Assembly: GCF_014652675.1 (NCBI RefSeq)
Contig: NZ_BMZG01000002.1
Location: 62,001-126,000, forward strand
Direction of reading: 5' to 3'
DNA length: 64,000 nucleotides
DNA from: Formosimonas limnophila
GTDB lineage: Bacteria; Pseudomonadota; Gammaproteobacteria; Burkholderiales; Burkholderiaceae
Positions 1 to 64,000 of this stretch are shown here, piece after piece; within the stretch, counting starts at the first letter, position 1, and every line of letters starts with the position of its first letter. Below the pieces are notes generated by a model that was not told the origin of the DNA, did no database searches, and saw only the letters and a program-made list of their open reading frames with translations. A program made the position numbers and the translations under genes.

Positions 1-2
1 TG

Positions 3-533
3 GTGCAGTTTGATGTCAAACCGACCGACAGCGTGGCGGTCATCGGCATTGGTGGTTTGGGACACATGGCGGTGCAGTTCTTGCACGCTTGGGGTTGCAA
101 AGTCACGGCTTTTACCTCCAGCGAAGCCAAAACGAAGGAAGCACTAGAGTTAGGCGCAGATGACACCATCAATTCACGCGACCCTGCGGCACTTTCGGCA
201 GCCGCTGGGCGATTTGATTACATCATTTCGACTGTGAACGTGAAGTTGGATTGGAACGCCTATGTGGGCACGCTCAAACCACGCGGGCGTTTGCACTTTG
301 TCGGCGCAACCTTAGAGCCATTGGATTTGAATGTATTCCCGCTGCTAATGGGACAACGCTCGGTATCAGGCTCGCCTGTCGGTAGCCCATCAACGATTGC
401 TAAAATGCTTGATTTTGCCAAACAGCATCAGATTAAACCCATGGTCGAGATGTTTGATTTCAAAGACATCAATGCAGCTATTGACCGCGTGCGCAGTGGC
501 CAAGCGCGTTATCGTGTGGTTTTGAAACGATAA
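3..533 (+). CDS. Zinc-type alcohol dehydrogenase, C-terminal part (cut by window edge)
   Basis: This is the NAD(P)-binding half of a medium-chain, zinc-dependent alcohol/aldehyde dehydrogenase. The frame is open from the first base of the window, so the catalytic zinc domain lies outside. The Rossmann signature GIGGLGHMAVQF is near the visible N-terminus, followed by the cofactor-side acidic/serine segment (TSSEAKTKEA) and a typical C-terminal tail with the arginine-rich RYRVVLKR ending. The overall look is of the cinnamyl-alcohol/YahK-like branch, which reduces aldehydes with NADPH, but the substrate cannot be read from this part. It is followed by a 331-base gap before argD and is probably an independent unit. 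Confidence 0.85.
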   Translation: MQFDVKPTDSVAVIGIGGLGHMAVQFLHAWGCKVTAFTSSEAKTKEALELGADDTINSRDPAALSAAAGRFDYIISTVNVKLDWNAYVGTLKPRGRLHFVGATLEPLDLNVFPLLMGQRSVSGSPVGSPSTIAKMLDFAKQHQIKPMVEMFDFKDINAAIDRVRSGQARYRVVLKR

Positions 534-695
534 CCTACCTTGATTTTTTCTGCTGTTTTTAGACAAAAATGAGTCTTAGGACTTGTTTTTGTTGGGTAAT
601 GTGATGTTGTTAAAATACTATTTTTGCTCAACCAGATGTTGGTTTTCTCTTTGCTGGTGAGGTGCAAAGCGGGCAAACAATTGATTAAATACGCG

Positions 696-763
696 TATCA
701 AATTAACGTGTTTTGGCTTTTAAATGACAATATCAAATTAAAACTATTTTTGTATCAAACTAA
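696..763. repeat. Three direct copies of TATCAAAYTAA upstream of argD
   Basis: Within the AT-rich gap between the alcohol dehydrogenase and argD (534-858) the 11-base word TATCAAATTAA occurs at 696-706 and 731-741. A one-base variant TATCAAACTAA is at 753-763. All three copies are in the same orientation and lie upstream of the -10 element at 787-792. They may be binding sites for an activator or repressor of argDF, but no known box (for example the ArgR box) is matched. The rest of the gap shows no convincing gene. Confidence 0.4.
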
Positions 764-786
764 ACGCCCCGCTACTCGAACTCCTT

Positions 787-833
787 TATAATAGAACCCG
801 ATTATTTCAATCAGGCGACCGATGCGTCGCCTG
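787..833 (+). promoter_or_regulatory. argD promoter -10 and 5'-leader hairpin
   Basis: A perfect TATAAT lies at 787-792; no good -35 is visible 16-18 bases upstream, so an activator may be needed. Transcription would start near 799. The leader then contains a perfect 8-bp stem, CAGGCGAC at 812-819 and GTCGCCTG at 826-833 with a 6-base loop, followed by a T-rich stretch (TTTCATTTCATTTTTTG) just before the argD ribosome site. It resembles a weak intrinsic terminator or an mRNA-stabilising hairpin. No leader peptide rich in arginine codons was found. Confidence 0.45.
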
Positions 834-864
834 TTTCATTTCATTTTTTGTTTAAGGAATGGTT

Positions 865-2073
865 GTGAGTATACCTTCGCCTGTGGAAGCATCCCATTTA
901 ATGCCCGTGTTTAGCCGTTTGCCTGTTGCATTTGCTTCGGGGCAAGGTGTGTGGTTGACTGATGTGAATGGGCAGTGGTATTTGGATGCGTTGTCGGGGA
1001 TTGCTGTTAATGGATTGGGCCACAATCATCCTCGATTGGTGGCGGCATTGCAACAGCAGGTGACGCAATTAATTCATGTGTCGAATTTGTATGATGTACC
1101 GCAACAGCATGAATTGGCCAATGCACTGGCCAAACGTGCAGGAATGTCACAGGTGTTTTTTGCCAATAGTGGTGCAGAAGCCAATGAAGGAGCCATCAAG
1201 CTGGCTCGATTGTTTGGCTTGCAACAAGGTCGTGAGAATGCAAAAATCATTGTGATGTCTGATGCATTTCATGGGCGCACAATGGCAACCTTAAGTGCCA
1301 CCGGTAATGAAAAGGTGCAAAAAGGTTTTGCGCCATTGGTAAGTGGTTTCGTCCGTGTGCCGTTCAATGATGTATCGGCGATTCGTGCATTGACCTCAGA
1401 CAAAGAAGTCACAGCCGTGATGCTTGAAGTGATTCAAGGTGAAGGCGGTATTCTGTGCTTGGCGGATGGGGCTTTGACTCAGATTAGACAAGTTTGTGAT
1501 GAAAACAACTGGTTGCTCATCATTGACGAGGTGCAAACTGGTGTGGCACGCACGGGTCGCTGGTTTGCTCATCAACATGAGGGTGTGACGCCAGATGTGA
1601 TGACGCTTGCCAAAGGCCTGGGTTCTGGTGTGCCTGTCGGTGCATTGTTGACGCACGACCGTGCAAATGATGTTTTTCACGTTGGTGCACATGGTACGAC
1701 GTTTGGTGGCAATCCTTTGGCGATGGCCGCTGGTTTGGCCACCTTGTCAGCGATTGAAGCTGAGGGGTTGTTGGACAATGCGCAGCGTCAAGGCGTGGCC
1801 ATACGCGATGGTTTGAGTGCAGCACTGGCTGATGAAATGTCAGCGGGTTTGATTATGGACATTCGTGGGCGTGGTTTGATGATTGGGATTGAGTTGGCTC
1901 GACCGTGCACAGAGTTGGTCAAGCAAGCTTTGGCTGTTGGTTTGCTGATTAATGTCACACACGATACGGTGGTGCGCTTATTGCCTCCGCTGATCATCAA
2001 TGATGAAGAGTCCGCTGAGCTGGTGCAACGATTGTCCTCGTTGATTAAAGTTTTTTTAAGTCGTGCATCTTAA
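865..2073 (+). CDS. argD: Acetylornithine aminotransferase
   Basis: A class III PLP aminotransferase that converts N-acetylglutamate semialdehyde to N-acetylornithine in arginine synthesis. Visible hallmarks: ANSGAEANE near residue 105, HGRTMATLSATG near 138-149, the PLP-ring aspartate in IIDEVQTG near 222 and the Schiff-base lysine in TLAKGLGSG near 250. The length (402 residues) is normal for the family. An ATG at 859 directly abuts the AAGGA at 854-858, whereas the in-frame GTG at 865 is spaced 6 bases from it, so GTG is preferred. argF follows after 34 bases, making an argD-argF unit. Class III family members overlap in substrate (GABA, succinylornithine), but the argF neighbour supports ArgD. 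Confidence 0.9.
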   Translation: MSIPSPVEASHLMPVFSRLPVAFASGQGVWLTDVNGQWYLDALSGIAVNGLGHNHPRLVAALQQQVTQLIHVSNLYDVPQQHELANALAKRAGMSQVFFANSGAEANEGAIKLARLFGLQQGRENAKIIVMSDAFHGRTMATLSATGNEKVQKGFAPLVSGFVRVPFNDVSAIRALTSDKEVTAVMLEVIQGEGGILCLADGALTQIRQVCDENNWLLIIDEVQTGVARTGRWFAHQHEGVTPDVMTLAKGLGSGVPVGALLTHDRANDVFHVGAHGTTFGGNPLAMAAGLATLSAIEAEGLLDNAQRQGVAIRDGLSAALADEMSAGLIMDIRGRGLMIGIELARPCTELVKQALAVGLLINVTHDTVVRLLPPLIINDEESAELVQRLSSLIKVFLSRAS

Positions 2074-2107
2074 TTTCTTTTTTATTTCATTAGCGTCACC
2101 TTAAATT

Positions 2108-3031
2108 ATGAACACACCGGTTAAACACTATCTACAATTTTCAGATTTCACAAAAGATGAATACGATTACATCATCAGCCGCACGACAGAGTTGAAGCGT
2201 CGTTTTAAGGCTTATGAAACATGGCATCCTTTGCACGACCGCACATTGGCGATGATTTTTGAGAAAAGCTCAACGCGCACACGCTTGTCGTTTGAAGCAG
2301 GAATTTTTCAATTGGGTGGTCATGCGGTGTATCTTAACACCAAGGACACGCAGCTTGGGCGCGGTGAGCCTGTCGAGGATGCGGCGCAGGTCATCTCGCG
2401 CATGACCGACATCATCATGATTCGCACGTTTGGACAGGACATCATTGAACGTTTTGCGGCGAATTCGCGTGTGCCTGTGATCAATGGTTTGACAAATGAA
2501 TACCATCCTTGCCAAGTGCTGGCCGACATTTATACCTATGTGGAAGAGCGGGGCGACATCACTGGTAAGACCGTTGCTTGGGTGGGGGACGCGAACAACA
2601 TGAGTTACACGTGGATTCAAGCGGCGCGTGTGTTGAATTTTCATTTGAACATCAGCACCCCCAAAGGTTATGAGCTTGATGACAAAATGATTTCAGAAGC
2701 AGACCGTCCGTTCTTCACGGTGTTTTCCAATCCTGCCGATGCGTGCCAAGGGGCGCACATCATCACGACCGATGTGTGGACCAGTATGGGTTATGAAGCC
2801 GAGAATGAAGTCCGCATGGCGGCATTCAAAGACTTTAAGGTGACGGCAGCGATGATGAAGTCAGCTGAGCCTGATGCCTTGTTTATGCACTGTTTGCCTG
2901 CACATCGTGGTGAGGAGGTGGATGCGGAAGTGATTGATGGTGCGCAAAGCGTGGTGTGGCAAGAAGCCGAGAACCGTTTGCATGTGCAAAAAGCGGTGAT
3001 GGAGTATTTGCTGCGCGGTCGCTTTGAGTAA
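2108..3031 (+). CDS. argF: Ornithine carbamoyltransferase
   Basis: Makes citrulline from ornithine and carbamoyl phosphate in arginine synthesis; a cytoplasmic trimer in the family. The carbamoyl-phosphate loop SSTRTR is at residues 54-59, the HPCQ motif near 132, the ornithine-side DVWTSMG near 225 and the HCLPAHRG motif near 265. The length of 307 residues is standard for an anabolic enzyme. It lies downstream of argD in the same direction and ends at a strong bidirectional terminator, so it probably is the last gene of the unit. Confidence 0.95.
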   Translation: MNTPVKHYLQFSDFTKDEYDYIISRTTELKRRFKAYETWHPLHDRTLAMIFEKSSTRTRLSFEAGIFQLGGHAVYLNTKDTQLGRGEPVEDAAQVISRMTDIIMIRTFGQDIIERFAANSRVPVINGLTNEYHPCQVLADIYTYVEERGDITGKTVAWVGDANNMSYTWIQAARVLNFHLNISTPKGYELDDKMISEADRPFFTVFSNPADACQGAHIITTDVWTSMGYEAENEVRMAAFKDFKVTAAMMKSAEPDALFMHCLPAHRGEEVDAEVIDGAQSVVWQEAENRLHVQKAVMEYLLRGRFE

Positions 3032-3059
3032 TGCTTTGACGGCAAGATACGTTAATTAA

Positions 3060-3090
3060 AAATGCCTGCTTTACATCAAAGCAGGCATTT
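3060..3090. terminator. Bidirectional terminator between argF and the LysE/ArgO-type gene
   Basis: A perfect 13-bp stem (AAATGCCTGCTTT at 3060-3072, its complement at 3078-3090) with a 5-base loop. It is A-rich on the left and T-rich on the right, so it can end transcription of both convergent genes. Confidence 0.85.
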
Positions 3091-3092
3091 TC

Positions 3093-3713
3093 TTATGCAG
3101 CAACCAGTGGCATGGTCCAAATTTTATAGGCGATGGTCCACATGATGATGCCAATCACGCACTCCAATATCACCCAAGTTTTCGATTTGGCAAACAGTGG
3201 TGTGAGCAGGCGTGCACCAAACCCCAGAGACAAAAACCAGACAAATGATGCGGTAGAAGCTCCTAGCGCATAATAAAAATGGTTCGGTGTGTATTGTGCG
3301 CCTATGCTGCCAATGAGCAAAAAAGTGTCCAAATAAACGTGTGGGTTGAGTAACGTAAAACCAAGGCAAGTCAAGACAGCTGCCTTTAGAGAAATATTTT
3401 GTGCCAAAGGTGCATCGGCATTGGGTTGCGCATGATGATAGGCGTTATAAAACGCGCGCGCGCCATAAAACAGTAAAAAAGCGACGCCGATATAGCGCAC
3501 AACATTTAATGCCGTTGGGTTACTGGTGAAAGTCGCACCAGCGAATGCCACACCCAGTACGATTAAAATGGCATCCATGGTGGCGCATAGAAGAGCGACA
3601 GGCAATACATGCTGCTTTAATAGGCCGAGTTTGAGGACGTAGGCATTTTGTGCGCCGATTGGGATGATGAGGCTGAGCCCCATGAAAAAACCAGCAATGA
3701 TGGCTACTGTCAT
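3093..3713 (-). CDS. argO: LysE/ArgO family amino-acid exporter
   Basis: An inner-membrane exporter of basic amino acids. The N-terminal family signature PIGAQNAYVLKLGL sits at residues 17-30, and about six hydrophobic segments fill the 206 residues. It is convergent with argD-argF, so biosynthesis and export of arginine-type amino acids are side by side. Its start overlaps the end of the upstream reductase gene by 4 bases (ATGA), which indicates translational coupling. Family members export arginine (ArgO) or lysine/arginine (LysE); the exact substrate is inferred from context only. No LysG/ArgP regulator is adjacent. Confidence 0.8.
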   Translation of the reverse strand: MTVAIIAGFFMGLSLIIPIGAQNAYVLKLGLLKQHVLPVALLCATMDAILIVLGVAFAGATFTSNPTALNVVRYIGVAFLLFYGARAFYNAYHHAQPNADAPLAQNISLKAAVLTCLGFTLLNPHVYLDTFLLIGSIGAQYTPNHFYYALGASTASFVWFLSLGFGARLLTPLFAKSKTWVILECVIGIIMWTIAYKIWTMPLVAA

Positions 3714-4747
3714 TTATTGTCTTTCTTGCTTTTGTCTGCTGCACTGAGAAAGGCGTCGGAGAAGAAAGAGTTTTCGGCCAGATTGCGTTCTTGGGTAAAT
3801 GCCTCATGTGCGGCACGAACCATGACGGGCGCACCACATGCGTAGATGTCGTGCTCAGACAAGTCGGCAAAATCATCCATAACCGCTTGATGAACCATGC
3901 CTGTGCGACCTTGCCAATTGTCTTCTGGAAGGGCATCTGAAATCACGGGGATGTACTTGAAGTTCGGGATGTCTCGCGCCCATTGTTCTGCTAACTCATT
4001 GAGGTACAAATCATGAGGGCGACGCACTCCCCAGTAGAAACTAATGGGGCGAATGATGTAGTTGGCTTGCATTTCTTCAACAATGGCTTTGATGGGTGCA
4101 AAGCCTGTACCTGAAGCCAAGAATATTAAATCTTTACCCGAGTCTTGTAAAAAAAACGTACCCAAAGGTCCTTCGACCCTCAGAATATCACGCTCTTTCA
4201 TTGATGAAAATAACTGATCTGTGAATACACCGCCGGGCATGTGGCGGATGTGCAGCTCTAAAACTTTGTCATTGACACGAGGTGCACAAGCCATTGAGTA
4301 GCTGCGGCGCGTACCATCACGCAAAATGAAATCAATGTATTGACCGCCGCGATACTCAAAAACATCATTCGCGGGTAGTTGTAAATCCACCAACATGATG
4401 TCGCCTGCCTCGGTGGCGCGTTTCATCGATAGGATTCGTGTGGGTAGTTTCTTGATAGGGTAAGTGCCCGCAGAAATTACTCGTGCTTCAATGGTCACAT
4501 CAGAGGTGACCGTGGTGTGGCAGAGTAAGGCGACACCCGCTGCTTTTTCGTCGTCAGTGATGGCATTACTTCGATCATCGTGCACCACATCACCATTCAC
4601 AATGACGGATTTGCATGAGCCGCACGCGCCATCTTTACAGCCATAGGGCAGCACAACATTGGCGCGCAGTGCTGCATCAAGAATGGTTTCAGAGGCTTCG
4701 ATGGGAAATGTGTCGTTTGAAGGCAATACAGTGATGGTGTGGGTCAT
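3710..4747 (-). CDS. 2Fe-2S/FAD NAD(P)H oxidoreductase (CDP-6-deoxyglucoseen-reductase-like)
   Basis: A three-domain electron-transfer protein of 345 residues. It has an N-terminal plant-type ferredoxin domain with cysteines 37, 42, 45 and 76 (CX4CX2C...C), an FAD-binding ferredoxin-reductase domain with the RRSYSMA motif near 167, and an NAD-binding domain with ASGTGFAPIKA near 230. Burkholderiales genomes usually carry such a gene annotated after AscD, but no dideoxysugar genes are nearby here. Its true job is therefore probably electron supply to an unidentified oxygenase or reductase. It is coupled by a 4-base overlap to the exporter gene. The cofactor assignment is well supported; the substrate is not. 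Confidence 0.8.
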   Translation of the reverse strand: MTHTITVLPSNDTFPIEASETILDAALRANVVLPYGCKDGACGSCKSVIVNGDVVHDDRSNAITDDEKAAGVALLCHTTVTSDVTIEARVISAGTYPIKKLPTRILSMKRATEAGDIMLVDLQLPANDVFEYRGGQYIDFILRDGTRRSYSMACAPRVNDKVLELHIRHMPGGVFTDQLFSSMKERDILRVEGPLGTFFLQDSGKDLIFLASGTGFAPIKAIVEEMQANYIIRPISFYWGVRRPHDLYLNELAEQWARDIPNFKYIPVISDALPEDNWQGRTGMVHQAVMDDFADLSEHDIYACGAPVMVRAAHEAFTQERNLAENSFFSDAFLSAADKSKKDNK

Positions 4748-4798
4748 GATGAGGGAGAATGGGTTGAAAATTTAGTCCGACATTGTACCATTCGAGGC

Positions 4799-4829
4799 AA
4801 AAAAAGCCCAGCATCGTGAGAGGCTGGGC
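4799..4829 (-). terminator. dadA terminator
   Basis: Read on the minus strand, GCCCAGC and GCTGGGC form a 7-bp stem with a 10-base loop, followed by a run of seven T. It lies 87 bases past the dadA stop codon. A second AT-rich stem (TTCTCTTTT/AAAAGAGAA, 4833-4854) lies between the two. Confidence 0.8.
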
Positions 4830-4915
4830 AAATTCTCTTTTTGGTAAAAGAGAAGAGGGTTTGGCTGCATGTTTTTGGCGCAAGCAAAAACACACAAAAT
4901 GTATGAGGTATTAGT

Positions 4916-6181
4916 TTACTCGTTTTTGTAACGAGAGATATTTAAATCAGCAGATTCGATGTCAGGGGTTTTTGCGCTCATCAAGTCTGCCACAACTCGT
5001 GCGGAGCCGCAAGCCATCGTCCAGCCGAGCGTGCCGTGACCTGCGTTCAGCCAAAGGTTTTTGATAGGAGTTTCGCCAATGATCGGTGTCGAATCTGGTG
5101 TAACAGGGCGAAGACCAGTCCAAAAACTTGCTGCTTTTGTATCGCCCGCATTCGGGTACAAGTCGTTGATCACCATTTCGAGTGTTTCGCGTCGTGAAGC
5201 AATCAGGCTTTTGTCGTAGCCACGTAATTCGGCCATGCCGCCGACCCGAATGCGGTTATCAAAACGAGTGACGGCAACTTTATACGTTTCGTCCAGCACT
5301 GTAGATTGTGGGGCGCGGGATTCATCAATGATGGGCAGTGTGATTGAGTAACCTTTGATGGGGTATATCGGCACATCAAGTTGACCCTTTAACAACAGAG
5401 GTGTGTAGACGCCCAGTGTGCACAAAACCGCATCAGCAGACAGCACTTCGTTACTACAGCGAACGCCTGTGACGGTTGCGGTGCTGGCGTTGTCAATCAC
5501 CAAGTCTGTAATTGTGGTGTTGAATTTAAATTGCACGCCGATGGATTGGCATAAATCTGTTAAATGCTCAGTGAATAGCTGGCAATCACCCGTTTCGTCA
5601 TTGGGTAAGCGTAATCCGCCCACGAGTGGCACTCGGCTATTGGCCAGTGCAGGTTCGGCATTCAGGAGTGTTTTTGAGTCCAGTAATTCGTAAGGCACGC
5701 CAAGCTCTTGCAGTACCTTGATGTCTTTCTCTGCGGCGTCGAGCTGTGTCTCCGAGCGAAAGACCTGAGTAGTACCTTGTTCGCGGCCTTCGTACGCAAT
5801 GCCTGTTTGAGCACGCAGCTCAATCAGCATGTCACGCGAGTATTCAGCGAGGCGCACCATACGTGATTTATTGCGGGTGTAGTGTGCTTCGTCGCAGTTT
5901 TTTAGCATGGATAGCATCCATTTCACCTGACCGAGCGTCCAGTCTGGTCGTATAGTGAGCGGTGAATTTTTGGCAAACATCCACCTCATGGCTTTGGCTG
6001 GAATGCCGGGCGCTGCCCATGGTGAAGCATAACCTGGTGAAATTTGCCCCGCGTTCGCAAAGCTGGTGTCTAAGGCCGAACCAGAGTGGCGGTCAATCAC
6101 AGTGACCTGATGTCCTTGCTTTGCCAAATAATACGCACTCGTGACTCCAATGACGCCACTGCCCAATACGATGATGTTCAT
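4916..6181 (-). CDS. dadA: D-amino-acid dehydrogenase small subunit
   Basis: An FAD-dependent, membrane-associated dehydrogenase that oxidises D-amino acids (classically D-alanine) to 2-oxo acids and feeds electrons to the respiratory chain. The dinucleotide-binding motif GSGVIG is at residues 7-12 ([16 protein letters not shown]), and the C-terminal FAD motif lies around [15 protein letters not shown]. With the ATG at 6181 the protein has 421 residues, the usual family length. A longer frame from 6250 adds 23 residues ahead of the Rossmann strand and is unlikely. It is divergent from an Lrp-family gene, a common arrangement for dad loci. No alanine racemase gene (dadX) is adjacent. Confidence 0.88.
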
Positions 6182-6391
6182 GGTTGTTCCAATTGGTGAT
6201 GCGGTTTTTTGCATGAGTTGGAAATTTCCCAACGTGTTCATAAAAACCACAAGCTCTACGATAGTTTTTGCTATGATATTAAAAATTTGTTAGAATTACT
6301 TACTGAAGAAAATACAGAAAAAGCAAAAACCTACTTTTTCTTGGCTTTTACTCGTTTTCTTAATGATTAATTTGAAAATGATTGGTGTTTT
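6182..6391. promoter_or_regulatory. Divergent dadA-lrp control region
   Basis: 210 AT-rich bases separate the two divergent starts. Family knowledge makes this the likely binding region for the neighbouring Lrp-type protein, whose sites are long and degenerate. I could not define individual boxes or a clear -35/-10 pair. Confidence 0.45.
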
Positions 6392-6907
6392 ATGCGCGTA
6401 GAAAAAAAAACCAGCAAAACCTTGGACAAAATTGACCGCCGTATCCTCAGCATACTCCAAAATGATGGACGCATCGTCATGACCGATTTGGCTGAGCAGG
6501 TTGGCTTGTCACTCACCCCTTGTATTGAGCGGGTGCGCCGACTAGAGCGTGAGGGCATTATTATGGGCTATCATGCACGCTTAAATCCGCGTGAGCTTGG
6601 GGCGTCTTTGTTGGTGTTTGTTGAAATCAGTTTAAAAGACATGGCCAACGGCAAGTTCGAAGAGTTCCGTCGTGGTGTGCTCGAGGTCGAGCAGGTGCAA
6701 GAGTGCCACCTCGTCTCTGGCGACTTCGATTACCTAATTAAGGCACGTATTCGTGAAATGAGCGAATACCGTCAATTACTTGATGTGCTTTTGCGCTTAC
6801 CGGGTGTGGCCAACTCAAAAAGTTATGTGGTGATGGAAGAAGTGAAGGAGACTTTGTCTTTGTCCCTTAATCAATCTGCCACTGGTTCCCCCATGATGCA
6901 GGCGTGA
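6392..6907 (+). CDS. lrp: Lrp/AsnC family transcription regulator
   Basis: A leucine-responsive type regulator of 171 residues. The N-terminal winged helix-turn-helix (LDKIDRRILSILQNDGRI ... LAEQVGLSLTPCIERVRRLE) is followed by the RAM effector-binding domain (GFDY-like segment LVSGDFDYLIKARI, then LPGVANSKSYVVMEEVKE). Proteins with this sequence pattern next to dadA usually control the D-amino-acid dehydrogenase operon in response to alanine or leucine. That role is inferred from the divergent position; the DNA-binding class is clear. Confidence 0.88.
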   Translation: MRVEKKTSKTLDKIDRRILSILQNDGRIVMTDLAEQVGLSLTPCIERVRRLEREGIIMGYHARLNPRELGASLLVFVEISLKDMANGKFEEFRRGVLEVEQVQECHLVSGDFDYLIKARIREMSEYRQLLDVLLRLPGVANSKSYVVMEEVKETLSLSLNQSATGSPMMQA

Positions 6908-6919
6908 TGTGTGTATTTC

Positions 6920-6949
6920 TTGCACAAATTGATAAAAAATCAGTATAAT
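6920..6949 (+). promoter_or_regulatory. Promoter of the rpsP operon
   Basis: TTGCAC at 6920-6925 and a perfect TATAAT at 6944-6949 are separated by 18 bases, about 110 bases ahead of the rpsP start. This fits a strong sigma70 promoter for a ribosomal-protein operon. Confidence 0.6.
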
Positions 6950-7062
6950 ACCGAGTTTACAAGTTTATTCTCGTTGAATGTCGTGTCCCATTTGGCGAGG
7001 TTTTTAGAAGTAGTTGAGTGAATATTGATGTTCAACATTCATTAAAGATTAAAGGAATTAAC

Positions 7063-7308
7063 ATGGTAGTGATTCGTATGGCTCGCGGCGGTTCTAAAAA
7101 GCGTCCTTTTTTTAACATCGTGGCAGCTGATTCACGCAACCGTCGTGACGGTCGTTACATCGAGCGCGTTGGTTTTTATAACCCACTCGCCGCTGAAGGT
7201 GTCGAAGGTTTGCGTATCGCCGCAGATCGTTTGGCTTACTGGCAAGGCGTTGGTGCTCAATTGAGCCCAGCAGTTGCTCGTTTGGTCAAAACAGTTAAAC
7301 CAGCTTAA
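7063..7308 (+). CDS. rpsP: 30S ribosomal protein S16
   Basis: A small-subunit ribosomal protein that binds 16S rRNA during assembly. The 81-residue sequence has the S16 pattern [14 protein letters not shown] followed by [22 protein letters not shown]. The ATG at 7063 is preceded by AAAGGAA at a good distance; a frame running upstream to a GTG at 7018 would add 15 residues not expected in S16. It is the first gene of the conserved rpsP-rimM-trmD-rplS group. Confidence 0.97.
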
Positions 7309-7315
7309 TTAAAGC

Positions 7316-7912
7316 ATGGTGGCGTTTAAACCAAAGCGTGCAGCACAAGCAGCACGCGATACACAAAACGTCAGCACTCCAAACGATTTAATCGTCGTCG
7401 CCCGCTTAGGTGTGGCGTATGGCGTGAAGGGATGGATTAAAATCCATCCCTTTTCGCATTCGCCTGATGCGTTAGAGAACGCGGGGGTTTGGTGGCTGGC
7501 TCCGTATTTGCCGAATCAAACTGATGTGCCTTTGTCTGCGTGGCAGGCGGTTGAGGTGCAAACGATTAAACCTCACAGTGATGAATGGGTGGCGGTGTTT
7601 GCTGATTGGGATGACCGAAGTATTGCAGAGAACCACAAAGGCTGGCAGGTCGCGGTTTCTCGTGCTGACTTTCCGAACACGGATGACAATGAGTTCTACT
7701 GGGTTGACTTGATTGGGGCGACAGTGGTGAATCACGCTGGTGTGACGCTCGGTGTGCTACAAGGTTTGCTCGAATCCGCCGCACATCCTGTGATGCAAAT
7801 CACGGGTGAGGGCGGTGAGTATTTGATTCCATTTGTTGGCGCGTTTGTCGGTGAGGTTGATACAACAGCGAAAATCGTCAATGTTGAATGGGATGTGGAC
7901 GCGACAGCCTGA
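7316..7912 (+). CDS. rimM: 16S rRNA processing protein RimM
   Basis: An assembly factor for the 30S head that binds S19. The N-terminal RimM beta-barrel (VVARLGVAYGVKGWIKIHPFS) and the C-terminal PRC-barrel (FYWVDLIGATVVNHAGVTLGVLQGLLE ... YLIPFVGAFVGEVD) are both visible in 198 residues. It begins 7 bases after the rpsP stop. Its N-terminal ~20 residues are lysine/alanine-rich and precede the usual domain start, so an internal start is possible. Confidence 0.93.
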   Translation: MVAFKPKRAAQAARDTQNVSTPNDLIVVARLGVAYGVKGWIKIHPFSHSPDALENAGVWWLAPYLPNQTDVPLSAWQAVEVQTIKPHSDEWVAVFADWDDRSIAENHKGWQVAVSRADFPNTDDNEFYWVDLIGATVVNHAGVTLGVLQGLLESAAHPVMQITGEGGEYLIPFVGAFVGEVDTTAKIVNVEWDVDATA

Positions 7913-7943
7913 TGTTCTCTGAGTGTTTCGCTCGTTGTGATGT

Positions 7944-7967
7944 GGAGACGCGATTTATCGCGTTTTC
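7944..7967. repeat. Dispersed palindrome, copy 1 (rimM-trmD gap)
   Basis: GTGGAGACGCGATTTATCGCGT runs from 7942. ACGCGAT (7948-7954) and ATCGCGT (7957-7963) pair around TT and are followed by TTTTC. The same sequence, with a longer perfect stem, recurs after asd at 61541-61562. In this gap (7913-8085) it could cause partial termination ahead of trmD. Confidence 0.55.
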
Positions 7968-8085
7968 TGTTTTTTGCGGCAGGCTTTAATTGGTTTGAAT
8001 GTGGTGATTGACTTCTCCACGTTTTTGTATCAGAACCTTATCAGCATTGATGGTTTGGTGATGCACATTGATTCGTTAGGTAAGT

Positions 8086-8862
8086 ATGACCATTGCTCTT
8101 GATATCATTACGCTGTTCCCCGATATGTTCACCGCGCTCACGAGTGAGGGTGTAGTCAGTCGTGCGTTTAAAAATGGCATGGTGGACGTCAAGTTTTGGA
8201 GTCCACGCGAATTCACGAGTAACGTGCACCAAACAGTCGATGATCGCCCTTACGGTGGCGGCCCAGGGATGGTAATGATGGCCGCGCCGCTGGCTGCAGC
8301 GATTGATGCGGCACGCGATCGACAAAGCTCGCTGGGGCATGTGCCGCATGTGATTTATCTCTCGCCTCAGGGCAAAAAACTCACGCAGAGCTGGGTTGCG
8401 AGCACACTGGCTCAGCTGCAGCGCACGGATGCCGCGCCGCGTGGTTTGATTGTGTTGTGTGGACGCTACGAAGCGATTGATGAGCGATTGTTTGAGTTGG
8501 GTTTGATTGATGAGGAATTGAGTGCGGGTGATGTGGTGGTGTCAGGTGGCGAATTACCCGCTATGCTGATGCTCGATGCGCTGCTGCGATGCGTCTCTGG
8601 TGTGTTGAATGATGAGCAATCGGCGCAACAAGATTCGTTTTCAGATGGTTTGCTTGATTGTGCGCACTACACTCGCCCCGAAGTTTTTGCCGATTTGGTT
8701 GTGCCAGACGTGCTTTTATCGGGAAATCATGCTAAAATCGCTGTCTTTCGTCGAGAGCAGCAATTGCTGGTGACGCTGCGTAAACGTCCTGATTTAATCG
8801 CGGCGGCGCGTGAACAGGGGTTACTCTCTGCGGCGGATGAAAAGTTTTTGATGAAACAATGA
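8086..8862 (+). CDS. trmD: tRNA (guanine37-N1)-methyltransferase
   Basis: A SPOUT-class methyltransferase that makes m1G37 and so prevents frameshifting. Recognisable segments: LDIITLFPDMF at the start, YGGGPGMVM near residue 55, the cofactor knot LCGRYEAIDERL near 130, GDVVVSGGELPAM near 150, and SGNHAKIAVFRRE near 215. Its 258 residues are full length. It is the third gene of the rpsP group, separated from rimM by 173 bases that hold a palindromic repeat. Confidence 0.96.
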   Translation: MTIALDIITLFPDMFTALTSEGVVSRAFKNGMVDVKFWSPREFTSNVHQTVDDRPYGGGPGMVMMAAPLAAAIDAARDRQSSLGHVPHVIYLSPQGKKLTQSWVASTLAQLQRTDAAPRGLIVLCGRYEAIDERLFELGLIDEELSAGDVVVSGGELPAMLMLDALLRCVSGVLNDEQSAQQDSFSDGLLDCAHYTRPEVFADLVVPDVLLSGNHAKIAVFRREQQLLVTLRKRPDLIAAAREQGLLSAADEKFLMKQ

Positions 8863-8971
8863 GTTTCATTGAGATGGGGGTGAGTCCGATCGGATTCACC
8901 ATGATTGTAAAATCCATCCTCTGGTTGTCCATAATTAAAACCGACAGCACACGATGGTTACGGAGTTAAAC

Positions 8972-9361
8972 ATGAACTTGATTCAAATTTTAGAGCAAGA
9001 AGAAATCGCTCGCTTGGGTAAAACCATTCCTGAATTCGCACCTGGTGACACAGTGATTGTCAGCGTGAATGTGGTTGAGGGTACACGTAAACGTGTGCAA
9101 GCATACGAAGGCGTGGTCATCGCTAAACGCAACCGTGGCTTGAATTCTTCTTTCATCGTGCGCAAGATTTCTTCTGGCACTGGCGTTGAGCGTACATTCC
9201 AATTGTACTCCCCAGTCATTGCCAACATCGAAGTGAAACGCCGTGGTGATGTGCGTCGCGCTAAGCTGTACTACCTGCGTGATCGTTCAGGTAAGTCTGC
9301 GCGTATTAAAGAAAAATTGCCTGCACGTAAAGTGAAAGTGGCAACGACTCCTGCGGTTTAA
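8972..9361 (+). CDS. rplS: 50S ribosomal protein L19
   Basis: A large-subunit protein at the subunit interface. Diagnostic segments include [34 protein letters not shown] and [11 protein letters not shown]. The ATG at 8972 ([11 protein letters not shown]) has CGGAG 7 bases upstream and gives 129 residues. An upstream in-frame ATG at 8954 would add six residues without a ribosome site and is less likely. It is the last gene of the operon and is followed by a terminator. Confidence 0.96.
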
Positions 9362-9388
9362 TACAACATGTATTAACTGGCTGAGCCG

Positions 9389-9419
9389 AAAAAGCGCATC
9401 TCATCGAGTTGCGCTTTTT
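9389..9419 (+). terminator. Terminator of the rpsP-rplS operon
   Basis: AAAAAGCGCA (9389-9398) pairs with TGCGCTTTTT (9410-9419) around an 11-base loop and is followed by further T residues. Confidence 0.85.
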
Positions 9420-9434
9420 TTATGAGAGTAAATG

Positions 9435-10136
9435 ATGAAACTCCCCGTATTTAATCCACGTGAAATCCCCAGTCGCTCACTGACTACAATTGATGATACG
9501 AGTTCCTTGCTTCCTCTGCTCAGTCGCGGCCAGATTGAAAAAGCATTGAGTGCCCAAAATGATGCGTTACTGATGCAGCGTGTAAAAAGCTCAGCTTTTT
9601 TGCATCGAGATACTCATCAAGTAAACGAGCCGCGCGATGCCGCGGTGTTGATTTTGTTGGTCGAGCAGGAAGAGGGTTTGGAGGTGGTGTTTACCGTGCG
9701 TGCGAGTCATCTGCGCCATCATGCGGGACAAATTAGTTTTGTCGGTGGTGCGGTTGAAACGGGCGAAGAGGCATTAGCGGCAGCATTGCGTGAGGCTCGG
9801 GAGGAAATTGGCTTGGATGTGCAGCCTGTGACCGTGTTAGGTATGTTGCCCATTTACCACACCATCACAGGGTTTGCGGTTACGCCGATTGTCGCGTGTG
9901 TTTCGGCGCATGATTGGGGTGTACAGAACTTGACGGTTGATGCGTGTGAAGTTGACCATGTGTTCACTGTGCCGTTGTCGGTGCTGCTCAATCCAGACTT
10001 AGTCCATGTGCATGAGTATGAGTGGGAGAATGCTTTGCGACAGTATTACAGTGTGACGTATGGCGAATATTTTATTTGGGGCGCGAGCATGGCCATGCTG
10101 CGCAACTTGGATGTATTGTTGCGTTTGGTTGCGTAG
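9435..10136 (+). CDS. NUDIX hydrolase, CoA-pyrophosphatase type
   Basis: A pyrophosphohydrolase expected to cleave coenzyme A or related nucleotide thioesters. The complete Nudix box GX5EX7REXXEEXG is present around residue 114 (from GAVETGE to REAREEIGL), preceded by the RASHLRHHAGQISFVGG segment typical of the NudL/CoA-diphosphatase branch. Two ATG codons lie at 9432 and 9435; the second is better spaced from GAGAG at 9424. The gene sits between rplS and the CobD/CbiB-like gene, an arrangement familiar in Burkholderiales. The exact substrate is a family inference. Confidence 0.82.
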   Translation: MKLPVFNPREIPSRSLTTIDDTSSLLPLLSRGQIEKALSAQNDALLMQRVKSSAFLHRDTHQVNEPRDAAVLILLVEQEEGLEVVFTVRASHLRHHAGQISFVGGAVETGEEALAAALREAREEIGLDVQPVTVLGMLPIYHTITGFAVTPIVACVSAHDWGVQNLTVDACEVDHVFTVPLSVLLNPDLVHVHEYEWENALRQYYSVTYGEYFIWGASMAMLRNLDVLLRLVA

Positions 10137-10250
10137 GCGCAATAATCCCGTGATGCAAATGCTCAAAACTCAATGGCTTTGCGCTACAATACACCCATGT
10201 TAATTGTCTGCTAAATAGACTTTCGATTGAACGATGAATAAGGAGACAAC

Positions 10251-11303
10251 ATGAGTCTTATCGCCATACTGGGTGCTTTGTTGCTTGAGCAAATTTTCCC
10301 CCTGAGTAGTTACACCAAGCTGCGCTTATCACTGCGCAACGCCATTGATTTCATTGAGCGCGCTTTGGCGTCCGACGATGCCAAACCATGGCAGATATTT
10401 TGGTTCATCACGCTGGTGGGTGCTTTGCTTGCGGGTTTGCTGGGATTGATTTTTACGCAAATCAACTGGTTGTTGGGTTTGGCCTTTACATTGATTTTGT
10501 TGTATTTGACTCTGGGCATTCGTCAGTTCAGCCACTTTTTTACCAAAATCCGCGTGGCGATTAATGCAGGGCAAGGCGATGTGGCGCGTACCGAGCTGGC
10601 GGCATGGTTACACGAAGAAGCTGAAATCACAGGTTACCGTGGCAATGTCGTGCCTGAGAAATTATCTGACACCGAAGTGATTCGCCAGTCACTTGAGTTG
10701 GCTCTGTTGTCGAGCTTGCGTTATGTGTTTGGTGGTTTGTTTTGGTTTTTGGTTTTCGCCATCGTTGGTTTAGGGCCTGCTGGTGTGGTGTTTTATCGTT
10801 TGTCTGATTTGGTGTCACGTCGCTGGATTCTGCGTGCCGATGGTAAACGAGATGCTTATACACGTTATGCACGTAAAATGATGAGCTGGATTGAGTTCTT
10901 ACCCGCTCGTTGTGCGGCAATGATTTATGCTGTGGTCGGTAACTTCGAGGATGCGATGCACTGCTGGCGCACACAAGCCCAGAAGCTGCGTGGTCTGGGC
11001 GAGACAGATGCAGCCGCTGTTATATTGACCTCTGGTGCTGGTGCGCTCAATATCACTTTGCGTGACGGTGTGATGGTAAAGAATGACATGCCTATGGATG
11101 AGCATGAGCAAGCATTGTACGGTGAGACAAAGCCAATGACTGATGTGGCTAAGGACGATGAGCTGACCATTGCTGGCCAAATTGGTGTGGGGGCAGTACC
11201 GGATGTGCGCAGTTTACAAAGTGCGATTGGTGTTTTTTGGCGCTCGATGTTGTTCGTTTTAGGGGTGTTGTTGTTGTTGACTCTGAGCAAAGCATTGGGT
11301 TGA
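10251..11303 (+). CDS. CobD/CbiB-AmpE superfamily membrane protein
   Basis: A 350-residue inner-membrane protein of the family labelled CobD/CbiB in Burkholderiales. The N-terminus carries the short hydrophobic LIAILGALLLEQIFPL, then two further membrane segments (about 48-85), the conserved central stretch SSLRYVFGGLFWFLVFAIVGLGPAGVVFYRLSD near 155-185, and a hydrophobic C-terminal anchor. No other cobalamin gene is nearby, so a role in adenosylcobinamide synthesis is doubtful. Related AmpE proteins act as membrane sensors or modulators. I regard the function as unknown. Confidence 0.7.
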   Translation: MSLIAILGALLLEQIFPLSSYTKLRLSLRNAIDFIERALASDDAKPWQIFWFITLVGALLAGLLGLIFTQINWLLGLAFTLILLYLTLGIRQFSHFFTKIRVAINAGQGDVARTELAAWLHEEAEITGYRGNVVPEKLSDTEVIRQSLELALLSSLRYVFGGLFWFLVFAIVGLGPAGVVFYRLSDLVSRRWILRADGKRDAYTRYARKMMSWIEFLPARCAAMIYAVVGNFEDAMHCWRTQAQKLRGLGETDAAAVILTSGAGALNITLRDGVMVKNDMPMDEHEQALYGETKPMTDVAKDDELTIAGQIGVGAVPDVRSLQSAIGVFWRSMLFVLGVLLLLTLSKALG

Positions 11304-11318
11304 GTCTTTATTCCAATA

Positions 11319-11349
11319 AAAACCCGCAGAAGCCATTTCTGCGGGTTTT
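11319..11349. terminator. Bidirectional terminator
   Basis: A perfect 13-bp stem (AAAACCCGCAGAA at 11319-11331, complement at 11337-11349) with a 5-base loop and flanking A/T tracts. It serves the CobD/CbiB-like gene and the convergent hydrolase gene. Confidence 0.9.
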
Positions 11350-11378
11350 TTGTTGTCTATTGAAGTCTCGACATGGTT

Positions 11379-11918
11379 TTATAGCCAAGCTTGAATCCAC
11401 GCCCAGCCTTGTGGCCAATCACCCAAACCGCTTTCCGAGTTGATGTGCCCCTTCGAGCCAATATTGATTAAAGTACTGCCCCACTGTGCGGCACAGTTCT
11501 GTGCATACTCGATTGAGCCATAAACATCATTGTCGCTGGCAATGACCAACGTAGGGAATGGCAGGGATGCTTTCGTGGATGGAAAAAATCCCTGAGCACT
11601 TTGCGGAAATGCTTCGCCATCAGGGTCAGGTGGTGCGACGAGTAGGGCGCCTTTGACCTTAGCCAAGACTTCAGCAGGTGCACGTCTGGCCAGTTCTGCC
11701 GTGAGCAGGCAGCCCAAGCTGTGTGCTGCAATCACGATGTCACCATCATGGTTCATGATGTGTTGCATCAGCGTGTCATACCACTGGGCGCAAACGGGAT
11801 TTTCCCAATCAGATTGAACCACCCGCAGTACATTGGGATGTGATCGTTCCCAAAGACTTTGCCAATGGTTTTCACTGGAGTTTTGATAACCCGGTAAAAG
11901 CAGCACTTGGGTGGTCAT
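11379..11918 (-). CDS. RBBP9/YdeN-type serine hydrolase
   Basis: A small alpha/beta-hydrolase of 179 residues. The N-terminal LLLPGYQNSSENHWQSLWE is typical of the RBBP9/YdeN (DUF1234-like) family. The nucleophile is the serine of AHSLGC, the acid is in ASDNDVYGS, and the histidine lies in KGHINSESGLGDWPQG close to the C-terminus, all in the expected order. The ATG at 11918 is preceded by AAGGA at 5 bases; the longer frame to 11951 is disfavoured. The natural substrate is unknown for most family members. Confidence 0.82.
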   Translation of the reverse strand: MTTQVLLLPGYQNSSENHWQSLWERSHPNVLRVVQSDWENPVCAQWYDTLMQHIMNHDGDIVIAAHSLGCLLTAELARRAPAEVLAKVKGALLVAPPDPDGEAFPQSAQGFFPSTKASLPFPTLVIASDNDVYGSIEYAQNCAAQWGSTLINIGSKGHINSESGLGDWPQGWAWIQAWL

Positions 11919-11980
11919 GGTTTTCCTTAAAGAAACCACGGTGCGCATCAAAGGACGCGACCGTGGATGATTGTTGGCAA

Positions 11981-13162
11981 TCAGTTTTTGTCACTGGCGG
12001 TGGTGATGCTCATTTTCCAGAGCTTTTTATCACGCCACACATTGAGCGCAAAGGTTGTACCTGGTGCACTGTTACCAATCAAACGCGCAAAATCTCGTGC
12101 ATCGTTGATGGCGCTGCCGTTGGCTTCAAGCACCACATCACCAGCTTGTAGGCCTGCTTTGTCAGCCGCTGAGCCTTGCTCAATGCCATTGATCAAAACC
12201 CCTTTGGGTTCTTTTAAACCGAGGACTGTGGCATTTTCAGTAGAAATGTCTTGGATGCTGACACCGATTCGGCCACGATTGACTTTGCCGCTGCTGCGAA
12301 TTTGATCCGCTACTTTAAGCGCGTCATTGATGGGAATGGCCAATGCCACACCAGCGAATGCACCGTTGCTGGACAGAATTTGACTGTTGATGCCGACCAC
12401 GTTACCAGAGGTGTCCACCAAAGGGCCACCAGAGTTACCAGGATTGACCGCCGCATCGGTTTGTATGAATGAGACAAAGTCGCCTGTATCACGATTGATG
12501 GCACTCACAATACCTGCTGTAACGGTGTTTTGTAAGCCAAAAGGAGAACCCGCGGCCATGACCCATTGCCCCACTTTGAGTTGATCTGAGTTGGCTGGGG
12601 TGAGTACAGGGAAATTACTGCCTTCGATTTTGAGCACGGCAACATCGGTGCGCTCGTCGCTGCCGATGAGTTTGGCTTTGTATTCTTTCTTGTCATTGAA
12701 CGTGACAGAGATGCTGCTTGCGCCGTTGACGACGTGGTGATTGGTTAGAATATAACCATCTTTGGAAATGACAAATCCAGAACCGACACCACGTGGACGC
12801 TCACGGGGGGCTGAGTTGTTCGGTTGTGGGCGCTGCTGTTGGATTTGACAGATGGGGAAATCAGGCCAAATTTGGCAAATGGGGTCACTGCTCATTGCTC
12901 TGCTGCGTTGCTGGACTTGTTCTCTGGTGTTGATGCTGACCACTGCGGGTGAAACGTGTGCAACCAATGGTGTAAAGTCAGGCAAGCCTGTGACTAACGG
13001 TGTTGACGAGGTGGCAGGAGGCGTTACGGCGATTGGCTCAGGTGTTTGTGTGGCTGTTGCCGATTCTTGGGCTGAGCAACTGCTGAGAAATAAAAGACTG
13101 CTGATGAATAAACCACTTCGTATTGCGGTGTTTATGCGAGATGATGCATAGCGTGTGTTCAT
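11981..13162 (-). CDS. HtrA/Deg serine protease with a lipobox and one PDZ domain
   Basis: An envelope quality-control protease of 393 residues. The N-terminus looks like a lipoprotein signal: charged residues, a hydrophobic core, then LSSC with Cys at residue 29. A proline-rich linker follows. The trypsin-like domain shows the triad H in TNHHVV (about 143), D in RTDVAVL (about 172) and S in GNSGGPL (about 246). A single PDZ domain (about 295-385, GVLINGIEQGSAADKAGLQAGDVVLEANG) completes it. One PDZ makes it DegS-like rather than DegP-like, but it lacks a DegS-type membrane helix and is probably tethered by lipid instead. No rpoE/mucA genes are adjacent. Family membership is certain; anchoring is inferred. 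Confidence 0.9.
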   Translation of the reverse strand: MNTRYASSRINTAIRSGLFISSLLFLSSCSAQESATATQTPEPIAVTPPATSSTPLVTGLPDFTPLVAHVSPAVVSINTREQVQQRSRAMSSDPICQIWPDFPICQIQQQRPQPNNSAPRERPRGVGSGFVISKDGYILTNHHVVNGASSISVTFNDKKEYKAKLIGSDERTDVAVLKIEGSNFPVLTPANSDQLKVGQWVMAAGSPFGLQNTVTAGIVSAINRDTGDFVSFIQTDAAVNPGNSGGPLVDTSGNVVGINSQILSSNGAFAGVALAIPINDALKVADQIRSSGKVNRGRIGVSIQDISTENATVLGLKEPKGVLINGIEQGSAADKAGLQAGDVVLEANGSAINDARDFARLIGNSAPGTTFALNVWRDKKLWKMSITTASDKN

Positions 13163-13314
13163 AAGATCTCCATATCAATCAAATATTAATGACAGATGAT
13201 TTGCGGTTAAGAGATTTTGTCTCGGTAACCAAAAACTTGCAGCTTAATAACATGATTATAAATTAGGGCTTATTTCAACATCACAAGAGGTAGAAAAAAT
13301 GAATGAGTAAAAAA

Positions 13315-13340
13315 AACAGCGCGATACGGTTCGCACTGTT
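13315..13340 (-). terminator. Terminator of the ETF-QO gene
   Basis: On the minus strand AACAGTGCGA pairs with TCGCGCTGTT (one G-T pair) around a 6-base loop, followed by a run of T. It lies 25 bases past the stop codon. Confidence 0.75.
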
Positions 13341-13364
13341 TCGAGAGGTCATCATTGTCACCAC

Positions 13365-15005
13365 TTACATATTGGTGTAGTTCGGGCCACCTGAGCCTTC
13401 GGGGGTGACCCAAACGATGTTTTGTGTGGGGTCTTTGATGTCACAGGTTTTGCAGTGAACACAGTTTTGTGCGTTGATTTGCAGTTTTTTCTGTCCTGCT
13501 GCTTCGATAAACTCATAGACGCCTGCTGGGCAGTAGCGTGCTTCTGGACCTGCGTATTTGGCCAGATTCACATTGACGGGCGCAGAGGCATCTTTGAGCG
13601 TTAAATGCGCGGGTTGGTTTTCTTCGTGATTCGTATTTGAGATAAAAACAGAACTCAAACGATCAAAGGTCAATACACCATCAGGTTTGGGGTACTGAAT
13701 CGGCGAGCATTCAGCCGCAGGGCGAAGGCACTCGTGATCGGCTTGCTTGCGGTGAATCGTCCACGGGAATTTACCGCCCATGACTTTTTGCTCAATGCCT
13801 GTCATTAGTGTCGCGATGTTGCGGCCCTTTTTGAACCATTGCTTGAAGTTGCGGGCTTTCCAAAGTTCTGCTTTGAGCCACGAATCATGGAATTCCACTT
13901 CGTACTCAGGGACTTCGTCGCGTTCGCGGCCTTGCTCGATGGCGTGGGCGATGGTTTTCGCGGCCAACATGCCTGTTTTAATCGCAGCATGAGAGCCTTT
14001 GATGCGAGAAGCATTTAATGTACCAGCCTCGCAGCCCACTAACACACCACCTTTAAAGAACAACTGCGGCAACGACAAGATGCCGCCTGCTGTAATCGCA
14101 CGTGCACCATAAGAGATGCGTTTACCAGCTTTGAGGTATTTCGCGATTTCGGGATGGGTTTTATAGCGTTGGAATTCTTCAAATGGTGATAAGTACGGAT
14201 TTTGGTAATCAAGTCCGACGACCAAGCCAATCGCAATTTGATTATTATCCATGTGGTAGAGGAATGAACCACCGTAGGTGTCGTTGTCCAATGGCCAGCC
14301 AGCGGTGTGCAGCACCAAGCCTTCTTGGTGCTGCTCGGCGGGTACTTGCCAAACTTCTTTGATGCCAATGCCGTAAGCCTGTGGGTCACGGCCTTTATTC
14401 AAGTCGTATTTCGCCATCAAACGTTTGCCCAAGTGCCCACGAGCACCTTCAGCAAAAATCGTGTATTTCGCGTGCAGCTCCATGCCAGGTTGATAATGAT
14501 CGGTGGGTTCGCCATCTTTGCCAATACCCACATCGCCTGTCACTACACCTTTGACTGCGCCGTTCTCGTCATACAAAATCTCTGCTGCGGCAAAACCAGG
14601 ATAAACCTCCACACCCAACGCGTCAGCCTGTTCACCCATCCAGCGTGTGACATTTGCCAAACTGACGATGTAATTACCATGGTTTTGAAAACTCGCGGGC
14701 AGTAGCCAATTCGGGGTGGTTTTTGCACCTGTTTCGCTCAGGAACAAAAATTTATCTTCTGTGACAGCTGTATTGAGTGGCGCACCAAGTTCTTTCCAGT
14801 TCGGGAACAGCTCATTCATCGCAATCGGATCCATGACTGCGCCTGATAAAATGTGTGCCCCAATCTCTGAGCCTTTGTCAATCAGGCAAACGTTCAAGTT
14901 TTTGTTGATTTGCTTGAGATGAATCGCGCTCGCCAACCCCGCGGGGCCACCGCCGACAACGAGAACATCATACTCCATCACGTCGCGTTCGATGGTGGTG
15001 TCCAT
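13365..15005 (-). CDS. Electron-transfer flavoprotein:ubiquinone oxidoreductase
   Basis: Passes electrons from the ETF pool (fatty- and amino-acid dehydrogenases) to ubiquinone at the inner membrane. The FAD motif VVGGGPAGLASAIHL is at residues 16-30. The hydrophobic quinone-side segments are in the middle, and the C-terminal ferredoxin-like 4Fe-4S domain has cysteines in RYCPAGVYEF and NCVHCKTCDIKDPTQN. At 546 residues it is full length. The start is followed upstream by a region of which degraded copies exist at 17446-17498 and 17711-17882. No ETF alpha/beta genes are adjacent. Confidence 0.95.
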   Translation of the reverse strand: MDTTIERDVMEYDVLVVGGGPAGLASAIHLKQINKNLNVCLIDKGSEIGAHILSGAVMDPIAMNELFPNWKELGAPLNTAVTEDKFLFLSETGAKTTPNWLLPASFQNHGNYIVSLANVTRWMGEQADALGVEVYPGFAAAEILYDENGAVKGVVTGDVGIGKDGEPTDHYQPGMELHAKYTIFAEGARGHLGKRLMAKYDLNKGRDPQAYGIGIKEVWQVPAEQHQEGLVLHTAGWPLDNDTYGGSFLYHMDNNQIAIGLVVGLDYQNPYLSPFEEFQRYKTHPEIAKYLKAGKRISYGARAITAGGILSLPQLFFKGGVLVGCEAGTLNASRIKGSHAAIKTGMLAAKTIAHAIEQGRERDEVPEYEVEFHDSWLKAELWKARNFKQWFKKGRNIATLMTGIEQKVMGGKFPWTIHRKQADHECLRPAAECSPIQYPKPDGVLTFDRLSSVFISNTNHEENQPAHLTLKDASAPVNVNLAKYAGPEARYCPAGVYEFIEAAGQKKLQINAQNCVHCKTCDIKDPTQNIVWVTPEGSGGPNYTNM

Positions 15006-15333
15006 AGCTTGTACTCCTCATGTGAATTTTAGATGGCGCATGGTAACACAGTGTAAAGGCAATGCACAATTAAAGGAACGATCGTGCTTTTTAATTGTGT
15101 GTTTATTGTTCATGTCATTCAGCCAAGGATGAAAATATACTGCGGTGGTAGAAAAGTGATTATCAGTAACGGCTGCCTGCAAATGACGAGAATGACAAGC
15201 GGAATGTCTACGTCGAGGCTGTCTGTGCGTAGATTAAATCATATTTGTCATCATTACTGGACACGTAAATGAACGCTTCTTTGCCGACTAATTTGGGTTT
15301 GTGTTTGTTATCTGAATTATCAACTGGATATTC
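15006..15333. other. ETF-QO upstream region (parent copy of a local duplication)
   Basis: 328 bases upstream of the ETF-QO gene. The first ~75 bases (ATTTTAGATGGCGCATGG...) recur in diverged form at 17446-17498 and 17797-17882. The remainder up to the channel gene has no convincing gene; a 62-codon frame at 15084-15272 has no ribosome site and looks random. The ETF-QO promoter should lie here but is not obvious. Confidence 0.5.
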
Positions 15334-15681
15334 CTATGCATCCAGTGTTTTTGTTAACGCCTTAACTGCTATTGCGGAAATCAGTGCAGTAAATAGCATT
15401 CCACATAAGCCAATAATCACAGAAAGACATCGACTAATTGGATAATGCGGTGCGAAATCGCCATAACCGACTGTTAATCCCGTTATCAAAGAAAAGTAAA
15501 TAGACTCATGCATGAGCCATCCCTCTAAAAAGCCAATCAACAAACCCAGCCCTACGATCAAGACAACCAAGACCGAAAGAATTGGCCATACTATTTTGAT
15601 TCCCGATAAAAGGTGTATGGCAAAGATTCTTCTTTGTAATTTTTTATTTACTTTCAAACTATAAACCTCAAGAGTTTTCAA
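15334..15681 (-). CDS. Two-transmembrane potassium channel protein
   Basis: A short K+ channel subunit of 115 residues with two membrane helices (about 28-52 and 85-110). Between them is a pore loop carrying the selectivity filter TVGYGDF at residues 70-76. There is no cytoplasmic RCK/TrkA-N domain, so it resembles a minimal Ion_trans_2 pore that would assemble as a tetramer. It lies 46 bases downstream of the ZIP-like gene on the same strand and is probably cotranscribed. What gates it cannot be read from the sequence. The gene is part of the accessory pocket between copies of the ETF-QO 5' region. Confidence 0.82.
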   Translation of the reverse strand: MKTLEVYSLKVNKKLQRRIFAIHLLSGIKIVWPILSVLVVLIVGLGLLIGFLEGWLMHESIYFSLITGLTVGYGDFAPHYPISRCLSVIIGLCGMLFTALISAIAVKALTKTLDA

Positions 15682-15727
15682 CTAAAATCAAAATGGTGAC
15701 TTGATTTACCTATTGCAAACACCGTCT

Positions 15728-16474
15728 TTAGGCGCTTGTCAAAGCAAATGCCGCCGAGCACACAAACCCTAAAACGGTCATGACACCAGTCCACTTACCG
15801 CCGTGCTCAAATGACTCTGGCATCATGCTGTTGGCCAACATCATTAAAATAGCACCTCCAGCAAATGCCTGAATAAATGAAATCCACTCCACCGCAACAT
15901 GGCTAAAAACATGATAGCCCAATAGGGTTGCAAGCGCACAAATTAATGCAATACTCAGCCAAAGCGTCAAAATCTTGCGAGTAGACCATCCACTGGCTTT
16001 CATCCCTGATGTTCCAGCGAGGGCCTCTGGTAAGTTAGATACAAAAACAGCTAAGAGTATTGACGTACTAACCGAACCATTTTGAAACATACCCAAGCCC
16101 AAAACAATCGATTCTGGGATGCCATCTAAAATAATCGCTAACACCATTGGAACCAAAAGCTTAACGGAATTATTCAGCGACGCAGAATCTTGATTAGGGC
16201 TGCCAGCGCGGACCCGATGACCAAAGAATTCAATTAAACTATCCGACATTAAAAATACTGCAGCCCCCGCAAATAGCCCAGAAATTGGGAAGTAACTCCC
16301 CCCACCCAATTCAACCGCCTCAAGAACCAAATCATAGGCTACGGCGGAAATGAGCGCTCCAGCACCAAAGCCCATAATCATACCCAGCAGCTTTCGATTG
16401 ATGTTCCAATAAACACCAATCAGTCCGCCCAAAACAAGAGATGAAACTGACAACAATCCGACCAAAAAAATCAT
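15728..16474 (-). CDS. ZIP-family-like metal transporter
   Basis: A polytopic membrane protein of 248 residues with about eight hydrophobic segments, laid out like the ZIP family of divalent-metal importers. The two signature helices are recognisable as DGIPES at 117-122 and NLPEA at 147-151. The histidines usual in these motifs (HNxPEG and HExPH) are missing, so metal specificity or even transport is uncertain. A short, mildly charged loop at 85-104 replaces the usual histidine-rich loop. It heads a probable two-gene unit with the K+ channel. Confidence 0.75.
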   Translation of the reverse strand: MIFLVGLLSVSSLVLGGLIGVYWNINRKLLGMIMGFGAGALISAVAYDLVLEAVELGGGSYFPISGLFAGAAVFLMSDSLIEFFGHRVRAGSPNQDSASLNNSVKLLVPMVLAIILDGIPESIVLGLGMFQNGSVSTSILLAVFVSNLPEALAGTSGMKASGWSTRKILTLWLSIALICALATLLGYHVFSHVAVEWISFIQAFAGGAILMMLANSMMPESFEHGGKWTGVMTVLGFVCSAAFALTSA

Positions 16475-16703
16475 TATATTAACTCTCCCATGAGTTGGTT
16501 ATCAGGATAAAAACTAATCCAAATATGACTAATATCTTAAACTGTGGCGATTAGACTACGATAAATTTTCCCCACTAAAGCGGGGAGGTGGTCTCAATTT
16601 TTCAGGCTTATTGTGCTCATATTTCTTGTGGCCTGAATAATATAATTTTTGCCATAATCTTACCATTCTTTGCCAGTTCACTGAAAAACTGAATACACCA
16701 TTT

Positions 16704-17045
16704 TTAACCAAAGATGGACATCCTCTCAAAAAAGACGCGTGAAACTGCTCCAGATAATAAAACAATACTAATCAAAAGCACCCCCAAATTAATCATGATG
16801 TCAACTTTAACAAAAGTCTTTAAATGAGCATTGTTTTTCGCGTCTTTATTTAGCGAATTATAGAAGCACTTTAATTGAAAGGCACGATACTGAAACAATA
16901 AGCTGATAGCGATAATCGCTAAACCAACGATGATGTTCATCATGAAATAGAATGGGTTTAAAAAAGCTCCGCTGATTACTAATATCCCCAGCATTGTCCA
17001 TACGATTCTACACAGTAGAGATATTTTATTTTGCCAATAGTTCAT
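16704..17045 (-). CDS. Small hypothetical membrane protein
   Basis: I do not recognise this 113-residue protein. It has hydrophobic helices at about 8-28, 32-52 and 84-104, separated by a polar stretch (YNSLNKDAKNNAHLKTFVK). A likely start is the ATG at 17045. It lies in the accessory pocket upstream of the ZIP-like gene on the same strand, 229 bases away. That gap includes a short hairpin near 16570 (CCCC...GGGG) and nothing else identifiable. Confidence 0.5.
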   Translation of the reverse strand: MNYWQNKISLLCRIVWTMLGILVISGAFLNPFYFMMNIIVGLAIIAISLLFQYRAFQLKCFYNSLNKDAKNNAHLKTFVKVDIMINLGVLLISIVLLSGAVSRVFFERMSIFG

Positions 17046-17084
17046 TGATTAAATTCCTTGTTTGAAAAGAGTGACACGCTGCAA

Positions 17085-17267
17085 CTACCTAAATGCACCC
17101 GTTTCAATGCAACGTCCGATAGGGTTCATGCACACGGCGCACTGCCCATTCAGTATCAAGCTGCCTTTTTCTGCCTTGCCTGACGCATTAAACATCGTCG
17201 TGACATCTTTGCAGTTGCTACAAAAGACGTTTTCTAAAATGTTCATTTTATCGTTAATGGGAAGCAC
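17085..17267 (-). CDS. Small zinc-ribbon protein, start uncertain
   Basis: A 60-residue frame from a GTG at 17267 (or 52 residues from the ATG at 17246) with two cysteine knuckles, FCSNC and GQCAVC, spaced as in a zinc ribbon and followed by IGRCIETG. The reading frame stays open and protein-like for another 20 codons upstream, giving ITTLKLPKFTPQAAQLWSVL, up to a stop at 17331-17333. No ATG, GTG or TTG with a ribosome site precedes that stretch. Small proteins beginning MKLPKFTP with such a ribbon seem familiar to me, so the original start may have been lost. It is either translated from a weak internal start or is a decaying gene. Confidence 0.5.
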   Translation of the reverse strand: MLPINDKMNILENVFCSNCKDVTTMFNASGKAEKGSLILNGQCAVCMNPIGRCIETGAFR

Positions 17268-17445
17268 GCTCCATAACTGAGCTGCTTGTGGTGTGAATTT
17301 AGGTAGTTTGAGGGTCGTAATATTAAAGAGTCATTAAAAAACACGGGTTAATGCTGGCTTAAGCTTTACCCATAGCGATGTCTGATAAATTTAGTCATTA
17401 TGGTGCTGTTTAATTCAAATTATATCCGCATAAAGCTCTGGCAAC

Positions 17446-17498
17446 TATTTTAGATGGCGATGGTAACATAGTGTCAGGGGGTACAATTAAAAAAGTGA
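17446..17498. repeat. Diverged copy of the ETF-QO upstream sequence (copy 2)
   Basis: ATTTTAGATGGCGATGGTAA and the following ~35 bases match the region just upstream of the ETF-QO start (from about 15025) with scattered substitutions, in the same orientation. It marks the right edge of the channel/ZIP pocket. Bases 17334-17445 beside it hold no gene. Confidence 0.7.
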
Positions 17499-17534
17499 CC
17501 GTCCGCTTAAAGCGTTATTGCCTAAAAAGTGTCG

Positions 17535-17697
17535 TTGCGGGCTTGACCCGCAATCTCATCACAAACAGACCAGCAAGCGTGGACAAGTCGCTAAGCCCGC
17601 AATGAAGAAGTCATGAGCGCTGGTGATTCAAGCATCTGTTAGTCTATGGTAGCCTCGGCATTTTCTCAATTTCGGAGATTGCGGGTCAAGCCCGCAA
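17535..17697. repeat. Inverted pair of 23-bp palindromic repeats
   Basis: A 23-base sequence at 17535-17557 recurs as its exact reverse complement at 17675-17697. Each copy is itself a hairpin (TTGCGGG, 5-base loop, CCCGCAA). A partial third unit (AGCCCGCAATGA) lies near 17596. This is the form of a REP/BIME-like or MITE-like repeat; closely similar GCGGG-CAAG palindromes are common as dispersed repeats in proteobacterial genomes. No coding capacity is evident between the arms. Confidence 0.75.
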
Positions 17698-17710
17698 TGA
17701 CGGTGGAGCA

Positions 17711-17791
17711 ATCAGGCAAACATTCAAATCGTTTTTGATCCGCTTGAGATGAATCGCGCTCTATCACGTCGCGTTCAATGGTGATGTACAT
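17711..17791 (-). pseudogene. Fragment of the ETF-QO gene (5' end)
   Basis: Bases 17711-17791 align with the first part of the ETF-QO gene (about 14882-15005 in the parent). The match is ATCAGGCAAAC ... TTGAGATGAATCGCGCTC, then an internal deletion of about 45 bases that removes the glycine-rich FAD motif, then TCACGTCGCGTTC and the start codon. The original ATG and downstream residues (TIERDV) are still readable, but the frame is useless. It is a duplication remnant, not a gene. Confidence 0.75.
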
Positions 17792-17882
17792 AACTTGTGC
17801 CTCCTCATGTGAGTTATTTTAGATGGGGCACGGTAACGCATTGTGGAGGCTGGGGATAATTAAAAGAGCGAGTGTGCTTTTT
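17792..17882. repeat. Diverged copy of the ETF-QO upstream sequence (copy 3)
   Basis: This continues the fragment upstream of its start codon: CTCCTCATGTGA, then TTTTAGATGGGGCACGGTAA, AATTAAAAGAGCGAG and GTGCTTTTTT match the parent 15010-15092 with substitutions. The Shine-Dalgarno-bearing CTCCTC (GAGGAG on the minus strand) is conserved. It ends 14 bases before the attC site. Confidence 0.7.
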
Positions 17883-17896
17883 TGCGTTGTACAGAT

Positions 17897-17959
17897 GCTT
17901 AACGTTCGACGTAAGGGGCGGCCCGCTTGCGGGACGTCCCCTTGACGGAGGGGTTAGGC
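17897..17959 (-). other. attC recombination site of an integron-type cassette
   Basis: Read on the minus strand downstream of the MltR-like gene, the site starts with GCCTAAC (consensus RYYYAAC, 17959-17953) and ends with GTTAAGC (consensus GTTRRRY, 17903-17897). It is 63 bases long. Between the cores lie imperfectly complementary inner arms (TCAAGGGG and CCCCTTA) and a central palindrome (CCCGC/GCGGG). Core consensus, length, symmetry and position right after a gene all match attC sites. It may also act as a terminator. Confidence 0.85.
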
Positions 17960-18494
17960 GTCGGGTTCATATGCGCGTCTTGTTGGGCCAGGCTCGCAAA
18001 GTGCGCCGCTCTTGACGGACAAGGCGAACCCGCCAGAGCAAGTCGGTGAGCAAGATAGCGACTGCGGCATTGAACCGCCCCCTTGGCGTGGATTCCGCTT
18101 CATGCTCGGCGGGACCGAGCCATGGGAGCTGAGCAGTAAGCTTGGCGATTGTGGCTGACGAGAAGGACATGGGCTCCCACCCGTGACCAAACTCATTCCG
18201 TATTTTGCGAATGAGCGTAATCTCCTTGAACTCGTTCTGTTGAAGGAGGCCAAGGGCAAGGGCAGCGGAGGCTCTGGCTGAAAAGGTTCCCAGCGGAGCA
18301 TTGAAGCCGGCAAGGAGATCACGAGAGGCTGTGCTTTCAATCAGGAAGGCACGGAGCATCTCTTCCAACCGCTCATCAAGCATTGAAGCGGCGACCAAAG
18401 CCGCCCCGCGATCACTCTCCTTGTTGAAGGAGGATAGAAACGCGGCCAACTGCGCGACCTCAGGTTCAGTTTCGCGTGTGCTCATGACGCCTAA
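17903..18494 (-). mobile_element. Single integron gene cassette without an integrase
   Basis: The element runs, on the minus strand, from TTAGGC immediately upstream of the MltR-like start codon (the preceding G of the core GTTAGGC is at 18495) to the G of GTTAAGC at 17903. This is the linear form of a cassette: one gene, a very short 5' lead (the start codon lies 3 bases past the core) and an attC. It is visibly richer in G+C than its surroundings. No integrase gene or attI lies in the window, so it would count as a lone attC cassette. It inserted beside a duplicated ETF-QO fragment. Confidence 0.8.
17967..18485 (-). CDS. MltR-family protein in an integron cassette
   Basis: 172 residues with the MltR (mannitol operon repressor) family pattern: NKESDRGAALVAASMLDERLEEMLRAFL near residues 20-47, FSARASAALALGLL near 68-81, and the conserved LIRKIRNEFGHGW near 91-103. 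MltR proteins regulate or modulate without a classical DNA-binding domain. Family members outside enterobacteria are mostly uncharacterised, and no mannitol genes are nearby. The start codon lies 3 bases inside the cassette boundary with no room for a normal ribosome site, as is common for cassette genes that depend on outside promoters. No promoter on the minus strand was identified. Confidence 0.8.
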   Translation of the reverse strand: MSTRETEPEVAQLAAFLSSFNKESDRGAALVAASMLDERLEEMLRAFLIESTASRDLLAGFNAPLGTFSARASAALALGLLQQNEFKEITLIRKIRNEFGHGWEPMSFSSATIAKLTAQLPWLGPAEHEAESTPRGRFNAAVAILLTDLLWRVRLVRQERRTLRAWPNKTRI

Positions 18495-18501
18495 CGTAAG
18501 T

Positions 18502-18546
18502 TATACGGCAAAACACACTGATATTCTGTTTTCATTTTGCCGCATA
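18502..18546. repeat. Imperfect inverted repeat beside the cassette boundary
   Basis: TATACGGCAAAA (18502-18513) and TTTTGCCGCATA (18535-18546) are complementary at 11 of 12 positions around a 21-base loop. The repeat lies 7 bases outside the cassette's GTTAGGC core. An attC-like RYYYAAC core is not found at its far end, so it does not qualify as an attC. It could be a hairpin at the insertion target or a decayed site. Confidence 0.4.
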
Positions 18547-18726
18547 TCCTGTGTGAAAATTAAAATTTATCATATAAAACAAAAGATTAGATAAAAACAA
18601 GCTGGTTATTTATCCTAAAAATCAGCAGATCGCATCAAAGCTACTTCTATGCCTCTATCAATCTGTACATATTACCTTGATCTTCTGGTCGGATTTTAAC
18701 TCGATTTTTCGTTTAGCGCCCTTTAT

Positions 18727-18755
18727 TTGACTGGTTTTTTACGTTAAGATGCAAT
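18727..18755 (+). promoter_or_regulatory. Possible promoter of the CoA-transferase operon
   Basis: TTGACT at 18727-18732 and TGCAAT at 18750-18755 are separated by 17 bases. Transcription would begin near 18762, leaving a 30-base leader to the preferred start at 18793. The -10 is weak. The rest of 18547-18726 is AT-rich without features. Confidence 0.35.
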
Positions 18756-18792
18756 GAATCAATTTAATGCAGTGCAACAACAGGGGATGATG

Positions 18793-19494
18793 ATGACGAA
18801 TAAAGTGTTTGGCAGTGCGAAAGAGGCCTTGGCAGATATTGTGGCCGATGGCCAGACGTTGGCAGTCGGAGGTTTTGGGCTGTGCGGGATTCCTGAGGCG
18901 TTGATTGCGGCGTTGCGCGATACGGGGGTGAACAACCTCACGTGCATTTCAAACAATGCGGGTGTGGATGGCTTTGGCCTTGGGCAGTTGCTCGAAACAC
19001 GTCAGGTCAAAAAAATGATTTCATCGTATGTCGGTGAAAACAAAGAATTCGAGCGTCAGTACCTCGCAGGTGAGCTGGAGTTAGAGTTCACGCCACAAGG
19101 CACTTTGGCTGAAAAACTGCGGGCGGGTGGGGCAGGCATTCCTGCTTTTTTCACCAAAACAGGCGTGGGCACACTGGTCGCCGAGGGCAAAGAAACCCGC
19201 GAGTTTAACGGCGAAACCTACATCATGGAGCGTGCATTGACCGCGGATGTGGCCTTGGTCAAAGCGTGGAAAGCCGATAAGTCAGGAAATCTCATCTATC
19301 GCCGCACCGCGCGAAACTTCAACCCGATGGTGGCTACAGCGGGCAAAATCACGGTGGTTGAGGTCGAAGAAATCGTTGAAAACGGCACATTTGACCCTGA
19401 TGACGTGCACACGCCAGGGATTTTCGTGCAGCGCATTGTTTTGAATGCGACACCCGAAAAACGCATCGAGCAGCGCACGCTGCGCACTGCCTAA
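18793..19494 (+). CDS. scoA: 3-oxoacid CoA-transferase subunit A
   Basis: The alpha subunit of a family I CoA-transferase, which moves CoA between succinyl-CoA and acetoacetate (or similar acyl acids). The glycine-rich [13 protein letters not shown] lies near residue 25, and [12 protein letters not shown] and [29 protein letters not shown] are typical of the family. Of three consecutive ATG codons the third (18793) is spaced 6 bases from AGGGG and gives 233 residues. The B subunit follows after 26 bases with its own AAGGAG. The pair would feed ketone bodies or short acids into central metabolism. Confidence 0.9.
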
Positions 19495-19520
19495 TAGACA
19501 AAAAAATCAAGGAGCAATAC

Positions 19521-20168
19521 ATGGCTTGGAACAAAAACGAAATGGCCGCCCGCGCTGCGCAAGAGCTCGAAGACGGTTTTTATGTTAATCTCGGCATCGG
19601 TCTGCCGACACTAGTCGCCAACTATGTGGATGATGACAAAGAAGTCTGGTTGCAGTCCGAAAACGGCTTGCTCGGTATCGGTCCATTTCCCACAGAGGAA
19701 GAAGTAGACGCCGATTTAATCAACGCAGGCAAGCAAACCATCACCACGCTGCCTGGCTCGGCGGTGTTTTCATCGGCTGATTCATTCGGCATGATTCGCG
19801 GTGGTCATGTGAATCTGTCCATCTTGGGCGCAATGCAAGTCTCCGAAAAAGGTGACTTAGCCAACTGGATGATCCCAGGCAAAATGGTCAAAGGCATGGG
19901 CGGCGCGATGGATCTCGTCGCGGGCGTGCAGCGCGTCATCGTCCTGATGGAGCACACAGCGAAGCGAAAAGATGGCTCAGGTGAAGATTTTAAAATCATC
20001 CCGCAATGCACATTACCACTCACTGGTGTCGGCGTAGTTGATCGCATCATCACCGATTTGGGCGTGTTTGATGTCACGCCTGAAGGATTAAAAGTGGTGG
20101 AGTTAGCCCCTGAAGTCAGGTTTGAAGAAGTACAGGGGAAAACGGGGGTGACCTTGCTAAAGAACTAA
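19521..20168 (+). CDS. scoB: 3-oxoacid CoA-transferase subunit B
   Basis: The beta subunit of the CoA-transferase, 215 residues. The catalytic glutamate is E47 within the conserved [12 protein letters not shown], preceded by the [14 protein letters not shown] glycine loop. The segment [17 protein letters not shown] is also diagnostic. It has a clear AAGGAGC ribosome site. Substrate choice (acetoacetate, 3-oxoadipate or other) cannot be fixed from sequence; the ENGLLGIG form and lack of catechol genes favour the succinyl-CoA:3-oxoacid type. Confidence 0.9.
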
Positions 20169-20262
20169 GGTACCATCTCAAAAGCGCGGGTGACGTACAA
20201 TACTCTTTTAGCTTATTGCTTCATGCTGCGCTCATTTTAACTGCCTTACTCAAGAGAATTTT

Positions 20263-20517
20263 ATGCGTATAAATTTTATTAAATGGTCTGCTTTTGCAGT
20301 GGCTTTAATGTCGTCAGTATCCGTTTTTGCCTTGCCTGCTCCAAAGTATTTAGAAATTAAAGACGTTCAGAAGTGTTTGTCTGAAACGACCAAAGACACG
20401 GCAACTTTCGTTTGCGTTCCATCAAAAAAACCCACGCAATGTTCATCATCAAGCTGGAAGAAACTTAAGTCGCTCAAAGGTGAACAAAAAGTACCTGCTT
20501 GTCCTTCAGCGAAATAA
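20263..20517 (+). CDS. Small secreted cysteine-containing protein
   Basis: 84 residues with a good Sec signal peptide (MRINFIKWSAFAVALMSSVSVFALP, cleavage probably after VFA). The mature part of about 60 residues has four cysteines (KCLS, FVCVPS, TQCSSS, PACPSAK), enough for two disulfides in the periplasm, and a strongly basic, serine/lysine-rich second half. I do not recognise a family. The preceding 94 bases show no ribosome site stronger than AAGAGAA. It stands alone between the CoA-transferase and pga genes. Confidence 0.6.
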   Translation: MRINFIKWSAFAVALMSSVSVFALPAPKYLEIKDVQKCLSETTKDTATFVCVPSKKPTQCSSSSWKKLKSLKGEQKVPACPSAK

Positions 20518-20717
20518 GTTAGCTTTGGCAGGGACGTATGTAAAACGTACTTCGTCTCAAATCACAGCAGTTTTACTTCACTATCACTTGGATGTTGAGT
20601 GAGTTTTTGTGAAACCCAACAAAACCGTTAATCATGTTTTATTGTGAAGTTATTTGATTGTCAGTATCTTGGGGTTCGCTTTGTTCGACTCAATTTACTT
20701 GGTATAGGGAGAAAATT

Positions 20718-20912
20718 ATGATTTGGGAAAATGTAGAGAGTTTTTCAAAGCTTGCCCGTATTGTTCCTTATCTATTTATTGTTCTTGGTTTTCTAGTTGC
20801 ATTGGGTGGTCAGTATATTCAATCATTTATTAATGATCCCTCAGGGCTAAGAGCACAAAAGTTACCATATTTTTCCGACAAAATCTTTGACTATCATGCT
20901 CATGCAAACTAA
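20718..20912 (+). CDS. 64-residue membrane protein heading the pga operon
   Basis: The ATG at 20718 has GGGAG 6 bases upstream. The product has one membrane helix (about 17-36, VPYLFIVLGFLVALGGQYI) followed by a short polar tail. It is preceded by ~200 bases (20518-20717) holding only an imperfect hairpin near 20530-20560. Its 3' end overlaps the start of pgaA, so it is probably translated with the operon. I do not know a pga-linked family like this; a role in assembling or tuning the export complex is a guess. Confidence 0.55.
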   Translation: MIWENVESFSKLARIVPYLFIVLGFLVALGGQYIQSFINDPSGLRAQKLPYFSDKIFDYHAHAN

Positions 20913-22947
20913 CTTTAAATCCTTTTGGGCTTTGATTGTTTTAATTTTTGGCTATCAGATCACTACTCAAGCACAAAACGTGGTTCAGCGAGCCAGTGAA
21001 CAATCACCAAAAGATCAAGTGCAATTGGGGCATGATGAACAGCTGATTGAAGCTCAGCTGTACTTGACTGAAAACGATTTGTCAAATCTTGACAAACTCA
21101 AGCTGGCGCAGACTGAATTAGAGAGAAATCCAAACAACCCAGAACAAATCAGAGCGGCGTTTAATGCCGCAGCTCGCCTAAACGCATATCCTATTCAAGA
21201 GAAGTTACTTAACGATCACGCTGAGTTATTTGAACCGATTGATGTGCTTTGGCTAAAACACAGCAAAGCCATATTTTTGAATAGAGTGGGCGCTCAGACA
21301 GATGACTTGTCACAACTACAGCAGGCGAACGACTTACTCAATGAGGTTGTGACGCAAGCGCCTGTTGGTAGTGAGCTTGCTCTTTTAGCTAGAAAAGATA
21401 GAGTTGACTCATTGGTTAAAATTAGACAATATCGTCATGCAATAAAAGAATCCGACCAATTGATGGCAGAATTGCCTGAACTCCCCTTATATGTAAAAGA
21501 AGCTCGTGCTGACGCTTGGAGCGCGCTTAATCATCCGTTTAAAGCGCTTAAGATTTACAATCAAATTGCCACAACTAAACCTATTGATGAGCAAATGCAA
21601 CAAAAAATTATCAATGCGAACATTGATGCAGAATACTATACCCGCGCGCAGCAAGAGATAGAAGCGCTCGCGCATAAACCTAAAAAAGGGGATTTCACTG
21701 GGACTAGGCTCATCGACAACCCTGCTTATAAAGATTTATTGTTTTCGCAAGTTCGGTTGAATGCATTGCGAGGGAACACAGCACTTGCAAGAACTCAGAT
21801 TAATAAATGGCTCCACGATGCGCCAGCAGATCCTTGGGGGTTGATGCTCAAGGGTGATATTGCAACCTATCAAGATCACTATGATGAAGCCAAAGCCTTG
21901 TACTCCAAAGCACAATCGCTCTTATCTCCAAAAGACCAGTACATTGTAAAAACGAAACAAGCAGAAATGTCGCTAGATTTAGGAGATTGGCGTACGGTTG
22001 TTCAAGATGTTAAGTCATTGCCTAAAGATAAAGAAAGCGTTGAGCATGTATCAGAAAGACTTGCTGTTGAGAAGGGCGCGCAAATAATTGTATCAGCAGG
22101 TCGTCCTCACGCCACACACCCTACTGACACTGAGCGTGAAACGCAACGTGACGCCTATTTGTACTCACATCGCCTTGAGAAAGGGCATCGTTTTTTTGTG
22201 CATACACAACGCGTCAAAACGCCAGAAGAAGGCGGCACATTACACAGTGGGTTTGTCGGAATAGGTGCAGAACTAAGTTTGTTTCCTGTCAATATAAAAC
22301 TCGAGTTTGGTAGAGGCATGAATATTAATAGGCGTGGTTACTTGTGGCTGACAGGCCAATACCATATTAATCAGCATTGGGAAGCGCAAGCTGCTATTAA
22401 GTTGAATAGCGACCAGGTTTTAGCAAAAGCTTTGAATGATAAAGTATATGGAAATCAATATAACATCAGTGCGATATACACTGCTAGTGAATGGAGAAGC
22501 GCAGGCGTATGGTTTGACGCCTTAGACTTATCTGACCATAATCAACGCCTAGGTGCAAATATATGGCTTCGCCAAGACTTACTGCGACATGACCGCTGGC
22601 GACTTAATAGTTATACAAGCCTTGATACCAGCAAAAGTAAAAAAATGTTCACGGCTTACTACAGCCCTTACCGTGAAGTGGCGGTAGAAACGGAGTTGGA
22701 TCTTAGTTATCGTCAGCCCATAGATGGTCGAATATCATTGACTAGCTCAATAGTGGCAGGTGCAGGGCGTTATTGGCAGTCGGATTTTTCACCGCAAACC
22801 ACTTGGGTTTTGCGTGCACGGCAAGAGTGGATTCTTGGTCCAAGATTTTCAATCAGTTATGAGTTTGGTCGCCGAAAATCAGTTAATGATGGTTTAGCAG
22901 ATATAAACAATTACGGCTCACTTGAGTTAAATATGAGGTTTAAATAA
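20896..22947 (+). CDS. pgaA: Poly-N-acetylglucosamine outer-membrane exporter PgaA
   Basis: Secretin-independent porin for poly-beta-1,6-N-acetylglucosamine. After a signal peptide (ending around ITTQAQ) comes a long helical TPR-like half (about 45-400), then a beta-barrel half with alternating aromatic strands ending in SLELNMRFK. At about 683 residues it is shorter than the 807 of E. coli, mostly in the N-terminal repeat region. The start is ambiguous: ATG at 20896 or 20902, neither with a ribosome site, both overlapping the small upstream gene, so coupling is likely. It is followed directly by pgaB (TAATGG overlap). Confidence 0.88.
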   Translation: MLMQTNFKSFWALIVLIFGYQITTQAQNVVQRASEQSPKDQVQLGHDEQLIEAQLYLTENDLSNLDKLKLAQTELERNPNNPEQIRAAFNAAARLNAYPIQEKLLNDHAELFEPIDVLWLKHSKAIFLNRVGAQTDDLSQLQQANDLLNEVVTQAPVGSELALLARKDRVDSLVKIRQYRHAIKESDQLMAELPELPLYVKEARADAWSALNHPFKALKIYNQIATTKPIDEQMQQKIINANIDAEYYTRAQQEIEALAHKPKKGDFTGTRLIDNPAYKDLLFSQVRLNALRGNTALARTQINKWLHDAPADPWGLMLKGDIATYQDHYDEAKALYSKAQSLLSPKDQYIVKTKQAEMSLDLGDWRTVVQDVKSLPKDKESVEHVSERLAVEKGAQIIVSAGRPHATHPTDTERETQRDAYLYSHRLEKGHRFFVHTQRVKTPEEGGTLHSGFVGIGAELSLFPVNIKLEFGRGMNINRRGYLWLTGQYHINQHWEAQAAIKLNSDQVLAKALNDKVYGNQYNISAIYTASEWRSAGVWFDALDLSDHNQRLGANIWLRQDLLRHDRWRLNSYTSLDTSKSKKMFTAYYSPYREVAVETELDLSYRQPIDGRISLTSSIVAGAGRYWQSDFSPQTTWVLRARQEWILGPRFSISYEFGRRKSVNDGLADINNYGSLELNMRFK

Positions 22948-24926
22948 TGGGCATACTAACCAAATATGGTTCAAAAGCTGTTTTTTTACTCTCGGTGTTA
23001 TGGGCACTGACAAGCTCACCATTCGTGAATGCACGCACAACGGATGTGCGTTACAGCGTGTTATGTTACCACGACATTGTGGACGAGTCGCGTCCTCTTA
23101 ATCGTCCAATTGCAATTCCAAAGCTCAACGAAATGAGTGAGCACAGCAAGCCACGTCAATATTTTTCTCAAACAATTGAATTATCGACATTGATCACGCA
23201 CTTTAACTGGCTTAAGGCGAATGGTTACACGCCAGTTAGTTTTCAGCAAATTCTCGATGCTCAACAAGGCAAATTTAACTTGCCTAATAAAGCAGTGTTG
23301 TTGACTTTTGATGATGGTTATGAGAGTTTTTATAATTTAGTTTATCCGCTACTTAAGCAATATCGTTACCCAGCGGTACAAGCTTTAGTGACATCTTGGA
23401 TTGACGCTGCTAATAATAGTTCGATTACATATGGCGATGTTCAATTGCCGCGAAGCGGTTTTTTAACTTGGACACAACTCAAAGAGATGCAGAGTAGCGG
23501 TCTGGTTGAAATCGCATCTCATACTCACAATCAACACCGCAGTGTCGTGAGCAACTCAAGCGGAACAAAACAAGCAGCGTTACTCAGCCCAGCATTCACT
23601 CACAATCATTATGAAACTGAAAGCGAGTACAAAAAGCGTATCCTTGATGACCTCATGACTTCTTCGGCAAGCATTTTAAAAAACACAGGTAAAACACCAC
23701 GTATTATTGTATGGCCGTATGGGCAATTTAATGATGTCAATGTGGCGTTAGCAAATCAAGCAGGATTTACGCATCACTTCACGTTGGAAGAGGAACAGCA
23801 TAACCTTCCTGAGACGAAGCGAGTTGGGCGATTGTTAATTGATGAAGAGACCTCTCTTGAGTCAATACAAGAGTATTTAACCGAAAACACATGGCAATTA
23901 CCCACGCAGCGAGTGGTTCATGTTGACTTAGATTATTTATACGATGCGAATCCAGCACAGCTTAATAAAAATCTAGATGTTTTGATAGAACGCATTCATC
24001 AATTGGGCATTTCAACAGTTTATCTTCAAGCCTACGCAGACCCTGACGGCAATGGCGTAGCCAGTGCTTTATATTTTCCAAATCGACATATGCCGATGCG
24101 TGCGGATTTGCTAAATCGTGTTGCATGGCAACTCGCAACACGGTCAGAAGTGAAGGTTTATGCATGGATGCCCATGCTGGCGTTTGATATGGGTAAAGGT
24201 TATGAATATGTGACGGATACTCGTACTCTCAGACCAAGTCAAAATGCCTATCTTCGACTATCACCTTATTCGAAAAAAAATCAGAAGATCATTAAAGAAA
24301 TATATCAAGATTTGGGTTTGTATGCTAAGTTTGATGGTGTTTTGTTTCATGATGATGGCTTTTTAACAGACTTTGAGGGGCCAATTAAACAGGGGCAACG
24401 AACAGATGCGACTATGAATATTGAGGCGCAAAGTAAAGCTCAAACTTTAATTGATTTTAGTCATGAGCTAGCAAAAATAGCAGGGCAGTATCAGCGAGGA
24501 GGCGTTGCTAAGTTTAAAACAGCACGTAATATTTATGCTAGCGTGATTATGGACGAGAATGCAAGCAAGTGGTTTGCACAGGATTTAGATTCCTTCATAA
24601 AAGCTTACGACTATACCGCAATTATGGCAATGCCATATATGGAGTCAGAACATTCCATCACTAAAAATCAAGCCAATCAATGGGTGGCTCAGCTTGCTGA
24701 CATCGTTCTGAAAAAAACGAACTCAAACAAAGTAGTTTTCGAATTACAAGCAAAGAATTGGCGGAATCAAGAACCAATTGATAATACGCAAATGGTCCAG
24801 TGGATGCAAATTTTAGATAAAAAAGGCATTCAAAATTTTGGCTATTATCCAGACAACTTTATTGAAAATCAGCCAGATAGCGATACAATTCACCCGTTTT
24901 TTTCATTAAAGAACCAAGGGAGATAA
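22947..24926 (+). CDS. pgaB: Poly-N-acetylglucosamine N-deacetylase PgaB
   Basis: A periplasmic two-domain enzyme that partly deacetylates PNAG for export. The N-terminal polysaccharide-deacetylase domain has the metal aspartates in LTFDDGYESF (D122/D123) and histidines in SHTHNQH near 195. The C-terminal glycoside-hydrolase-like domain (about 325-640) carries FDGVLFHDDGFLTD, matching the catalytic-aspartate region of the E. coli protein. At 659 residues it is close to the E. coli 672. Unlike E. coli PgaB, no lipobox cysteine is visible after the signal peptide (ending near SPFVNA), so it may be soluble. Confidence 0.92.
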   Translation: MGILTKYGSKAVFLLSVLWALTSSPFVNARTTDVRYSVLCYHDIVDESRPLNRPIAIPKLNEMSEHSKPRQYFSQTIELSTLITHFNWLKANGYTPVSFQQILDAQQGKFNLPNKAVLLTFDDGYESFYNLVYPLLKQYRYPAVQALVTSWIDAANNSSITYGDVQLPRSGFLTWTQLKEMQSSGLVEIASHTHNQHRSVVSNSSGTKQAALLSPAFTHNHYETESEYKKRILDDLMTSSASILKNTGKTPRIIVWPYGQFNDVNVALANQAGFTHHFTLEEEQHNLPETKRVGRLLIDEETSLESIQEYLTENTWQLPTQRVVHVDLDYLYDANPAQLNKNLDVLIERIHQLGISTVYLQAYADPDGNGVASALYFPNRHMPMRADLLNRVAWQLATRSEVKVYAWMPMLAFDMGKGYEYVTDTRTLRPSQNAYLRLSPYSKKNQKIIKEIYQDLGLYAKFDGVLFHDDGFLTDFEGPIKQGQRTDATMNIEAQSKAQTLIDFSHELAKIAGQYQRGGVAKFKTARNIYASVIMDENASKWFAQDLDSFIKAYDYTAIMAMPYMESEHSITKNQANQWVAQLADIVLKKTNSNKVVFELQAKNWRNQEPIDNTQMVQWMQILDKKGIQNFGYYPDNFIENQPDSDTIHPFFSLKNQGR

Positions 24927-24927
24927 A

Positions 24928-26160
24928 ATGACTTGGCTTGATATTATCACCATGTACGTTATGATATATCCAAGTGCCACTGCTTTCCTATGGATGATAG
25001 GCGGGATATACTATTTTTTTACTCAGGAAGAGATTGGACATATCACGTCTTACGATGCGAATGATCCGACTTTTGTGACCATTATGGTGCCGTGTTATAA
25101 CGAGGCGGCAAATATTGACGAAACCGTTGAGCATTTATTGAACATTCGTTATACCAATTATGAGATTTTATTGATTAACGATGGTAGCCGTGACGACACT
25201 GCCCGGTTGATTGATGGCTGGGCTGCATGCGAGCCTAAAATTCGAGCATTACACCAAGAAAACCAAGGCAAAGCAACTGCTCTGAATAATGGCATTAAAC
25301 ATGCACGTGGAGAGATTTTAGTTTGTATTGATGGTGACGCAGTGCTGGATTATGATGCAATTTCTTATTTGGTTAAGGCCATGAAAGGTAAACCCAACGT
25401 CGCCGCAATCACTGGTAATCCCCGCGTAAGAACGCGCACCACAATTATTGGCAAGCTGCAGGTGACCGAGTTCAGCTCTATTATTGGCTTAACCAAACGA
25501 ACTCAAAGTGTTTACGGCACTATTTTTACAATATCAGGGGTAATTGGTGCTTTTCGAAAAAGCGCAATGGAGTCCATCGGCGGCTGGAGTCCAGATATGA
25601 TTACCGAAGACATCGATGTGAGTTGGAAACTGCAAATGATGGGTTACGACATCTTGTTTGAGGCTAACGCGCTTTGCTGGGTGCTGATGCCAGAAACCCT
25701 CAAAGGTTTATACAAACAGCGCTTGCGTTGGGCGCAAGGTGGAGCAGAGGTGTTTTTGAAATTCTTTAAATCAGGTATTAGCTGGTCTGGTCGACGATTT
25801 TGGCCACACTTATTTGAATATGCTGCAACACTAACTTGGGCTTACAGCATGCTTGGTTTAATTGTGTTACGTTTTTTTGATCCTTATTTACTGCTTCATC
25901 CAGAGTTTAATTGGCATATTTTACGAAGTACTAGCTTTATTATTCTGTGTATCTGTATGATTCAGTTTACAGTCAGTTTGTACATCGACAGCCATTATGA
26001 ACGTGGCTTGTGGCGTAGCTTTATTTGGTGCATTTGGTATCCGCTGGCATACTGGACGCTCAACTTAATCACCATGACAATAGCTTTTCCGAAAGCACTT
26101 TTTCGTAAACGTGGTCAGCTAGCGGTTTGGAGCAGCCCTGATCGAGGCGTATCATTATGA
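24928..26160 (+). CDS. pgaC: Poly-N-acetylglucosamine synthase PgaC
   Basis: An inner-membrane processive family 2 glycosyltransferase using UDP-GlcNAc. The motifs are in order: NDGSRDDT near residue 90, CIDGDAVLD (DxD) near 133, TEDIDVSW near 228 and QRLRWAQGG (QxxRW) near 266. Hydrophobic helices flank this at the N-terminus (about 10-30) and C-terminus (three or four from 300 on). It has 410 residues, slightly shorter than in E. coli. It starts 1 base after the pgaB stop and overlaps pgaD by 4 bases. PgaC-PgaD complexes are activated by c-di-GMP in E. coli; no cyclase gene is nearby here. Confidence 0.95.
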   Translation: MTWLDIITMYVMIYPSATAFLWMIGGIYYFFTQEEIGHITSYDANDPTFVTIMVPCYNEAANIDETVEHLLNIRYTNYEILLINDGSRDDTARLIDGWAACEPKIRALHQENQGKATALNNGIKHARGEILVCIDGDAVLDYDAISYLVKAMKGKPNVAAITGNPRVRTRTTIIGKLQVTEFSSIIGLTKRTQSVYGTIFTISGVIGAFRKSAMESIGGWSPDMITEDIDVSWKLQMMGYDILFEANALCWVLMPETLKGLYKQRLRWAQGGAEVFLKFFKSGISWSGRRFWPHLFEYAATLTWAYSMLGLIVLRFFDPYLLLHPEFNWHILRSTSFIILCICMIQFTVSLYIDSHYERGLWRSFIWCIWYPLAYWTLNLITMTIAFPKALFRKRGQLAVWSSPDRGVSL

Positions 26161-26780
26161 ATAAAGAAGACTTACAAAAAATCATGGTTATTGAGCATAC
26201 GGGTCCACGCACCTGGCGCTTTCGTGCACGTACAGCTACATTGGGGCTCATAGCATGGCTAACTTGGCTTTATATCGTGTGGTACTTTTTTTCATTCAAT
26301 CATGTGATCTTGACTCAAGAACTGATTCATGGCTGGTATTTCAAAGACATAAATCGTAGTATTTTTTTGTTATCTGTTGGTCTTTTGTTTGGTTTACATA
26401 CATGGGCACGTTACAAAAAAATACATACAACAACTTTATTTGTCTACCCACTTACAATTGCCTCAATTTTACTTTTGGCTGGTTTTGTTTACGTACAGTA
26501 TGGCATTATTCACTTAAATGAAATTTTGGTTCAGCGAATGATTGAATTAACAATTGCTCTCGCCGCGACTGCGTCAATAGGGTATTGGTTAGGACAAATT
26601 CGTGGTAAACGATCCATAAATGCTAAAACTGCGCTGCTTCATGGCGTGGTATTGGGCCATGCGGCAATTTTTTTGGCCTCGTATTTTCCTCTTATTTCGG
26701 TTTATGTATGGTTCATTTTGTTCTTTTCGTGCTCATACCTTATCTCAAGAAAATACGGAATTCCCCCAAATCAATCATAA
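26157..26780 (+). CDS. pgaD: PgaD-like accessory membrane protein, enlarged
   Basis: The last gene of the pga operon, overlapping pgaC by ATGA. The N-terminal half looks like PgaD: a short cytoplasmic lead (VIEHTGPRTWRFRARTATLG), then two membrane helices with the aromatic WLTWLYIVWYFFSF. The protein has 207 residues against 137 in E. coli, with further helices at about 95-120, 130-150 and 160-200. PgaD helps PgaC bind c-di-GMP and polymerise PNAG. Identity rests on position plus the N-terminal pattern; the C-terminal extension is unexplained. Confidence 0.75.
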   Translation: MNKEDLQKIMVIEHTGPRTWRFRARTATLGLIAWLTWLYIVWYFFSFNHVILTQELIHGWYFKDINRSIFLLSVGLLFGLHTWARYKKIHTTTLFVYPLTIASILLLAGFVYVQYGIIHLNEILVQRMIELTIALAATASIGYWLGQIRGKRSINAKTALLHGVVLGHAAIFLASYFPLISVYVWFILFFSCSYLISRKYGIPPNQS

Positions 26781-26868
26781 CCGTAGTATGTTGTAACGAG
26801 AATAAAACTGACCCCTGTGTGTGTTGAAGTTCTCGGTGTGGGGTCGTTGGTCTTCTTACCTAAAGTGA

Positions 26869-27066
26869 TTAAACCAAGTGGATATTTAAAAGGTCATCAC
26901 CCCTTATCTTTAGATAGGAAAACAATCCAGACATACTGGTAGCGAGCTGATTCAGATCGCAGGGTGCGATCAGTGTCGGTTTATTGTCTGCGCCCATCAA
27001 ATAGAGAAGGGTTTGCCTTTTGTTATCAGGAAAAGGTATAAATAAGCCATGCAATATCCAAAGCAT
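26869..27066 (-). CDS. Short hypothetical frame in the pgaD-arsR gap
   Basis: A 65-residue minus-strand frame in the 363-base gap 26781-27143. The translation is protein-like (MLWILHGLFIPFPDNKRQ ... DLNQLATSMSGLFSYLKI), but the only upstream purine stretch is AAAG and no family is recognised. It could be a small real gene or the remnant of a longer one. The remainder of the gap holds a GACCCC/GGGGTC stem near 26810-26850, which may end pga transcription, and the arsR operator. Confidence 0.3.
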   Translation of the reverse strand: MLWILHGLFIPFPDNKRQTLLYLMGADNKPTLIAPCDLNQLATSMSGLFSYLKIRGDDLLNIHLV

Positions 27067-27091
27067 TTTTTTCTTTGGTTTTTAAACAAAT

Positions 27092-27111
27092 AATTGAATA
27101 GTTATTCAATT
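27092..27111. promoter_or_regulatory. Operator palindrome upstream of the SmtB-like regulator
   Basis: AATTGAATA (27092-27100) and TATTCAATT (27103-27111) form a perfect 9-2-9 inverted repeat, 32 bases ahead of the arsR-type start. Size and AT-rich symmetry fit the operators bound by SmtB/ArsR zinc sensors, so autoregulation of the regulator-exporter pair is expected. Confidence 0.7.
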
Positions 27112-27143
27112 ATCAATATAATGACATCGTTCAAATTTAAATA

Positions 27144-27470
27144 ATGAATTTCACCATGAACAACGAGACACATCATACGAACGACGAGCACATCGCCGAG
27201 CTTTCCGATATTTTTAGTCTATTGGGTGATCCGACGCGTTTGCGACTGGTGCTGTGCTGCCTTAATGAGCCATTCGCGGTGACGCAGATTGCACAAAGGT
27301 TGGGGGTGAGTACGTCATTGGTGAGCCATCATTTGCGACTGCTGCGCGCGGCGCGGTTGGTGCGGGCGGAGCGGCGGGGCAAGCAGGTGTTTTGTCAGGT
27401 GACTGATGACCATATTCGGGTGATGTTGTTGAATTTATTGGCGCATATTGAGGAGCCTCATGATGACTAA
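27144..27470 (+). CDS. SmtB/CzrA-type ArsR zinc-responsive repressor
   Basis: A 108-residue winged-helix repressor (FSLLGDPTRLRLVLCCL ... VTQIAQRLGVSTSLVSHHLRLLRAARLV). The C-terminal helix contains D88-x-H90-x10-H101-x2-E104, the exact spacing and residues of the alpha5 zinc site of SmtB. The cysteine-based alpha3 site of arsenic or cadmium sensors is absent. It should therefore release DNA when zinc (or cobalt) is in excess. It overlaps the exporter gene by 8 bases, and a perfect operator palindrome lies upstream. The metal is inferred from ligands. Confidence 0.88.
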   Translation: MNFTMNNETHHTNDEHIAELSDIFSLLGDPTRLRLVLCCLNEPFAVTQIAQRLGVSTSLVSHHLRLLRAARLVRAERRGKQVFCQVTDDHIRVMLLNLLAHIEEPHDD

Positions 27471-28401
27471 TGTGAACGTCCATTCTGATTTTGCGCAGCA
27501 CGGCGAGGGCGATGCGCACCACCCTCATCAGCATGAGTATAAGCAGTCGCATTTGCTCGGTTTTGCGTTGTTGTTGACGGGGGGCTTTGCTGCGGTTGAG
27601 GCTTTGGCGGGGTGGTATTCGGGTTCGTTGGCGCTGATTTCGGATGCGGGGCACATGTTGACGGATTCGGTGGCATTGGCTTTGGCGTATTTCGCTCAAA
27701 AGATGGCTGCGAGACCTGCGTCGGCGAGATTGTCTTTCGGCTATACGCGAGTGGAGGTGGTGGCGGCGTTTGTGAATGGTTTGACGATGGCCGCGATTGT
27801 GCTGTGGATTATGGGCAAAGCCATTTGGCGGCTGTGGCATCCTGCGCCAGTTGATGGCGAAACGGTGACGTGGGTGGCGACGGTGGGTTTGTTGATCAAC
27901 TTGGGCGTGGCGTATCTGCTGCACTGTGACCAAACGAGTATGAACACACGCGCGGCACTCGTGCATGTGATGGGTGATTTGCTTGGTTCTGTGGCGGCGA
28001 TTGTGGCGGGGATTGTGATTGCGACGACGGGCTGGATGCCGATTGACCCGTTGCTGTCGATTTTTGTGGCGTTGCTGATTGTGCGTTCGACGTGGCGCGT
28101 ACTCAAGGAGTCAACGTGGCACTTAATGGATGCGGTGCCGCACGGTTTGGACTATACCAAAATCGGCGAGCGGCTGCGTTCCTTAAAAGGCATCGCCTCC
28201 GTGCATGACCTACACGTGTGGGATATGTCGCCCAACCAGCCCACACTGATGGCGCATGTGATTCTCGAGGCCGATGTGCAGTGGCCAAAATTATTAGACC
28301 AAGCGCGTGCGATGCTGCATGAGCAATTTGGGATTGAGCACATTACTTTACAGCCAGAATGGCAGCAGTGCTCTGTGGGGACTACTCACAAGGTGCATTG
28401 A
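27463..28401 (+). CDS. Cation diffusion facilitator (zinc-type exporter)
   Basis: An inner-membrane proton-coupled exporter of Zn2+ and similar ions, 312 residues. The N-terminus is histidine-rich (HGEGDAHHPHQHEYKQSH). Two HxxxD metal sites are visible: HMLTD in DAGHMLTD (helix 2) and HVMGD (helix 5), as in CzcD/ZitB zinc exporters. A cytoplasmic ferredoxin-like domain follows (SLKGIASVHDLHVWDMSPNQPTLMAHV). The ATG at 27463 is spaced 7 bases from GGAG. It is coupled to the SmtB-like gene, forming a zinc-efflux switch. Confidence 0.92.
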   Translation: MTNVNVHSDFAQHGEGDAHHPHQHEYKQSHLLGFALLLTGGFAAVEALAGWYSGSLALISDAGHMLTDSVALALAYFAQKMAARPASARLSFGYTRVEVVAAFVNGLTMAAIVLWIMGKAIWRLWHPAPVDGETVTWVATVGLLINLGVAYLLHCDQTSMNTRAALVHVMGDLLGSVAAIVAGIVIATTGWMPIDPLLSIFVALLIVRSTWRVLKESTWHLMDAVPHGLDYTKIGERLRSLKGIASVHDLHVWDMSPNQPTLMAHVILEADVQWPKLLDQARAMLHEQFGIEHITLQPEWQQCSVGTTHKVH

Positions 28402-28405
28402 AATG

Positions 28406-28435
28406 AAAAAGCCACGTTCATGAACGTGGCTTTTT
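28406..28435. terminator. Bidirectional terminator after the cation exporter
   Basis: AAAAAGCCACGTTCA and its exact complement are adjacent (28406-28420 and 28421-28435), making a very strong hairpin flanked by A and T tracts. Confidence 0.88.
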
Positions 28436-28531
28436 AATGGCTGTCTCGCAAAAAATAAATCCTTCGCGAAATGAATTGTGCGTGAGACACAAGCAAAGAG
28501 TCAATTAAATATTTGAGGGAGACTCTTGGGA

Positions 28532-31450
28532 TTACTTTACGGGCAAGGTGCTTAACTGCCCTTTGAGTTTGCCCAAGGTGCTTTCAAACTCAGCCAACCG
28601 TTTACGCTCCTGTTCAATCACCGCTGGTGGTGCTTTGGCGACGAAGGCTTCATTGCCGAGTTTGCCGTTGGCTTTGTTGATTTCGTTCTCTAATCGGGTG
28701 ATTTCTTTGGTGAGACGTTCGGTTTCGGCTTTTACGTCAATTTCGACTTTGAGCATCATTTCAATGTTACCGACGACTTGCACGGGTGCTCCCGATGCTT
28801 CTGGGAGTTGTTCGAGTACGGTGACTTCAGAGAGTTTCGCCAAGGTTTTTAGGTACGGAGCGAATTCTTTGAGTTTGGCGTGTTCAGACGCTTGAGCGGC
28901 GATGAACAGCGGGGTTTTGGTGGACGGCGCGAGGTTCATCTCACCGCGCAGGTTTCGGCAGGAGTCCACCAAGCCTTGTAGTTCGTGCATCCATGCGTCG
29001 GCGGCTGGGTTGATTTTTGCTTCATCATACACAGGGTAGGTGGCGAGCATGATGGAGTCGGTTTTTTTCATGCCGGCGAGCGGGGCGACGGCTTGCCAGA
29101 GTTCCTCTGTGATGTAGGGCATGATGGGGTGCGTGATGCGAAGGGTCGCTTCGAGGACGCGCAGCAGGGTACGACGAGTGGCACGTTTTTGCGCATCGTT
29201 GCCATTCTGTAGAGCGACTTTGGCGAGTTCGACGTACCAGTCGCAGTATTGATTCCAGATGAATTGATAAATGTGCTGCGCGATGAGGTCGAGGCGGAAG
29301 TCGGGGAACTGCTTGGCAACTTCGAGCTCGAGGCGTTGCAACTCGTTGATAATCCAGTGGTCAACAGCCGAGTATTCGAGCTGAGCATTCTCATCAATAC
29401 TGCAGTCTTGGCCTTCGCAGTTCATGAGGACGAAGCGCGTGGCATTCCAGATTTTGTTACAAAAGTTGCGGTAGCCTTCGGTGCGCTTCGAGTCAAAATT
29501 GATGCTGCGACCTTGCGTGGCGAGCGAGGCAAATGTGAATCGCAGCGCGTCCGCACCGTAAGATGGGATGCCATTCGGGAATTCTTTTTCGGTGGCTTTG
29601 CGAACAGCGGGCGCGGTTTCAGGACGACGCAGACCTGTAGTACGCTTTTCGAGCAGTTCGGGCAGGGCGATGCCATCGATGAGGTCAACGGGGTCAAGCA
29701 CGTTGCCTTCTGATTTAGACATCTTTTTGCCCTCGGCGTCACGGATGAGACCGTGGACGTAGACAGCGTTGAACGGGTTTTTGCCCGTGAAATACTTGGT
29801 CATCATGACCATGCGCGCGACCCAGAAGAAAATAATATCGTAACCAGTGACCAGCACTGATGATGGCAGGAAATGCTTCAAGTCAGGCGTTTCGTTCGGC
29901 CAGCCCAGTGATGAGAAAGGCACAAGTGCAGAGGAGAACCATGTGTCGAGCACGTCTTCCTCACGGGTCAACCCTCCAGCTTGTAATGCATCCATACGGC
30001 GGCCAATTGCGGCTGCAGCGTCTACATCGGCAGATTGGCCGATGCTGTCGAATAATTTTTGCATTTTTGCGGCGAGTTTGTCACGCGCGGCCGCTTCGGT
30101 GCGGGCAACGTGGGCTTCGCCCTCAGCATCGTACCATGCGGGAATTTGGTGCCCCCACCAGAGTTGGCGGCTAATGCACCAGTCTTGAATGTTGTTTAAC
30201 CACTGATTGTAGGTGCTATTCCAGTTGTCGGGCACTAGACGGATTTCGCCATTGTTCACAGCGGCGAGGGCGGGTTCGACGATTTTTGCTTTGCCTTCAC
30301 CTGTTAAATCCATAAACCACTGATCGGTGAGCATGGGTTCAATCACGGTGCCTGTGCGGTCTGATTTCGGCTGTTGCAATTTATGTGGTGCGACTTTTAT
30401 CAATAAGTCACCGAGGTCGGCGACGATTTGCTTACGCGCGATGAAGCGGTCTAGGCCGCGGTAGGTTTCGGGCGCATTGTCGTTAATCGTGGCGTCGAGA
30501 TTGAGAATGCTCATGTGGCCGAGGTTGTGGCGCGCGCCGACGGCGTAGTCGTTGAAGTCATGCGCAGGGGTGATTTTCACTACACCAGTGCCGAAGTCTT
30601 TGTCCACGTATTCGTCGGCAATAATCGGAATGTTGCGATTGCACAGCGGTAATTGAACGAGTTTGCCCACCATTGCCGTGTAGCGTGTGTCTTCTGGGTG
30701 AACACAGAGTGCTAAGTCACCGAGTAACGTTTCTGGACGCGTTGTCGCGACCGTTAAACCATCGATGGTTTGGCTGTTACCTTCGTTGTCTGTGATGGTT
30801 TGCGGGCCATCGGCGAATGGATAAAGGATGTGCCACATTGAGCCATCGACCTCCTCAGTGATGACCTCAAGGTCAGACACCGCTGTGCCGAGCACGCTGT
30901 CCCAGTTCACCAAACGTTTACCACGGTAAATCAAGCCATCTTCGTACAAACGCACAAACACTTCGGTCACAGCGGCGGACATTTTGTCGTCCATCGTGAA
31001 GTATTCACGCGACCAGTCGATGCTCGAACCCATGCGGCGGATTTGTTGACTGATGATGTTGCCTGATTTTTCTTTCCACTCCCAGACTTTTGTCGTGAAT
31101 TTCTCGCGACCTAAATCGAATCGGCTGATGTTATCTGCTGCTAACTGACGCTCGACGACGATTTGCGTCGCGATACCTGCGTGGTCGGTACCCGGAATCC
31201 ACGCTGTGTCTTTACCCGACATGCGCGCGTGACGCGTGCAAGCATCCATGATGGTTTGGTTGAACGCATGTCCCATGTGCAGCGTGCCCGTGACATTTGG
31301 CGGCGGCAGAAAAATACTGTAGGCGTCGTTGCCTTCGTTCGCAGTGGCTTTTGCATAACCGCTCTTTTCCCAATGCTCGCGCCAGTGGTTTTCGAGTTGT
31401 TCGGGGTTAAAAGACTTGTCTAAAGCGTCGAGAATCGGGGTCGTGGTCAT
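28532..31450 (-). CDS. valS: Valyl-tRNA synthetase
   Basis: Class I aminoacyl-tRNA synthetase that charges tRNA-Val and edits threonine. The HIGH-type motif is [15 protein letters not shown] near residue 45, the KMSKS motif is [11 protein letters not shown] near 550, and the C-terminal coiled coil ([26 protein letters not shown] ... [13 protein letters not shown]) closes the protein. The ATG at 31450 gives 972 residues; the longer frame to 31489 adds 13 unusual residues. holC lies 102 bases upstream on the same strand. No T-box or other leader was seen. Confidence 0.96.
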
Positions 31451-31552
31451 TTTGGTGTTCTTTATACGAATGGCGATAAAAGGGTACAAATAAACAACGT
31501 GCGTTCGATGAAGGCACGTTGTGGTTATTAAATAAAGCGTTATTATAAATCG

Positions 31553-31984
31553 TTAGCTGCGTTTTTTGGCTGAAATGTCATGATGGCTCATTACGTAACC
31601 ACGGCTTTTATAGTGCTGCCAACGCTCACGGGCGGCTTTTCGTGGTATGTCGTCGTTGGGAATCACTTCGATGAGGCGGTGAAACTGAGCAAAAGAAGCT
31701 GGCTGCTCATCCGAGAGGTTAATCAAGACTTCATGGTGCGGATAGTCAGACAGTGGTGTGCTGGTGAGGATAATCGGCGCGACCAATGGTTCAGTTGGCT
31801 CACTGTCCACGTGTTCATGGGCAAGAAAGGCATGGGACTGCCACAATGCTTGAGACAACGCGCTTAGAGTTTGTGGCGGACCGTAGACCACGGCAGCTTG
31901 ACCGCTTGTGTGGACTTTGAGTAACAAACGGGCAACGTAGTCGAGGCGGTTTGGGGCGTTCGAAAAAAAGTCGATTTTGGTCAT
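31553..31984 (-). CDS. holC: DNA polymerase III chi subunit
   Basis: The clamp-loader subunit that contacts single-strand binding protein. 143 residues with the chi pattern: TKIDFFSNAPNRLDYVARLLLKVHTSGQAAVVYGP at the start, then PIILTSTPL and VLINLSDEQPASFAQFHRLIEVI, and a conserved RERWQHYKSRGY near the end. It lies between pepA and valS, as is usual in proteobacteria. Confidence 0.9.
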   Translation of the reverse strand: MTKIDFFSNAPNRLDYVARLLLKVHTSGQAAVVYGPPQTLSALSQALWQSHAFLAHEHVDSEPTEPLVAPIILTSTPLSDYPHHEVLINLSDEQPASFAQFHRLIEVIPNDDIPRKAARERWQHYKSRGYVMSHHDISAKKRS

Positions 31985-32038
31985 AAAATCATTCGCTTAA
32001 AAATTCAAAATCACTTTATTGCGGGGCTGTGGAGCTAA

Positions 32039-32069
32039 AAAGTTTTCTCAAGGTACTTAAGAAAACTTT
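32039..32069 (-). terminator. Terminator between pepA and holC
   Basis: AAAGTTTTCT (32039-32048) and AGAAAACTTT (32060-32069) pair around 11 bases; on the minus strand the stem is followed by TTTTT-like sequence. It is AT-rich, so it may be only partial. Confidence 0.6.
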
Positions 32070-32094
32070 AAAACAACCCCCACAATAGAATCAT

Positions 32095-33594
32095 TTACTT
32101 CGCGCGATTGAATATGAATTGGCTCAATAATGCCACTGGGCGACCTGTTGCACCTTTGGCTGCACCACTTTTCCACGCTGTACCAGCGATGTCGAGATGC
32201 GCCCAAGCGTAGTTCTTAGTGAAGCGTGATAGGAAGCACGCGGCGGTGACGCTGCCAGCGGGCATGCCACCGATGTTGGCCATGTCGGCGAAGTTTGATT
32301 TGAGTTGTTCTTGATACGCGTCGTCAAGTGGCATACGCCATGCGGTGTCGCATTGCGTTTGGCCTGCGCTTTGTAATTCGGTGGCTAAGTCGTCATTGTT
32401 GGCAAATAAGCCGCTATGGTGGTGACCAAGCGCAACGATGCACGCGCCTGTTAGTGTGGCCATGTTGACGACCGCTGCGGGTTTATAACGCTCTGCGTAA
32501 GTGAGCGCGTCACACAAAATCAGGCGACCTTCAGCGTCCGTGTTGAGAATTTCGACTGTCAAGCCTGCCATGGTGGTGACAACGTCACCTGGTTTGCTCG
32601 CATTACCTGCTGGCATATTTTCGCATGTCGCAATCAGACCAATGACGTTGATCTTGGGCTTTGTCTCGCCCAGTGTTTTGAATGTACCGAGCAGTGACGC
32701 TGCGCCGCACATGTCGTATTTCATCTCATCCATACCAGCACCTGGCTTGAGCGAAATGCCACCCGTGTCGAATGTGATGCCCTTACCGACTAATACGGTT
32801 GGAGCGTCTTTGGCATTGCCGCCTTTGTATTCGAGAATGATGAAGCGTGGCGGTTCAGTTGAGCCTTTGGCCACGGATAGAAACGAGTTCATTTTCAGCG
32901 CAGCGATTTGTTTTTTCTCTAATACTTGTACTTTGAATTTGTATTGTTTGGCCAAGTCCTGCGCGACTTTACCGAGATAGATAGGGGTGGCGAAGTTCGG
33001 TGGCAGATTGCCGAGGTGTTTGGTCAGTGCCACGCCTGATGCGATACCGACTGCTTGGGAAAATGTGGTTTTTTGTTCGGCTGTGGCGGTTTTTTCTAAA
33101 AGCAAAGTGAGGTGACGCTCTTCTTTTTTGGCTGTTTTCTTTTTGCCATTCATCGCGTAAGGCGCGTCGAATTCATAGTTGGCATCGGCTGCACCGAGCA
33201 CCAAATGATTGATGAGCGCAGCGTCAGTGCTGATGGCGTCGTCGAGAATCACGCTGGCGTCACTGATTTTGTATTGTTTGGCGTAGCTGATGATGGCCGA
33301 ACCCGCTTGACGAGCGGTGGTTGCTGTGTCATTGATGACACCAACACCCAGAACCACGAACTGACTGTGTGTGCTGTCACTAAAAATGGATAATTGTTGA
33401 CCCGCTGCACCTATGAATCTCTCGCTGGCAATGGCCGCTTTGATTTGACTCTGAACCGCAGTGGGTAACTGCTTGAGCGATGAGCCTGAAATGTAAGCGG
33501 CTTCAGAGGTAGTTTGCGAAGCGAGAATGAATGTGGTGGCGACTTTTTTGGCTGTGCCTTTGGCAGCTGAGCCCGATTTGAGTGAAAATTGCAT
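32095..33594 (-). CDS. pepA: Leucyl aminopeptidase
   Basis: M17-family cytosolic aminopeptidase with a two-metal centre. The signature [14 protein letters not shown] near residue 344 and the metal/lysine region [27 protein letters not shown] near 265-290 are present. With the ATG at 33594, preceded by AGGA at 8 bases, it has 499 residues, the family norm. E. coli PepA also binds DNA in carAB control and Xer recombination; that second role is not evident here. It is divergent from lptF. Confidence 0.95.
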
Positions 33595-33727
33595 GGTGGT
33601 TTTCCTGTAAAATGCGGCGATTGATAAAGCAGATTTTGCCATTATAGCCAAACTCACCACTTATGCGTGGTTGATGAAGGCTTTGGCTGCATCGTTAACA
33701 AAAACAAAAAAACGAAAGTACTCAAAT

Positions 33728-34840
33728 ATGATTTTTCAACGCTCTGTATTGCATGAACAGATGGGTGTAGCCATCGGGATTTTTTTGACCCTATTGACCA
33801 TTACATCTGTGTTGTTTTTGGTCAAAGGCTTACGCGCCGCGGCTTTGGGTAGTATTGGTGTGGACGCGGTGGCGCAGTTGCTTGCGATTAGCACGTTAAA
33901 ATATTTACCCTTGTTGATTGTGGCGACGATTTCGGTGGCGATTGTCGTGACCTTGTCACGTCTTTATCAAGAGTCTGAAATGGTGGTTTGGCAGACCTCA
34001 GGCGTGAGCGCCCTTGGTGTGTTGCGTCCAGTGGCGATGCTGGTATTGCCGATGTTTGTTTTTTTATTGTTTCTTAACTCTATGCTGGCACCGTGGACGA
34101 GCCAGCAATTGGCGACTTACCGCAATCAGTCAGGTATTGCGGAGTTGAATTTGATTAAAAGCGGTGAGTTTCGTGACAGTAGTGGGGGCAATCGTGTGTT
34201 TTTTATCGAACAAATTGACAAGACTTCGCCGCCAGTGTTTAAGAATATTTTCGTTGCCCAAAAAGGCAAGGGTGGTGAAACCACGCTGGTGTTGGCCAAG
34301 TATGCCACACTGCGTAACACGCACGACAATCGTCCGTTTATGGTGCTCGACGAGGGTGTGCAGTATCAAGACAATGTGAAAGACCAAATACTGCAAAGCA
34401 TGCGCTATGGTCAGTATGGTTTTTCTATTGATGAGTTTACCAAAATCAAAACAGATGATTTGGCCAAGACGCCAACTGAGCAGATAGCCACTCAAGCATT
34501 GATTGAGCAAAATGATAAAAGCGCGTGGTCAGAGCTTTATCGGCGCTTTAGTGACGCGTTTATGATTGTTCCCATGGCCTTGTTTGCGGTGGTGTTGTCC
34601 TATGTTCGTCCGCGCTCGGCTCGAACTTGGGGTGTTCTAATGGCGGTTGTTTTATTCGCCGTGTATGTCAACTTGATTAAACTGGGTGAGTCACGTATTG
34701 ACCAAGGGCGTTGGAGCATATTGCAGAGTGTTTTGTTGATTCATGGTGGAACGACTGCGATAGCGATTCTTGGACTTTGGTATCGTGCCCATGCTTGGCG
34801 TCTGCCTGTTCTGTCCTTGTTGCTTCGAAACCCTCGATAA
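33728..34840 (+). CDS. lptF: LPS export permease LptF
   Basis: One of two membrane subunits of the LptB2FG ABC transporter that moves lipopolysaccharide to the outer membrane. 370 residues with the YjgP/YjgQ layout: IFQRSVLHEQ start, helices near 12-35, 55-80 and 100-120, a periplasmic beta-jellyroll region (about 125-260), then three C-terminal helices starting PMALFAVVLSYVRPR. The ATG at 33728 matches the usual N-terminus; a frame from 33671 adds 19 residues. lptG follows after 13 bases. Confidence 0.93.
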   Translation: MIFQRSVLHEQMGVAIGIFLTLLTITSVLFLVKGLRAAALGSIGVDAVAQLLAISTLKYLPLLIVATISVAIVVTLSRLYQESEMVVWQTSGVSALGVLRPVAMLVLPMFVFLLFLNSMLAPWTSQQLATYRNQSGIAELNLIKSGEFRDSSGGNRVFFIEQIDKTSPPVFKNIFVAQKGKGGETTLVLAKYATLRNTHDNRPFMVLDEGVQYQDNVKDQILQSMRYGQYGFSIDEFTKIKTDDLAKTPTEQIATQALIEQNDKSAWSELYRRFSDAFMIVPMALFAVVLSYVRPRSARTWGVLMAVVLFAVYVNLIKLGESRIDQGRWSILQSVLLIHGGTTAIAILGLWYRAHAWRLPVLSLLLRNPR

Positions 34841-34853
34841 TGGATGTGAATAT

Positions 34854-35978
34854 ATGACTTTGGTTTTACGGACTTTTTATAAAGAAATCCTCTTTGCGAT
34901 ATTGGGGGTTTTGGTGCTGTTTTTGCTGTTGTTTTTAACCATTGATGGTTTAGAAACCGTTAAAAACGTGGGACGTGCTCAATATACATGGGTCACTTTA
35001 TTGACTGTGATTTTCTTAAAAGTACCTGAGTATGTGTATCAGTTGCTGCCCATTTGTACATTGATTGGCACGATTTTGGCGCTTTCTGGCTTGGCGGCGC
35101 GATCAGAGTTGATTGCGTGGCGTGCTTCTGGCTTGAGTTTGGGGCGATTGGTTCGGATTGTTTTGGGCTTGGGCTTGTTGCTGTCTGCTTCGCTCTGGGT
35201 GATTGGTGATGCCGGTATTGCGCTGGCAGATAATCGTTCCAGTGAGATTCACAATACAGCTTTAGAGCGCACGGGTTTTTATAAGAATGCGAGTGGCTTT
35301 TGGAGCCGACAAAACATTGCTGACAATGGTTCACGCATGATTAATGTGCAGAGTATTAAAGATGGTGACACGTTGGTCAATGTGGGCTTGTTTGAATTGT
35401 CCAATGACTTTAGTCTGCGCCGAATTGTTTTTGCAAAGACCGCCATACAGGCAGATGCAAGCCAAAAATCAGGTCAATGGCAGCTCCAAGGTGCGCGCGT
35501 AATAGACGTGGTGACCAATGCGCAAGGTCTGATTACGCAAGCCAAAGAACACATTGAGCCGACGCTGCCTGTTGACTTGGGTGAGAATACTTTGACGGTC
35601 ATGCGCAATTACGGCCAAGAATACGTTTATCTGACCTTTGGACAGTTGGATGAACGAATGCAGACATTGAGTGAGACGGCGCAAAGCACGCGGGTATTTG
35701 AGGTGGCTTATTGGCAAAAAGTGTTTTATCCCCTGAGCGTTTTGGTCATGCTTTTATTGGCACTGCCTTTCGCATTCATGCAAACCAGAAAAGGTGGGGT
35801 TGGTATACGGGTGTTTACGGGAATTATGCTTGGCTTGGTGTTTTTCACATTGACCGCTTTGTCTCAGTATCTTGGCGCATTGGTGACGTATTCGCCGATA
35901 TTTCTGGCAGTGGCACCGAGTTTGGTCTTTTTACTGATTGCGCTGATTTGGTTGCGGCGCATTACCAAGGTGGTGTGA
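34854..35978 (+). CDS. lptG: LPS export permease LptG
   Basis: The partner permease of LptF, 374 residues with the same architecture: an N-terminal TLVLRTFYKEILFAILGVLVLFLLL, a periplasmic middle domain, and C-terminal helices beginning LSVLVMLLLALPFAFMQTRKGGVGIRVFTGIMLG, typical of LptG. The start at 34854 follows the lptF stop and a GGA-containing leader. It lies directly upstream of cysB with only 3 bases between, so read-through into the regulator gene is likely. Confidence 0.93.
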   Translation: MTLVLRTFYKEILFAILGVLVLFLLLFLTIDGLETVKNVGRAQYTWVTLLTVIFLKVPEYVYQLLPICTLIGTILALSGLAARSELIAWRASGLSLGRLVRIVLGLGLLLSASLWVIGDAGIALADNRSSEIHNTALERTGFYKNASGFWSRQNIADNGSRMINVQSIKDGDTLVNVGLFELSNDFSLRRIVFAKTAIQADASQKSGQWQLQGARVIDVVTNAQGLITQAKEHIEPTLPVDLGENTLTVMRNYGQEYVYLTFGQLDERMQTLSETAQSTRVFEVAYWQKVFYPLSVLVMLLLALPFAFMQTRKGGVGIRVFTGIMLGLVFFTLTALSQYLGALVTYSPIFLAVAPSLVFLLIALIWLRRITKVV

Positions 35979-35981
35979 CCC

Positions 35982-36887
35982 ATGAATTTACAACAGCTTC
36001 GTTGCATCCGAGAAATAGTTCGTCAAGATTTCAACTTGACCAATGCCGCCCATGCGTTGTTCACGTCACAGCCTGCGGTGTCAAAAACAGTAATGGACTT
36101 TGAGGTGGATATGGGTTTTGATGTGTTTATTCGTCATGGAAAACGCATCAAGGGCTTGACCAACGAGGGCGAACGTATTTTGCCAGCGGTTGAAAAAATC
36201 TTGCAGGATTTAAAAGACTTGAGAGACATTGCCGATGAAACCAAAAACCCCAACAAGGGGCACCTCACCATCGCGACTACCCACACACAAGCACGCTATG
36301 CCTTGCCACGATTGATTCAAATTTTTCGTCAGGAGTACCCAGAGGTGCGCCTGTCATTACTACAAGGCACACCTGCGCAGATTACCCAAATGGTATTGAG
36401 CAATCAAGCTGATGTTGCGATTGCCACTGAAGGGATTGTGCGCACCGAAGGATTGACTGCGACGGCATGTTATGAGTGGCAACACAAAATTCTCCTGCCT
36501 TTGAAGCATCCTTTAACGAAGTTGAAAAAAATCACATTGGCAGAGCTGGCTCGTTATCCGCTGGTGACGTATGACCCAGCCTTTGCTGGTCGTGGAAAGA
36601 TTGATGCGGCATTTACCAGAGAAGGTCTGCAGACAGATATTGTGCTTGAGGCGATTGATGCGGATGTGATTCGCACGTATGTTGAAGTGGGTTTAGGCGT
36701 TGGGATTATGGCGGCGATTGCCCTTGATGCCATGGGTGATGAGCTGGCAAAAAAACAATTGGTGGCGATGGATGCTGGTCATTTATTTGGCATCAATACC
36801 ACATACGCTGCGGTGAAAACCGATCGATACCTCAAAAAATACGAGCAGCGTTTTTTTGATTTGCTGGCGAATTTGTCTTTTTCTTAG
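35982..36887 (+). CDS. cysB: CysB-like LysR regulator of sulfur assimilation
   Basis: A LysR-type activator of 301 residues. The N-terminal winged helix includes NAAHALFTSQPAVSKTVMDFE. The co-inducer domain has the CysB-specific ATTHTQARYALP with T100, T102 and Q103 where CysB binds sulfate or N-acetylserine. It therefore probably activates the cysteine/sulfate genes, which are not in this window. It is transcribed with or just after lptG and ends at a terminator shared with the convergent IclR gene. Confidence 0.88.
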   Translation: MNLQQLRCIREIVRQDFNLTNAAHALFTSQPAVSKTVMDFEVDMGFDVFIRHGKRIKGLTNEGERILPAVEKILQDLKDLRDIADETKNPNKGHLTIATTHTQARYALPRLIQIFRQEYPEVRLSLLQGTPAQITQMVLSNQADVAIATEGIVRTEGLTATACYEWQHKILLPLKHPLTKLKKITLAELARYPLVTYDPAFAGRGKIDAAFTREGLQTDIVLEAIDADVIRTYVEVGLGVGIMAAIALDAMGDELAKKQLVAMDAGHLFGINTTYAAVKTDRYLKKYEQRFFDLLANLSFS

Positions 36888-36913
36888 TGGGATGTAACAG
36901 ACGCTTCAAGGTA

Positions 36914-36940
36914 AAAATGACGGCGATTCGCCGTCATTTT
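36914..36940. terminator. Bidirectional terminator between cysB and the IclR-type gene
   Basis: AAAATGACGGCGA and TCGCCGTCATTTT form a 13-bp palindrome with flanking A and T tracts. Confidence 0.88.
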
Positions 36941-37741
36941 TTATTCATCCAGTGTTTTGTTCTGAGCGGTGTAGCCCATGGCTTTCGAGATATCGAGCGC
37001 AGCCGTTTGCAGCAAGCTCACCCAGCTTTCTTGTACTCGCTCGGCGGGCGCTGAGATAGACAGTCCCGCAACGAGCTGCTGGTTGTCATCATAAATACCT
37101 GCCGCCATGCAGGAGACGCCAAGCTCTAATTCTTCGCGGTCACGGGCGAATTGGTCTAAGCGAACTTTGTCGAGCTCTTTTGTGATTTTTTCGAGAGACG
37201 AGAGGCTGTTTTTGGTTTGGCCTTTGAGCTGGGTTCGGTTGGCGTAGGCGAGCAGTGCCGTTTTGTCGTCTTGAGCGAGAAATAATTTACCGACGGACGT
37301 TAAATGCAGCGGGGCGCGGCCACCGATGGCGCGAACCACTTGCATGCCTGAACGCTCAGAATAGGCGCGTTCGATGTAAATGATTTCGTCGTTTTGGCGG
37401 ACCGATAGGTTGATGGTTTGGCGGGTTTGTTGGTGCAGGGCTTTCATGATGGGCAGGGCGACATCACGGACATTCAGACGTGCTTTGACAAGGTTGCCCA
37501 ATTCGAGCAGGCGCATACCGAGCTGATAGTGACCTGCCGATGGCCGATCAACGATTCGAGCCAGCACCAAATCGTTCAATATTCGGTGTGCGGTGGAAAC
37601 GTGTAAGTTGGTTTGCTCTGCGAGCAGTTTGAGACTGAGGGCCTGATTGTGGCGTGCGAGAACGTTGAGTAAATCATTGGTGCGCTCTAATACTTGGATG
37701 GTGGGGCGCAGCATGGGTGTTGGTGTGTCGTTACTGTGCAT
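36941..37741 (-). CDS. IclR-family transcription regulator
   Basis: 266 residues. The N-terminal winged helix (NDLLNVLARHNQALSLKLLAEQTNLHVSTAHRILNDLVLARIV) is followed by the IclR effector domain (INLSVRQNDEIIYIERAYSERSGMQVVRAIGGRAPLHLTSVGKLFLA, and LGVSCMAAGIYDDNQQLVAGLSISAPAERV). The effector is unknown. No catabolic operon is adjacent, so its targets are elsewhere. It lies 18 bases downstream of rsgA on the same strand. Confidence 0.88.
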   Translation of the reverse strand: MHSNDTPTPMLRPTIQVLERTNDLLNVLARHNQALSLKLLAEQTNLHVSTAHRILNDLVLARIVDRPSAGHYQLGMRLLELGNLVKARLNVRDVALPIMKALHQQTRQTINLSVRQNDEIIYIERAYSERSGMQVVRAIGGRAPLHLTSVGKLFLAQDDKTALLAYANRTQLKGQTKNSLSSLEKITKELDKVRLDQFARDREELELGVSCMAAGIYDDNQQLVAGLSISAPAERVQESWVSLLQTAALDISKAMGYTAQNKTLDE

Positions 37742-37759
37742 GATGTTTTTATCTGGTTT

Positions 37760-38671
37760 TTAGTAAGCGGCTCTGTCGTAGTAGTCGAGTTGTTCGAGCA
37801 GTCGTTCGTAGAAGGCATGACGAGTCGGATGGATGTGGCCTTCGTTCATAGCGTTAAGTACCGCGCATTGTGGTTCGTGGCGGTGGCTGCAATTGTGAAA
37901 TTTACATTGGCCAAAATAAGGGACGAATTCGAGCATGGCGTGCTGAATTTGTGAGACAGAGAATTGTGCCATGCCAAAGTTCTCAAACCCTGGCGAGTCA
38001 ATAATGGTGCTCGATTGCCCATCAAAAGTGCAGTGGTAAAGACGGCTGAATGTCGTGGTGTGTTTGCCGCTGTTGAGTACGCTGGAGATTTCGCGGGTTT
38101 TGATGTTGGCATCAGGGATGAGGGCGTTGATGAGAGAGGATTTGCCCATGCCGCTTTGCCCCATGAGCAGAGTGCTTTTGCCTGCGAGTAGGGATGTGAG
38201 TTTACTGACGGATTCAGATTTATGTGCAGATAATTCATACACATCGTAACCGAGCGTAGGATAGAGACTGAGAGTGGCTCGTGCGGCATCGACTTTGTCA
38301 GCAACATCTACTTTGTTGAGCAATATGATGGCTTTGATGTCGGTCACTTGGGCGCAGATAAGGGCGCGACCGAGTAACTCTTCGGAAAACGCTGGCTCGG
38401 TAGCGCAGACGATGGCGACTTGGTCAATGTTGGCGGCGAGGTTTTTTTGCTTATTAAACTCAGAGCGATAAAACAAATTTGTGCGCGGTACGATGGACTC
38501 AATAGCACCTTGATTGTCACTGGTGAGAGTCACGTTGACCAAATCACCGACGGCGTAACCTTGTTTTTTACCGCGCGCAACCAGTTGAATCAATGATGCT
38601 TCTGCATTGTCAGAGGTCTGCCCAAGAAATTGATGGCCAAAATTAGCGATGATTTGTAATACGACACTCAT
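37760..38671 (-). CDS. rsgA: Ribosome small-subunit-dependent GTPase A
   Basis: A circularly permuted GTPase that checks late 30S assembly. The order G4 (LNKVDVADK), then G1 (GQSGMGKSSLINAL) and G3 (DSPGFENFG) shows the permutation. An N-terminal OB fold precedes it, and the C-terminal zinc motif follows (CKFHNCSHRHEPQCAV). The ATG at 38671 overlaps the stop of the M48 gene (ATGA) and gives 303 residues. A frame reaching 38794 would add 41 residues inside that gene and is rejected. Confidence 0.93.
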   Translation of the reverse strand: MSVVLQIIANFGHQFLGQTSDNAEASLIQLVARGKKQGYAVGDLVNVTLTSDNQGAIESIVPRTNLFYRSEFNKQKNLAANIDQVAIVCATEPAFSEELLGRALICAQVTDIKAIILLNKVDVADKVDAARATLSLYPTLGYDVYELSAHKSESVSKLTSLLAGKSTLLMGQSGMGKSSLINALIPDANIKTREISSVLNSGKHTTTFSRLYHCTFDGQSSTIIDSPGFENFGMAQFSVSQIQHAMLEFVPYFGQCKFHNCSHRHEPQCAVLNAMNEGHIHPTRHAFYERLLEQLDYYDRAAY

Positions 38672-39987
38672 GTCTGGCTCGTTGTCAGTTGTTGGAGACG
38701 CTGAACGCGCAGCACCGCAGGTGGATGTGAGTCGTAAAATGCTGAGTACAGCGAATCTGTCCCGACAAAGCTGGCGTTTTCTTGATACATGCATACCAGA
38801 GCGTCGATGAGGTCTTGGCCATTGCTGTTTTTGACAGCGAAGGCATCGGCTTGAAACTCATCGCGGCGTGAGCCACGTGAGGTCAGCGGTGCGAAAATGA
38901 AGGTGAATACAGGCAAAACCAACATGAACAGCACCAATCCGACCGCTATCAGGTGCGTTGGTTGCAATGATAGGCGTTTGAGCAATGAAAGACTGTCCTG
39001 CACACCCAAACCGCTATAAAACCAAAGCTGTTGTGACAAAAAGCCGAGCAACGCGAAAATCGCCAAACCCATCGGCAACATCCAAGCCAAGCGTTTGAGA
39101 ATGTGTTTATGGTGAAAATGTCCCAGCTCGTGTGCCAATACTGCTTCGATTTGGGGCGGTGAGAGTTGGTTGAGTAACGTGTCAAAAAACACAATGCGCT
39201 TATTGTGGCCAAAACCTGTGAAATATGCGTTACCATGCGCTGAGCGGCGCGAGCCGTCCATGACAAACATGCCGTTACTGGCAAATCCACAGCGGGTCAA
39301 TAAAGCATTCAAACGTGTCTTTAAATCACCGTCCTCTAATGCCGTGAATTTATTAAACAGGGGCGCAATCACGGTCGGGTACAACCAAAGCATCAATAAA
39401 TTCAAGCCAACAAACAATGCCCAAGCCCACAGCCACCATGTTGAAGGGGCTGTTTTAATGAACCATAAAACCCCATACAGCAGCGGAATTCCAATCGCCG
39501 CTGACAGTAAGGCTCCTTTGAGCATATCCATCAGCCAAAGTTTGATGGTCATGCGATTAAAGCCAAATTTTTCTTCGATTTTAAATTGACTGGCATACGC
39601 CATGGGCAAATCAATCAGGCTATTGATCAGACTAAAAGCCACAATAAATAAAATACCGAAATGCAGCTGATGGGTTGTCACCGACAAAATCAAATTGGCC
39701 AGCCCCGCCAAACCACCACCCAAAGTCCAAAACAGCAGCACCAACATAGAAAACAACAGAGACAGCCGCCCGAAGTGCAAACGGGTCAATGCGTATTGAG
39801 CGGCCTTGGTGTGGTCATCAAGTGAGATTTTTTGGTCAAATGGTGCGGGTACCGCCGACACATGGGTGCGGATGTGATTCATTTGCCGTCGGGCCAAATA
39901 CAGCTTTAAGGTAAAATACAGCGCACAAGCGGTTACAAACGTTAAGGTCATCAAGGTACTTGGGGCATTCAATAAATCACGCATCAC
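38668..39987 (-). CDS. M48 membrane metallopeptidase (Ste24 type)
   Basis: A 439-residue CAAX-protease-like zinc endopeptidase of the inner membrane. It has several helices (about 12-30, 70-95, 105-130, 155-175, 180-205), the zinc site [11 protein letters not shown] near 285, two helices after it, and the third ligand region [10 protein letters not shown] near 375. Bacterial members are thought to take part in membrane-protein quality control. It is translationally coupled to rsgA and divergent from orn, the usual Burkholderiales arrangement. Confidence 0.9.
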
Positions 39988-40025
39988 TTCATCAACTTTC
40001 TAATAAAACTCGAATTTTTCACATT

Positions 40026-40616
40026 ATGACAGAAAATACCACACAAACCAGCTACTCAGATGCGCAAATCACCCGTGATGACAACCGTCTCATTTGGTTG
40101 GATATGGAAATGACGGGGTTAAACCCACAAGCAGACAAAATTATCGAGTTGGCCATCGTCATTACTGACGCCACTCTGGTCACCATTGCTGAAGCCCCAG
40201 TCTGGGTCATTCATCAATCCGATGAAACGCTTAACGCCATGGATGAATGGAACACCAAAACCCACGGTCAATCTGGTCTCATCGACAAAGTTAAAGTGTC
40301 AACTCTATCGGAGGCAGAGGTCGAGCAGCAAGCCCTCGCATTCATCAGTCAATATATCGGGCCGAATAAATCGCCCATGTGTGGCAACTCGATCGGCCAA
40401 GACCGTCGATTCATGGTGCAATACATGCCGACCTTAGAAAAGCACTTTCACTACCGAAATCTGGATGTTTCGACTCTCAAAGAGTTGGCGCGCCGTTGGA
40501 ATCCACGTGTTTATGATGCGTTTAAGAAAGAAACTCGTCACACAGCGCTGGCTGATGTGTATGAATCGATTGATGAACTCAAGCACTACCGAGAACATTT
40601 GTTTGTTAAGCCGTAA
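40026..40616 (+). CDS. orn: Oligoribonuclease
   Basis: A DEDDh 3'-5' exonuclease that degrades nano-RNAs and pGpG, and so ends c-di-GMP breakdown. 196 residues with exo [11 protein letters not shown], exo [19 protein letters not shown] and exo [14 protein letters not shown]. The ATG at 40026 gives the normal N-terminus; a frame from 39960 overlaps the divergent M48 gene. There is a possible functional link to the c-di-GMP-controlled pga system, though the genes are far apart. Confidence 0.95.
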
Positions 40617-40652
40617 TTTGGTTTTAATTTTTCTTAAAAGCTGGCTTTATGC

Positions 40653-40666
40653 GGTTAAAGTTAACC
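40653..40666. promoter_or_regulatory. Palindrome upstream of bioB
   Basis: GGTTAA-AG-TTAACC is a perfect 6-2-6 palindrome about 100 bases ahead of bioB. The known BirA box has half-sites 14 or more bases apart, so this does not fit it. The site may bind another regulator or be chance. Confidence 0.25.
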
Positions 40667-40764
40667 AAAAGTTGCCAAGATTTGTTTTTTAGCAGAGCTT
40701 AATGCCTGGGAAAAACGTTGCTAATCTTGTAAGATGAGTGATTATTTTAATCAAGCAGGATGAC

Positions 40765-41712
40765 ATGACATACACCACACTCCGCCATGACTGGACCGCT
40801 GAAGAAATCGCCGCTTTGTATGATTTGCCGTTTATGAAACTGGTGTATCAAGCGCAAACCGTTCATCGCGCCAATCACCAGATTGAGCACATCGAAAAAG
40901 CGGTTTTGCTCAATATCAAGACGGGCGCATGTCCTGAAAACTGCGGCTACTGTTCGCAATCGGCGCATTTTGACACAGGTTTGGAGAAAGAAAAACTCAT
41001 GCCTGTCTCGGAGGTTCTCGACGCGGCACAAAAAGCCAAAGACGCAGGCGCAGCGAGATTTTGTATGGGTGCGGCATGGCGCTCGCCACCTGCTGCGGCC
41101 ATGCCCGCTTTGATTGAAATGATTGAAGGCGTGAATAAGCTTGGCTTGGAAACCTGCATGACCTTGGGCATGCTCAAAGAAGAGCAAGCCCAGACGCTCG
41201 CCGACGCAGGGCTTGATTACTACAACCACAACATCGACACCTCGCCTGAATACTATGACAAAGTTGTCACCACCCGCACCTTCGATGACCGCATCAACAC
41301 ATTAAACGCTGCCAGAGATGCAGGTATGAAACTGTGCACCGGCGGTATCCTAGGCATGGGCGAATCGCGTGCTGACCGCGTCAGCATGTTGCGCACATTG
41401 TCTAGTCTGACACCACACCCCGAGTCTGTACCAATCAATCGCCTCGTGCCCATCGACGGCACACCACTCGCCGACGCAGAACGCATCAACGACGAAGAAT
41501 GGATTCGCACCATCGCCGTCGCCCGCATCATGATGCCGACCACCACTGTGCGCCTTGCTGCGGGGCGTCATGAGCTTGACTGGGCGGCACAGACTTTGTG
41601 CTTTATGGCGGGGGCGAATTCTGTGTTTTATGGTGAAAGGCTCCTCACCACACCGAATGTCGCTATGGAAGAAGACGAGAAAAAGGTGTTTAAGCTCAAA
41701 CAAGTGGGGTGA
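40765..41712 (+). CDS. bioB: Biotin synthase
   Basis: A radical-SAM enzyme that inserts sulfur into dethiobiotin. The 4Fe-4S motif CPENCGYCSQS (CX3CX2C) is near residue 51, with the further conserved RFCMGAAWR near 95, YNHNIDTSPEYY near 155 and the arginine-bearing MLPTTTVRLAAGR-like segment near 258. The ATG at 40765 is preceded by AGGA at 4 bases and gives 315 residues. No other bio genes are adjacent. Confidence 0.95.
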   Translation: MTYTTLRHDWTAEEIAALYDLPFMKLVYQAQTVHRANHQIEHIEKAVLLNIKTGACPENCGYCSQSAHFDTGLEKEKLMPVSEVLDAAQKAKDAGAARFCMGAAWRSPPAAAMPALIEMIEGVNKLGLETCMTLGMLKEEQAQTLADAGLDYYNHNIDTSPEYYDKVVTTRTFDDRINTLNAARDAGMKLCTGGILGMGESRADRVSMLRTLSSLTPHPESVPINRLVPIDGTPLADAERINDEEWIRTIAVARIMMPTTTVRLAAGRHELDWAAQTLCFMAGANSVFYGERLLTTPNVAMEEDEKKVFKLKQVG

Positions 41713-41805
41713 TTGAACAATGAGGCGATAGGTTTGCGTTGAGTGGTTCTCAAAGATGAGATCCTTTTTAGTCACTTGTTTTTTTAAAAATAGGGAGTGT
41801 GGTAT

Positions 41806-43050
41806 ATGAGAAAACACATCGTTATCAGCATAGTTTTGTCTGTGTTTTTCGTCGGGAGTGCTCACGCTGCTTGTTCGACAAAGACCCCCATTAAAATCGG
41901 TTACGCTGGACCAATGTCAGGTGGTATTGCGCATTTGGGTAAAGACGCTGAAAACGGTGCAAGCATGGCCATCGAGGAAATTAACCGTTCGGGTGGTATT
42001 ACGATTGATGGCCAAGCGCGGTGCTTGAAATTGTTTTCTGCCGACGATGCGGGTGATCCACGACAAGGTGTGGTGGTGGCGCAAAAATTGGTTGATAAAA
42101 GTGTGATGGCGGTGGTGGGGCACTTAAATTCGGGTATTTCTATACCAGCTAATGATATTTATTCGGCGAATGGCATGGCGCAAATCTCGCCTTCATCAAC
42201 CAATCCTGATTACACGTTAAAGTCAAGCAAAACACCCAAAGGTTCTGTCAGCAGTTATCGGGTGATTGCGAATGACGTCTCTCAGGGAAAAGCATTGGCC
42301 ATGTTTGTGAATCGCAGTAATCCTCAGTCTTCCCGTGAGTCGCATCTGAAAAGGATAGTGGTTCTAGATGATTCAACACAATACGGTCGTCGTTTAGCTG
42401 ATTATTTTGTATCCGCCTTACAAACTGAGCCAGTGGTGCGTGAAGGTATTTTTGTCCCTGATCTTATTTCTGATTTACAACCCAAGCCAGCAGTAATAGG
42501 TGAGGCTATAGCGGACAGAACTCCTGAATTCAGAAGATTGTTGGCTATGAGTAAGAAGTTTAATCCTGACTATATTTTTTGGGGTGGCTTGGACGATACA
42601 GCGGCAATATTGGCCAAGCAAATGAAGCAGTTGGGTGTTCGAGCGAAACTAATCAGTAGCGGCGAATGTATGAATGAATTTATTGAGTTGGCAAAAGATA
42701 CAGCTGATCAGACGGTGTGTGCGATTGTAGGCATTCCTTTAGAAAATACAGACCGTGGTCGAAAATTTTCAAGTGATTATGAGCGTCGTTTCCCAGGGGA
42801 GCGTGCTCAAATTTACGCACCATATACGTATGATGCGGTTCAGGTAGTTGCCCAAGCGATTCGCATAGCGGGTAGTGATGAACGTGAGTCGATCGCAGCG
42901 GCGATGCCTAAGGTCAATTACGATGGTGTGACGGGGAACATCCGTTTCGATGCGCAAGGGGATGTACAACTGGGCGCGGTTAGCCTTTTTAAAGTGGAGA
43001 ATAAAAAGCTGGTGTTTGACCAAGTGATTTTGGTTGGCCAAGAGCTGTGA
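41806..43050 (+). CDS. Periplasmic branched-chain amino-acid-type binding protein
   Basis: A type I periplasmic binding protein of the LivK/LivJ class, 414 residues. The signal peptide (MRKHIVISIVLSVFFVGSAHA) is followed by PIKIGYAGPMSGGIAHLGKDAENGASMAIEEIN, the standard entry strand and helix, and later MAVVGHLNSGISIPANDIYSANG. No permease or ATPase genes are near, so it is an orphan that may share a transporter encoded elsewhere. GGGAG lies 8 bases before the ATG. The ligand cannot be predicted reliably. Confidence 0.87.
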   Translation: MRKHIVISIVLSVFFVGSAHAACSTKTPIKIGYAGPMSGGIAHLGKDAENGASMAIEEINRSGGITIDGQARCLKLFSADDAGDPRQGVVVAQKLVDKSVMAVVGHLNSGISIPANDIYSANGMAQISPSSTNPDYTLKSSKTPKGSVSSYRVIANDVSQGKALAMFVNRSNPQSSRESHLKRIVVLDDSTQYGRRLADYFVSALQTEPVVREGIFVPDLISDLQPKPAVIGEAIADRTPEFRRLLAMSKKFNPDYIFWGGLDDTAAILAKQMKQLGVRAKLISSGECMNEFIELAKDTADQTVCAIVGIPLENTDRGRKFSSDYERRFPGERAQIYAPYTYDAVQVVAQAIRIAGSDERESIAAAMPKVNYDGVTGNIRFDAQGDVQLGAVSLFKVENKKLVFDQVILVGQEL

Positions 43051-43090
43051 TCCGCCTATGGGTGACTGATTCTCAAATCGCCTTTAGAAT

Positions 43091-43118
43091 ACCGCTGATG
43101 GAGGCATCAGCGGTTTTT
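43091..43118. terminator. Bidirectional terminator after the binding-protein gene
   Basis: ACCGCTGATG and CATCAGCGGT pair around a 4-base loop, followed by TTTTT. Confidence 0.85.
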
Positions 43119-43130
43119 ATGAGCTATAGT

Positions 43131-43808
43131 TTAGCGATCTTTGTTTTTTCTAACTTGATCGGTATTGTGAAGTAATACCCAAACTGCACCCTGACCACCT
43201 GCATTGGCAGGAGCTGAGCAAAACGCAAGGACGTCGTTGTTTTGAACCAGCCAATTTTTGACACTTTGTTTGAGGATAGCATGGCCTGTCTGCGAGCCAT
43301 GGCCTTGGCCGTGGATGATAGAGACGACGCGTGCACCGTTGGTGGTGGCTTGGTAGAGGAATGCGTTGGTGGCGATACGGGCTTCTTCTGCGGTTTTGCC
43401 GTGTAGGTCTAAGCGCAACGAGACAGGCCATTGGCCTTTTTGTAGCTTTTTCAGCAGTGTGTCTGGAATGCCTTTGCGCAAATAGACGCCGAGTTCGTCG
43501 TCACGTAGGTGGCGGGCGTCGAAACCGTCGGAGAGTTTGTCTTTTAGTTTTTTGGCGTTGGTTTGATTCGGGGTGGTTGCGCGTTTGATTTCGGGAAGTT
43601 TAATTGCCGGGGTGGGGTGGGTGTACTTGCCACTGCTTTTGAGTGGGATGACGTTTTGGACGGCTTGTTTGAACTCGGTGGTTTGGCGCTGTTCTTGCTG
43701 CTCACGTTCTTTTTGCTCGCGGCGGTGCTGCTCTGCGATACGGGCTTCTTTCTCAAGGTCTTTTTTGAGTAGGCTTAAGTCGGCGAGGCCGTAGGATTTT
43801 GCTTTCAT
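43131..43808 (-). CDS. Smr-domain nuclease-like protein
   Basis: 225 residues with a charged N-terminal half (a likely coiled coil, KKDLEKEARIAEQHRREQKEREQQEQRQ) and a C-terminal Smr domain. The domain shows the LDLHG start near 143 and the HGQGHGS core near 178, which are the nuclease-fold signatures. Smr proteins act in mRNA cleavage of stalled ribosomes (SmrB) or in DNA processes; which one applies here is unknown. The ATG at 43808 fits the usual N-terminus. Confidence 0.87.
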   Translation of the reverse strand: MKAKSYGLADLSLLKKDLEKEARIAEQHRREQKEREQQEQRQTTEFKQAVQNVIPLKSSGKYTHPTPAIKLPEIKRATTPNQTNAKKLKDKLSDGFDARHLRDDELGVYLRKGIPDTLLKKLQKGQWPVSLRLDLHGKTAEEARIATNAFLYQATTNGARVVSIIHGQGHGSQTGHAILKQSVKNWLVQNNDVLAFCSAPANAGGQGAVWVLLHNTDQVRKNKDR

Positions 43809-43897
43809 GTTTATTGTCTGAGTGCTTTTTGACAACAAACCCTACTTTGGTCAGTAGGGTTTGTATGTCGTGATACCAGTGTTGTTCAATGTGGGTA

Positions 43898-44863
<966 letters not shown>

Positions 44864-44958
44864 TTATAAAGTGTATCGTTGAACTGCGTTATTATACTTG
44901 GTTTCATTTGTTGTCGCGATGACATCCCTCAATCCACATCATAGAACAAAGCAATAAT

Positions 44959-45729
44959 ATGGCCATTTCATCTTTTAAAACCCGCTATAAAGCCGAGCCC
45001 ATCACATTCTCAGAAATTGACGACGTGCGCTATCTGCACTTTGGCACGCCATGGGTTCAGGGCGCGATGAATCTGAAGAACCCATTTAAAATTGAGCTTG
45101 AATACGCACAGATGATGATGGCGTATATTTTGTTTTTAGATGAACCCGCCCAAGTCGCACAGCTCGGCATGGGCTGTGCCTCGCTCACCAAATTTATCTA
45201 TAAAAACATGCCAGTGACCCACTCAACTGTCGTCGAACTAAACCCAGACGTCGTTTCAGCCGCCTACGCCATGTTCAAACTACCGCGCGACACGTCACGA
45301 ATCACCGTCGTGCAAGACGATGCGGCGAACTGGGTGACGCAGCAAGAGGGCGGATTTGATGTATTGCAAATAGATTTATATGACGCCACCGCACGCGGCC
45401 CTGTCTGTGACTCTGTGCAGTTTTATCAGGATTGCTATGCTGCACTCAAGGAGACAGGCATGATTACCGTGAATCTCTTTGGCGATCACCCGAGTTTCGA
45501 GAAAAACATGAAAAACCTCAATGAGGCATTCGGCGGTCGAGTACTTGCGCTACCAGAGATCCATGATGGCAACCGCATCGTGTTGGCATTTAAAGGTGCG
45601 CCGCTGAATGTCGAATGGCGCGACCTATACGCGCGCGCTGAGCAAGTGAAGGCACAATACAAATTGAAAGCCAAACGTTGGGTGAGTAGCCTTAAGGCTG
45701 TGGTGACCACAAAGACGTTTTCTATTTGA
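44959..45729 (+). CDS. Spermidine-synthase-like protein
   Basis: A Rossmann-fold protein of the polyamine aminopropyltransferase superfamily, 256 residues. The SAM-type loop is VAQLGMGCASLTKFIYKNMP near 71, then VVELNPDVVSAAY and the DLYDATARGP segment where synthases carry a catalytic aspartate. The N-terminal beta-hairpin domain of true spermidine synthases is shortened, and no adenosylmethionine decarboxylase gene is adjacent. It may transfer a different group; the superfamily assignment is firm, the reaction is not. Confidence 0.78.
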   Translation: MAISSFKTRYKAEPITFSEIDDVRYLHFGTPWVQGAMNLKNPFKIELEYAQMMMAYILFLDEPAQVAQLGMGCASLTKFIYKNMPVTHSTVVELNPDVVSAAYAMFKLPRDTSRITVVQDDAANWVTQQEGGFDVLQIDLYDATARGPVCDSVQFYQDCYAALKETGMITVNLFGDHPSFEKNMKNLNEAFGGRVLALPEIHDGNRIVLAFKGAPLNVEWRDLYARAEQVKAQYKLKAKRWVSSLKAVVTTKTFSI

Positions 45730-45781
45730 TGTGTGTTTGCCGAAAATGCAGACTGTGTTTCTGTCATTGGTTATGAGTTGT

Positions 45782-45820
45782 AAAAAAAACCGTTGATGGG
45801 GTCATCAGCGTTTTTTTTTT
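45782..45820. terminator. Bidirectional terminator
   Basis: CGTTGATG and CATCAGCG pair (one G-T) around 4 bases, flanked by a run of eight A and ten T. It ends both the synthase-like gene and the convergent DUF2322 gene. Confidence 0.85.
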
Positions 45821-45831
45821 AATTTTCCAGA

Positions 45832-46209
45832 TTATTGCTCTTTTTTATCATCATCCCAATTATTGGCGGGTGCTTCCCCTTCTTTATAAACCACTTTCAT
45901 TTCCATCAGTTTATTTGTCGCTTCTACTAAAATTAATCGGTCGATATTTGGGTGTTTGCCAACGTTTGCTTTGGCGTCTTTTGTGTGCTCGGCGTAGAGC
46001 TCTAAGCCGCGACGAGCGGCAGCTAAGTCGAGTGTGCCCATGGTTTTGTAGAGGTAGTGGTAGAGAGCGAGTGAGCCTTTTTGGCCTTCTGCGTTTTCGA
46101 CGGTTGAAAGGAGTTTGCCGTCTTGGTAGAACTCGATGCGTTCTAAGTTGTCGATGGCGGGGAATTGTTCTACGTTTTCTTTGAATACGGTGCTAGTTTT
46201 GAATAACAT
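45832..46209 (-). CDS. DUF2322-family protein
   Basis: A 125-residue cytoplasmic protein of unknown function with the pattern I associate with DUF2322: FPAIDNLERIEFYQDGKLLSTVEN, GSLALYHYLY, ARRGLELYAEHTKDAKANVGKHPNIDRLI. It has no membrane segment, signal or cysteine pair. There is a good GGAG-containing leader ahead of the ATG (CAGGAGAACCACC). It lies downstream of the DUF1841 gene on the same strand, 28 bases away, and they are probably cotranscribed. Confidence 0.72.
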   Translation of the reverse strand: MLFKTSTVFKENVEQFPAIDNLERIEFYQDGKLLSTVENAEGQKGSLALYHYLYKTMGTLDLAAARRGLELYAEHTKDAKANVGKHPNIDRLILVEATNKLMEMKVVYKEGEAPANNWDDDKKEQ

Positions 46210-46237
46210 GGTGGTTCTCCTGATGAATGATGTTGAG

Positions 46238-46675
46238 TTAGGTTGAAGCGTGTTTCAGAATGCTGTCAATGTAGGCTTGTGCGTCTGGTTCGGTTTTGTC
46301 GCGTTGTGCTTGCCAAAGCGTTTGGCCCAAGCACTCCATGATGATGTGCTGTGCATCGTGTTCGCTGTCGAGTTTTTGTGACAGTTTGGCGTGTGCGGCG
46401 CGAATGCCAGGTGGTTGGTCGATGGAGAGTTGCTCGCTGATGGATAGGTGCATCGACAGGTGTAAAAACGGATTGGTTTGGCCATCTTCGGGTAAAAACT
46501 GAGCGGCTTCGAGGGCTTCAATGGGGCCATTGAGCACTGCGTGGTATTCGGGGTGCTCACGCATCCAGTGTACGGCGATTTGCTCGATGGGTGCGAGGTT
46601 TTCTTGGTGTTTTGATTTATACCATGCGTGGTAAAAAAACTGGCGGACTTCTTGGACTGTGGGGTTGAAGAACAT
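46238..46675 (-). CDS. DUF1841-family protein
   Basis: 145 residues of the betaproteobacterial DUF1841 family: FNPTVQEVRQFFYHAWYK at the start, the strongly conserved NPFLHLSMHLSISEQLSIDQPPGIRAAH in the middle, and HDAQHIIMECLGQTLWQAQRD near the end. The histidine/glutamate-rich centre could bind a metal, but no function is known to me. The ATG at 46675 fits the family start; the frame reaching 46783 overlaps the divergent aroG promoter and is rejected. Confidence 0.8.
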   Translation of the reverse strand: MFFNPTVQEVRQFFYHAWYKSKHQENLAPIEQIAVHWMREHPEYHAVLNGPIEALEAAQFLPEDGQTNPFLHLSMHLSISEQLSIDQPPGIRAAHAKLSQKLDSEHDAQHIIMECLGQTLWQAQRDKTEPDAQAYIDSILKHAST

Positions 46676-46735
46676 GTGGTGGCTTTTTGATGAGGGTGTT
46701 TTTGATGCGATTTGCTCAAATCTGCTACTAAAGGC

Positions 46736-46764
46736 TTGCAAAATGGCACGATTCAGGTTATAAA
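46736..46764 (+). promoter_or_regulatory. aroG promoter
   Basis: TTGCAA (46736-46741) and TATAAA (46759-46764) with an optimal 17-base spacer. Transcription would start near 46771 and give a leader of about 200 bases before aroG, containing the peptide frame and attenuator described below. Confidence 0.6.
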
Positions 46765-46818
46765 TACGGAAGTTTACACGCAAATGGTTTGCGGTAAAAG
46801 CAAAACAGGATGAATGTC

Positions 46819-46872
46819 ATGCGCCACACACGTGCTTATTTCTTTTGGTACTTTACTCGAACGAGCGGTTGA
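46819..46872 (+). CDS. aroG leader peptide (aromatic amino-acid sensor)
   Basis: A 17-codon frame, MRHTRAYFFWYFTRTSG, with AGGA 8 bases before the ATG. Six consecutive codons (46837-46854) encode Y-F-F-W-Y-F, so all three aromatic amino acids are represented. Its stop (46870-46872) lies inside the first hairpin of the leader. Composition, size, position between a promoter and a terminator, and the aroG gene downstream all fit a regulatory leader peptide. An in-frame ATG at 46810 is too close to the ribosome site. Confidence 0.8.
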   Translation: MRHTRAYFFWYFTRTSG

Positions 46873-46939
46873 GCTGTTCGGTGTGCCACGCGCGTACCTT
46901 CATCTAGCCGCTAACTTGTTTAGCGGTTTTTTATTTTTT
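46858..46939 (+). promoter_or_regulatory. Transcription attenuator upstream of aroG
   Basis: Three segments compete. Hairpin 1 pairs CGAAC (46858-62) and AGC (46864-66) with GCT (46873-75) and GTTCG (46876-80). The terminator pairs CCGCTAA (46908-14) with TTAGCGG (46920-26), followed by TTTTTTATTTTTT. An antiterminator is possible between AGCGGTT (46864-70) and AGCCGCT (46906-12), seven pairs with one G-U. A ribosome stalled on the aromatic codons would leave 46864-70 free to form the antiterminator. A ribosome reaching the stop would cover it and let the terminator form. Confidence 0.8.
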
Positions 46940-46972
46940 GCACTCCACAAACTCCTTTATTGAAAGAACAAC

Positions 46973-48049
46973 ATGCCAAATACCGATGACGTCCGAATCA
47001 AAGAGATTAAAGAACTTGCACCGCCATCACACGTGATTCGCGAGTTTCCACTGACCGAAGAGGTTGCCAAAGTACCCTTTGAGTCGCGTGCTGCCATTCA
47101 CCGTGTGTTGCATGGGGCGGATGATCGCTTGGTGGTTGTGATCGGTCCATGTTCGATTCATGATACGAAGGCCGCACTTGATTATTGCCAACGTTTGCTC
47201 AAGCAGCGCGAAATGTACAAAGACACATTAGAAATCGTGATGCGTGTTTACTTCGAGAAACCGCGGACCACGGTCGGTTGGAAAGGCCTCATCAATGACC
47301 CGATGCTCAATGAAACATTTGACATCAATAAAGGTCTGCGCGTCGCACGTGAGTTGCTCGTACAAATCAACGAAATGGGCATGCCCGTCGCTTGCGAATA
47401 CCTTGACATGATTACACCACAATACATCGCCGACCTCGTGAGCTGGGGCGCGATTGGCGCACGCACCACTGAGTCACAAGTACACCGCGAGCTTGCTTCT
47501 GGCTTGTCATGTCCTGTTGGCTTTAAAAATGGCACGGATGGCAATGTCAAAATTGCTGTTGATGCCACACTCGCTGCACAACGCCCCCACCATTTCCTCT
47601 CAGTGACCAAGGCTGGCCACTCAGCGATTATTTCGACCAATGGCAACGAAGACTGCCACGTCATTTTGCGTGGTGGCAAAAAGCCAAACTACGACGCCGC
47701 CAGCGTTCAAGAAGCCTGTGAAGCTATCGCCAAAGGCGGTTTGGCGCAGCGCGTCATGATTGATGCCTCGCACGCAAACTCTGAGAAAAAACCAGAAAAT
47801 CAAGTCCCTGTTTGTGCCAATATCGCAGAGCAGGTCGCAGGTGGTGATGAGCGGATTTTCGGTCTCATGATTGAGTCAAATATTGTCGGTGGCCGTCAGG
47901 ACTTGGTTACAGGCGCGGCGCTCACCTATGGTCAAAGCGTGACGGATGGCTGCATCGACTGGGAGTCATCAGAAGCTGTGCTGAAAAACCTCTCCGAAGC
48001 GGTCAAAGCACGGCGTGAATTAAAACGCAACAGTTTTACTGAACAGTAA
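46973..48049 (+). CDS. aroG: 3-deoxy-D-arabino-heptulosonate-7-phosphate synthase
   Basis: The entry enzyme of the shikimate pathway, joining phosphoenolpyruvate and erythrose-4-phosphate. This is the class I-alpha (AroF/G/H) type of 358 residues: VVIGPCSIHDTKAALDY near 58, MRVYFEKPRTTVGWKGLINDP near 90, GARTTESQVHRELASGL near 163, and MIDASHANSEKKPENQ near 265. Allosteric specificity (Phe, Tyr or Trp) cannot be assigned with confidence. The upstream attenuator suggests transcription responds to aromatic amino-acid supply. A RidA gene follows after 61 bases. Confidence 0.94.
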   Translation: MPNTDDVRIKEIKELAPPSHVIREFPLTEEVAKVPFESRAAIHRVLHGADDRLVVVIGPCSIHDTKAALDYCQRLLKQREMYKDTLEIVMRVYFEKPRTTVGWKGLINDPMLNETFDINKGLRVARELLVQINEMGMPVACEYLDMITPQYIADLVSWGAIGARTTESQVHRELASGLSCPVGFKNGTDGNVKIAVDATLAAQRPHHFLSVTKAGHSAIISTNGNEDCHVILRGGKKPNYDAASVQEACEAIAKGGLAQRVMIDASHANSEKKPENQVPVCANIAEQVAGGDERIFGLMIESNIVGGRQDLVTGAALTYGQSVTDGCIDWESSEAVLKNLSEAVKARRELKRNSFTEQ

Positions 48050-48110
48050 AACCACGGGCGGGCAGTTGAGTGCCCGCTTTTATTTCTCACCCGTTTTTAA
48101 GGAGACTCAT

Positions 48111-48491
48111 ATGTCTAAAAAAATCATCAGCACCACCAATGCACCTGCCGCCATTGGCCCATATTCACAAGCTGTGAAAGTTGGAGCGCGCGTATTTACT
48201 TCTGGCCAACTCGGTTTAGATCCTATCTCTGGCGAATTAGCACAAGGTATTGAAGCGCAAACGCATCAAGCATTCAAAAATCTTGAAGCGATTTTGAAAG
48301 AAGCGGGCGGCTCACTGGCCAACGTGGTGAAATTCACCTTGTTTTTGACAGACTTGGCTGACTTTTCCACAGTCAACACCATCATGGCGCAATACGTGCC
48401 TGAGCCATTTCCAGCACGTTCGACCATCGGTGTGGCAAGCTTGCCGAAAGGTGGGTTGTTTGAGATTGAGGCTGTCGCGCATATTGAGTGA
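48111..48491 (+). CDS. ridA: RidA-family imine/enamine deaminase
   Basis: A small trimeric protein (126 residues) that hydrolyses reactive 2-aminoacrylate-type intermediates from PLP enzymes. Hallmarks: PAAIGPYSQAVKVGARVFTSGQLG near the start, the conserved arginine in FPARSTIGVASLPKGGLFEIEAVA, and ANVVKFTLFLTDLADF. AAGGAG lies 7 bases before the ATG at 48111. The terminator after it suggests cotranscription with aroG or its own unit. Confidence 0.92.
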   Translation: MSKKIISTTNAPAAIGPYSQAVKVGARVFTSGQLGLDPISGELAQGIEAQTHQAFKNLEAILKEAGGSLANVVKFTLFLTDLADFSTVNTIMAQYVPEPFPARSTIGVASLPKGGLFEIEAVAHIE

Positions 48492-48611
48492 TTGCATGAG
48501 TAGCACTAAGAACGGCTTGAGAAACTCAAGCTGTTCGGGCATGTCGGTCAAGTTTTTTCATGATGACCATTGTTTTCTTTTATTTGCAGTGATGTTGCAT
48601 CTTATCAATAA

Positions 48612-48641
48612 AAAATCCGCCGTGATTAAACGGCGGATTTT
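48612..48641. terminator. Bidirectional terminator after ridA
   Basis: AAAATCCGCCG and CGGCGGATTTT (11-bp stem, 8-base loop) with a T tract; it also serves gabD on the opposite strand. Confidence 0.88.
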
Positions 48642-48657
48642 TTATTTGGGCTAGGGC

Positions 48658-50112
48658 TTACTTATCCAAGCCAGCCAAACAAGTATATTTCACCACTACA
48701 TAGTCTTCAATTCCGTATTTAGAGCCTTCGCGCCCTATACCTGATTGTTTGACACCGCCAAATGGCGCGATTTCGGTTGAAATCAGACCCGTGTTGACGC
48801 CGACCATACCGTATTCGAGGGCTTCTGAGACGCGGAAGATGCGGCCGATGTCACGGCTGAAGAAGTACGATGCGAGCCCAAATTCTGTATCGTTGGCGTA
48901 TTGAATCACTTCTTCTTCGGTTTTGAAGCGGAACAGCGGCGCCATCGGGCCGAATGTTTCTTCGCGTGCGACAGCCATATCTTGTGTGACGTTGGTCAAA
49001 ATGGTTGGCTCGAAGAATGAGTGGCCGAGTGCGTGGCGCTTGCCGCCCAGTGCAATTTTTGCACCTTTTGCGAGTGCGTCAGCGATGTGTTCTTCGACTT
49101 TTTCCATGGCTTTCTCATCAATCATCGGGCCTTGGGTCACGCCTTCTTCGACACCGTTACCGACTTTGAGTTTGCCCACAGCGGCGGCGAGTTTCTCTGC
49201 GAATGCGTCGTACACGCCATCTTGGACATAGAGGCGGTTCGCGCAAACGCAGGTTTGGCCTGCATTGCGGTATTTCGACGCAATCGCGCCCTCAACAGCC
49301 GCGTCAAGGTCAGCGTCGTCAAATACGATGAATGGTGCGTTACCGCCGAGTTCCATCGAGGTTTTTTTGATGGTGGGGGCGCATTGTTCCATCAATACGC
49401 GGCCCACTTCGGTTGAGCCCGTGAATGTGAGTTTGCGCACAGTGGGGTTTGAGGTGAATTCTGCACCGATGACGCGTGATTTGCCTGTGATGACTTGGAA
49501 AATACCCGCTGGGATGCCTGCGCGGTGCGCGAGCTCTGCGATGGCGAGCGCAGAAAAAGGTGTTAAGTCAGCAGGGCGGACAATCATCGGGCAGCCCGCG
49601 GCGAGCGCGGGAGCGACTTTGCGCGTAATCATGGCGTTCGGGAAGTTCCATGGCGTGATGGCGACGCAAACACCGATAGGTTCTTTGGTGACCATGATGC
49701 GGCGATCATTCAGGTGCGCTGGGATGTTTTCGCCGTACAGACGTTTGCCTTCTTCGGCGAACCATTCGACATAGCTTGCGCCGTAAGCGATTTCGCCCTT
49801 TGCTTCTGCGAGTGGTTTGCCTTGCTCTGAAGTCAGGATGAGTGCCAAGTCATCTTGGTTTTCCATCATGAGGTTGAACCATTTACGCAGAATTGCCGCT
49901 CGCTCTTTGGCGGTTTTTTTGCGCCAAGCAGGCCATGCAGCGTTTGCGTCAGCGATGGCTTTGGCGGTCTCGGTTTGACCGAGGTGAGGGATGGTGCCGA
50001 TGACTTCGCCTGTGGCAGGGTTGGTTACGGGCATGGTTTCAGCACCACTCACCCATTCGCCATTGAGGTAGCATTGTTGTTTGAAAAGGCTGGGGTCTTT
50101 GAGGTTCAGCAT
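48658..50112 (-). CDS. gabD: Succinate-semialdehyde dehydrogenase (NADP+)
   Basis: Aldehyde dehydrogenase superfamily, 484 residues, oxidising succinic semialdehyde to succinate. The glutamate general base is in MELGGNAPFIVFDDADLD near 255, and the nucleophilic cysteine is in NAGQTCVCANR near 288, together with the second cysteine characteristic of GabD. The C-terminal GLISTEIAPFGGVKQSGIGREGSKYGIEDY is the typical GabD ending. It lies downstream of gabT on the same strand; together they turn GABA into succinate. A terminator-like hairpin separates them. Confidence 0.94.
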   Translation of the reverse strand: MLNLKDPSLFKQQCYLNGEWVSGAETMPVTNPATGEVIGTIPHLGQTETAKAIADANAAWPAWRKKTAKERAAILRKWFNLMMENQDDLALILTSEQGKPLAEAKGEIAYGASYVEWFAEEGKRLYGENIPAHLNDRRIMVTKEPIGVCVAITPWNFPNAMITRKVAPALAAGCPMIVRPADLTPFSALAIAELAHRAGIPAGIFQVITGKSRVIGAEFTSNPTVRKLTFTGSTEVGRVLMEQCAPTIKKTSMELGGNAPFIVFDDADLDAAVEGAIASKYRNAGQTCVCANRLYVQDGVYDAFAEKLAAAVGKLKVGNGVEEGVTQGPMIDEKAMEKVEEHIADALAKGAKIALGGKRHALGHSFFEPTILTNVTQDMAVAREETFGPMAPLFRFKTEEEVIQYANDTEFGLASYFFSRDIGRIFRVSEALEYGMVGVNTGLISTEIAPFGGVKQSGIGREGSKYGIEDYVVVKYTCLAGLDK

Positions 50113-50162
50113 GGTTAGTTTCCTAAATAATGTGTGTCATTTCAACTGATGATTATAAGTGA

Positions 50163-50201
50163 AAACGGCTCTTGGCGTTTTTTCAACACGAAGAGCCGTT
50201 T
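50163..50201 (-). terminator. Hairpin between gabT and gabD
   Basis: AAACGGCTCTT and AAGAGCCGTTT form an 11-bp stem with a 17-base loop, followed on the minus strand by TTT. With a short T tract it may only attenuate read-through from gabT to gabD. Confidence 0.65.
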
Positions 50202-50218
50202 GGTGAGCGCTGTGGAAA

Positions 50219-51502
50219 TTAGCCTTTGGCTGCTTCCAATAGAACTTCTTCCAAAATCGTCAAGCCTTCATCGAATACAGAGTCTTCGATGGTCAATGGG
50301 AACAAGAAGCGAATCACGTTGGCATAAGTACCGCATGAGAGCAACAGCAAGCCGCGTTTCAAAGCCGCCAAACGCACTTTTTGAGTAAACTCAGGCGACG
50401 CCTCACCTGTCGCAGGGTCAATGAATTCAACTGCGTTCATGGCACCTGGGCCACGCACGTCAGAGATTTGAGGAACTTGAGCGCGCAGGGCAGTCAAGCG
50501 GGCTTTGATCTTGTCGCCTAATGCGTTGGCGCGATCAAGCAAATTTTCTGAGTCAATGATGTCCAACACCGCGTGTGCAGAAGCGATGGCCAAAGCATTG
50601 CCCGCATACGTACCACCCAAACCGCCAGGTGCTGGTGCATCCATGATTTCAGCACGGCCACAAACGCCTGATAAAGGCATACCGCCTGCCAAAGATTTTG
50701 CGAATGTCATCAAGTCTGCCGTCACATCGTAGTGCTCCATGGCGAACAATTTGCCTGTACGGCCGAAACCTGTTTGCACTTCATCCGCGATGAGCAAAAT
50801 GCCATGTTCGTCGCACAACGCGCGCAGCGAGCGCATGAACGATGGTGACGCTTGGTAAAAACCGCCTTCGCCTTGCACAGGTTCGAGGATGATGGCTGCG
50901 ACACGAGTTGGCTCGATGTCGGCTTTAAATAAGTTTTGAATCGCTTTGAGTGAGTCTTTTTCGCTCACGCCATGCAGCTCAACTGGGAATGGTACGTGGT
51001 AAATTTCTGATGGGAACGGACCGAAGCCGATTTTGTATGGTGCGACTTTACCCGTCAATGCCATGCCCATCATTGTACGACCGTGGAAACCGCCAGTGAA
51101 TGCGATGACGCCAGAACGGCCAGTGGCTGCACGAGCGATTTTGATCGCGTTTTCAACGGCTTCTGCGCCTGTGGTGAAGAACGCCGTTTTCTTTGGAAAG
51201 TTACCTGGTGTGCGTGTGTTGATTTTTTCAGCGAGTTCGACATACGACTTGTAAGGCACGATTTGATAGGCAGTGTGAAGGAAGCCTTCATGCAACTGCT
51301 TGTTAATTGCTGCCACTTGCTTTGGATGACGATGACCTGTGTTCACCACCGCGATACCACCGCCAAAGTCGATGAAGCGACGACCTTCAACGTCCCAAAT
51401 CTCAGCATTTTGCGCGCGCGCAGCGTAAAAGTCAGTCATCACGCCGACACCGCGAGGCGTCGCGGCATTTTTGCGGGTTTGTAAATCAGCGTTGTTGCTC
51501 AT
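50219..51502 (-). CDS. gabT: 4-aminobutyrate aminotransferase
   Basis: Class III PLP aminotransferase of 427 residues converting GABA plus 2-oxoglutarate into succinic semialdehyde and glutamate. Key segments: FFTTGAEAVENAIKIARAATGRSGVIAFTGGFHGRT near 108-142, the PLP aspartate in IADEVQTGFGRTGKLFAMEH near 240, and the lysine in MTFAKSLAGGMPLSGV near 268. The 399 bases upstream hold its promoter region; no GabR-type regulator gene is adjacent. Confidence 0.93.
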   Translation of the reverse strand: MSNNADLQTRKNAATPRGVGVMTDFYAARAQNAEIWDVEGRRFIDFGGGIAVVNTGHRHPKQVAAINKQLHEGFLHTAYQIVPYKSYVELAEKINTRTPGNFPKKTAFFTTGAEAVENAIKIARAATGRSGVIAFTGGFHGRTMMGMALTGKVAPYKIGFGPFPSEIYHVPFPVELHGVSEKDSLKAIQNLFKADIEPTRVAAIILEPVQGEGGFYQASPSFMRSLRALCDEHGILLIADEVQTGFGRTGKLFAMEHYDVTADLMTFAKSLAGGMPLSGVCGRAEIMDAPAPGGLGGTYAGNALAIASAHAVLDIIDSENLLDRANALGDKIKARLTALRAQVPQISDVRGPGAMNAVEFIDPATGEASPEFTQKVRLAALKRGLLLLSCGTYANVIRFLFPLTIEDSVFDEGLTILEEVLLEAAKG

Positions 51503-51901
51503 GGTGAGGTCCTTTTCTCAGAGTTTAAATTTCTTGTGTCAAAACAAATTGTGTGTTCCGACGATGATGTTGATTGTGACAATATCAGCATAATGCATGT
51601 ATTGATTTGGCATTTTTATGCCATTGGTCTCTCATTGTATCAAATACGGTGGAAGAATATTAGAGGTATTGGCTTGGAAGCCAGTAAAATTTAACGTTTA
51701 GTGCCAGTTTTCGATAATAAGTATAAATTCGGCTTCTTTATTAATTTGGCGGTTTGTTGTGTATAAATACGTAGTGATATGTGGCTGTGTTTTTTCCAGA
51801 ATTTGCTGGCTTTACTTTTGTATAATGAGGGTAAAGTAATTGTCTCTAACTGTCATAAAGATGAAATGGTAAACGCATTGCTCTCACATCAGACTTAATC
51901 T
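51503..51901. other. gabT-fimT divergent intergenic region
   Basis: 399 AT-rich bases between divergent gabT and fimT. Visible elements are a 6-bp hairpin TGGCAT/ATGCCA at 51608-51623 and a perfect TATAAT at 51821-51826 oriented toward the pilin genes, without a recognisable -35 at 16-18 bases. No small gene or RNA was convincing. Confidence 0.5.
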
Positions 51902-52477
51902 ATGAGCTCAAAAGTCATCCATACAGTGAATACACCAAAGTCAACGTGGTGTGCTTTGGCGCGTCTGAACGTCGCGAGACAGATGGGTTTTACGATGCTT
52001 GAGACGCTGGTGGTGTTGGCGATTGTGGGTGTCCTCACCACTGTGGGCATACCTGCTTATCAGCGGGTGAGTGTGCAGTATGATATTAGTAGCACTGCGC
52101 GTCTGTTTGCTCAACAAGCGGAGTCGGCACGATTAATGGCTCAAGCTTTTGGTGTGGTAATCGAGGTTTGTCCTGTTGGCTCGCTTGATTTTGTTGCGGC
52201 CAATCCAGTTTGTCTTAATAATCTACCAGTAAACCAGCCGTGGGCCGCATGGGTGTGGCGCAATCGTACAACTGGCGCTGTTGTTTTTCGTGGGCAAGTC
52301 TCGCCGAATTTGATTTTTTCCACGAATCGCAGAGCTTATCCAGCTTTTAATAGCAGTGGTCATATTGCTGGGGTGGCGAATCAGACCATTACGGTAAGCT
52401 CAGGGGCTGCCAATACGGTGCCCGCTCGAGTTGCGTTCTCTAATCAAGGTAAGATGACGGTGACGTTGCCACCATGA
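51902..52477 (+). CDS. fimT: FimT/GspH-type pseudopilin
   Basis: A minor type IV pilus component of 191 residues. The prepilin signal G^FTMLETLVVLAIVGVL places cleavage after G29 with the conserved Glu at +5, followed by an N-terminal hydrophobic helix and a beta-rich globular domain (TTGAVVFRGQVSPN...). FimT has been linked to DNA binding in natural transformation. The leader before the cleavage site is long (29 residues), so a later start is possible; no strong ribosome site was found. The gene overlaps pilV by 4 bases. Confidence 0.82.
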   Translation: MSSKVIHTVNTPKSTWCALARLNVARQMGFTMLETLVVLAIVGVLTTVGIPAYQRVSVQYDISSTARLFAQQAESARLMAQAFGVVIEVCPVGSLDFVAANPVCLNNLPVNQPWAAWVWRNRTTGAVVFRGQVSPNLIFSTNRRAYPAFNSSGHIAGVANQTITVSSGAANTVPARVAFSNQGKMTVTLPP

Positions 52478-52923
52478 TGAATTTAAGCAATGCTTCACCG
52501 TCACAGTCAACTTCTCATCAAGCCGGTTTTAGCTTGTTTGAGGTGTTGTTGTCCATGTTTATCGCTGCCGTAGCGGTGGCGGGCGTGATGGCTTTACATG
52601 CCCGTAATCTGAGTCAAGTGACTGACAATGTTCACTTAATGCGTGCGCAGATGGTGTTGAACAATGCGGCTGCGCGCATCAATGTCGATACGAATCTGAA
52701 TCAAGCTATGACAAACGCAGCATTGACAAACGAAGCATTGGATTTACGAATGACTGTGGTGGCGGTTGGTAGTGCGGATTTTGTTGTCGCGGGGCAGGTA
52801 GGTCGATTGTTGAAGATTCAATGGGTCAATCATGATGCCAACGCGTCAGTTTGGCGATGCCCTTTGTCGGGTGTATCTGCTGTCGCAGGAAGTTCTTGCT
52901 TGGAATTATGGGTGTTACCATGA
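52474..52923 (+). CDS. pilV: Minor pilin PilV
   Basis: 149 residues; prepilin cleavage at AG^FSLFEVLLSMFIAAVAVAGVMALH. PilV proteins join the priming complex at the pilus tip. The hydrophobic helix with Glu at +5 and the short C-terminal domain with two cysteines (WRCPLSGV, SSCLELW) agree with the family. It starts by ATGA overlap with fimT and ends by ATGA overlap with pilW, so the cluster is translationally coupled. Confidence 0.8.
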   Translation: MMNLSNASPSQSTSHQAGFSLFEVLLSMFIAAVAVAGVMALHARNLSQVTDNVHLMRAQMVLNNAAARINVDTNLNQAMTNAALTNEALDLRMTVVAVGSADFVVAGQVGRLLKIQWVNHDANASVWRCPLSGVSAVAGSSCLELWVLP

Positions 52924-53702
52924 TGAGGCGTCGAGATTGTCATCGTATTAACTCTCAGGCAGGTTTCACTCTGCTTGAATTGTTGATTTCTATGGTTTTG
53001 GTGCTGGCTATAATTATCGGCGTTCAGCGATTTATGTCGGGTGTGGTGTTTGATCAAACGATTATCGGTGAGCGGCAAGAGGTAGCATCAGAGACCCGAC
53101 TTGTGTTGTCAAATGTGTCACGGGATATCGCTCGAGCGAATTTTTACCCCCATGCATCATTTAGTGATGATTTACCAAACGCGGTTTTGCCTCCAGCCGT
53201 TGGAGGGGGGCAAAATTTATTTGGCGTGCGTTACGTTGCTCCTGTTGGCACGCCTGACTGTAATGGTGATACCACAGATAATCAAGCGCTTGCTGGTCAT
53301 GTTGGGTGGACATTGATTGAAAATCGCTATGTGCTGACCCGCACAGATGGTGTGTTCAGCCTGAGTTGTGACGGAAGCGGTGGCGATAGCGGTCAAGTTA
53401 GACTGATAGATAATGTGGCAAAGTATTTGCCTTCTGGCGTTGTTGGTGTCACGGTTGATGCGATTTTATATAATGCTGAACCAGTGGATTTGGTGGCCAA
53501 TCCTCAATTCATCCCTACCAATACAAAGCTTGTCAGATTGTGTTTGTTAACGCGTGTGGCACAAAATGTGGGCGATGATTCAGCGGCCACGACTGATTGT
53601 GCAGGTGCTGCTTTGCCTGTTGTTTCGGCTTGGGTTTATTACAAAACACAAGTAGATGTGGCTGTTGGCTCGCATGGTTTTTTGGCGGGAGACGCACCAT
53701 GA
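52920..53702 (+). CDS. pilW: Minor pilin PilW
   Basis: 260 residues; prepilin motif AG^FTLLELLISMVLVLAIIIGVQRFM, then a long globular part typical of PilW (RLVLSNVSRDIARANFYP ... LPPAVGGGQNLFGVRYVAP). Several cysteines (GTPDCNGDT, SLSCDGSG, RLCLLTR, TTDCAG) could form disulfides. The start ATG at 52920 overlaps the pilV stop. Confidence 0.8.
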   Translation: MMRRRDCHRINSQAGFTLLELLISMVLVLAIIIGVQRFMSGVVFDQTIIGERQEVASETRLVLSNVSRDIARANFYPHASFSDDLPNAVLPPAVGGGQNLFGVRYVAPVGTPDCNGDTTDNQALAGHVGWTLIENRYVLTRTDGVFSLSCDGSGGDSGQVRLIDNVAKYLPSGVVGVTVDAILYNAEPVDLVANPQFIPTNTKLVRLCLLTRVAQNVGDDSAATTDCAGAALPVVSAWVYYKTQVDVAVGSHGFLAGDAP

Positions 53703-54283
53703 GTTCACTGACCCGCGTGCCCTCAAAACAATTTGGCTTTGCTTTAGCGACTGTTTTGATTTTGTTGGTTATATTTGCAGGTTTGGTGGTCATCATGCTT
53801 GATGGACAGCAGACCAAAATACTTCAGTCAACTGCAACCATTCAGGCAGCACAAACCGAACAGAATTCGCACAATACCCACCGAGCTTGTGTCAATCATG
53901 CTCGCCGTGTTTTGGCCAGCGACAGCGCAATCAATGTGACATGGTGGCAGAGTACGGGTGCGTTTGTGCAGGCCAATGACACACGTTGGGCGGATGCGGA
54001 CGTTTTTCTGCAAGGCTCTTGCTTGATTGAGGCTGTGACCGATGCGACAGACACGCAAGCGAGCTGGACGCCGAAATTACGCATCACGAGCAAGTTGGCG
54101 GGTGGGCAAAGTGTGGTGTTAGAGCAAACGGAATGGCGATACCCAGCATGCGTAGCGGCTTTACCCCAGCAGTGTGCGAGTTTAAGCAATTCGGTATCTA
54201 TTAAAAATAGCACAATACAATGGCGTCCAAGTTATCGCCTCGGTCAGCCTGTCTCTGTGGCTCATCGTGTTTATGGATTTTAA
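53699..54283 (+). CDS. pilX: Minor pilin PilX
   Basis: 194 residues. The N-terminal segment QFGFALATVLILLVIFAGLVVIMLDGQQTKILQS is the PilX type: a G^F cleavage site but without the +5 glutamate, as in GspK/PilX tip pilins. The globular domain has cysteines in HRACVNHAR, QGSCLIEA, PACVAALPQQCAS. The start overlaps the pilW stop (ATGA). PilX works with PilW, PilV and PilY1 at the tip. Confidence 0.78.
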   Translation: MSSLTRVPSKQFGFALATVLILLVIFAGLVVIMLDGQQTKILQSTATIQAAQTEQNSHNTHRACVNHARRVLASDSAINVTWWQSTGAFVQANDTRWADADVFLQGSCLIEAVTDATDTQASWTPKLRITSKLAGGQSVVLEQTEWRYPACVAALPQQCASLSNSVSIKNSTIQWRPSYRLGQPVSVAHRVYGF

Positions 54284-54293
54284 GGTTGACAAA

Positions 54294-54698
54294 ATGACAA
54301 AGCAGCGAAAAAACCTCCAGTCGGGATTCACTTTGCTCGAAATGTTGTTTGTGATTGCGGTGATTGGCGTGCTCGCGGCCATATCATTGGCTCGTTACGA
54401 TGACCACATCACATCATCAAATCGACATGCGGCACGGGCGGCTTTGTTGTTCGCACAGCAATCGATGGAGCGGGCGCATTTACAAAACGGCACTTATGTT
54501 GATGCGGTGTTGCCTGCACAGCAGCCGAGTGAGCCTTTTGTTTTGGCGTTGACAAATGCTGGTTTAAATACGTACACGCTGCAGGCGACGCCTGTGAATG
54601 CGGATCCTCAATGCAATGTTTTGACGCTGAATCAGGCAGGAGTGCGTGGTGCCACTGGTGCAGCGACGCCGCAGGATGTTGCTAATTGCTGGCGGTGA
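54294..54698 (+). CDS. pilE: PilE-type minor pilin
   Basis: 134 residues, prepilin motif SG^FTLLEMLFVIAVIGVLAAISLARYDDH, then a compact domain ending in NCWR with a cysteine pair (DPQCNVL, NCWR) that resembles the disulfide-bounded loop of pilins. AAGG lies 9 bases before the ATG at 54294. It is the last gene of the cluster. No pilY1 gene lies between pilX and this gene, unlike the common pilVWXY1E order. Confidence 0.8.
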   Translation: MTKQRKNLQSGFTLLEMLFVIAVIGVLAAISLARYDDHITSSNRHAARAALLFAQQSMERAHLQNGTYVDAVLPAQQPSEPFVLALTNAGLNTYTLQATPVNADPQCNVLTLNQAGVRGATGAATPQDVANCWR

Positions 54699-54744
54699 TG
54701 GTTTGTGCAGGAGAATTTAGTAAAGTGATTTTTAATTGACCTAT

Positions 54745-54769
54745 CCCGTGCTGTTTAAGCACGGGTTTT
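54745..54769 (+). terminator. Terminator of the minor-pilin cluster
   Basis: CCCGTGCT and AGCACGGG form an 8-bp stem with a 5-base loop, followed by TTTTC. Confidence 0.75.
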
Positions 54770-54857
54770 CGTTTGTCCACTGCCAAAATCCAAGAAAATC
54801 AGCTACAATGTAGACCAATGGTGCAATGCACCTTTTTCTTATTTTTGAAAGTTTCTT

Positions 54858-55961
54858 ATGGCAGGCAGTACTTTCGGTCAGTTGTTTTCGGTAACTAATT
54901 TCGGTGAGTCTCATGGCCCTGCGATTGGCTGTGTGATTGATGGCTGTCCTCCTGGCTTGAGTTTGTCTGTTGATGAGATTCAGCCTGAGCTTGACCGTCG
55001 TCGTCCTGGTACGTCGCGCCATGTGACACAACGTCAAGAAACTGATCAGGTGGAGATTTTGTCAGGTGTGTTTGAGGGCAAAACCACAGGTACACCGATT
55101 GCACTGCTTATCCGCAATCAAGACCAACGCAGTTCTGATTATGGCAATATTGCTGTGCAGTTTCGCCCTGGTCACGCTGATTATACATATTGGCACAAGT
55201 ACGGCATTCGCGATTACCGTGGCGGTGGGCGCTCGTCCGCGCGCATGACCGCGCCGATGGTCGCAGCGGGCGCGGTGGCAAAGAAGTGGTTGCGTGAGAA
55301 ATTTGGCACACAAATCATGGGGTGTATGACAGCATTGGGCGATGTGCCAATCCCTTTTCAGAGCTGGGATGATGTGTCACAAAATCCGTTTTTTGCAGCG
55401 AATAATGATGTTGTGCCTGAGCTTGAGGCGTACATGGATAATTTGCGCCGCGATGGTGACTCTGTTGGCGCACGCCTGATGGTTGCTGCGACTAATGTGC
55501 CTGTGGGTTTGGGTGCACCGCTTTTTGATAAGTTAGATGCCGATATTGCTTACGCGATGATGGGGGTGAATGCGGTTAAGGGCGTGGAGATGGGCGATGG
55601 TTTTGATGTCGTTGCGCAAAAAGGCTCCTACCATGGTGATGCGATGCCACCATCAGGCTTTCAGTCTAATCACGCGGGTGGTGTGTTGGGTGGCATCTCA
55701 AGCGGCCAACCTGTCGTGGTTCATGTGGCGATTAAACCAACTTCATCGATTCGTGTGCCGCGTGAGTCCATGGATATTCATGGGCAGGCTGCGACTGTTG
55801 AAACGTTTGGCCGACATGACCCGTGTGTGGGTATTCGTGCCACGCCGATTTTGGAAGCCATGTTGGCTTTGGTTTTGATGGATCATGTGTTGTTGCACCG
55901 TGCACAAAATGCTGATGTGCATGTTGATACGCCAATTTTGGATATGGATTCAGGAGTGTAG
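54858..55961 (+). CDS. aroC: Chorismate synthase
   Basis: Last enzyme of the shikimate pathway; uses reduced FMN to make chorismate. 367 residues with [19 protein letters not shown] at the start, [37 protein letters not shown] near 50-85, [25 protein letters not shown] near 122 and [18 protein letters not shown] near 322. All signatures are intact. It is 8 kb from aroG and immediately upstream of a lipoprotein peptidase gene. Confidence 0.96.
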
Positions 55962-55962
55962 G

Positions 55963-56787
55963 ATGAATAAGATGCTTAAGCGCAGTACTTTGCTTATCAA
56001 TGTGGTGTTCTTGACCGCATGTGGCACGGTGCAGCAGACCACGGTTACGTCGCAGACCGGTGTGACGCGCCAGCAAAAATTCTCTGTGTCAGAGCAAGAG
56101 ATGAACGCGATTGCGGCCAATGAGTACAAAAAAATGCTTAATACCGCACGCTCGGCGAAAGCATTAAATAACGATGCTGCCCTGGCTGCACGTGTGAAGC
56201 GAATTTCTAACCGCTTAATAACCCAAGTTCCTAAATTGCGTCCGTCGGCTGCCAATTGGGCTTGGGAGGTCAATGTGTTTGATGCGGATGAACTCAATGC
56301 GGGTTGTTACCCTGGTGGTAAAATTTTTGTTTATTCGGGTTTGGTGAATAAACTGAAATTGACCGACGATGAGTTGGCGCAGGTCATTGGTCATGAAATT
56401 TCACATGCGCTGAGAGAGCATTCGCGCGAGCAGTACAGTCGCGAGCAAAATGTGGGCGTTGGCGTGGCGATATTGGATATCGCAGGTCAGCTTGCTGGTT
56501 ATCAAGGTGTGGGCAATGTGGCTGGGCAGGCTGCGGAGCTGGGCTTGAATTTGCCGTTTAGCCGAGAGCACGAAACAGAGGCTGATTTGGTCGGCATTGA
56601 GTTGGCGGCTCGCGCAGGTTACAACCCTGATGCGGCAGCCAGTTTGTGGAAAAAAATGATGAACACAGATGGCAATGGGCCGCCGCAGTTTCTCAGTACG
56701 CATCCATCACCAACCAACCGTCAAGCCACATTACAGCAAGCTGCCACACAAGTACAATCTTTGTATGATGCGGCGCGAAAGAAATAA
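55963..56787 (+). CDS. M48-family lipoprotein metallopeptidase (LoiP/YfgC-like)
   Basis: 274 residues with a lipoprotein signal (MNKMLKRSTLLINVVFLTACG, Cys at 20) and the zinc site VIGHEISHALREHSREQ near 142. The third ligand region ETEADLVGIELAARAGYNPDAA is near 200, and THPSPTNRQATL lies near the end, as in the LoiP/BepA outer-membrane-linked proteases. It has no C-terminal TPR domain, so LoiP is the closer analogue. GGAG lies 6 bases before the ATG. It overlaps nothing but starts 1 base after aroC, so cotranscription is likely. Confidence 0.88.
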   Translation: MNKMLKRSTLLINVVFLTACGTVQQTTVTSQTGVTRQQKFSVSEQEMNAIAANEYKKMLNTARSAKALNNDAALAARVKRISNRLITQVPKLRPSAANWAWEVNVFDADELNAGCYPGGKIFVYSGLVNKLKLTDDELAQVIGHEISHALREHSREQYSREQNVGVGVAILDIAGQLAGYQGVGNVAGQAAELGLNLPFSREHETEADLVGIELAARAGYNPDAAASLWKKMMNTDGNGPPQFLSTHPSPTNRQATLQQAATQVQSLYDAARKK

Positions 56788-56810
56788 TTTGTAGTTAATA
56801 TTGGAACACC

Positions 56811-58226
56811 ATGGAAACTTTATACGACAAACTCTGGGACATGCACGTCATCCGTACCGATGATGATGGTACATCGTTGATTTATATTGACCGTCAATTA
56901 CTGCACGAAGTCACGAGTCCACAGGCTTTTGAAGGTTTAAAAATCCACCATCGTCCGGTGTGGCGTCTGAATGCGAATCTGGCTGTGTGTGACCACAATG
57001 TCCCAACCACAGATCGCAGCGCGGGCAATGCAGGGATTGTTGACCCTGTGTCTCGCTTGCAGGTTGAAACGTTGGACAAAAATTGCGATGAGTTTGGGAT
57101 TACTGAGTTTAAAATTCAAGACATTCGTCAAGGGATTGTGCACGTCATCGGCCCAGAGCAGGGCGCGACTTTACCTGGTATGACGATTGTGTGCGGTGAT
57201 TCGCATACATCCACTCATGGCGCGATGGGTGCGTTGGCATTTGGCATCGGGACGTCGGAGGTGGAGCACGCTTTGGCCACACAAACGTTGATGATGAAAA
57301 AAGCCAAAAACATGCTGGTTCAGGTGGACGGTACGTTGCCAGCGGGATGCACGGCTAAGGATATCGTTTTAGCCGTCATTGGTCAAATTGGCACTGCTGG
57401 CGGTACGGGCTACACCATCGAGTTTGCTGGCTCGGCGATTCGTGCGCTTTCCATGGAAGGTCGCATGACCATTTGTAATATGGCCATCGAGGCAGGTGCG
57501 CGTGCTGGTCTGGTTGCAGTGGATGATGTGACGATTAATTACATGAAAAATCGTCCATTCGGCCCACAGGGTGCCGAGTTTGAACAAGCTGAGAAGTTTT
57601 GGCGCACGCTACACTCAGACGAGGGCGCGACATTTGATACAGTGGTGAAACTACAGGCCGAAACCATCAAACCGCAAGTCACGTGGGGCACATCGCCTGA
57701 AATGGTGGTGGCGATTGATGGTCAAGTACCTGATCCTGAGCAAGAAAAAGACCCTGTTAAACGCGATGCGATTGAACGTGCCTTACAATACATGGGGCTG
57801 CAGCCTCGCACGGCGATGACGGCAATTAATGTGGACAAAATTTTTATTGGCTCATGTACCAATAGCCGCATCGAAGACATGCGTGCAGCGGCGTGGGTGG
57901 TCAAGCATTTGGGTAAAAAAGTGGCGTCTAATGTCAAGCTGGCCTTGGTTGTACCAGGTTCAGGATTGGTCAAAGCTCAAGCTGAGTCCGAAGGTTTGGA
58001 TGTGATTTTTAAACAAGCGGGTTTCGAGTGGCGCGAACCAGGTTGTTCTATGTGTTTGGCCATGAATGCCGATCGTTTGGAGTCAGGTGAGCGTTGTGCT
58101 TCCACCTCAAATCGTAATTTTGAAGGCCGTCAAGGTGCTGGTGGTCGTACGCATTTGGTCAGTCCCGCCATGGCTGCAGCGGCTGCCATAGAAGGACATT
58201 TTGTTGATGTGCGTGCTTTAGCATAA
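56811..58226 (+). CDS. leuC: 3-isopropylmalate dehydratase large subunit
   Basis: Aconitase-superfamily enzyme of leucine synthesis, 471 residues. The 4Fe-4S cysteines are in [11 protein letters not shown] near 347 and [11 protein letters not shown] near 408-411. [30 protein letters not shown] near 130 is diagnostic. It starts 23 bases after the peptidase gene. LeuD is encoded 309 bases downstream, with a tiny lipoprotein gene between. Confidence 0.96.
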
Positions 58227-58302
58227 ACAGTTTCATTGGTTTTGACCTTTGTCTGTTTTGGGTTGATTCTTTTTTAAAAGAAGTCTTTATAAGGAGTTGG
58301 AA

Positions 58303-58446
58303 ATGCGTAAAATTTTATTATTAACGGTGGCTGCTGTGTTTGTTTTGTCTGGCTGCAATACGATTAAAGGTACTGTCAATGGGATTGGTAAAGACACTCA
58401 AAAGGCTGGTGAGTGGGTTCAAGAAAAAGTGCCTGCACCGCAATAA
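58303..58446 (+). CDS. Entericidin-like small lipoprotein
   Basis: A 47-residue product with a strong ribosome site (AAGGAG, 6 bases before the ATG). It has the lipoprotein signal MRKILLLTVAAVFVLSGC (lipobox LSGC, Cys at 18), followed by NTIKGTVNGIGKDTQKAGEW, the entericidin A/B pattern. In E. coli EcnA/EcnB form a toxin-antidote pair; here only one member exists and its role is unknown. A gene of this kind between leuC and leuD is a familiar Burkholderiales feature. Confidence 0.85.
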   Translation: MRKILLLTVAAVFVLSGCNTIKGTVNGIGKDTQKAGEWVQEKVPAPQ

Positions 58447-58535
58447 TCGTTTCGCTACATTCTACGCGCTTGTTTTGAGACGCATTGCTGCCATTTGGCG
58501 CAATGCGTTTGCTGTTTCTAAATATTTGAAAAATC

Positions 58536-59180
58536 ATGGAAAAATTCACCGTACACAAAGGCCTCGTTGCACCGCTTGATCGTGAAAACGTCGATACTGA
58601 TGCCATCATTCCCAAGCAGTTCTTAAAGTCCATCGCCCGCACAGGCTTTGGTGAAAACTTATTTGACGAATGGCGCTACTTGGATGTGGGGCAACCTGGC
58701 AAAGACAATAGCAATCGCCCAATGAATCGAGACTTCATTCTCAACCAGCCGCGTTATCAAGGCGCGAGCGTACTCATTGCTCGGGATAACTTTGGCTGTG
58801 GCTCGTCACGCGAGCATGCGCCATGGGCTTTGCAACAATACGGCTTCAAAGCCATCATTGCACCATCGTTCGCTGACATTTTCTTTAATAATTGCTATAA
58901 AAATGGCCTGTTGCCGATTGTGCTAACCGCTGCGCAGGTCGATAAAATCTTTCACATCGTGGCGGCCAATGTCGGATTTGAAGTCACCATTGATTTGCCA
59001 GAGCAGCTCGTGCGTGTTGTTGACGAAGCTTTTCCGTTTGACATCAGCACACATCGTAAATATTGTTTGACCAATGGTTTTGATGACATCGGTTTGACGC
59101 TGCGTCATGCAGAAGAAATCAAAGCATTTGAAGCGCAGCATTTGCTCAAATTTCCGTGGTTGAGCAAAACTGCCGTCTAA
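58536..59180 (+). CDS. leuD: 3-isopropylmalate dehydratase small subunit
   Basis: The swivel-domain partner of LeuC, 214 residues. Hallmarks are [27 protein letters not shown] at the start, [16 protein letters not shown] near 85 and [18 protein letters not shown] near 110. The end of the entericidin gene and its 3' tail fill the 89-base gap upstream. leuB follows after 95 bases. Confidence 0.96.
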
Positions 59181-59275
59181 AGCAAATAGCCCACGTCATC
59201 GAATATTTGACTGGCGTGTGGCGATGGTTTAATTCTTGAGTGACTTATTTTTATTGATAATTTGATTGGCTATTT

Positions 59276-60355
59276 ATGACACAAAACATTCTCCTCCTTG
59301 CAGGCGACGGCATCGGCCCTGAAATCATGGCACAAGCCGTGCGTGTGCTCGAAAAACTCAAATCAGAAGGTCTCGATATTGCATGGGACAATGCGCTTAT
59401 TGGTGGCTGTGCGGTGGACGCGACAGGTGTGCCGTTTCCCCCTGAAACATTGACCAAGTGCCAAGCCTCAGACGCGGTGCTGCTCGCTGCTGTTGGCGGC
59501 CCGCAGTATGATACATTGCCCCGTGAGCAACGTCCCGAGCGCGGTTTGCTCGCGATCCGCAAAGAGATGCAAGTGTTCTCAAATCTACGCCCAGCGGTGG
59601 TTTATCCTGAGCTGGTTGAGGCATCAACGCTCAAACCTGAAGTTGTTGCTGGGTTGGACATCATTATCGTACGTGAGTTGGTCGGCGATATTTATTTTGG
59701 CGAACCGCGCGGGATTGAAGTGCGCCAGACTGAAAACGGTAGCGAGCGTGTGGGTTTTAATACCATGATTTATAGCGAATCAGAAATCCGTCGTATCGCC
59801 CACAGTGCGTTCAAAACGGCCCAAAAACGCCATAAAAAACTCTGCTCAGTTGATAAAATGAATGTGCTTGAGGCCACACAGCTTTGGCGCGATGTGGTTA
59901 TCGAAGTGTCTGCTGAATACCCTGATGTTGAACTCAGTCACATGCTCGTCGACAACGCCGCGATGCAACTCGTGCGCAATCCAAAGCAATTCGATGTGGT
60001 GGTGACTGGTAATATGTTTGGTGACATCCTGTCTGATGCAGCATCCATGCTGACAGGTTCGATTGGCATGTTGCCATCAGCATCGCTCGATGCAAACGGC
60101 AAAGGTCTGTACGAACCGATTCATGGCTCTGCACCTGACATCGCTGGTAAAAACTTGGCCAACCCATTGGCGATGATTTTGTCGGTGGCGATGATGTTGC
60201 GTCATAGCCTGAATAAAGTAACTTATGCTGACCGCGTGGATAATGCGGTGAAAACGGTGTTGGCTCAGGGTTATCGAACTGGTGATATTATGACTGTTGG
60301 TGGTAAAAAGGTTGGTACGGTTGAGATGGGTGATGCGGTATTAGCCGCTTTGTAA
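59276..60355 (+). CDS. leuB: 3-isopropylmalate dehydrogenase
   Basis: NAD-dependent decarboxylating dehydrogenase of leucine synthesis, 359 residues. Visible: [18 protein letters not shown], the substrate loop [17 protein letters not shown] near 90, [15 protein letters not shown] near 135, and the NAD site [11 protein letters not shown] followed by [18 protein letters not shown] near 280. All catalytic segments are intact. Confidence 0.97.
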
Positions 60356-60402
60356 TGGTCTAATTGTTTTAATAAATCACATTGATAAAAATTTTGGAGT
60401 AA

Positions 60403-61524
60403 ATGATGCAAAGAGTCGGTTTAGTCGGTTGGCGCGGTATGGTGGGTTCGGTTTTGATGGATCGGATGTTGCAGGAGAATGATTTTGAGCATTTTGAACC
60501 TGTGTTTTTCAGCACGTCTAATGCAGGCGGCGCTGCGCCGACGTTTGCGAAGTCTGATGGCGTGTTGCACGATGGCAATAGCATTGATGCGCTCAAAACC
60601 TGTGATATCATTGTTTCCTGCCAAGGTGGTGATTACACAACACAAGTGTTTGAATCATTGCGTGCGGCTGGTTGGGCGGGTTATTGGATTGATGCGGCCT
60701 CGACGCTACGCATGGCAGATGACGCGATCATCGTACTCGATCCCGTGAACAGGAATGTGATTCAAGACGGGTTGCAGCGCGGTGTGAAAAACTACATCGG
60801 TGGTAACTGCACCGTGAGCTTGATGATGATGGCGTTGGATGGTTTGTTTAAGGCGGATGCGATTGAGTGGATGACATCGATGACGTATCAAGCGGCATCG
60901 GGTGGTGGAGCGGCGAACATGCGCGAGCTGATTTCTCAAATGGGGATTTTGAATGCCGAAGTCGCTGATTTGCTCGCTGATCCACGCTCAAGCATCCTCG
61001 AAATTGACCGAAAAATCGCTGCGAAAATGCGTGAACCAGACTATCCAGCCGAGCACTTTGGTGTGCCGCTCGCGGGAGGTTTGATTCCATGGATTGACAA
61101 AGATTTGGGCAATGGTCAAACCAAAGAAGAATGGAAGGGTGCAGCAGAAACCAATAAAATTTTGGGCAAAACCGCTGGTGCGGCTGGTTTTATTAATGTC
61201 GAAGGTTTGTGCGTGCGCATTGGTGCAATGCGCTGTCACTCTCAGGCATTGACGATTAAATTGAAAAAAGACATTCCGCTCGATGAAATTCACGACATGC
61301 TGGCACAAGCCAATGATTGGGTCAAAGTCGTTCCAAACAACAAAGAAGCATCTGTTCGTGATTTAACCCCAACGGCGGTGACTGGTACGATGACTGTACC
61401 TGTTGGCCGTTTGCGCAAAATGGCGATGGGCGGTGAGTACCTTTCTGCATTTACTGTCGGAGATCAATTGCTGTGGGGTGCTGCTGAGCCGCTGCGTCGA
61501 ATGTTGCGCATCATCATTGGTTAA
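60403..61524 (+). CDS. asd: Aspartate-semialdehyde dehydrogenase
   Basis: Reduces aspartyl phosphate on the path to lysine, threonine, methionine and diaminopimelate. 373 residues: the NADP motif [18 protein letters not shown] at 4-21, the catalytic cysteine C135 in [10 protein letters not shown], and [36 protein letters not shown] near the C-terminus. The form resembles the E. coli-type enzyme. It ends 16 bases before a palindromic repeat that likely terminates transcription. Confidence 0.96.
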
Positions 61525-61540
61525 TTAACCTTTGTTTGTG

Positions 61541-61562
61541 GAGACGCGATTTATCGCGTCTC
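61541..61562. repeat. Dispersed palindrome, copy 2 (after asd)
   Basis: GAGACGCGAT and ATCGCGTCTC form a perfect 10-bp stem around TT, followed by T-rich sequence. The flanking TGTG and the left arm are identical to the copy at 7941-7967. It sits where a terminator for the leu-asd genes would be expected. Confidence 0.6.
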
Positions 61563-61582
61563 TTGTATTTTTGTATGACACT

Positions 61583-63160
61583 ATGGAATTCGCTGTGAAA
61601 ATCTCTTATTCACCATTCAGACTTTATGCAGCTGTGCTGTTGACGGCACTGCTGTGTACGATGCCTTTGGTGCAAGCCAAACCCAAAAGCTATGCTGCGC
61701 ACGCTGCCGAAATTGCCCGTTTGGCGCAGGTAAACGAGGCGGGTCAGTTGCAGATCGAAAGAGGGGATGCTTTAACACCGATTGCTCAGCGTTATGCAAA
61801 GGCAAATAATTTGCCTTTAGACGTAGCATTTAAAGCACTGATTGATGCCAATCCACAAGCATTTGAAGATGCCCAAAATAATCTCAAAGTGGGTGCTGTG
61901 CTGATGATTCCGAAAAAAACGGATATTGGTATGGCAAAAAAAGAGACTGAGTCCGTGAGCGTAGTGCCAAAGACCCTTGATAATAATACCTCTGTTGAGG
62001 TGCTAATGCCAGTTGAGCCAGGCGTTATTGCGCAAACACCTGATAATGTTTCTACAGTTGAAGTGGCTGTTAAGCCTGATATCGCTCAAACTCAAACCGT
62101 ATTTGATGATTTTTACATGCCGCCGTGGGCATGGGTTTTAGCTGCGGTATTTGCGCTCATGTTGTTGGTTGGAGTTGTGAAACGTGGTAACCGTACTCCT
62201 ATTCAGAATAGCCCTAAACAGTTAGAACGTCATGCCAATGGTGCGCCGAAAGTGGTTTTACTGCCGCAATCATCAGAACATAATCCATCTCACTCGGTGA
62301 AGGCTTTGACTGATTACACTCGAACAACCGCGGGGTTGGATCCATTGGAAAATTTCGGTGCTCAATCTGCGTTATCCGTTAAAGCTGACAATGGGGCGGT
62401 GGCTTCTGCCAGTCATTTGACGACGGCATTTGATGATGAAGACGATGGTCTTTTATACGATGAAGAGAGCTTGCTCGATGAGCCTCTGCTCATGCGAGAA
62501 CCAATGGTTCAGGATCGACGTTTTCAACGTGCAGTTGCTGGCTTGTCTGCATCGAGTTTGGATTTGACTCTGGCTGACGATATACCTGATCTGCCCAAGA
62601 CGGTTGTGAGCACTGCGGCACATGTTGTTCCCAAGTCAATTGCTAACAAATTGCCTGAGTCATCGGTTTTAGATAAGAAGTTCGTGGCTGTTTCGGTTTT
62701 TCAGCCGAATGACTCTTTTTTTAATCATCATTTTAAAACACCGCGCTATCAATTAGCACAAATCACGAATGCTACTGCGCGTGCGGTGACATTTGCGAAT
62801 GTTAAAGCCGAGGCAATGGCTGCTGTCAAAGTTGCTCCAGAAGTTGTGAATCAAAATACAGCGCCTGAGTTAGAGGTCGATATGCCAACATTTTTGAGGG
62901 AGTATTCACATAATTTGCCTGAGCCAACATTCACCAGCGTTGATTACGAAGATTTGCTGGATAAGGCTCGTTTGCAAGCATGGCTGAATGTGCATTCGGT
63001 TGATGAAATTTTACTCTATGCGCAGGATGCCCATGACGCAAGCTACGATGATGTGGCGCAGTTGATGCTCAATGATGTTTTGTTGCGCGGGAACGCTGAA
63101 CAATGTGCGGCGGTTTTGAATTTGCGCTATCTTTGGTCATACCCGCAAGGGGTGTACTAA
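61583..63160 (+). CDS. fimV: FimV-like peptidoglycan-linked pilus/polarity protein
   Basis: 525 residues by the ATG at 61583. A signal peptide or anchor (about 8-32, ending MPLVQA) is followed by a LysM-like/FimV N-terminal region (ERGDALTPIAQRYAKANNLPLDVAFKALIDANPQAFEDAQNNLKVGAVLMIPKKTD), a linker, and a transmembrane helix at about 180-200 (MPPWAWVLAAVFALMLLVGVV). A low-complexity acidic cytoplasmic part comes after, with no TPR repeats recognised before the C-terminal FimV-like tail. It is much shorter than Pseudomonas FimV. Its position asd-fimV-truA is conserved. Roles in twitching or secretion assembly are a family inference. Confidence 0.75.
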   Translation: MEFAVKISYSPFRLYAAVLLTALLCTMPLVQAKPKSYAAHAAEIARLAQVNEAGQLQIERGDALTPIAQRYAKANNLPLDVAFKALIDANPQAFEDAQNNLKVGAVLMIPKKTDIGMAKKETESVSVVPKTLDNNTSVEVLMPVEPGVIAQTPDNVSTVEVAVKPDIAQTQTVFDDFYMPPWAWVLAAVFALMLLVGVVKRGNRTPIQNSPKQLERHANGAPKVVLLPQSSEHNPSHSVKALTDYTRTTAGLDPLENFGAQSALSVKADNGAVASASHLTTAFDDEDDGLLYDEESLLDEPLLMREPMVQDRRFQRAVAGLSASSLDLTLADDIPDLPKTVVSTAAHVVPKSIANKLPESSVLDKKFVAVSVFQPNDSFFNHHFKTPRYQLAQITNATARAVTFANVKAEAMAAVKVAPEVVNQNTAPELEVDMPTFLREYSHNLPEPTFTSVDYEDLLDKARLQAWLNVHSVDEILLYAQDAHDASYDDVAQLMLNDVLLRGNAEQCAAVLNLRYLWSYPQGVY

Positions 63161-63161
63161 A

Positions 63162-63959
63162 GTGCCGCGCATTGCACTCGGGGTTGAGTACGATGGGACG
63201 CTGTATCAGGGTTGGCAATCCCAGCCCAATGGCAAGACGGTACAGGACGCATTGGAAAATGCGCTGACCCAATTTGCGACTGTGCCGATTAAAGTTCAAT
63301 GTGCGGGACGCACTGATGCGGGCGTCCACGCCTTGGAGCAGGTCGTGCATTTTGATGTGCCGTTGCAACGCTCGGTTGAGTCTTGGGTGCGCGGTGGTAA
63401 TACATTTTTACCAGATTCTGTGGCGGTGCGTTGGGCGCGAGATGTGGGAGAGGAGTTTCATGCGCGTTTCGATGCTTTTAGACGCACTTATCACTATGTG
63501 ATTTATAACCATCCTGTGCGCTCACCTCTATGGGCGAATCGAGCGGGGTGGTACCACAAGCTGCTAGATGCAGAAAAGATGCATCTAGCAGCGCAAAGTT
63601 TGGTGGGGCAACATGATTTCTCAGCGTTTCGCGCTGCGCAGTGTCAAGCCAAATCACCGATTAAAACCATGTATGACGTGCGCGTCGTGCGCTATGGTGA
63701 TTTGGTGGTTGTGTCTTTGTCGGCGAATGCTTTTTTGCACCACATGGTGCGCAATATCGTCGGTTCGCTCGTTTACATTGGCTCAGGAAAACAACCCGTT
63801 GAATGGTTGACGCAGTTGTTGACACATACGGATCGAACGCTGGCTGCGCCGACTTTCTCTGCTTCTGGTTTGTACCTCGCGGCGATTCATTATGATGAGG
63901 CGTTTGGTTTGCCAAAAGCGAATGATTCGCTTGAAGCCCTATTGGGTGTGAAGCCCTAA
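63162..63959 (+). CDS. truA: tRNA pseudouridine(38-40) synthase
   Basis: Modifies positions 38-40 of the anticodon arm. 265 residues starting at a GTG one base after the fimV-like stop. ALGVEYDGTLYQGWQSQPNGKTVQDALE opens the sequence, the catalytic aspartate is D52 in CAGRTDAGVHAL, and FRAAQCQAKSPIKTMYDV, LVVVSLSANAFLHHMVRNIVGSLVYIGSG and APTFSASGLYLAAI follow. Coupling to fimV by the 1-base gap is probable. Confidence 0.95.
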   Translation: MPRIALGVEYDGTLYQGWQSQPNGKTVQDALENALTQFATVPIKVQCAGRTDAGVHALEQVVHFDVPLQRSVESWVRGGNTFLPDSVAVRWARDVGEEFHARFDAFRRTYHYVIYNHPVRSPLWANRAGWYHKLLDAEKMHLAAQSLVGQHDFSAFRAAQCQAKSPIKTMYDVRVVRYGDLVVVSLSANAFLHHMVRNIVGSLVYIGSGKQPVEWLTQLLTHTDRTLAAPTFSASGLYLAAIHYDEAFGLPKANDSLEALLGVKP

Positions 63960-63987
63960 ATTGCTTGAATCCGTCAGGAGGCCTGAG

Positions 63988-64000
63988 ATGAGAACCCGAA
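63988..64000 (+). CDS. Start of a trpF-like gene (cut by window edge)
   Basis: AGGAGG at 63976-63981 precedes an ATG at 63988 by 6 bases; only MRTR is readable before the window ends. In Burkholderiales truA is regularly followed by trpF (phosphoribosylanthranilate isomerase), which often begins this way, so that is the expected identity. The gene call is supported by the ribosome site; the identity is context only. Confidence 0.5.

Follow-up and report, generated by a model that had tools for sequence, protein, structure and literature searches.

A single integron gene cassette at a putative solo copy of attI in Formosimonas limnophila and the apparent dispersal of attI copies in related genomes

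The window, i.e., the whole 64-kb stretch of Formosimonas limnophila DNA that was analysed, carries a single integron gene cassette that very probably sits at a solo attI of the type used by the clade's integrons, this copy being one of a set of dispersed platforms that would have been served in trans by IntI. Judged from sequence comparison, the anatomy of this arrangement is proposed with high confidence and the in-trans mechanism with moderate confidence.

The cassette and its attC site

Read along the minus strand, the window presents CTTACG/TTAGGCGTC-ATG (the slash marks the recombination point here and below), a 172-aa open reading frame and then GCCTAAC...GTTAAGC. The gene cassette (592 bp, positions 17903..18494, minus strand) extends from TTAGGC through the G of GTTAAGC. 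The heptamer GTTAGGC, described in the first-pass annotation as lying 3 bases before the start codon, was indeed found 3 bases 5′ of the cargo ATG (18495-18489, minus strand), and the 63-bp attC recombination site that had been placed after the stop codon (17897..17959, minus strand, GCCTAAC...GTTAAGC) was recognized with 56.7 bits (E = 4.6e-12) by the covariance model R2. This model was built from 10 attC sites at other loci, taken from class 1 integron cassettes, from arrays in which homologues of the cargo occur and from genomes G004 and G061, with the window site left out. The match was the sole one in the 64 kb at E ≤ 10, and the count of attC in the whole F. limnophila genome at E ≤ 0.05 was likewise one. 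A class 1-like integron with two attC sites, observed in a 7.3-Mb relative in the family (G163:C19:11606-12550, L155), provided the control for R2. A hand-made attC finder produced many false positives at long spacings, and the main claims therefore rest on the R2 results only. An Rfam search of the window returned nothing at gathering thresholds.

The GTTAGGC at the 5′ end of the cassette is perfectly complementary to R″ (GCCTAAC), as expected of the ends of a single cassette circle, and the circular form would carry R″ = GCCTAAC and R′ = GTTAGGC; the final six bases of the attC (TTAAGC) are part of the host sequence or of the original attI. The attC has R″ and R′ cores and a foldable interior, the single open reading frame lies in the attC orientation, and G/TTRRRY stands at both boundaries. 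The GC content of the cassette is 59.3% vs 47.9% for the window, in line with the earlier remark that the gene is more GC-rich than its surroundings. The evidence thus supports a genuine integron gene cassette in a genome without an integrase. A search of the 2.22-Mb genome (100% complete) with TIGR02249 gave only Xer-type matches far below the cut-off, and a query with sister-species IntI gave partial matches only, so the lack of an integrase, noted earlier for this stretch, extends to the whole genome. Since no intI is found in this genome, present activity would be impossible without an outside supply. The window feature accordingly lacks the intI gene of a complete integron and, with one attC in 64 kb, has fewer than the two or more clustered attC sites by which a CALIN is defined under the default of IntegronFinder 2.

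The cargo protein

The cargo gene (17967..18485, minus strand) encodes a 172-aa protein of the MtlR/HEPN family with the motif RNEFGH, as assigned from Pfam, an AlphaFold2 model and the R..H motif. The Pfam MtlR profile (PF05068) scored E = 9.7e-5 and 22.8 bits, below its gathering cut-off of 25.2. At the same time, the AlphaFold2 model (pLDDT 91) was matched by Foldseek to the MtlR structures 6kcr, 3brj and 3c8g, followed by the Gifsy-1 prophage protein HepS and HEPN proteins, so that the MltR-family label given at first sight is right, the fold agreeing with a weak HMM match. The cargo combines the helical fold and the Rx4-6H motif of HEPN proteins; R96, N97 and H101 of RNEFGH are invariant, and the R..H motif is kept in all 26 homologues. 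A role as an RNase or in RNA binding may be supposed from these features. MtlR has been placed in the HEPN superfamily, in which the motif is kept by only part of the family, and integron-borne HEPN domains have been described (PMC3710099). The cargo shares with these proteins the fold and the RNxxxH motif, and differs from the MtlR family in having no mannitol operon context and in keeping the RNase motif, unlike many MtlR proteins. The closest homologue (73% identity) lies between two attC sites in an array (L027), and other homologues adjoin attC sites (L028, L029); the cargo is therefore a recurrent cassette, and the earlier impression that such a cargo is unusual at this site is not supported.

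The element 5′ of the cassette

Directly 5′ of the cassette lies an element that was absent from the first-pass annotation, and this element of ~65 bp is predicted to be the attI of the clade's integrons. As defined by alignment with 15 further copies and by the element model R1, the solo attI (18489..18553, minus strand) consists of a conserved core that reaches up to the recombination point, AGGATATGCGGCAAAATG...TATAACTTACG/TTAGGC, with the terminal TTAGGC of this span being owned by the cassette; the window copy scored 90.5 bits against R1 (E = 1.5e-18). A search of relatives showed further occurrences of 18491-18566 both elsewhere in this genome and in congeners, GTTAGGC marking the edge of the repeat. 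In the 16-copy alignment, the core AGGATATGCGGCGAAATGAAAACAGAATATCAGTGTTTTTTGACGCATAACCTACG/TTAGG is followed by diverging sequences and different gene starts, i.e., the cassette junction stands at a fixed G/TT with variable sequence beyond it, as in an attI. The canonical position of attI is beside a divergent intI. In G004, a complete genome, a copy of the element was found ~80 bp from an intact divergent integron integrase gene, whose product scores 451 bits against a cut-off of 265, and in G061, which belongs to another genus, a copy lies ~60 bp from an intact divergent intI, the two IntI proteins being 73% identical. It is the presence of copies next to intact divergent intI in two genera that argues for the identification of the upstream element as attI, the window copy being the solo homologue of these two.

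Further upstream, a part that is common to the window (18554..18619, minus strand) and to another attI copy of this genome, G000:C1:60123, may contain a promoter region. Together, the window attI and this upstream part share about 135 bp with that copy (-130..+3, 82% identity), so in this lineage the unit that moved had at least this length; other pairs of attI copies have only about 60 bp in common. A fragment of the unit (L126, G005:C58, 2372-2448), comprising the upstream part, the ribosome-binding region and ATGAAAACA, is 95% identical to the window and is joined to unrelated sequence in a genome (G005) with no intact attI. A conserved promoter at every site was considered and rejected, the best hexamers being mostly no better than shuffles; one candidate was TTGTTT-17-TATAAT in G004 (p = 0.06). 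A Pc upstream of attI is thus only suggested, since the promoter scan gave no statistical support at most sites.

A mini-ORF, MKTEYQCVLPYNLR followed by its stop, is located inside attI (18491..18535, minus strand), and its frame is kept in 14 copies. It has 14 codons and ends with CGT-TAG, the TAG being supplied by the TTRRRY of the cassette (TTAGGC in the window), and the cassette ATG follows 5 nt past this stop. For cassettes that supply no direct stop, the stop of the leader frame overlaps the start codon of the cassette gene in three of five cases (G004int, G000b and G001_C111). The same arrangement, with a stop coming from the cassette, has been published for ORF-11 of attI1 (PMC8876359). 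The incoming cassette would thereby provide the stop of the leader ORF and couple its translation to that of the cassette gene, and the leader ORF may thus act on translation.

Dispersal of attI copies

Convincing copies of the element were found with the model R1 in G000 (4), G004 (8), G001 (7) and G003 (3), so that four of the six congeneric species have between 3 and 8 scattered copies each; further weak matches in those genomes were the same sites on the opposite strand, and G002 and G005 yielded no R1 copies. Outside the genus, a search of 349 genomes of the family detected only two copies, both in G061. The copies are nearly always without intI nearby, end at G/TT and are mostly followed by one to three cassettes. 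Searches for intI remnants at the solo sites found none, and intI was likewise undetected in G001 and G003, both draft genomes. Twelve attC sites were counted in the six congeneric genomes (R2, E ≤ 0.05), and ten of them lie downstream of an R1 site. As for the other two, the one in G002:C4 stands behind a degenerate element that also weakly matches a second attI type, and G001:C169:41130 lies where the orthologous locus of G004 has an attI. This distribution indicates that cassettes and attI copies go together. About half of the attI copies have no strong attC match or carry a frameshifted leader ORF, which indicates that several sites are decaying. A short palindromic repeat of intergenic regions (ATTGCGGGTCAAGCCCGCAAT), found in many copies in the genus, occurs in the window as two mutually inverted copies, at 17531-17557 and 17673-17702, and several of its copies lie less than 600 bp from solo attI sites.

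The second attI type was found beside the intI of G042, whose IntI is 60% identical to the others; it differs in sequence from the first type and contains two TATGTGTCA direct repeats. Its locations are L154 5850-5925, L156 4265-4339, L157 4827 and L158 4470. Three copies within that genus have no adjoining intI (G061:C8:72264, G061:C3:97469 and G042:C2:56826); each ends at GTTGG or GTTAG before a gene, and in two of the three an attC follows. The second type is thus dispersed too, and dispersal is no peculiarity of one sequence.

These data also bear on the reading that a small mobile or hairpin (MITE-like) element, the ~65-bp core with its leader ORF, became a cassette hotspot and was acquired secondarily by integrons as their attI, an origin that overlaps in part with the explanation preferred here and that we regard as unlikely. 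The core alone (-61..0) is common to sites that differ in sequence further upstream, and its arms AGGATATGCGGC...GCATAACCT are imperfect inverted repeats of each other, both of which would suit such an element; against it stand the dispersal of a second, different attI type, the failure to identify target duplications or mobility genes, and a search for attI carriers that gave no match in viral contigs or phages and one marginal plasmid match. An attI hairpin as a conserved structure was rejected, the inverted repeat showing no compensatory changes. It is very improbable that a travelling IntI inserted the cassette at an ordinary attG (non-classical secondary) site next to an unrelated intergenic repeat, an idea that accords with the established attG insertion of lone cassettes (Loot et al. 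2024, cited in PMC11023631), with the lack of intI in this genome and with G001:C169:41130, where a GTTAGGC junction is present without a recognizable attI, but that is countered by a repeat that ends at G/TT in nearly all copies, adjoins intI in two genera and precedes ten of the twelve attC sites of the genus.

Different cassettes at orthologous sites

Several orthologous solo sites are occupied by different cassettes. The cleanest pair is formed by G061:C4 and G042:C24, whose upstream sequences are 88.6% identical over 5.4 kb up to the G/TT core, where the identity stops, and resume at +1399/+549 with 89.6% identity over 4.0 kb downstream; the cassette DNA between these flanks differs (1.4 vs 0.55 kb), and each of the two genomes carries intI on a contig other than that of this site. 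Similarly, the 4.5 kb leading to the core agree at 88% identity between G001:C55 and G004:1995882, whose sequences differ past it, while at G001:C169 and G004:182211 the 4.5 kb upstream agree and the downstream sequences agree again, with 0.8 or 2.8 kb of differing DNA in between. The same pattern was found for G001:C136 and G004:138101, and G004:212623 and G001:C169:41130 are orthologous sites with different cassettes. Moreover, a single upstream flank leads to different genes at G000:C2:216928, G001:C68 and G004:1284137, these being HNH and PIN genes (Pfam) and a GST-like gene (by sequence). This pattern is the one that would be expected from insertion and excision by IntI in trans, and IntI probably catalysed the cassette exchanges in this manner. 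Likely HEPN, TIR, HNH or PIN proteins were observed in several solo-site cassettes (L101 8207 onward, L099, L130, L102), as expected for defence-type cargo.

The window locus in relatives

In G001, G004 and G005, ETF-QO and scoA are adjacent, and the spacer between them measures 160-220 bp and lacks attI; in G002 other genes stand between them, and the G003 contig is too short for the comparison. In the window, attI and the cassette are flanked on one side by the scoA end of the spacer, with only about 200 bp separating attI from scoA, and on the other by a second, degraded ETF-QO 5′ end. The host sequence 3′ of the cassette (17709..17896) includes this second 5′ end together with the spacer upstream of it (17709-17882; compare 14879-15092), and past this copy 2.6 kb (15093-17708) carry ion-channel and ZIP-type transporter genes, as judged by sequence. 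The two duplicates of the ETF-QO 5′ end (14879-15092 and 17709-17882) bracket this 2.6-kb insert, which is absent here in relatives. Within it, 17086-17316 is repeated twice in contig C1 of the same genome (88-89% identity), with 85% identity in G005.

The first-pass annotation had proposed that the cassette was inserted at a secondary site or was the last survivor of an array; the cassette in fact abuts a copy of the clade's attI, and relatives have neither an array nor attI at this locus, and neither proposal is supported. A related reading, in which a complete integron existed here and lost its intI by deletion, leaving a decayed integron or single-cassette CALIN, is very improbable: loss of intI does occur, as seen at the aspS locus, where G004 has intI-attI-cassette vs attI and cassettes without intI in G003 (C254), but no intI remnants are found close to this site or to the other solo sites, the ~200 bp between attI and scoA are all that is available, relatives have no integron at the ETF-QO/scoA locus, and species pairs share 4 to 5 kb of conserved flanks without intI.

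Discussion

The presence of one cassette at a solo attI of the clade's type can be accounted for as follows. The clade would possess many dispersed attI platforms without intI, and the attC of a cassette circle would recombine with G/TT at any of them by means of an IntI encoded elsewhere in the same cell, cassettes being exchanged at the platforms over time. In this genome IntI, which was presumably once present in the lineage, would now be lost, and because of this loss the cassette would now be fixed. The comparisons of nucleotide sequence on which this account is built cover the attC, the predicted identity of attI, its dispersal and the different cassettes at orthologous sites. As a broader proposal, we are inclined to think that distributed integrons exist, in which attI multiplies and spreads as modules of ~65 to 135 bp, so that one IntI would serve many single-cassette expression sites, and that this arose independently for two attI types.

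Integrons are described as one platform, where all cassettes depend on a single attI and good expression is limited to the first ones. If attI is dispersed, this limit of a shared platform would be lifted, and every cassette would be the first cassette at its own locus. Dispersed attI would also offer an explanation for integrase-less cassette clusters found repeatedly at corresponding loci in different species. To our knowledge, attI is not modelled by standard software outside the known classes. For this reason, and because single attC sites are dropped by default in IntegronFinder 2 (PMC9024848), such sites would be missed by standard software.

CALINs and attG insertions are already known, and dispersed solo attI is apparently a new integron variant, no report of it having been found in the literature searched, where subscription papers were mostly beyond reach. 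Like sedentary chromosomal integrons, the system described here has attI beside divergent intI (G004, G061 and G042), attC cassettes and insertion at G/TT; it differs in that most attI copies are far from intI and that, in place of one array, each holds one to three cassettes. CALINs likewise consist of cassettes without nearby intI that are mobilisable in trans (PMC12444791), but have at least two attC and no defining attI, whereas here attI heads each site, often with a single cassette, and default IntegronFinder 2 settings would for that reason not report these sites (PMC9024848). Insertion at attG or other secondary sites also yields a lone cassette outside an integron; the target here is a specific conserved 65-bp attI and not scattered GNT motifs. 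In a study of Xanthomonas, integrase-less cassette clusters were found at conserved loci, unlike broadly scattered attG insertions (PMC12444791). The attI1 of class 1 integrons with its ORF-11 has in common with the present attI a short ORF over the crossover, with a stop from the cassette core (PMC8876359), and is distinguished by the other sequence and the dispersed copies found here. Finally, the delta-attI cassettes of mobile integrons (PMC12901181) also place attI sequence outside its canonical position, but there attI is the recombination site of unusual cassettes within arrays, whereas here it stands alone at chromosomal loci.

Follow-up and report, generated by a model that had tools for sequence, protein, structure and literature searches.

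Ribosome-mediated attenuators with mixed control codons are found in E. coli at thrABC (Thr, Ile) and ilvGMEDA (Ile, Val, Leu), where, as in the aroG leader described here, the codons of a single leader correspond to more than one end product of a pathway that branches. The aroG leader differs from these in its pathway, that of the aromatic amino acids, and in standing at the first common step. With the enterobacterial pheA/pheST and trp attenuators it shares a leader with control codons, an antiterminator overlapping the terminator, a U-tract and the rule that a stall means read-through; unlike these, it precedes the entry enzyme and mixes Phe, Tyr and Trp. E. coli aroG is controlled by the TyrR repressor and by Phe feedback (allostery), and we know of no leader attenuator at that gene. 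The enzyme is thus the same and the E. coli structure the closest one solved, whereas regulation is by repressor and allostery instead of by a leader. As mixed-codon attenuators and uORFC-13-1, which lies before a DAHP synthase gene, are already known, the suggestion of the earlier note that the locus may be an undescribed attenuator type was given up.

uORFC-13-1 is a predicted uORF attenuator with Phe codon(s) and a terminator before aroF of Acholeplasma, known from 24 representatives with at least 1 Phe in Acholeplasma and environmental sequences only (PMC8632094). It likewise combines a Phe-coding uORF and a terminator before a DAHP synthase gene, but it has no Burkholderiales members and no Tyr/Trp run has been described for it, while the aroG leader has both. 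Attenuation of E. coli aroF was once hypothesised (Camakaris 1980, per PMC8632094). For the order itself, an RNA-seq study of B. cenocepacia gives 82 short 5'UTRs, some of them attenuated (PMC5688073). No description of an aroG attenuator in Burkholderiales was found in the open-access literature; PMC1262725 cites two papers that might mention one, Vitreschak et al. 2004 and Panina et al. 2001.

The aroG locus and the parts of its leader

The window, i.e., the whole stretch of 64,000 nucleotides that was analysed, is part of contig C2 of a 2.2 Mb Burkholderiales genome close to Hydromonas. The product of 46973-48049 was assigned as AroG based on the NCBIfam equivalog NF006723 (584 bits, cut-off 568), PF00793 and PDB matches, the best of which are E. 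coli Phe-sensitive AroG structures; its protein identity with aroG of Hydromonas duriensis is 84%. It is the sole DAHP synthase gene found in the genome, since the other PF00793 match is KdsA and no type II DAHP synthase is present in the genome. Upstream of the leader, a DUF1841 gene (46241-46675, minus strand) is divergent from aroG, so the terminator at 46906-46928 has no other plus-strand gene to end. Directly 3' of aroG, and in the same orientation, lies a Rid-family deaminase gene (48111-48488); the two may share a transcript and the one attenuator. The leader between these genes consists of a short unannotated frame and RNA, which are flagged here, with the following parts:

46736-46764, plus strand: candidate promoter, -35 TTGCAA (46736-46741), 17-nt spacer, -10 TATAAA (46759-46764); from sequence
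46773-46798, plus strand: predicted hairpin at the predicted transcript 5' end (UUUAC-A-CGCAAA / UUUGCG-GUAAA); from folding
46807-46810, plus strand: Shine-Dalgarno AGGA of the leader frame; from sequence
46819-46872, plus strand: leader peptide frame MRHTRAYFFWYFTRTSG, 17 codons, ATG at 46819, stop codon at 46870-46872; from sequence and relatives
46837-46854, plus strand: control codons Y F F W Y F; from sequence and the aromatic run in relatives
46857-46881, plus strand: possible hairpin 1:2 (46857-46863 with 46875-46881), its loop containing the antiterminator arm; from the stem in L001-L006
46864-46871, plus strand: predicted antiterminator 5' arm AGCGGTTG, within the leader frame; pairs with 46905-46912
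46905-46912, plus strand: predicted antiterminator 3' arm, overlapping the terminator 5' arm; from pairing, compensatory changes and folding
46906-46928, plus strand: predicted intrinsic terminator hairpin (46906-46914/46920-46928), 9 pairs, loop of 5; from scan and compensatory changes
46929-46939, plus strand: U-rich tract of the terminator; from sequence
46973-48049, plus strand: aroG, DAHP synthase, the regulated gene; from NF006723, PF00793 and PDB matches

The promoter, AGGA, 17-codon frame, YFFWYF run, stems and aroG described in the earlier note were thus all recovered within a base or two of where it had placed them. The promoter pair (46736-46764) fails a generic promoter scan; its form TTGCNN-17-TATAAA is retained in six Hydromonas-clade genomes (L001-L006), and TTG-N16..18-TATAA[A/T] occurs ahead of 26/112 leaders as compared to 1 in shuffles. 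The hairpin at 46773-46798 has 11 pairs, and L004 and L005 have a stem of different length at the equivalent position. The frame also has an earlier ATG, at 46810, which overlaps the AGGA; Met-Arg of the leader is retained in L001-L005.

Conservation of frame and helices among relatives

About 450 bases 5' of 210 DAHP synthase genes were screened for a short frame containing four or more Phe/Tyr/Trp within seven codons, followed by an intrinsic terminator not more than 90 nt downstream. Both were found at 104/110 aroG loci of close Burkholderiales relatives, a sample in which Oxalobacteraceae predominate, the window is itself counted and one locus occurs twice (L003 = L031); the leader of L104 falls slightly below the detection threshold. 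Among more distant or reduced Burkholderiales, 6/22 loci were positive. The class survey of 60 loci yielded two positives, namely G070 and one of two loci of G151, and as G151 is a member of the order, counting its loci there gives 7/24 for the distant or reduced Burkholderiales and 1/58 (G070) outside the order. The design is hence patchier in distant families of Burkholderiales, as judged from these loci. As controls, paralogous DAHP synthase loci from the same genome sets (0/18), dinucleotide shuffles of the upstream regions (1/1,100) and reverse strands (1/110) were screened for the same combination. The terminator alone is within chance for the window (1 found, 1.1 expected), unlike the combination of short aromatic frame and terminator, which by these sequence counts is beyond chance.

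G070 (L154), outside Burkholderiales, has the same design with FYRWYYF and CCGCCAG/CTGGCGG, and its leader may be a deep relative or a transferred copy. The family members L025, L117 and L122, with small genomes (1.7-2.3 Mb), are without the leader and have a common coding-like segment 5' of aroG (GATATTAC...GG...AATTTGTTTTTT). A search of viral contigs returned no relatives of the leader.

An arm with GCGG, complementing the CCGC of the terminator 5' arm, is nearly always present in the 3' part of the leader, and it starts 8-20 nt past the last aromatic codon in every leader where an arm was found. Helix statistics were calculated on 25 diverse rows, hand-chosen out of 73 distinct arm sets. 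Standard pairs make up 97.8% of the cells of the terminator helix and 87.4% of those of the antiterminator, with compensatory change at 4/9 pairs and both-sided change at 3/7 pairs, respectively; the arms were anchored on GCGG/CCGC via a pairing search, which biases the pair counts towards pairing in the core. GCGG is invariant in the antiterminator arm, and the compensatory positions lie outside this core, e.g., where the Hydromonas clade has U-A in place of C-G (CCGCTAA/TTAGCGG vs CCGCCAG/CTGGCGG). Both helices score above shuffles and slid controls, the covariation score of the terminator being matched by 0/500 shuffles and that of the antiterminator by 1/500.

The stem of the hairpin at 46857-46881 is retained in L001-L006 with a variable loop, and its score against composition-matched shuffles gives P 0.02-0.06 in the Hydromonas clade only. 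No counterpart above chance was found elsewhere in Burkholderiales, and an order-wide hairpin suggested by eye (TTCCA/TGGA, TCTC/GAGA) failed re-pairing and composition-shuffle tests. The stem proposed in the earlier note at 46858-46880 thus stands marginally within the clade and not across the order; going by its sequence, the hairpin is possibly real. As for the rest of the proposal, the earlier note had named loss of the short frame or stems in relatives as fatal to it; what was found instead is the frame at 104/110 loci and compensatory changes in both terminator and antiterminator.

Alternative folding and the proposed mechanism

Only the RNA between ribosome and polymerase was folded, before the 3' arm of the terminator exists, and the front edge of the ribosome was assumed to lie 15 nt past the first P-site base. 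With an A-site stall at Y10, F11, F12, W13, Y14 or F15, the computed probability of the antiterminator is 0.99-1.00. A ribosome at the stop codon covers the arm, and the probability there is 0, by construction from the assumed footprint. Across 110 relatives, the computed mean is 0.90 at aromatic codons and 0.00 at the stop. Stalls at earlier codons would have the same effect, so that specificity must come from the run itself. When the full leader is folded at equilibrium, the terminator results every time, and the antiterminator is weak in the window if upstream RNA is free to pair around the ribosome; such whole-leader models were set aside in favour of folding the RNA ahead of the ribosome, which is the usual model. 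The folding supports the leader spacing, and stalling itself is predicted.

In the proposed mechanism, RNA polymerase would start near 46771, and a ribosome would then translate the leader of 17 codons. Where charged tRNA for Phe, Tyr or Trp is scarce, the ribosome would stall within YFFWYF with its front edge just short of the arm AGCGGTTG. By pairing with 46905-46912 while the second half of the terminator is still to be transcribed, the free arm (46864-46871) would let transcription continue into aroG. If all three are plentiful, the ribosome would reach the stop at 46870 and cover the arm, the terminator (46906-46928) would form, and the transcript would end near 46930-46940. The hairpin at 46857-46881 may retain the arm once the ribosome is released.

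A ribosome-mediated transcription attenuator very probably controls aroG. The leader has a short frame with Shine-Dalgarno site and stop, predicted to be translatable and conserved in relatives; its six consecutive aromatic codons represent an enrichment for products of the pathway; the intrinsic terminator lies between leader and aroG and serves no upstream gene; and, computed with the assumed footprint, the antiterminator is freed at a stall and covered at the stop. Comparison of the sequences shows that the leader frame, control codons, both alternative helices, spacing and gene context are conserved, and we infer transcription and translation of the leader, stalling, termination and a response to each amino acid. 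Strong support for the central claim of the earlier note, a peptide-leader attenuator controlling aroG, thus comes from conservation, compensatory changes, the controls and the folding.

Three other explanations of the same locus were weighed. An AT-rich spacer might yield Phe/Tyr codons by chance next to an unrelated terminator, as the chance-level count of terminators in the window would allow, but this is refuted by conservation, with 104/110 positive loci among close relatives and only 1/1,100 among shuffles and 0/18 among paralogs, and its probability is negligible. The terminator and antiterminator by themselves would also suit a riboswitch platform, or a protein-dependent terminator with the aromatic frame being secondary. 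The conserved part, however, is the aromatic frame with its spacing, and no conserved aptamer-like core was seen; no family of Rfam 15, including Phe_leader and Trp_leader, matches the leader at the gathering cut-off, and none credibly below it, which makes such a device extremely unlikely. A low-threshold Rfam scan gave only two weak antisense matches, taken as chance. Action mainly in trans, of the leader RNA (as an sRNA) or of the peptide, has a precedent in the rhizobial leader peptide peTrpL, which acts in trans (PMC7298713). Against this, the leader adjoins aroG, and what leaders have in common is aromatic content and spacing, whereas their peptide sequences differ (FYFWHFTRTGGLSVR vs FFTGFFYFSNSNPKAVE), as expected for a cis device; a trans-acting leader is hence very unlikely.

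Amino acids that may be sensed and meaning for Burkholderiales

The runs of 112 leaders contain 479 Phe, 214 Tyr and 41 Trp codons, with Phe in all 112 runs, Tyr in nearly all and Trp in 38/112. For the attenuator at aroG, the chance is about even that charging of Phe-, Tyr- and Trp-tRNA jointly sets the flux into the shikimate pathway via the single DAHP synthase gene, with trpE keeping a Trp-only leader. Trp limitation would then act via the one Trp codon of the aroG leader. It is also quite possible, if somewhat short of an even chance, that the same attenuator is effectively a Phe/Tyr sensor whose lone Trp codon is incidental, Trp starvation having little effect: 74/112 leaders have Phe/Tyr only, Trp occurs in just 10/75 loci of the Oxalobacteraceae-dominated set, and trpE in the genus probably has a separate leader, one that carries three Trp codons. 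This is countered by the Trp codon in 7/7 Hydromonas-clade sequences (six genomes) and in 14/22 other Burkholderiaceae-type loci, and by the antiterminator probability of about 1.0 computed for a stall at that codon. The earlier note's view that all three aromatic amino acids are sensed is compatible with the geometry of the model; most Oxalobacteraceae leaders carry no Trp codon. A link between Trp in the leader and a single DAHP synthase was dropped, Trp being frequent also in the leaders of genomes that have a paralog.

Short frames with three Trp codons were seen at trpE in the genus (RWQRLRWRLGSWR, RWQFLRWYLERWP and RWRRLHWSIGFWR; L216-L219, L222), that of the present genome upstream of 165237 on the minus strand of its contig C7 (G000:C7) and the others in congeners. 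In L216 and L217, a CCGCTTT...AAAGCGG stem with a T-run lies 3' of this frame, which, from its sequence, is probably a separate Trp leader; no leader was seen at pheA in the genus. A mixed leader at the common step and a Trp-rich one at the Trp branch are expected if each senses what its gene serves.

The aroG leader is a well-supported addition to the classical attenuators, possibly a trivalent one. It predicts that aromatic flux is set without E. coli-type control of aroG across much of Burkholderiales, e.g., in Bordetella, Collimonas, Herbaspirillum and Janthinobacterium, with control codons that differ by lineage (Phe/Tyr or Phe/Tyr/Trp). If true, a trivalent leader would be an order-level alternative to TyrR-type control of aroG.
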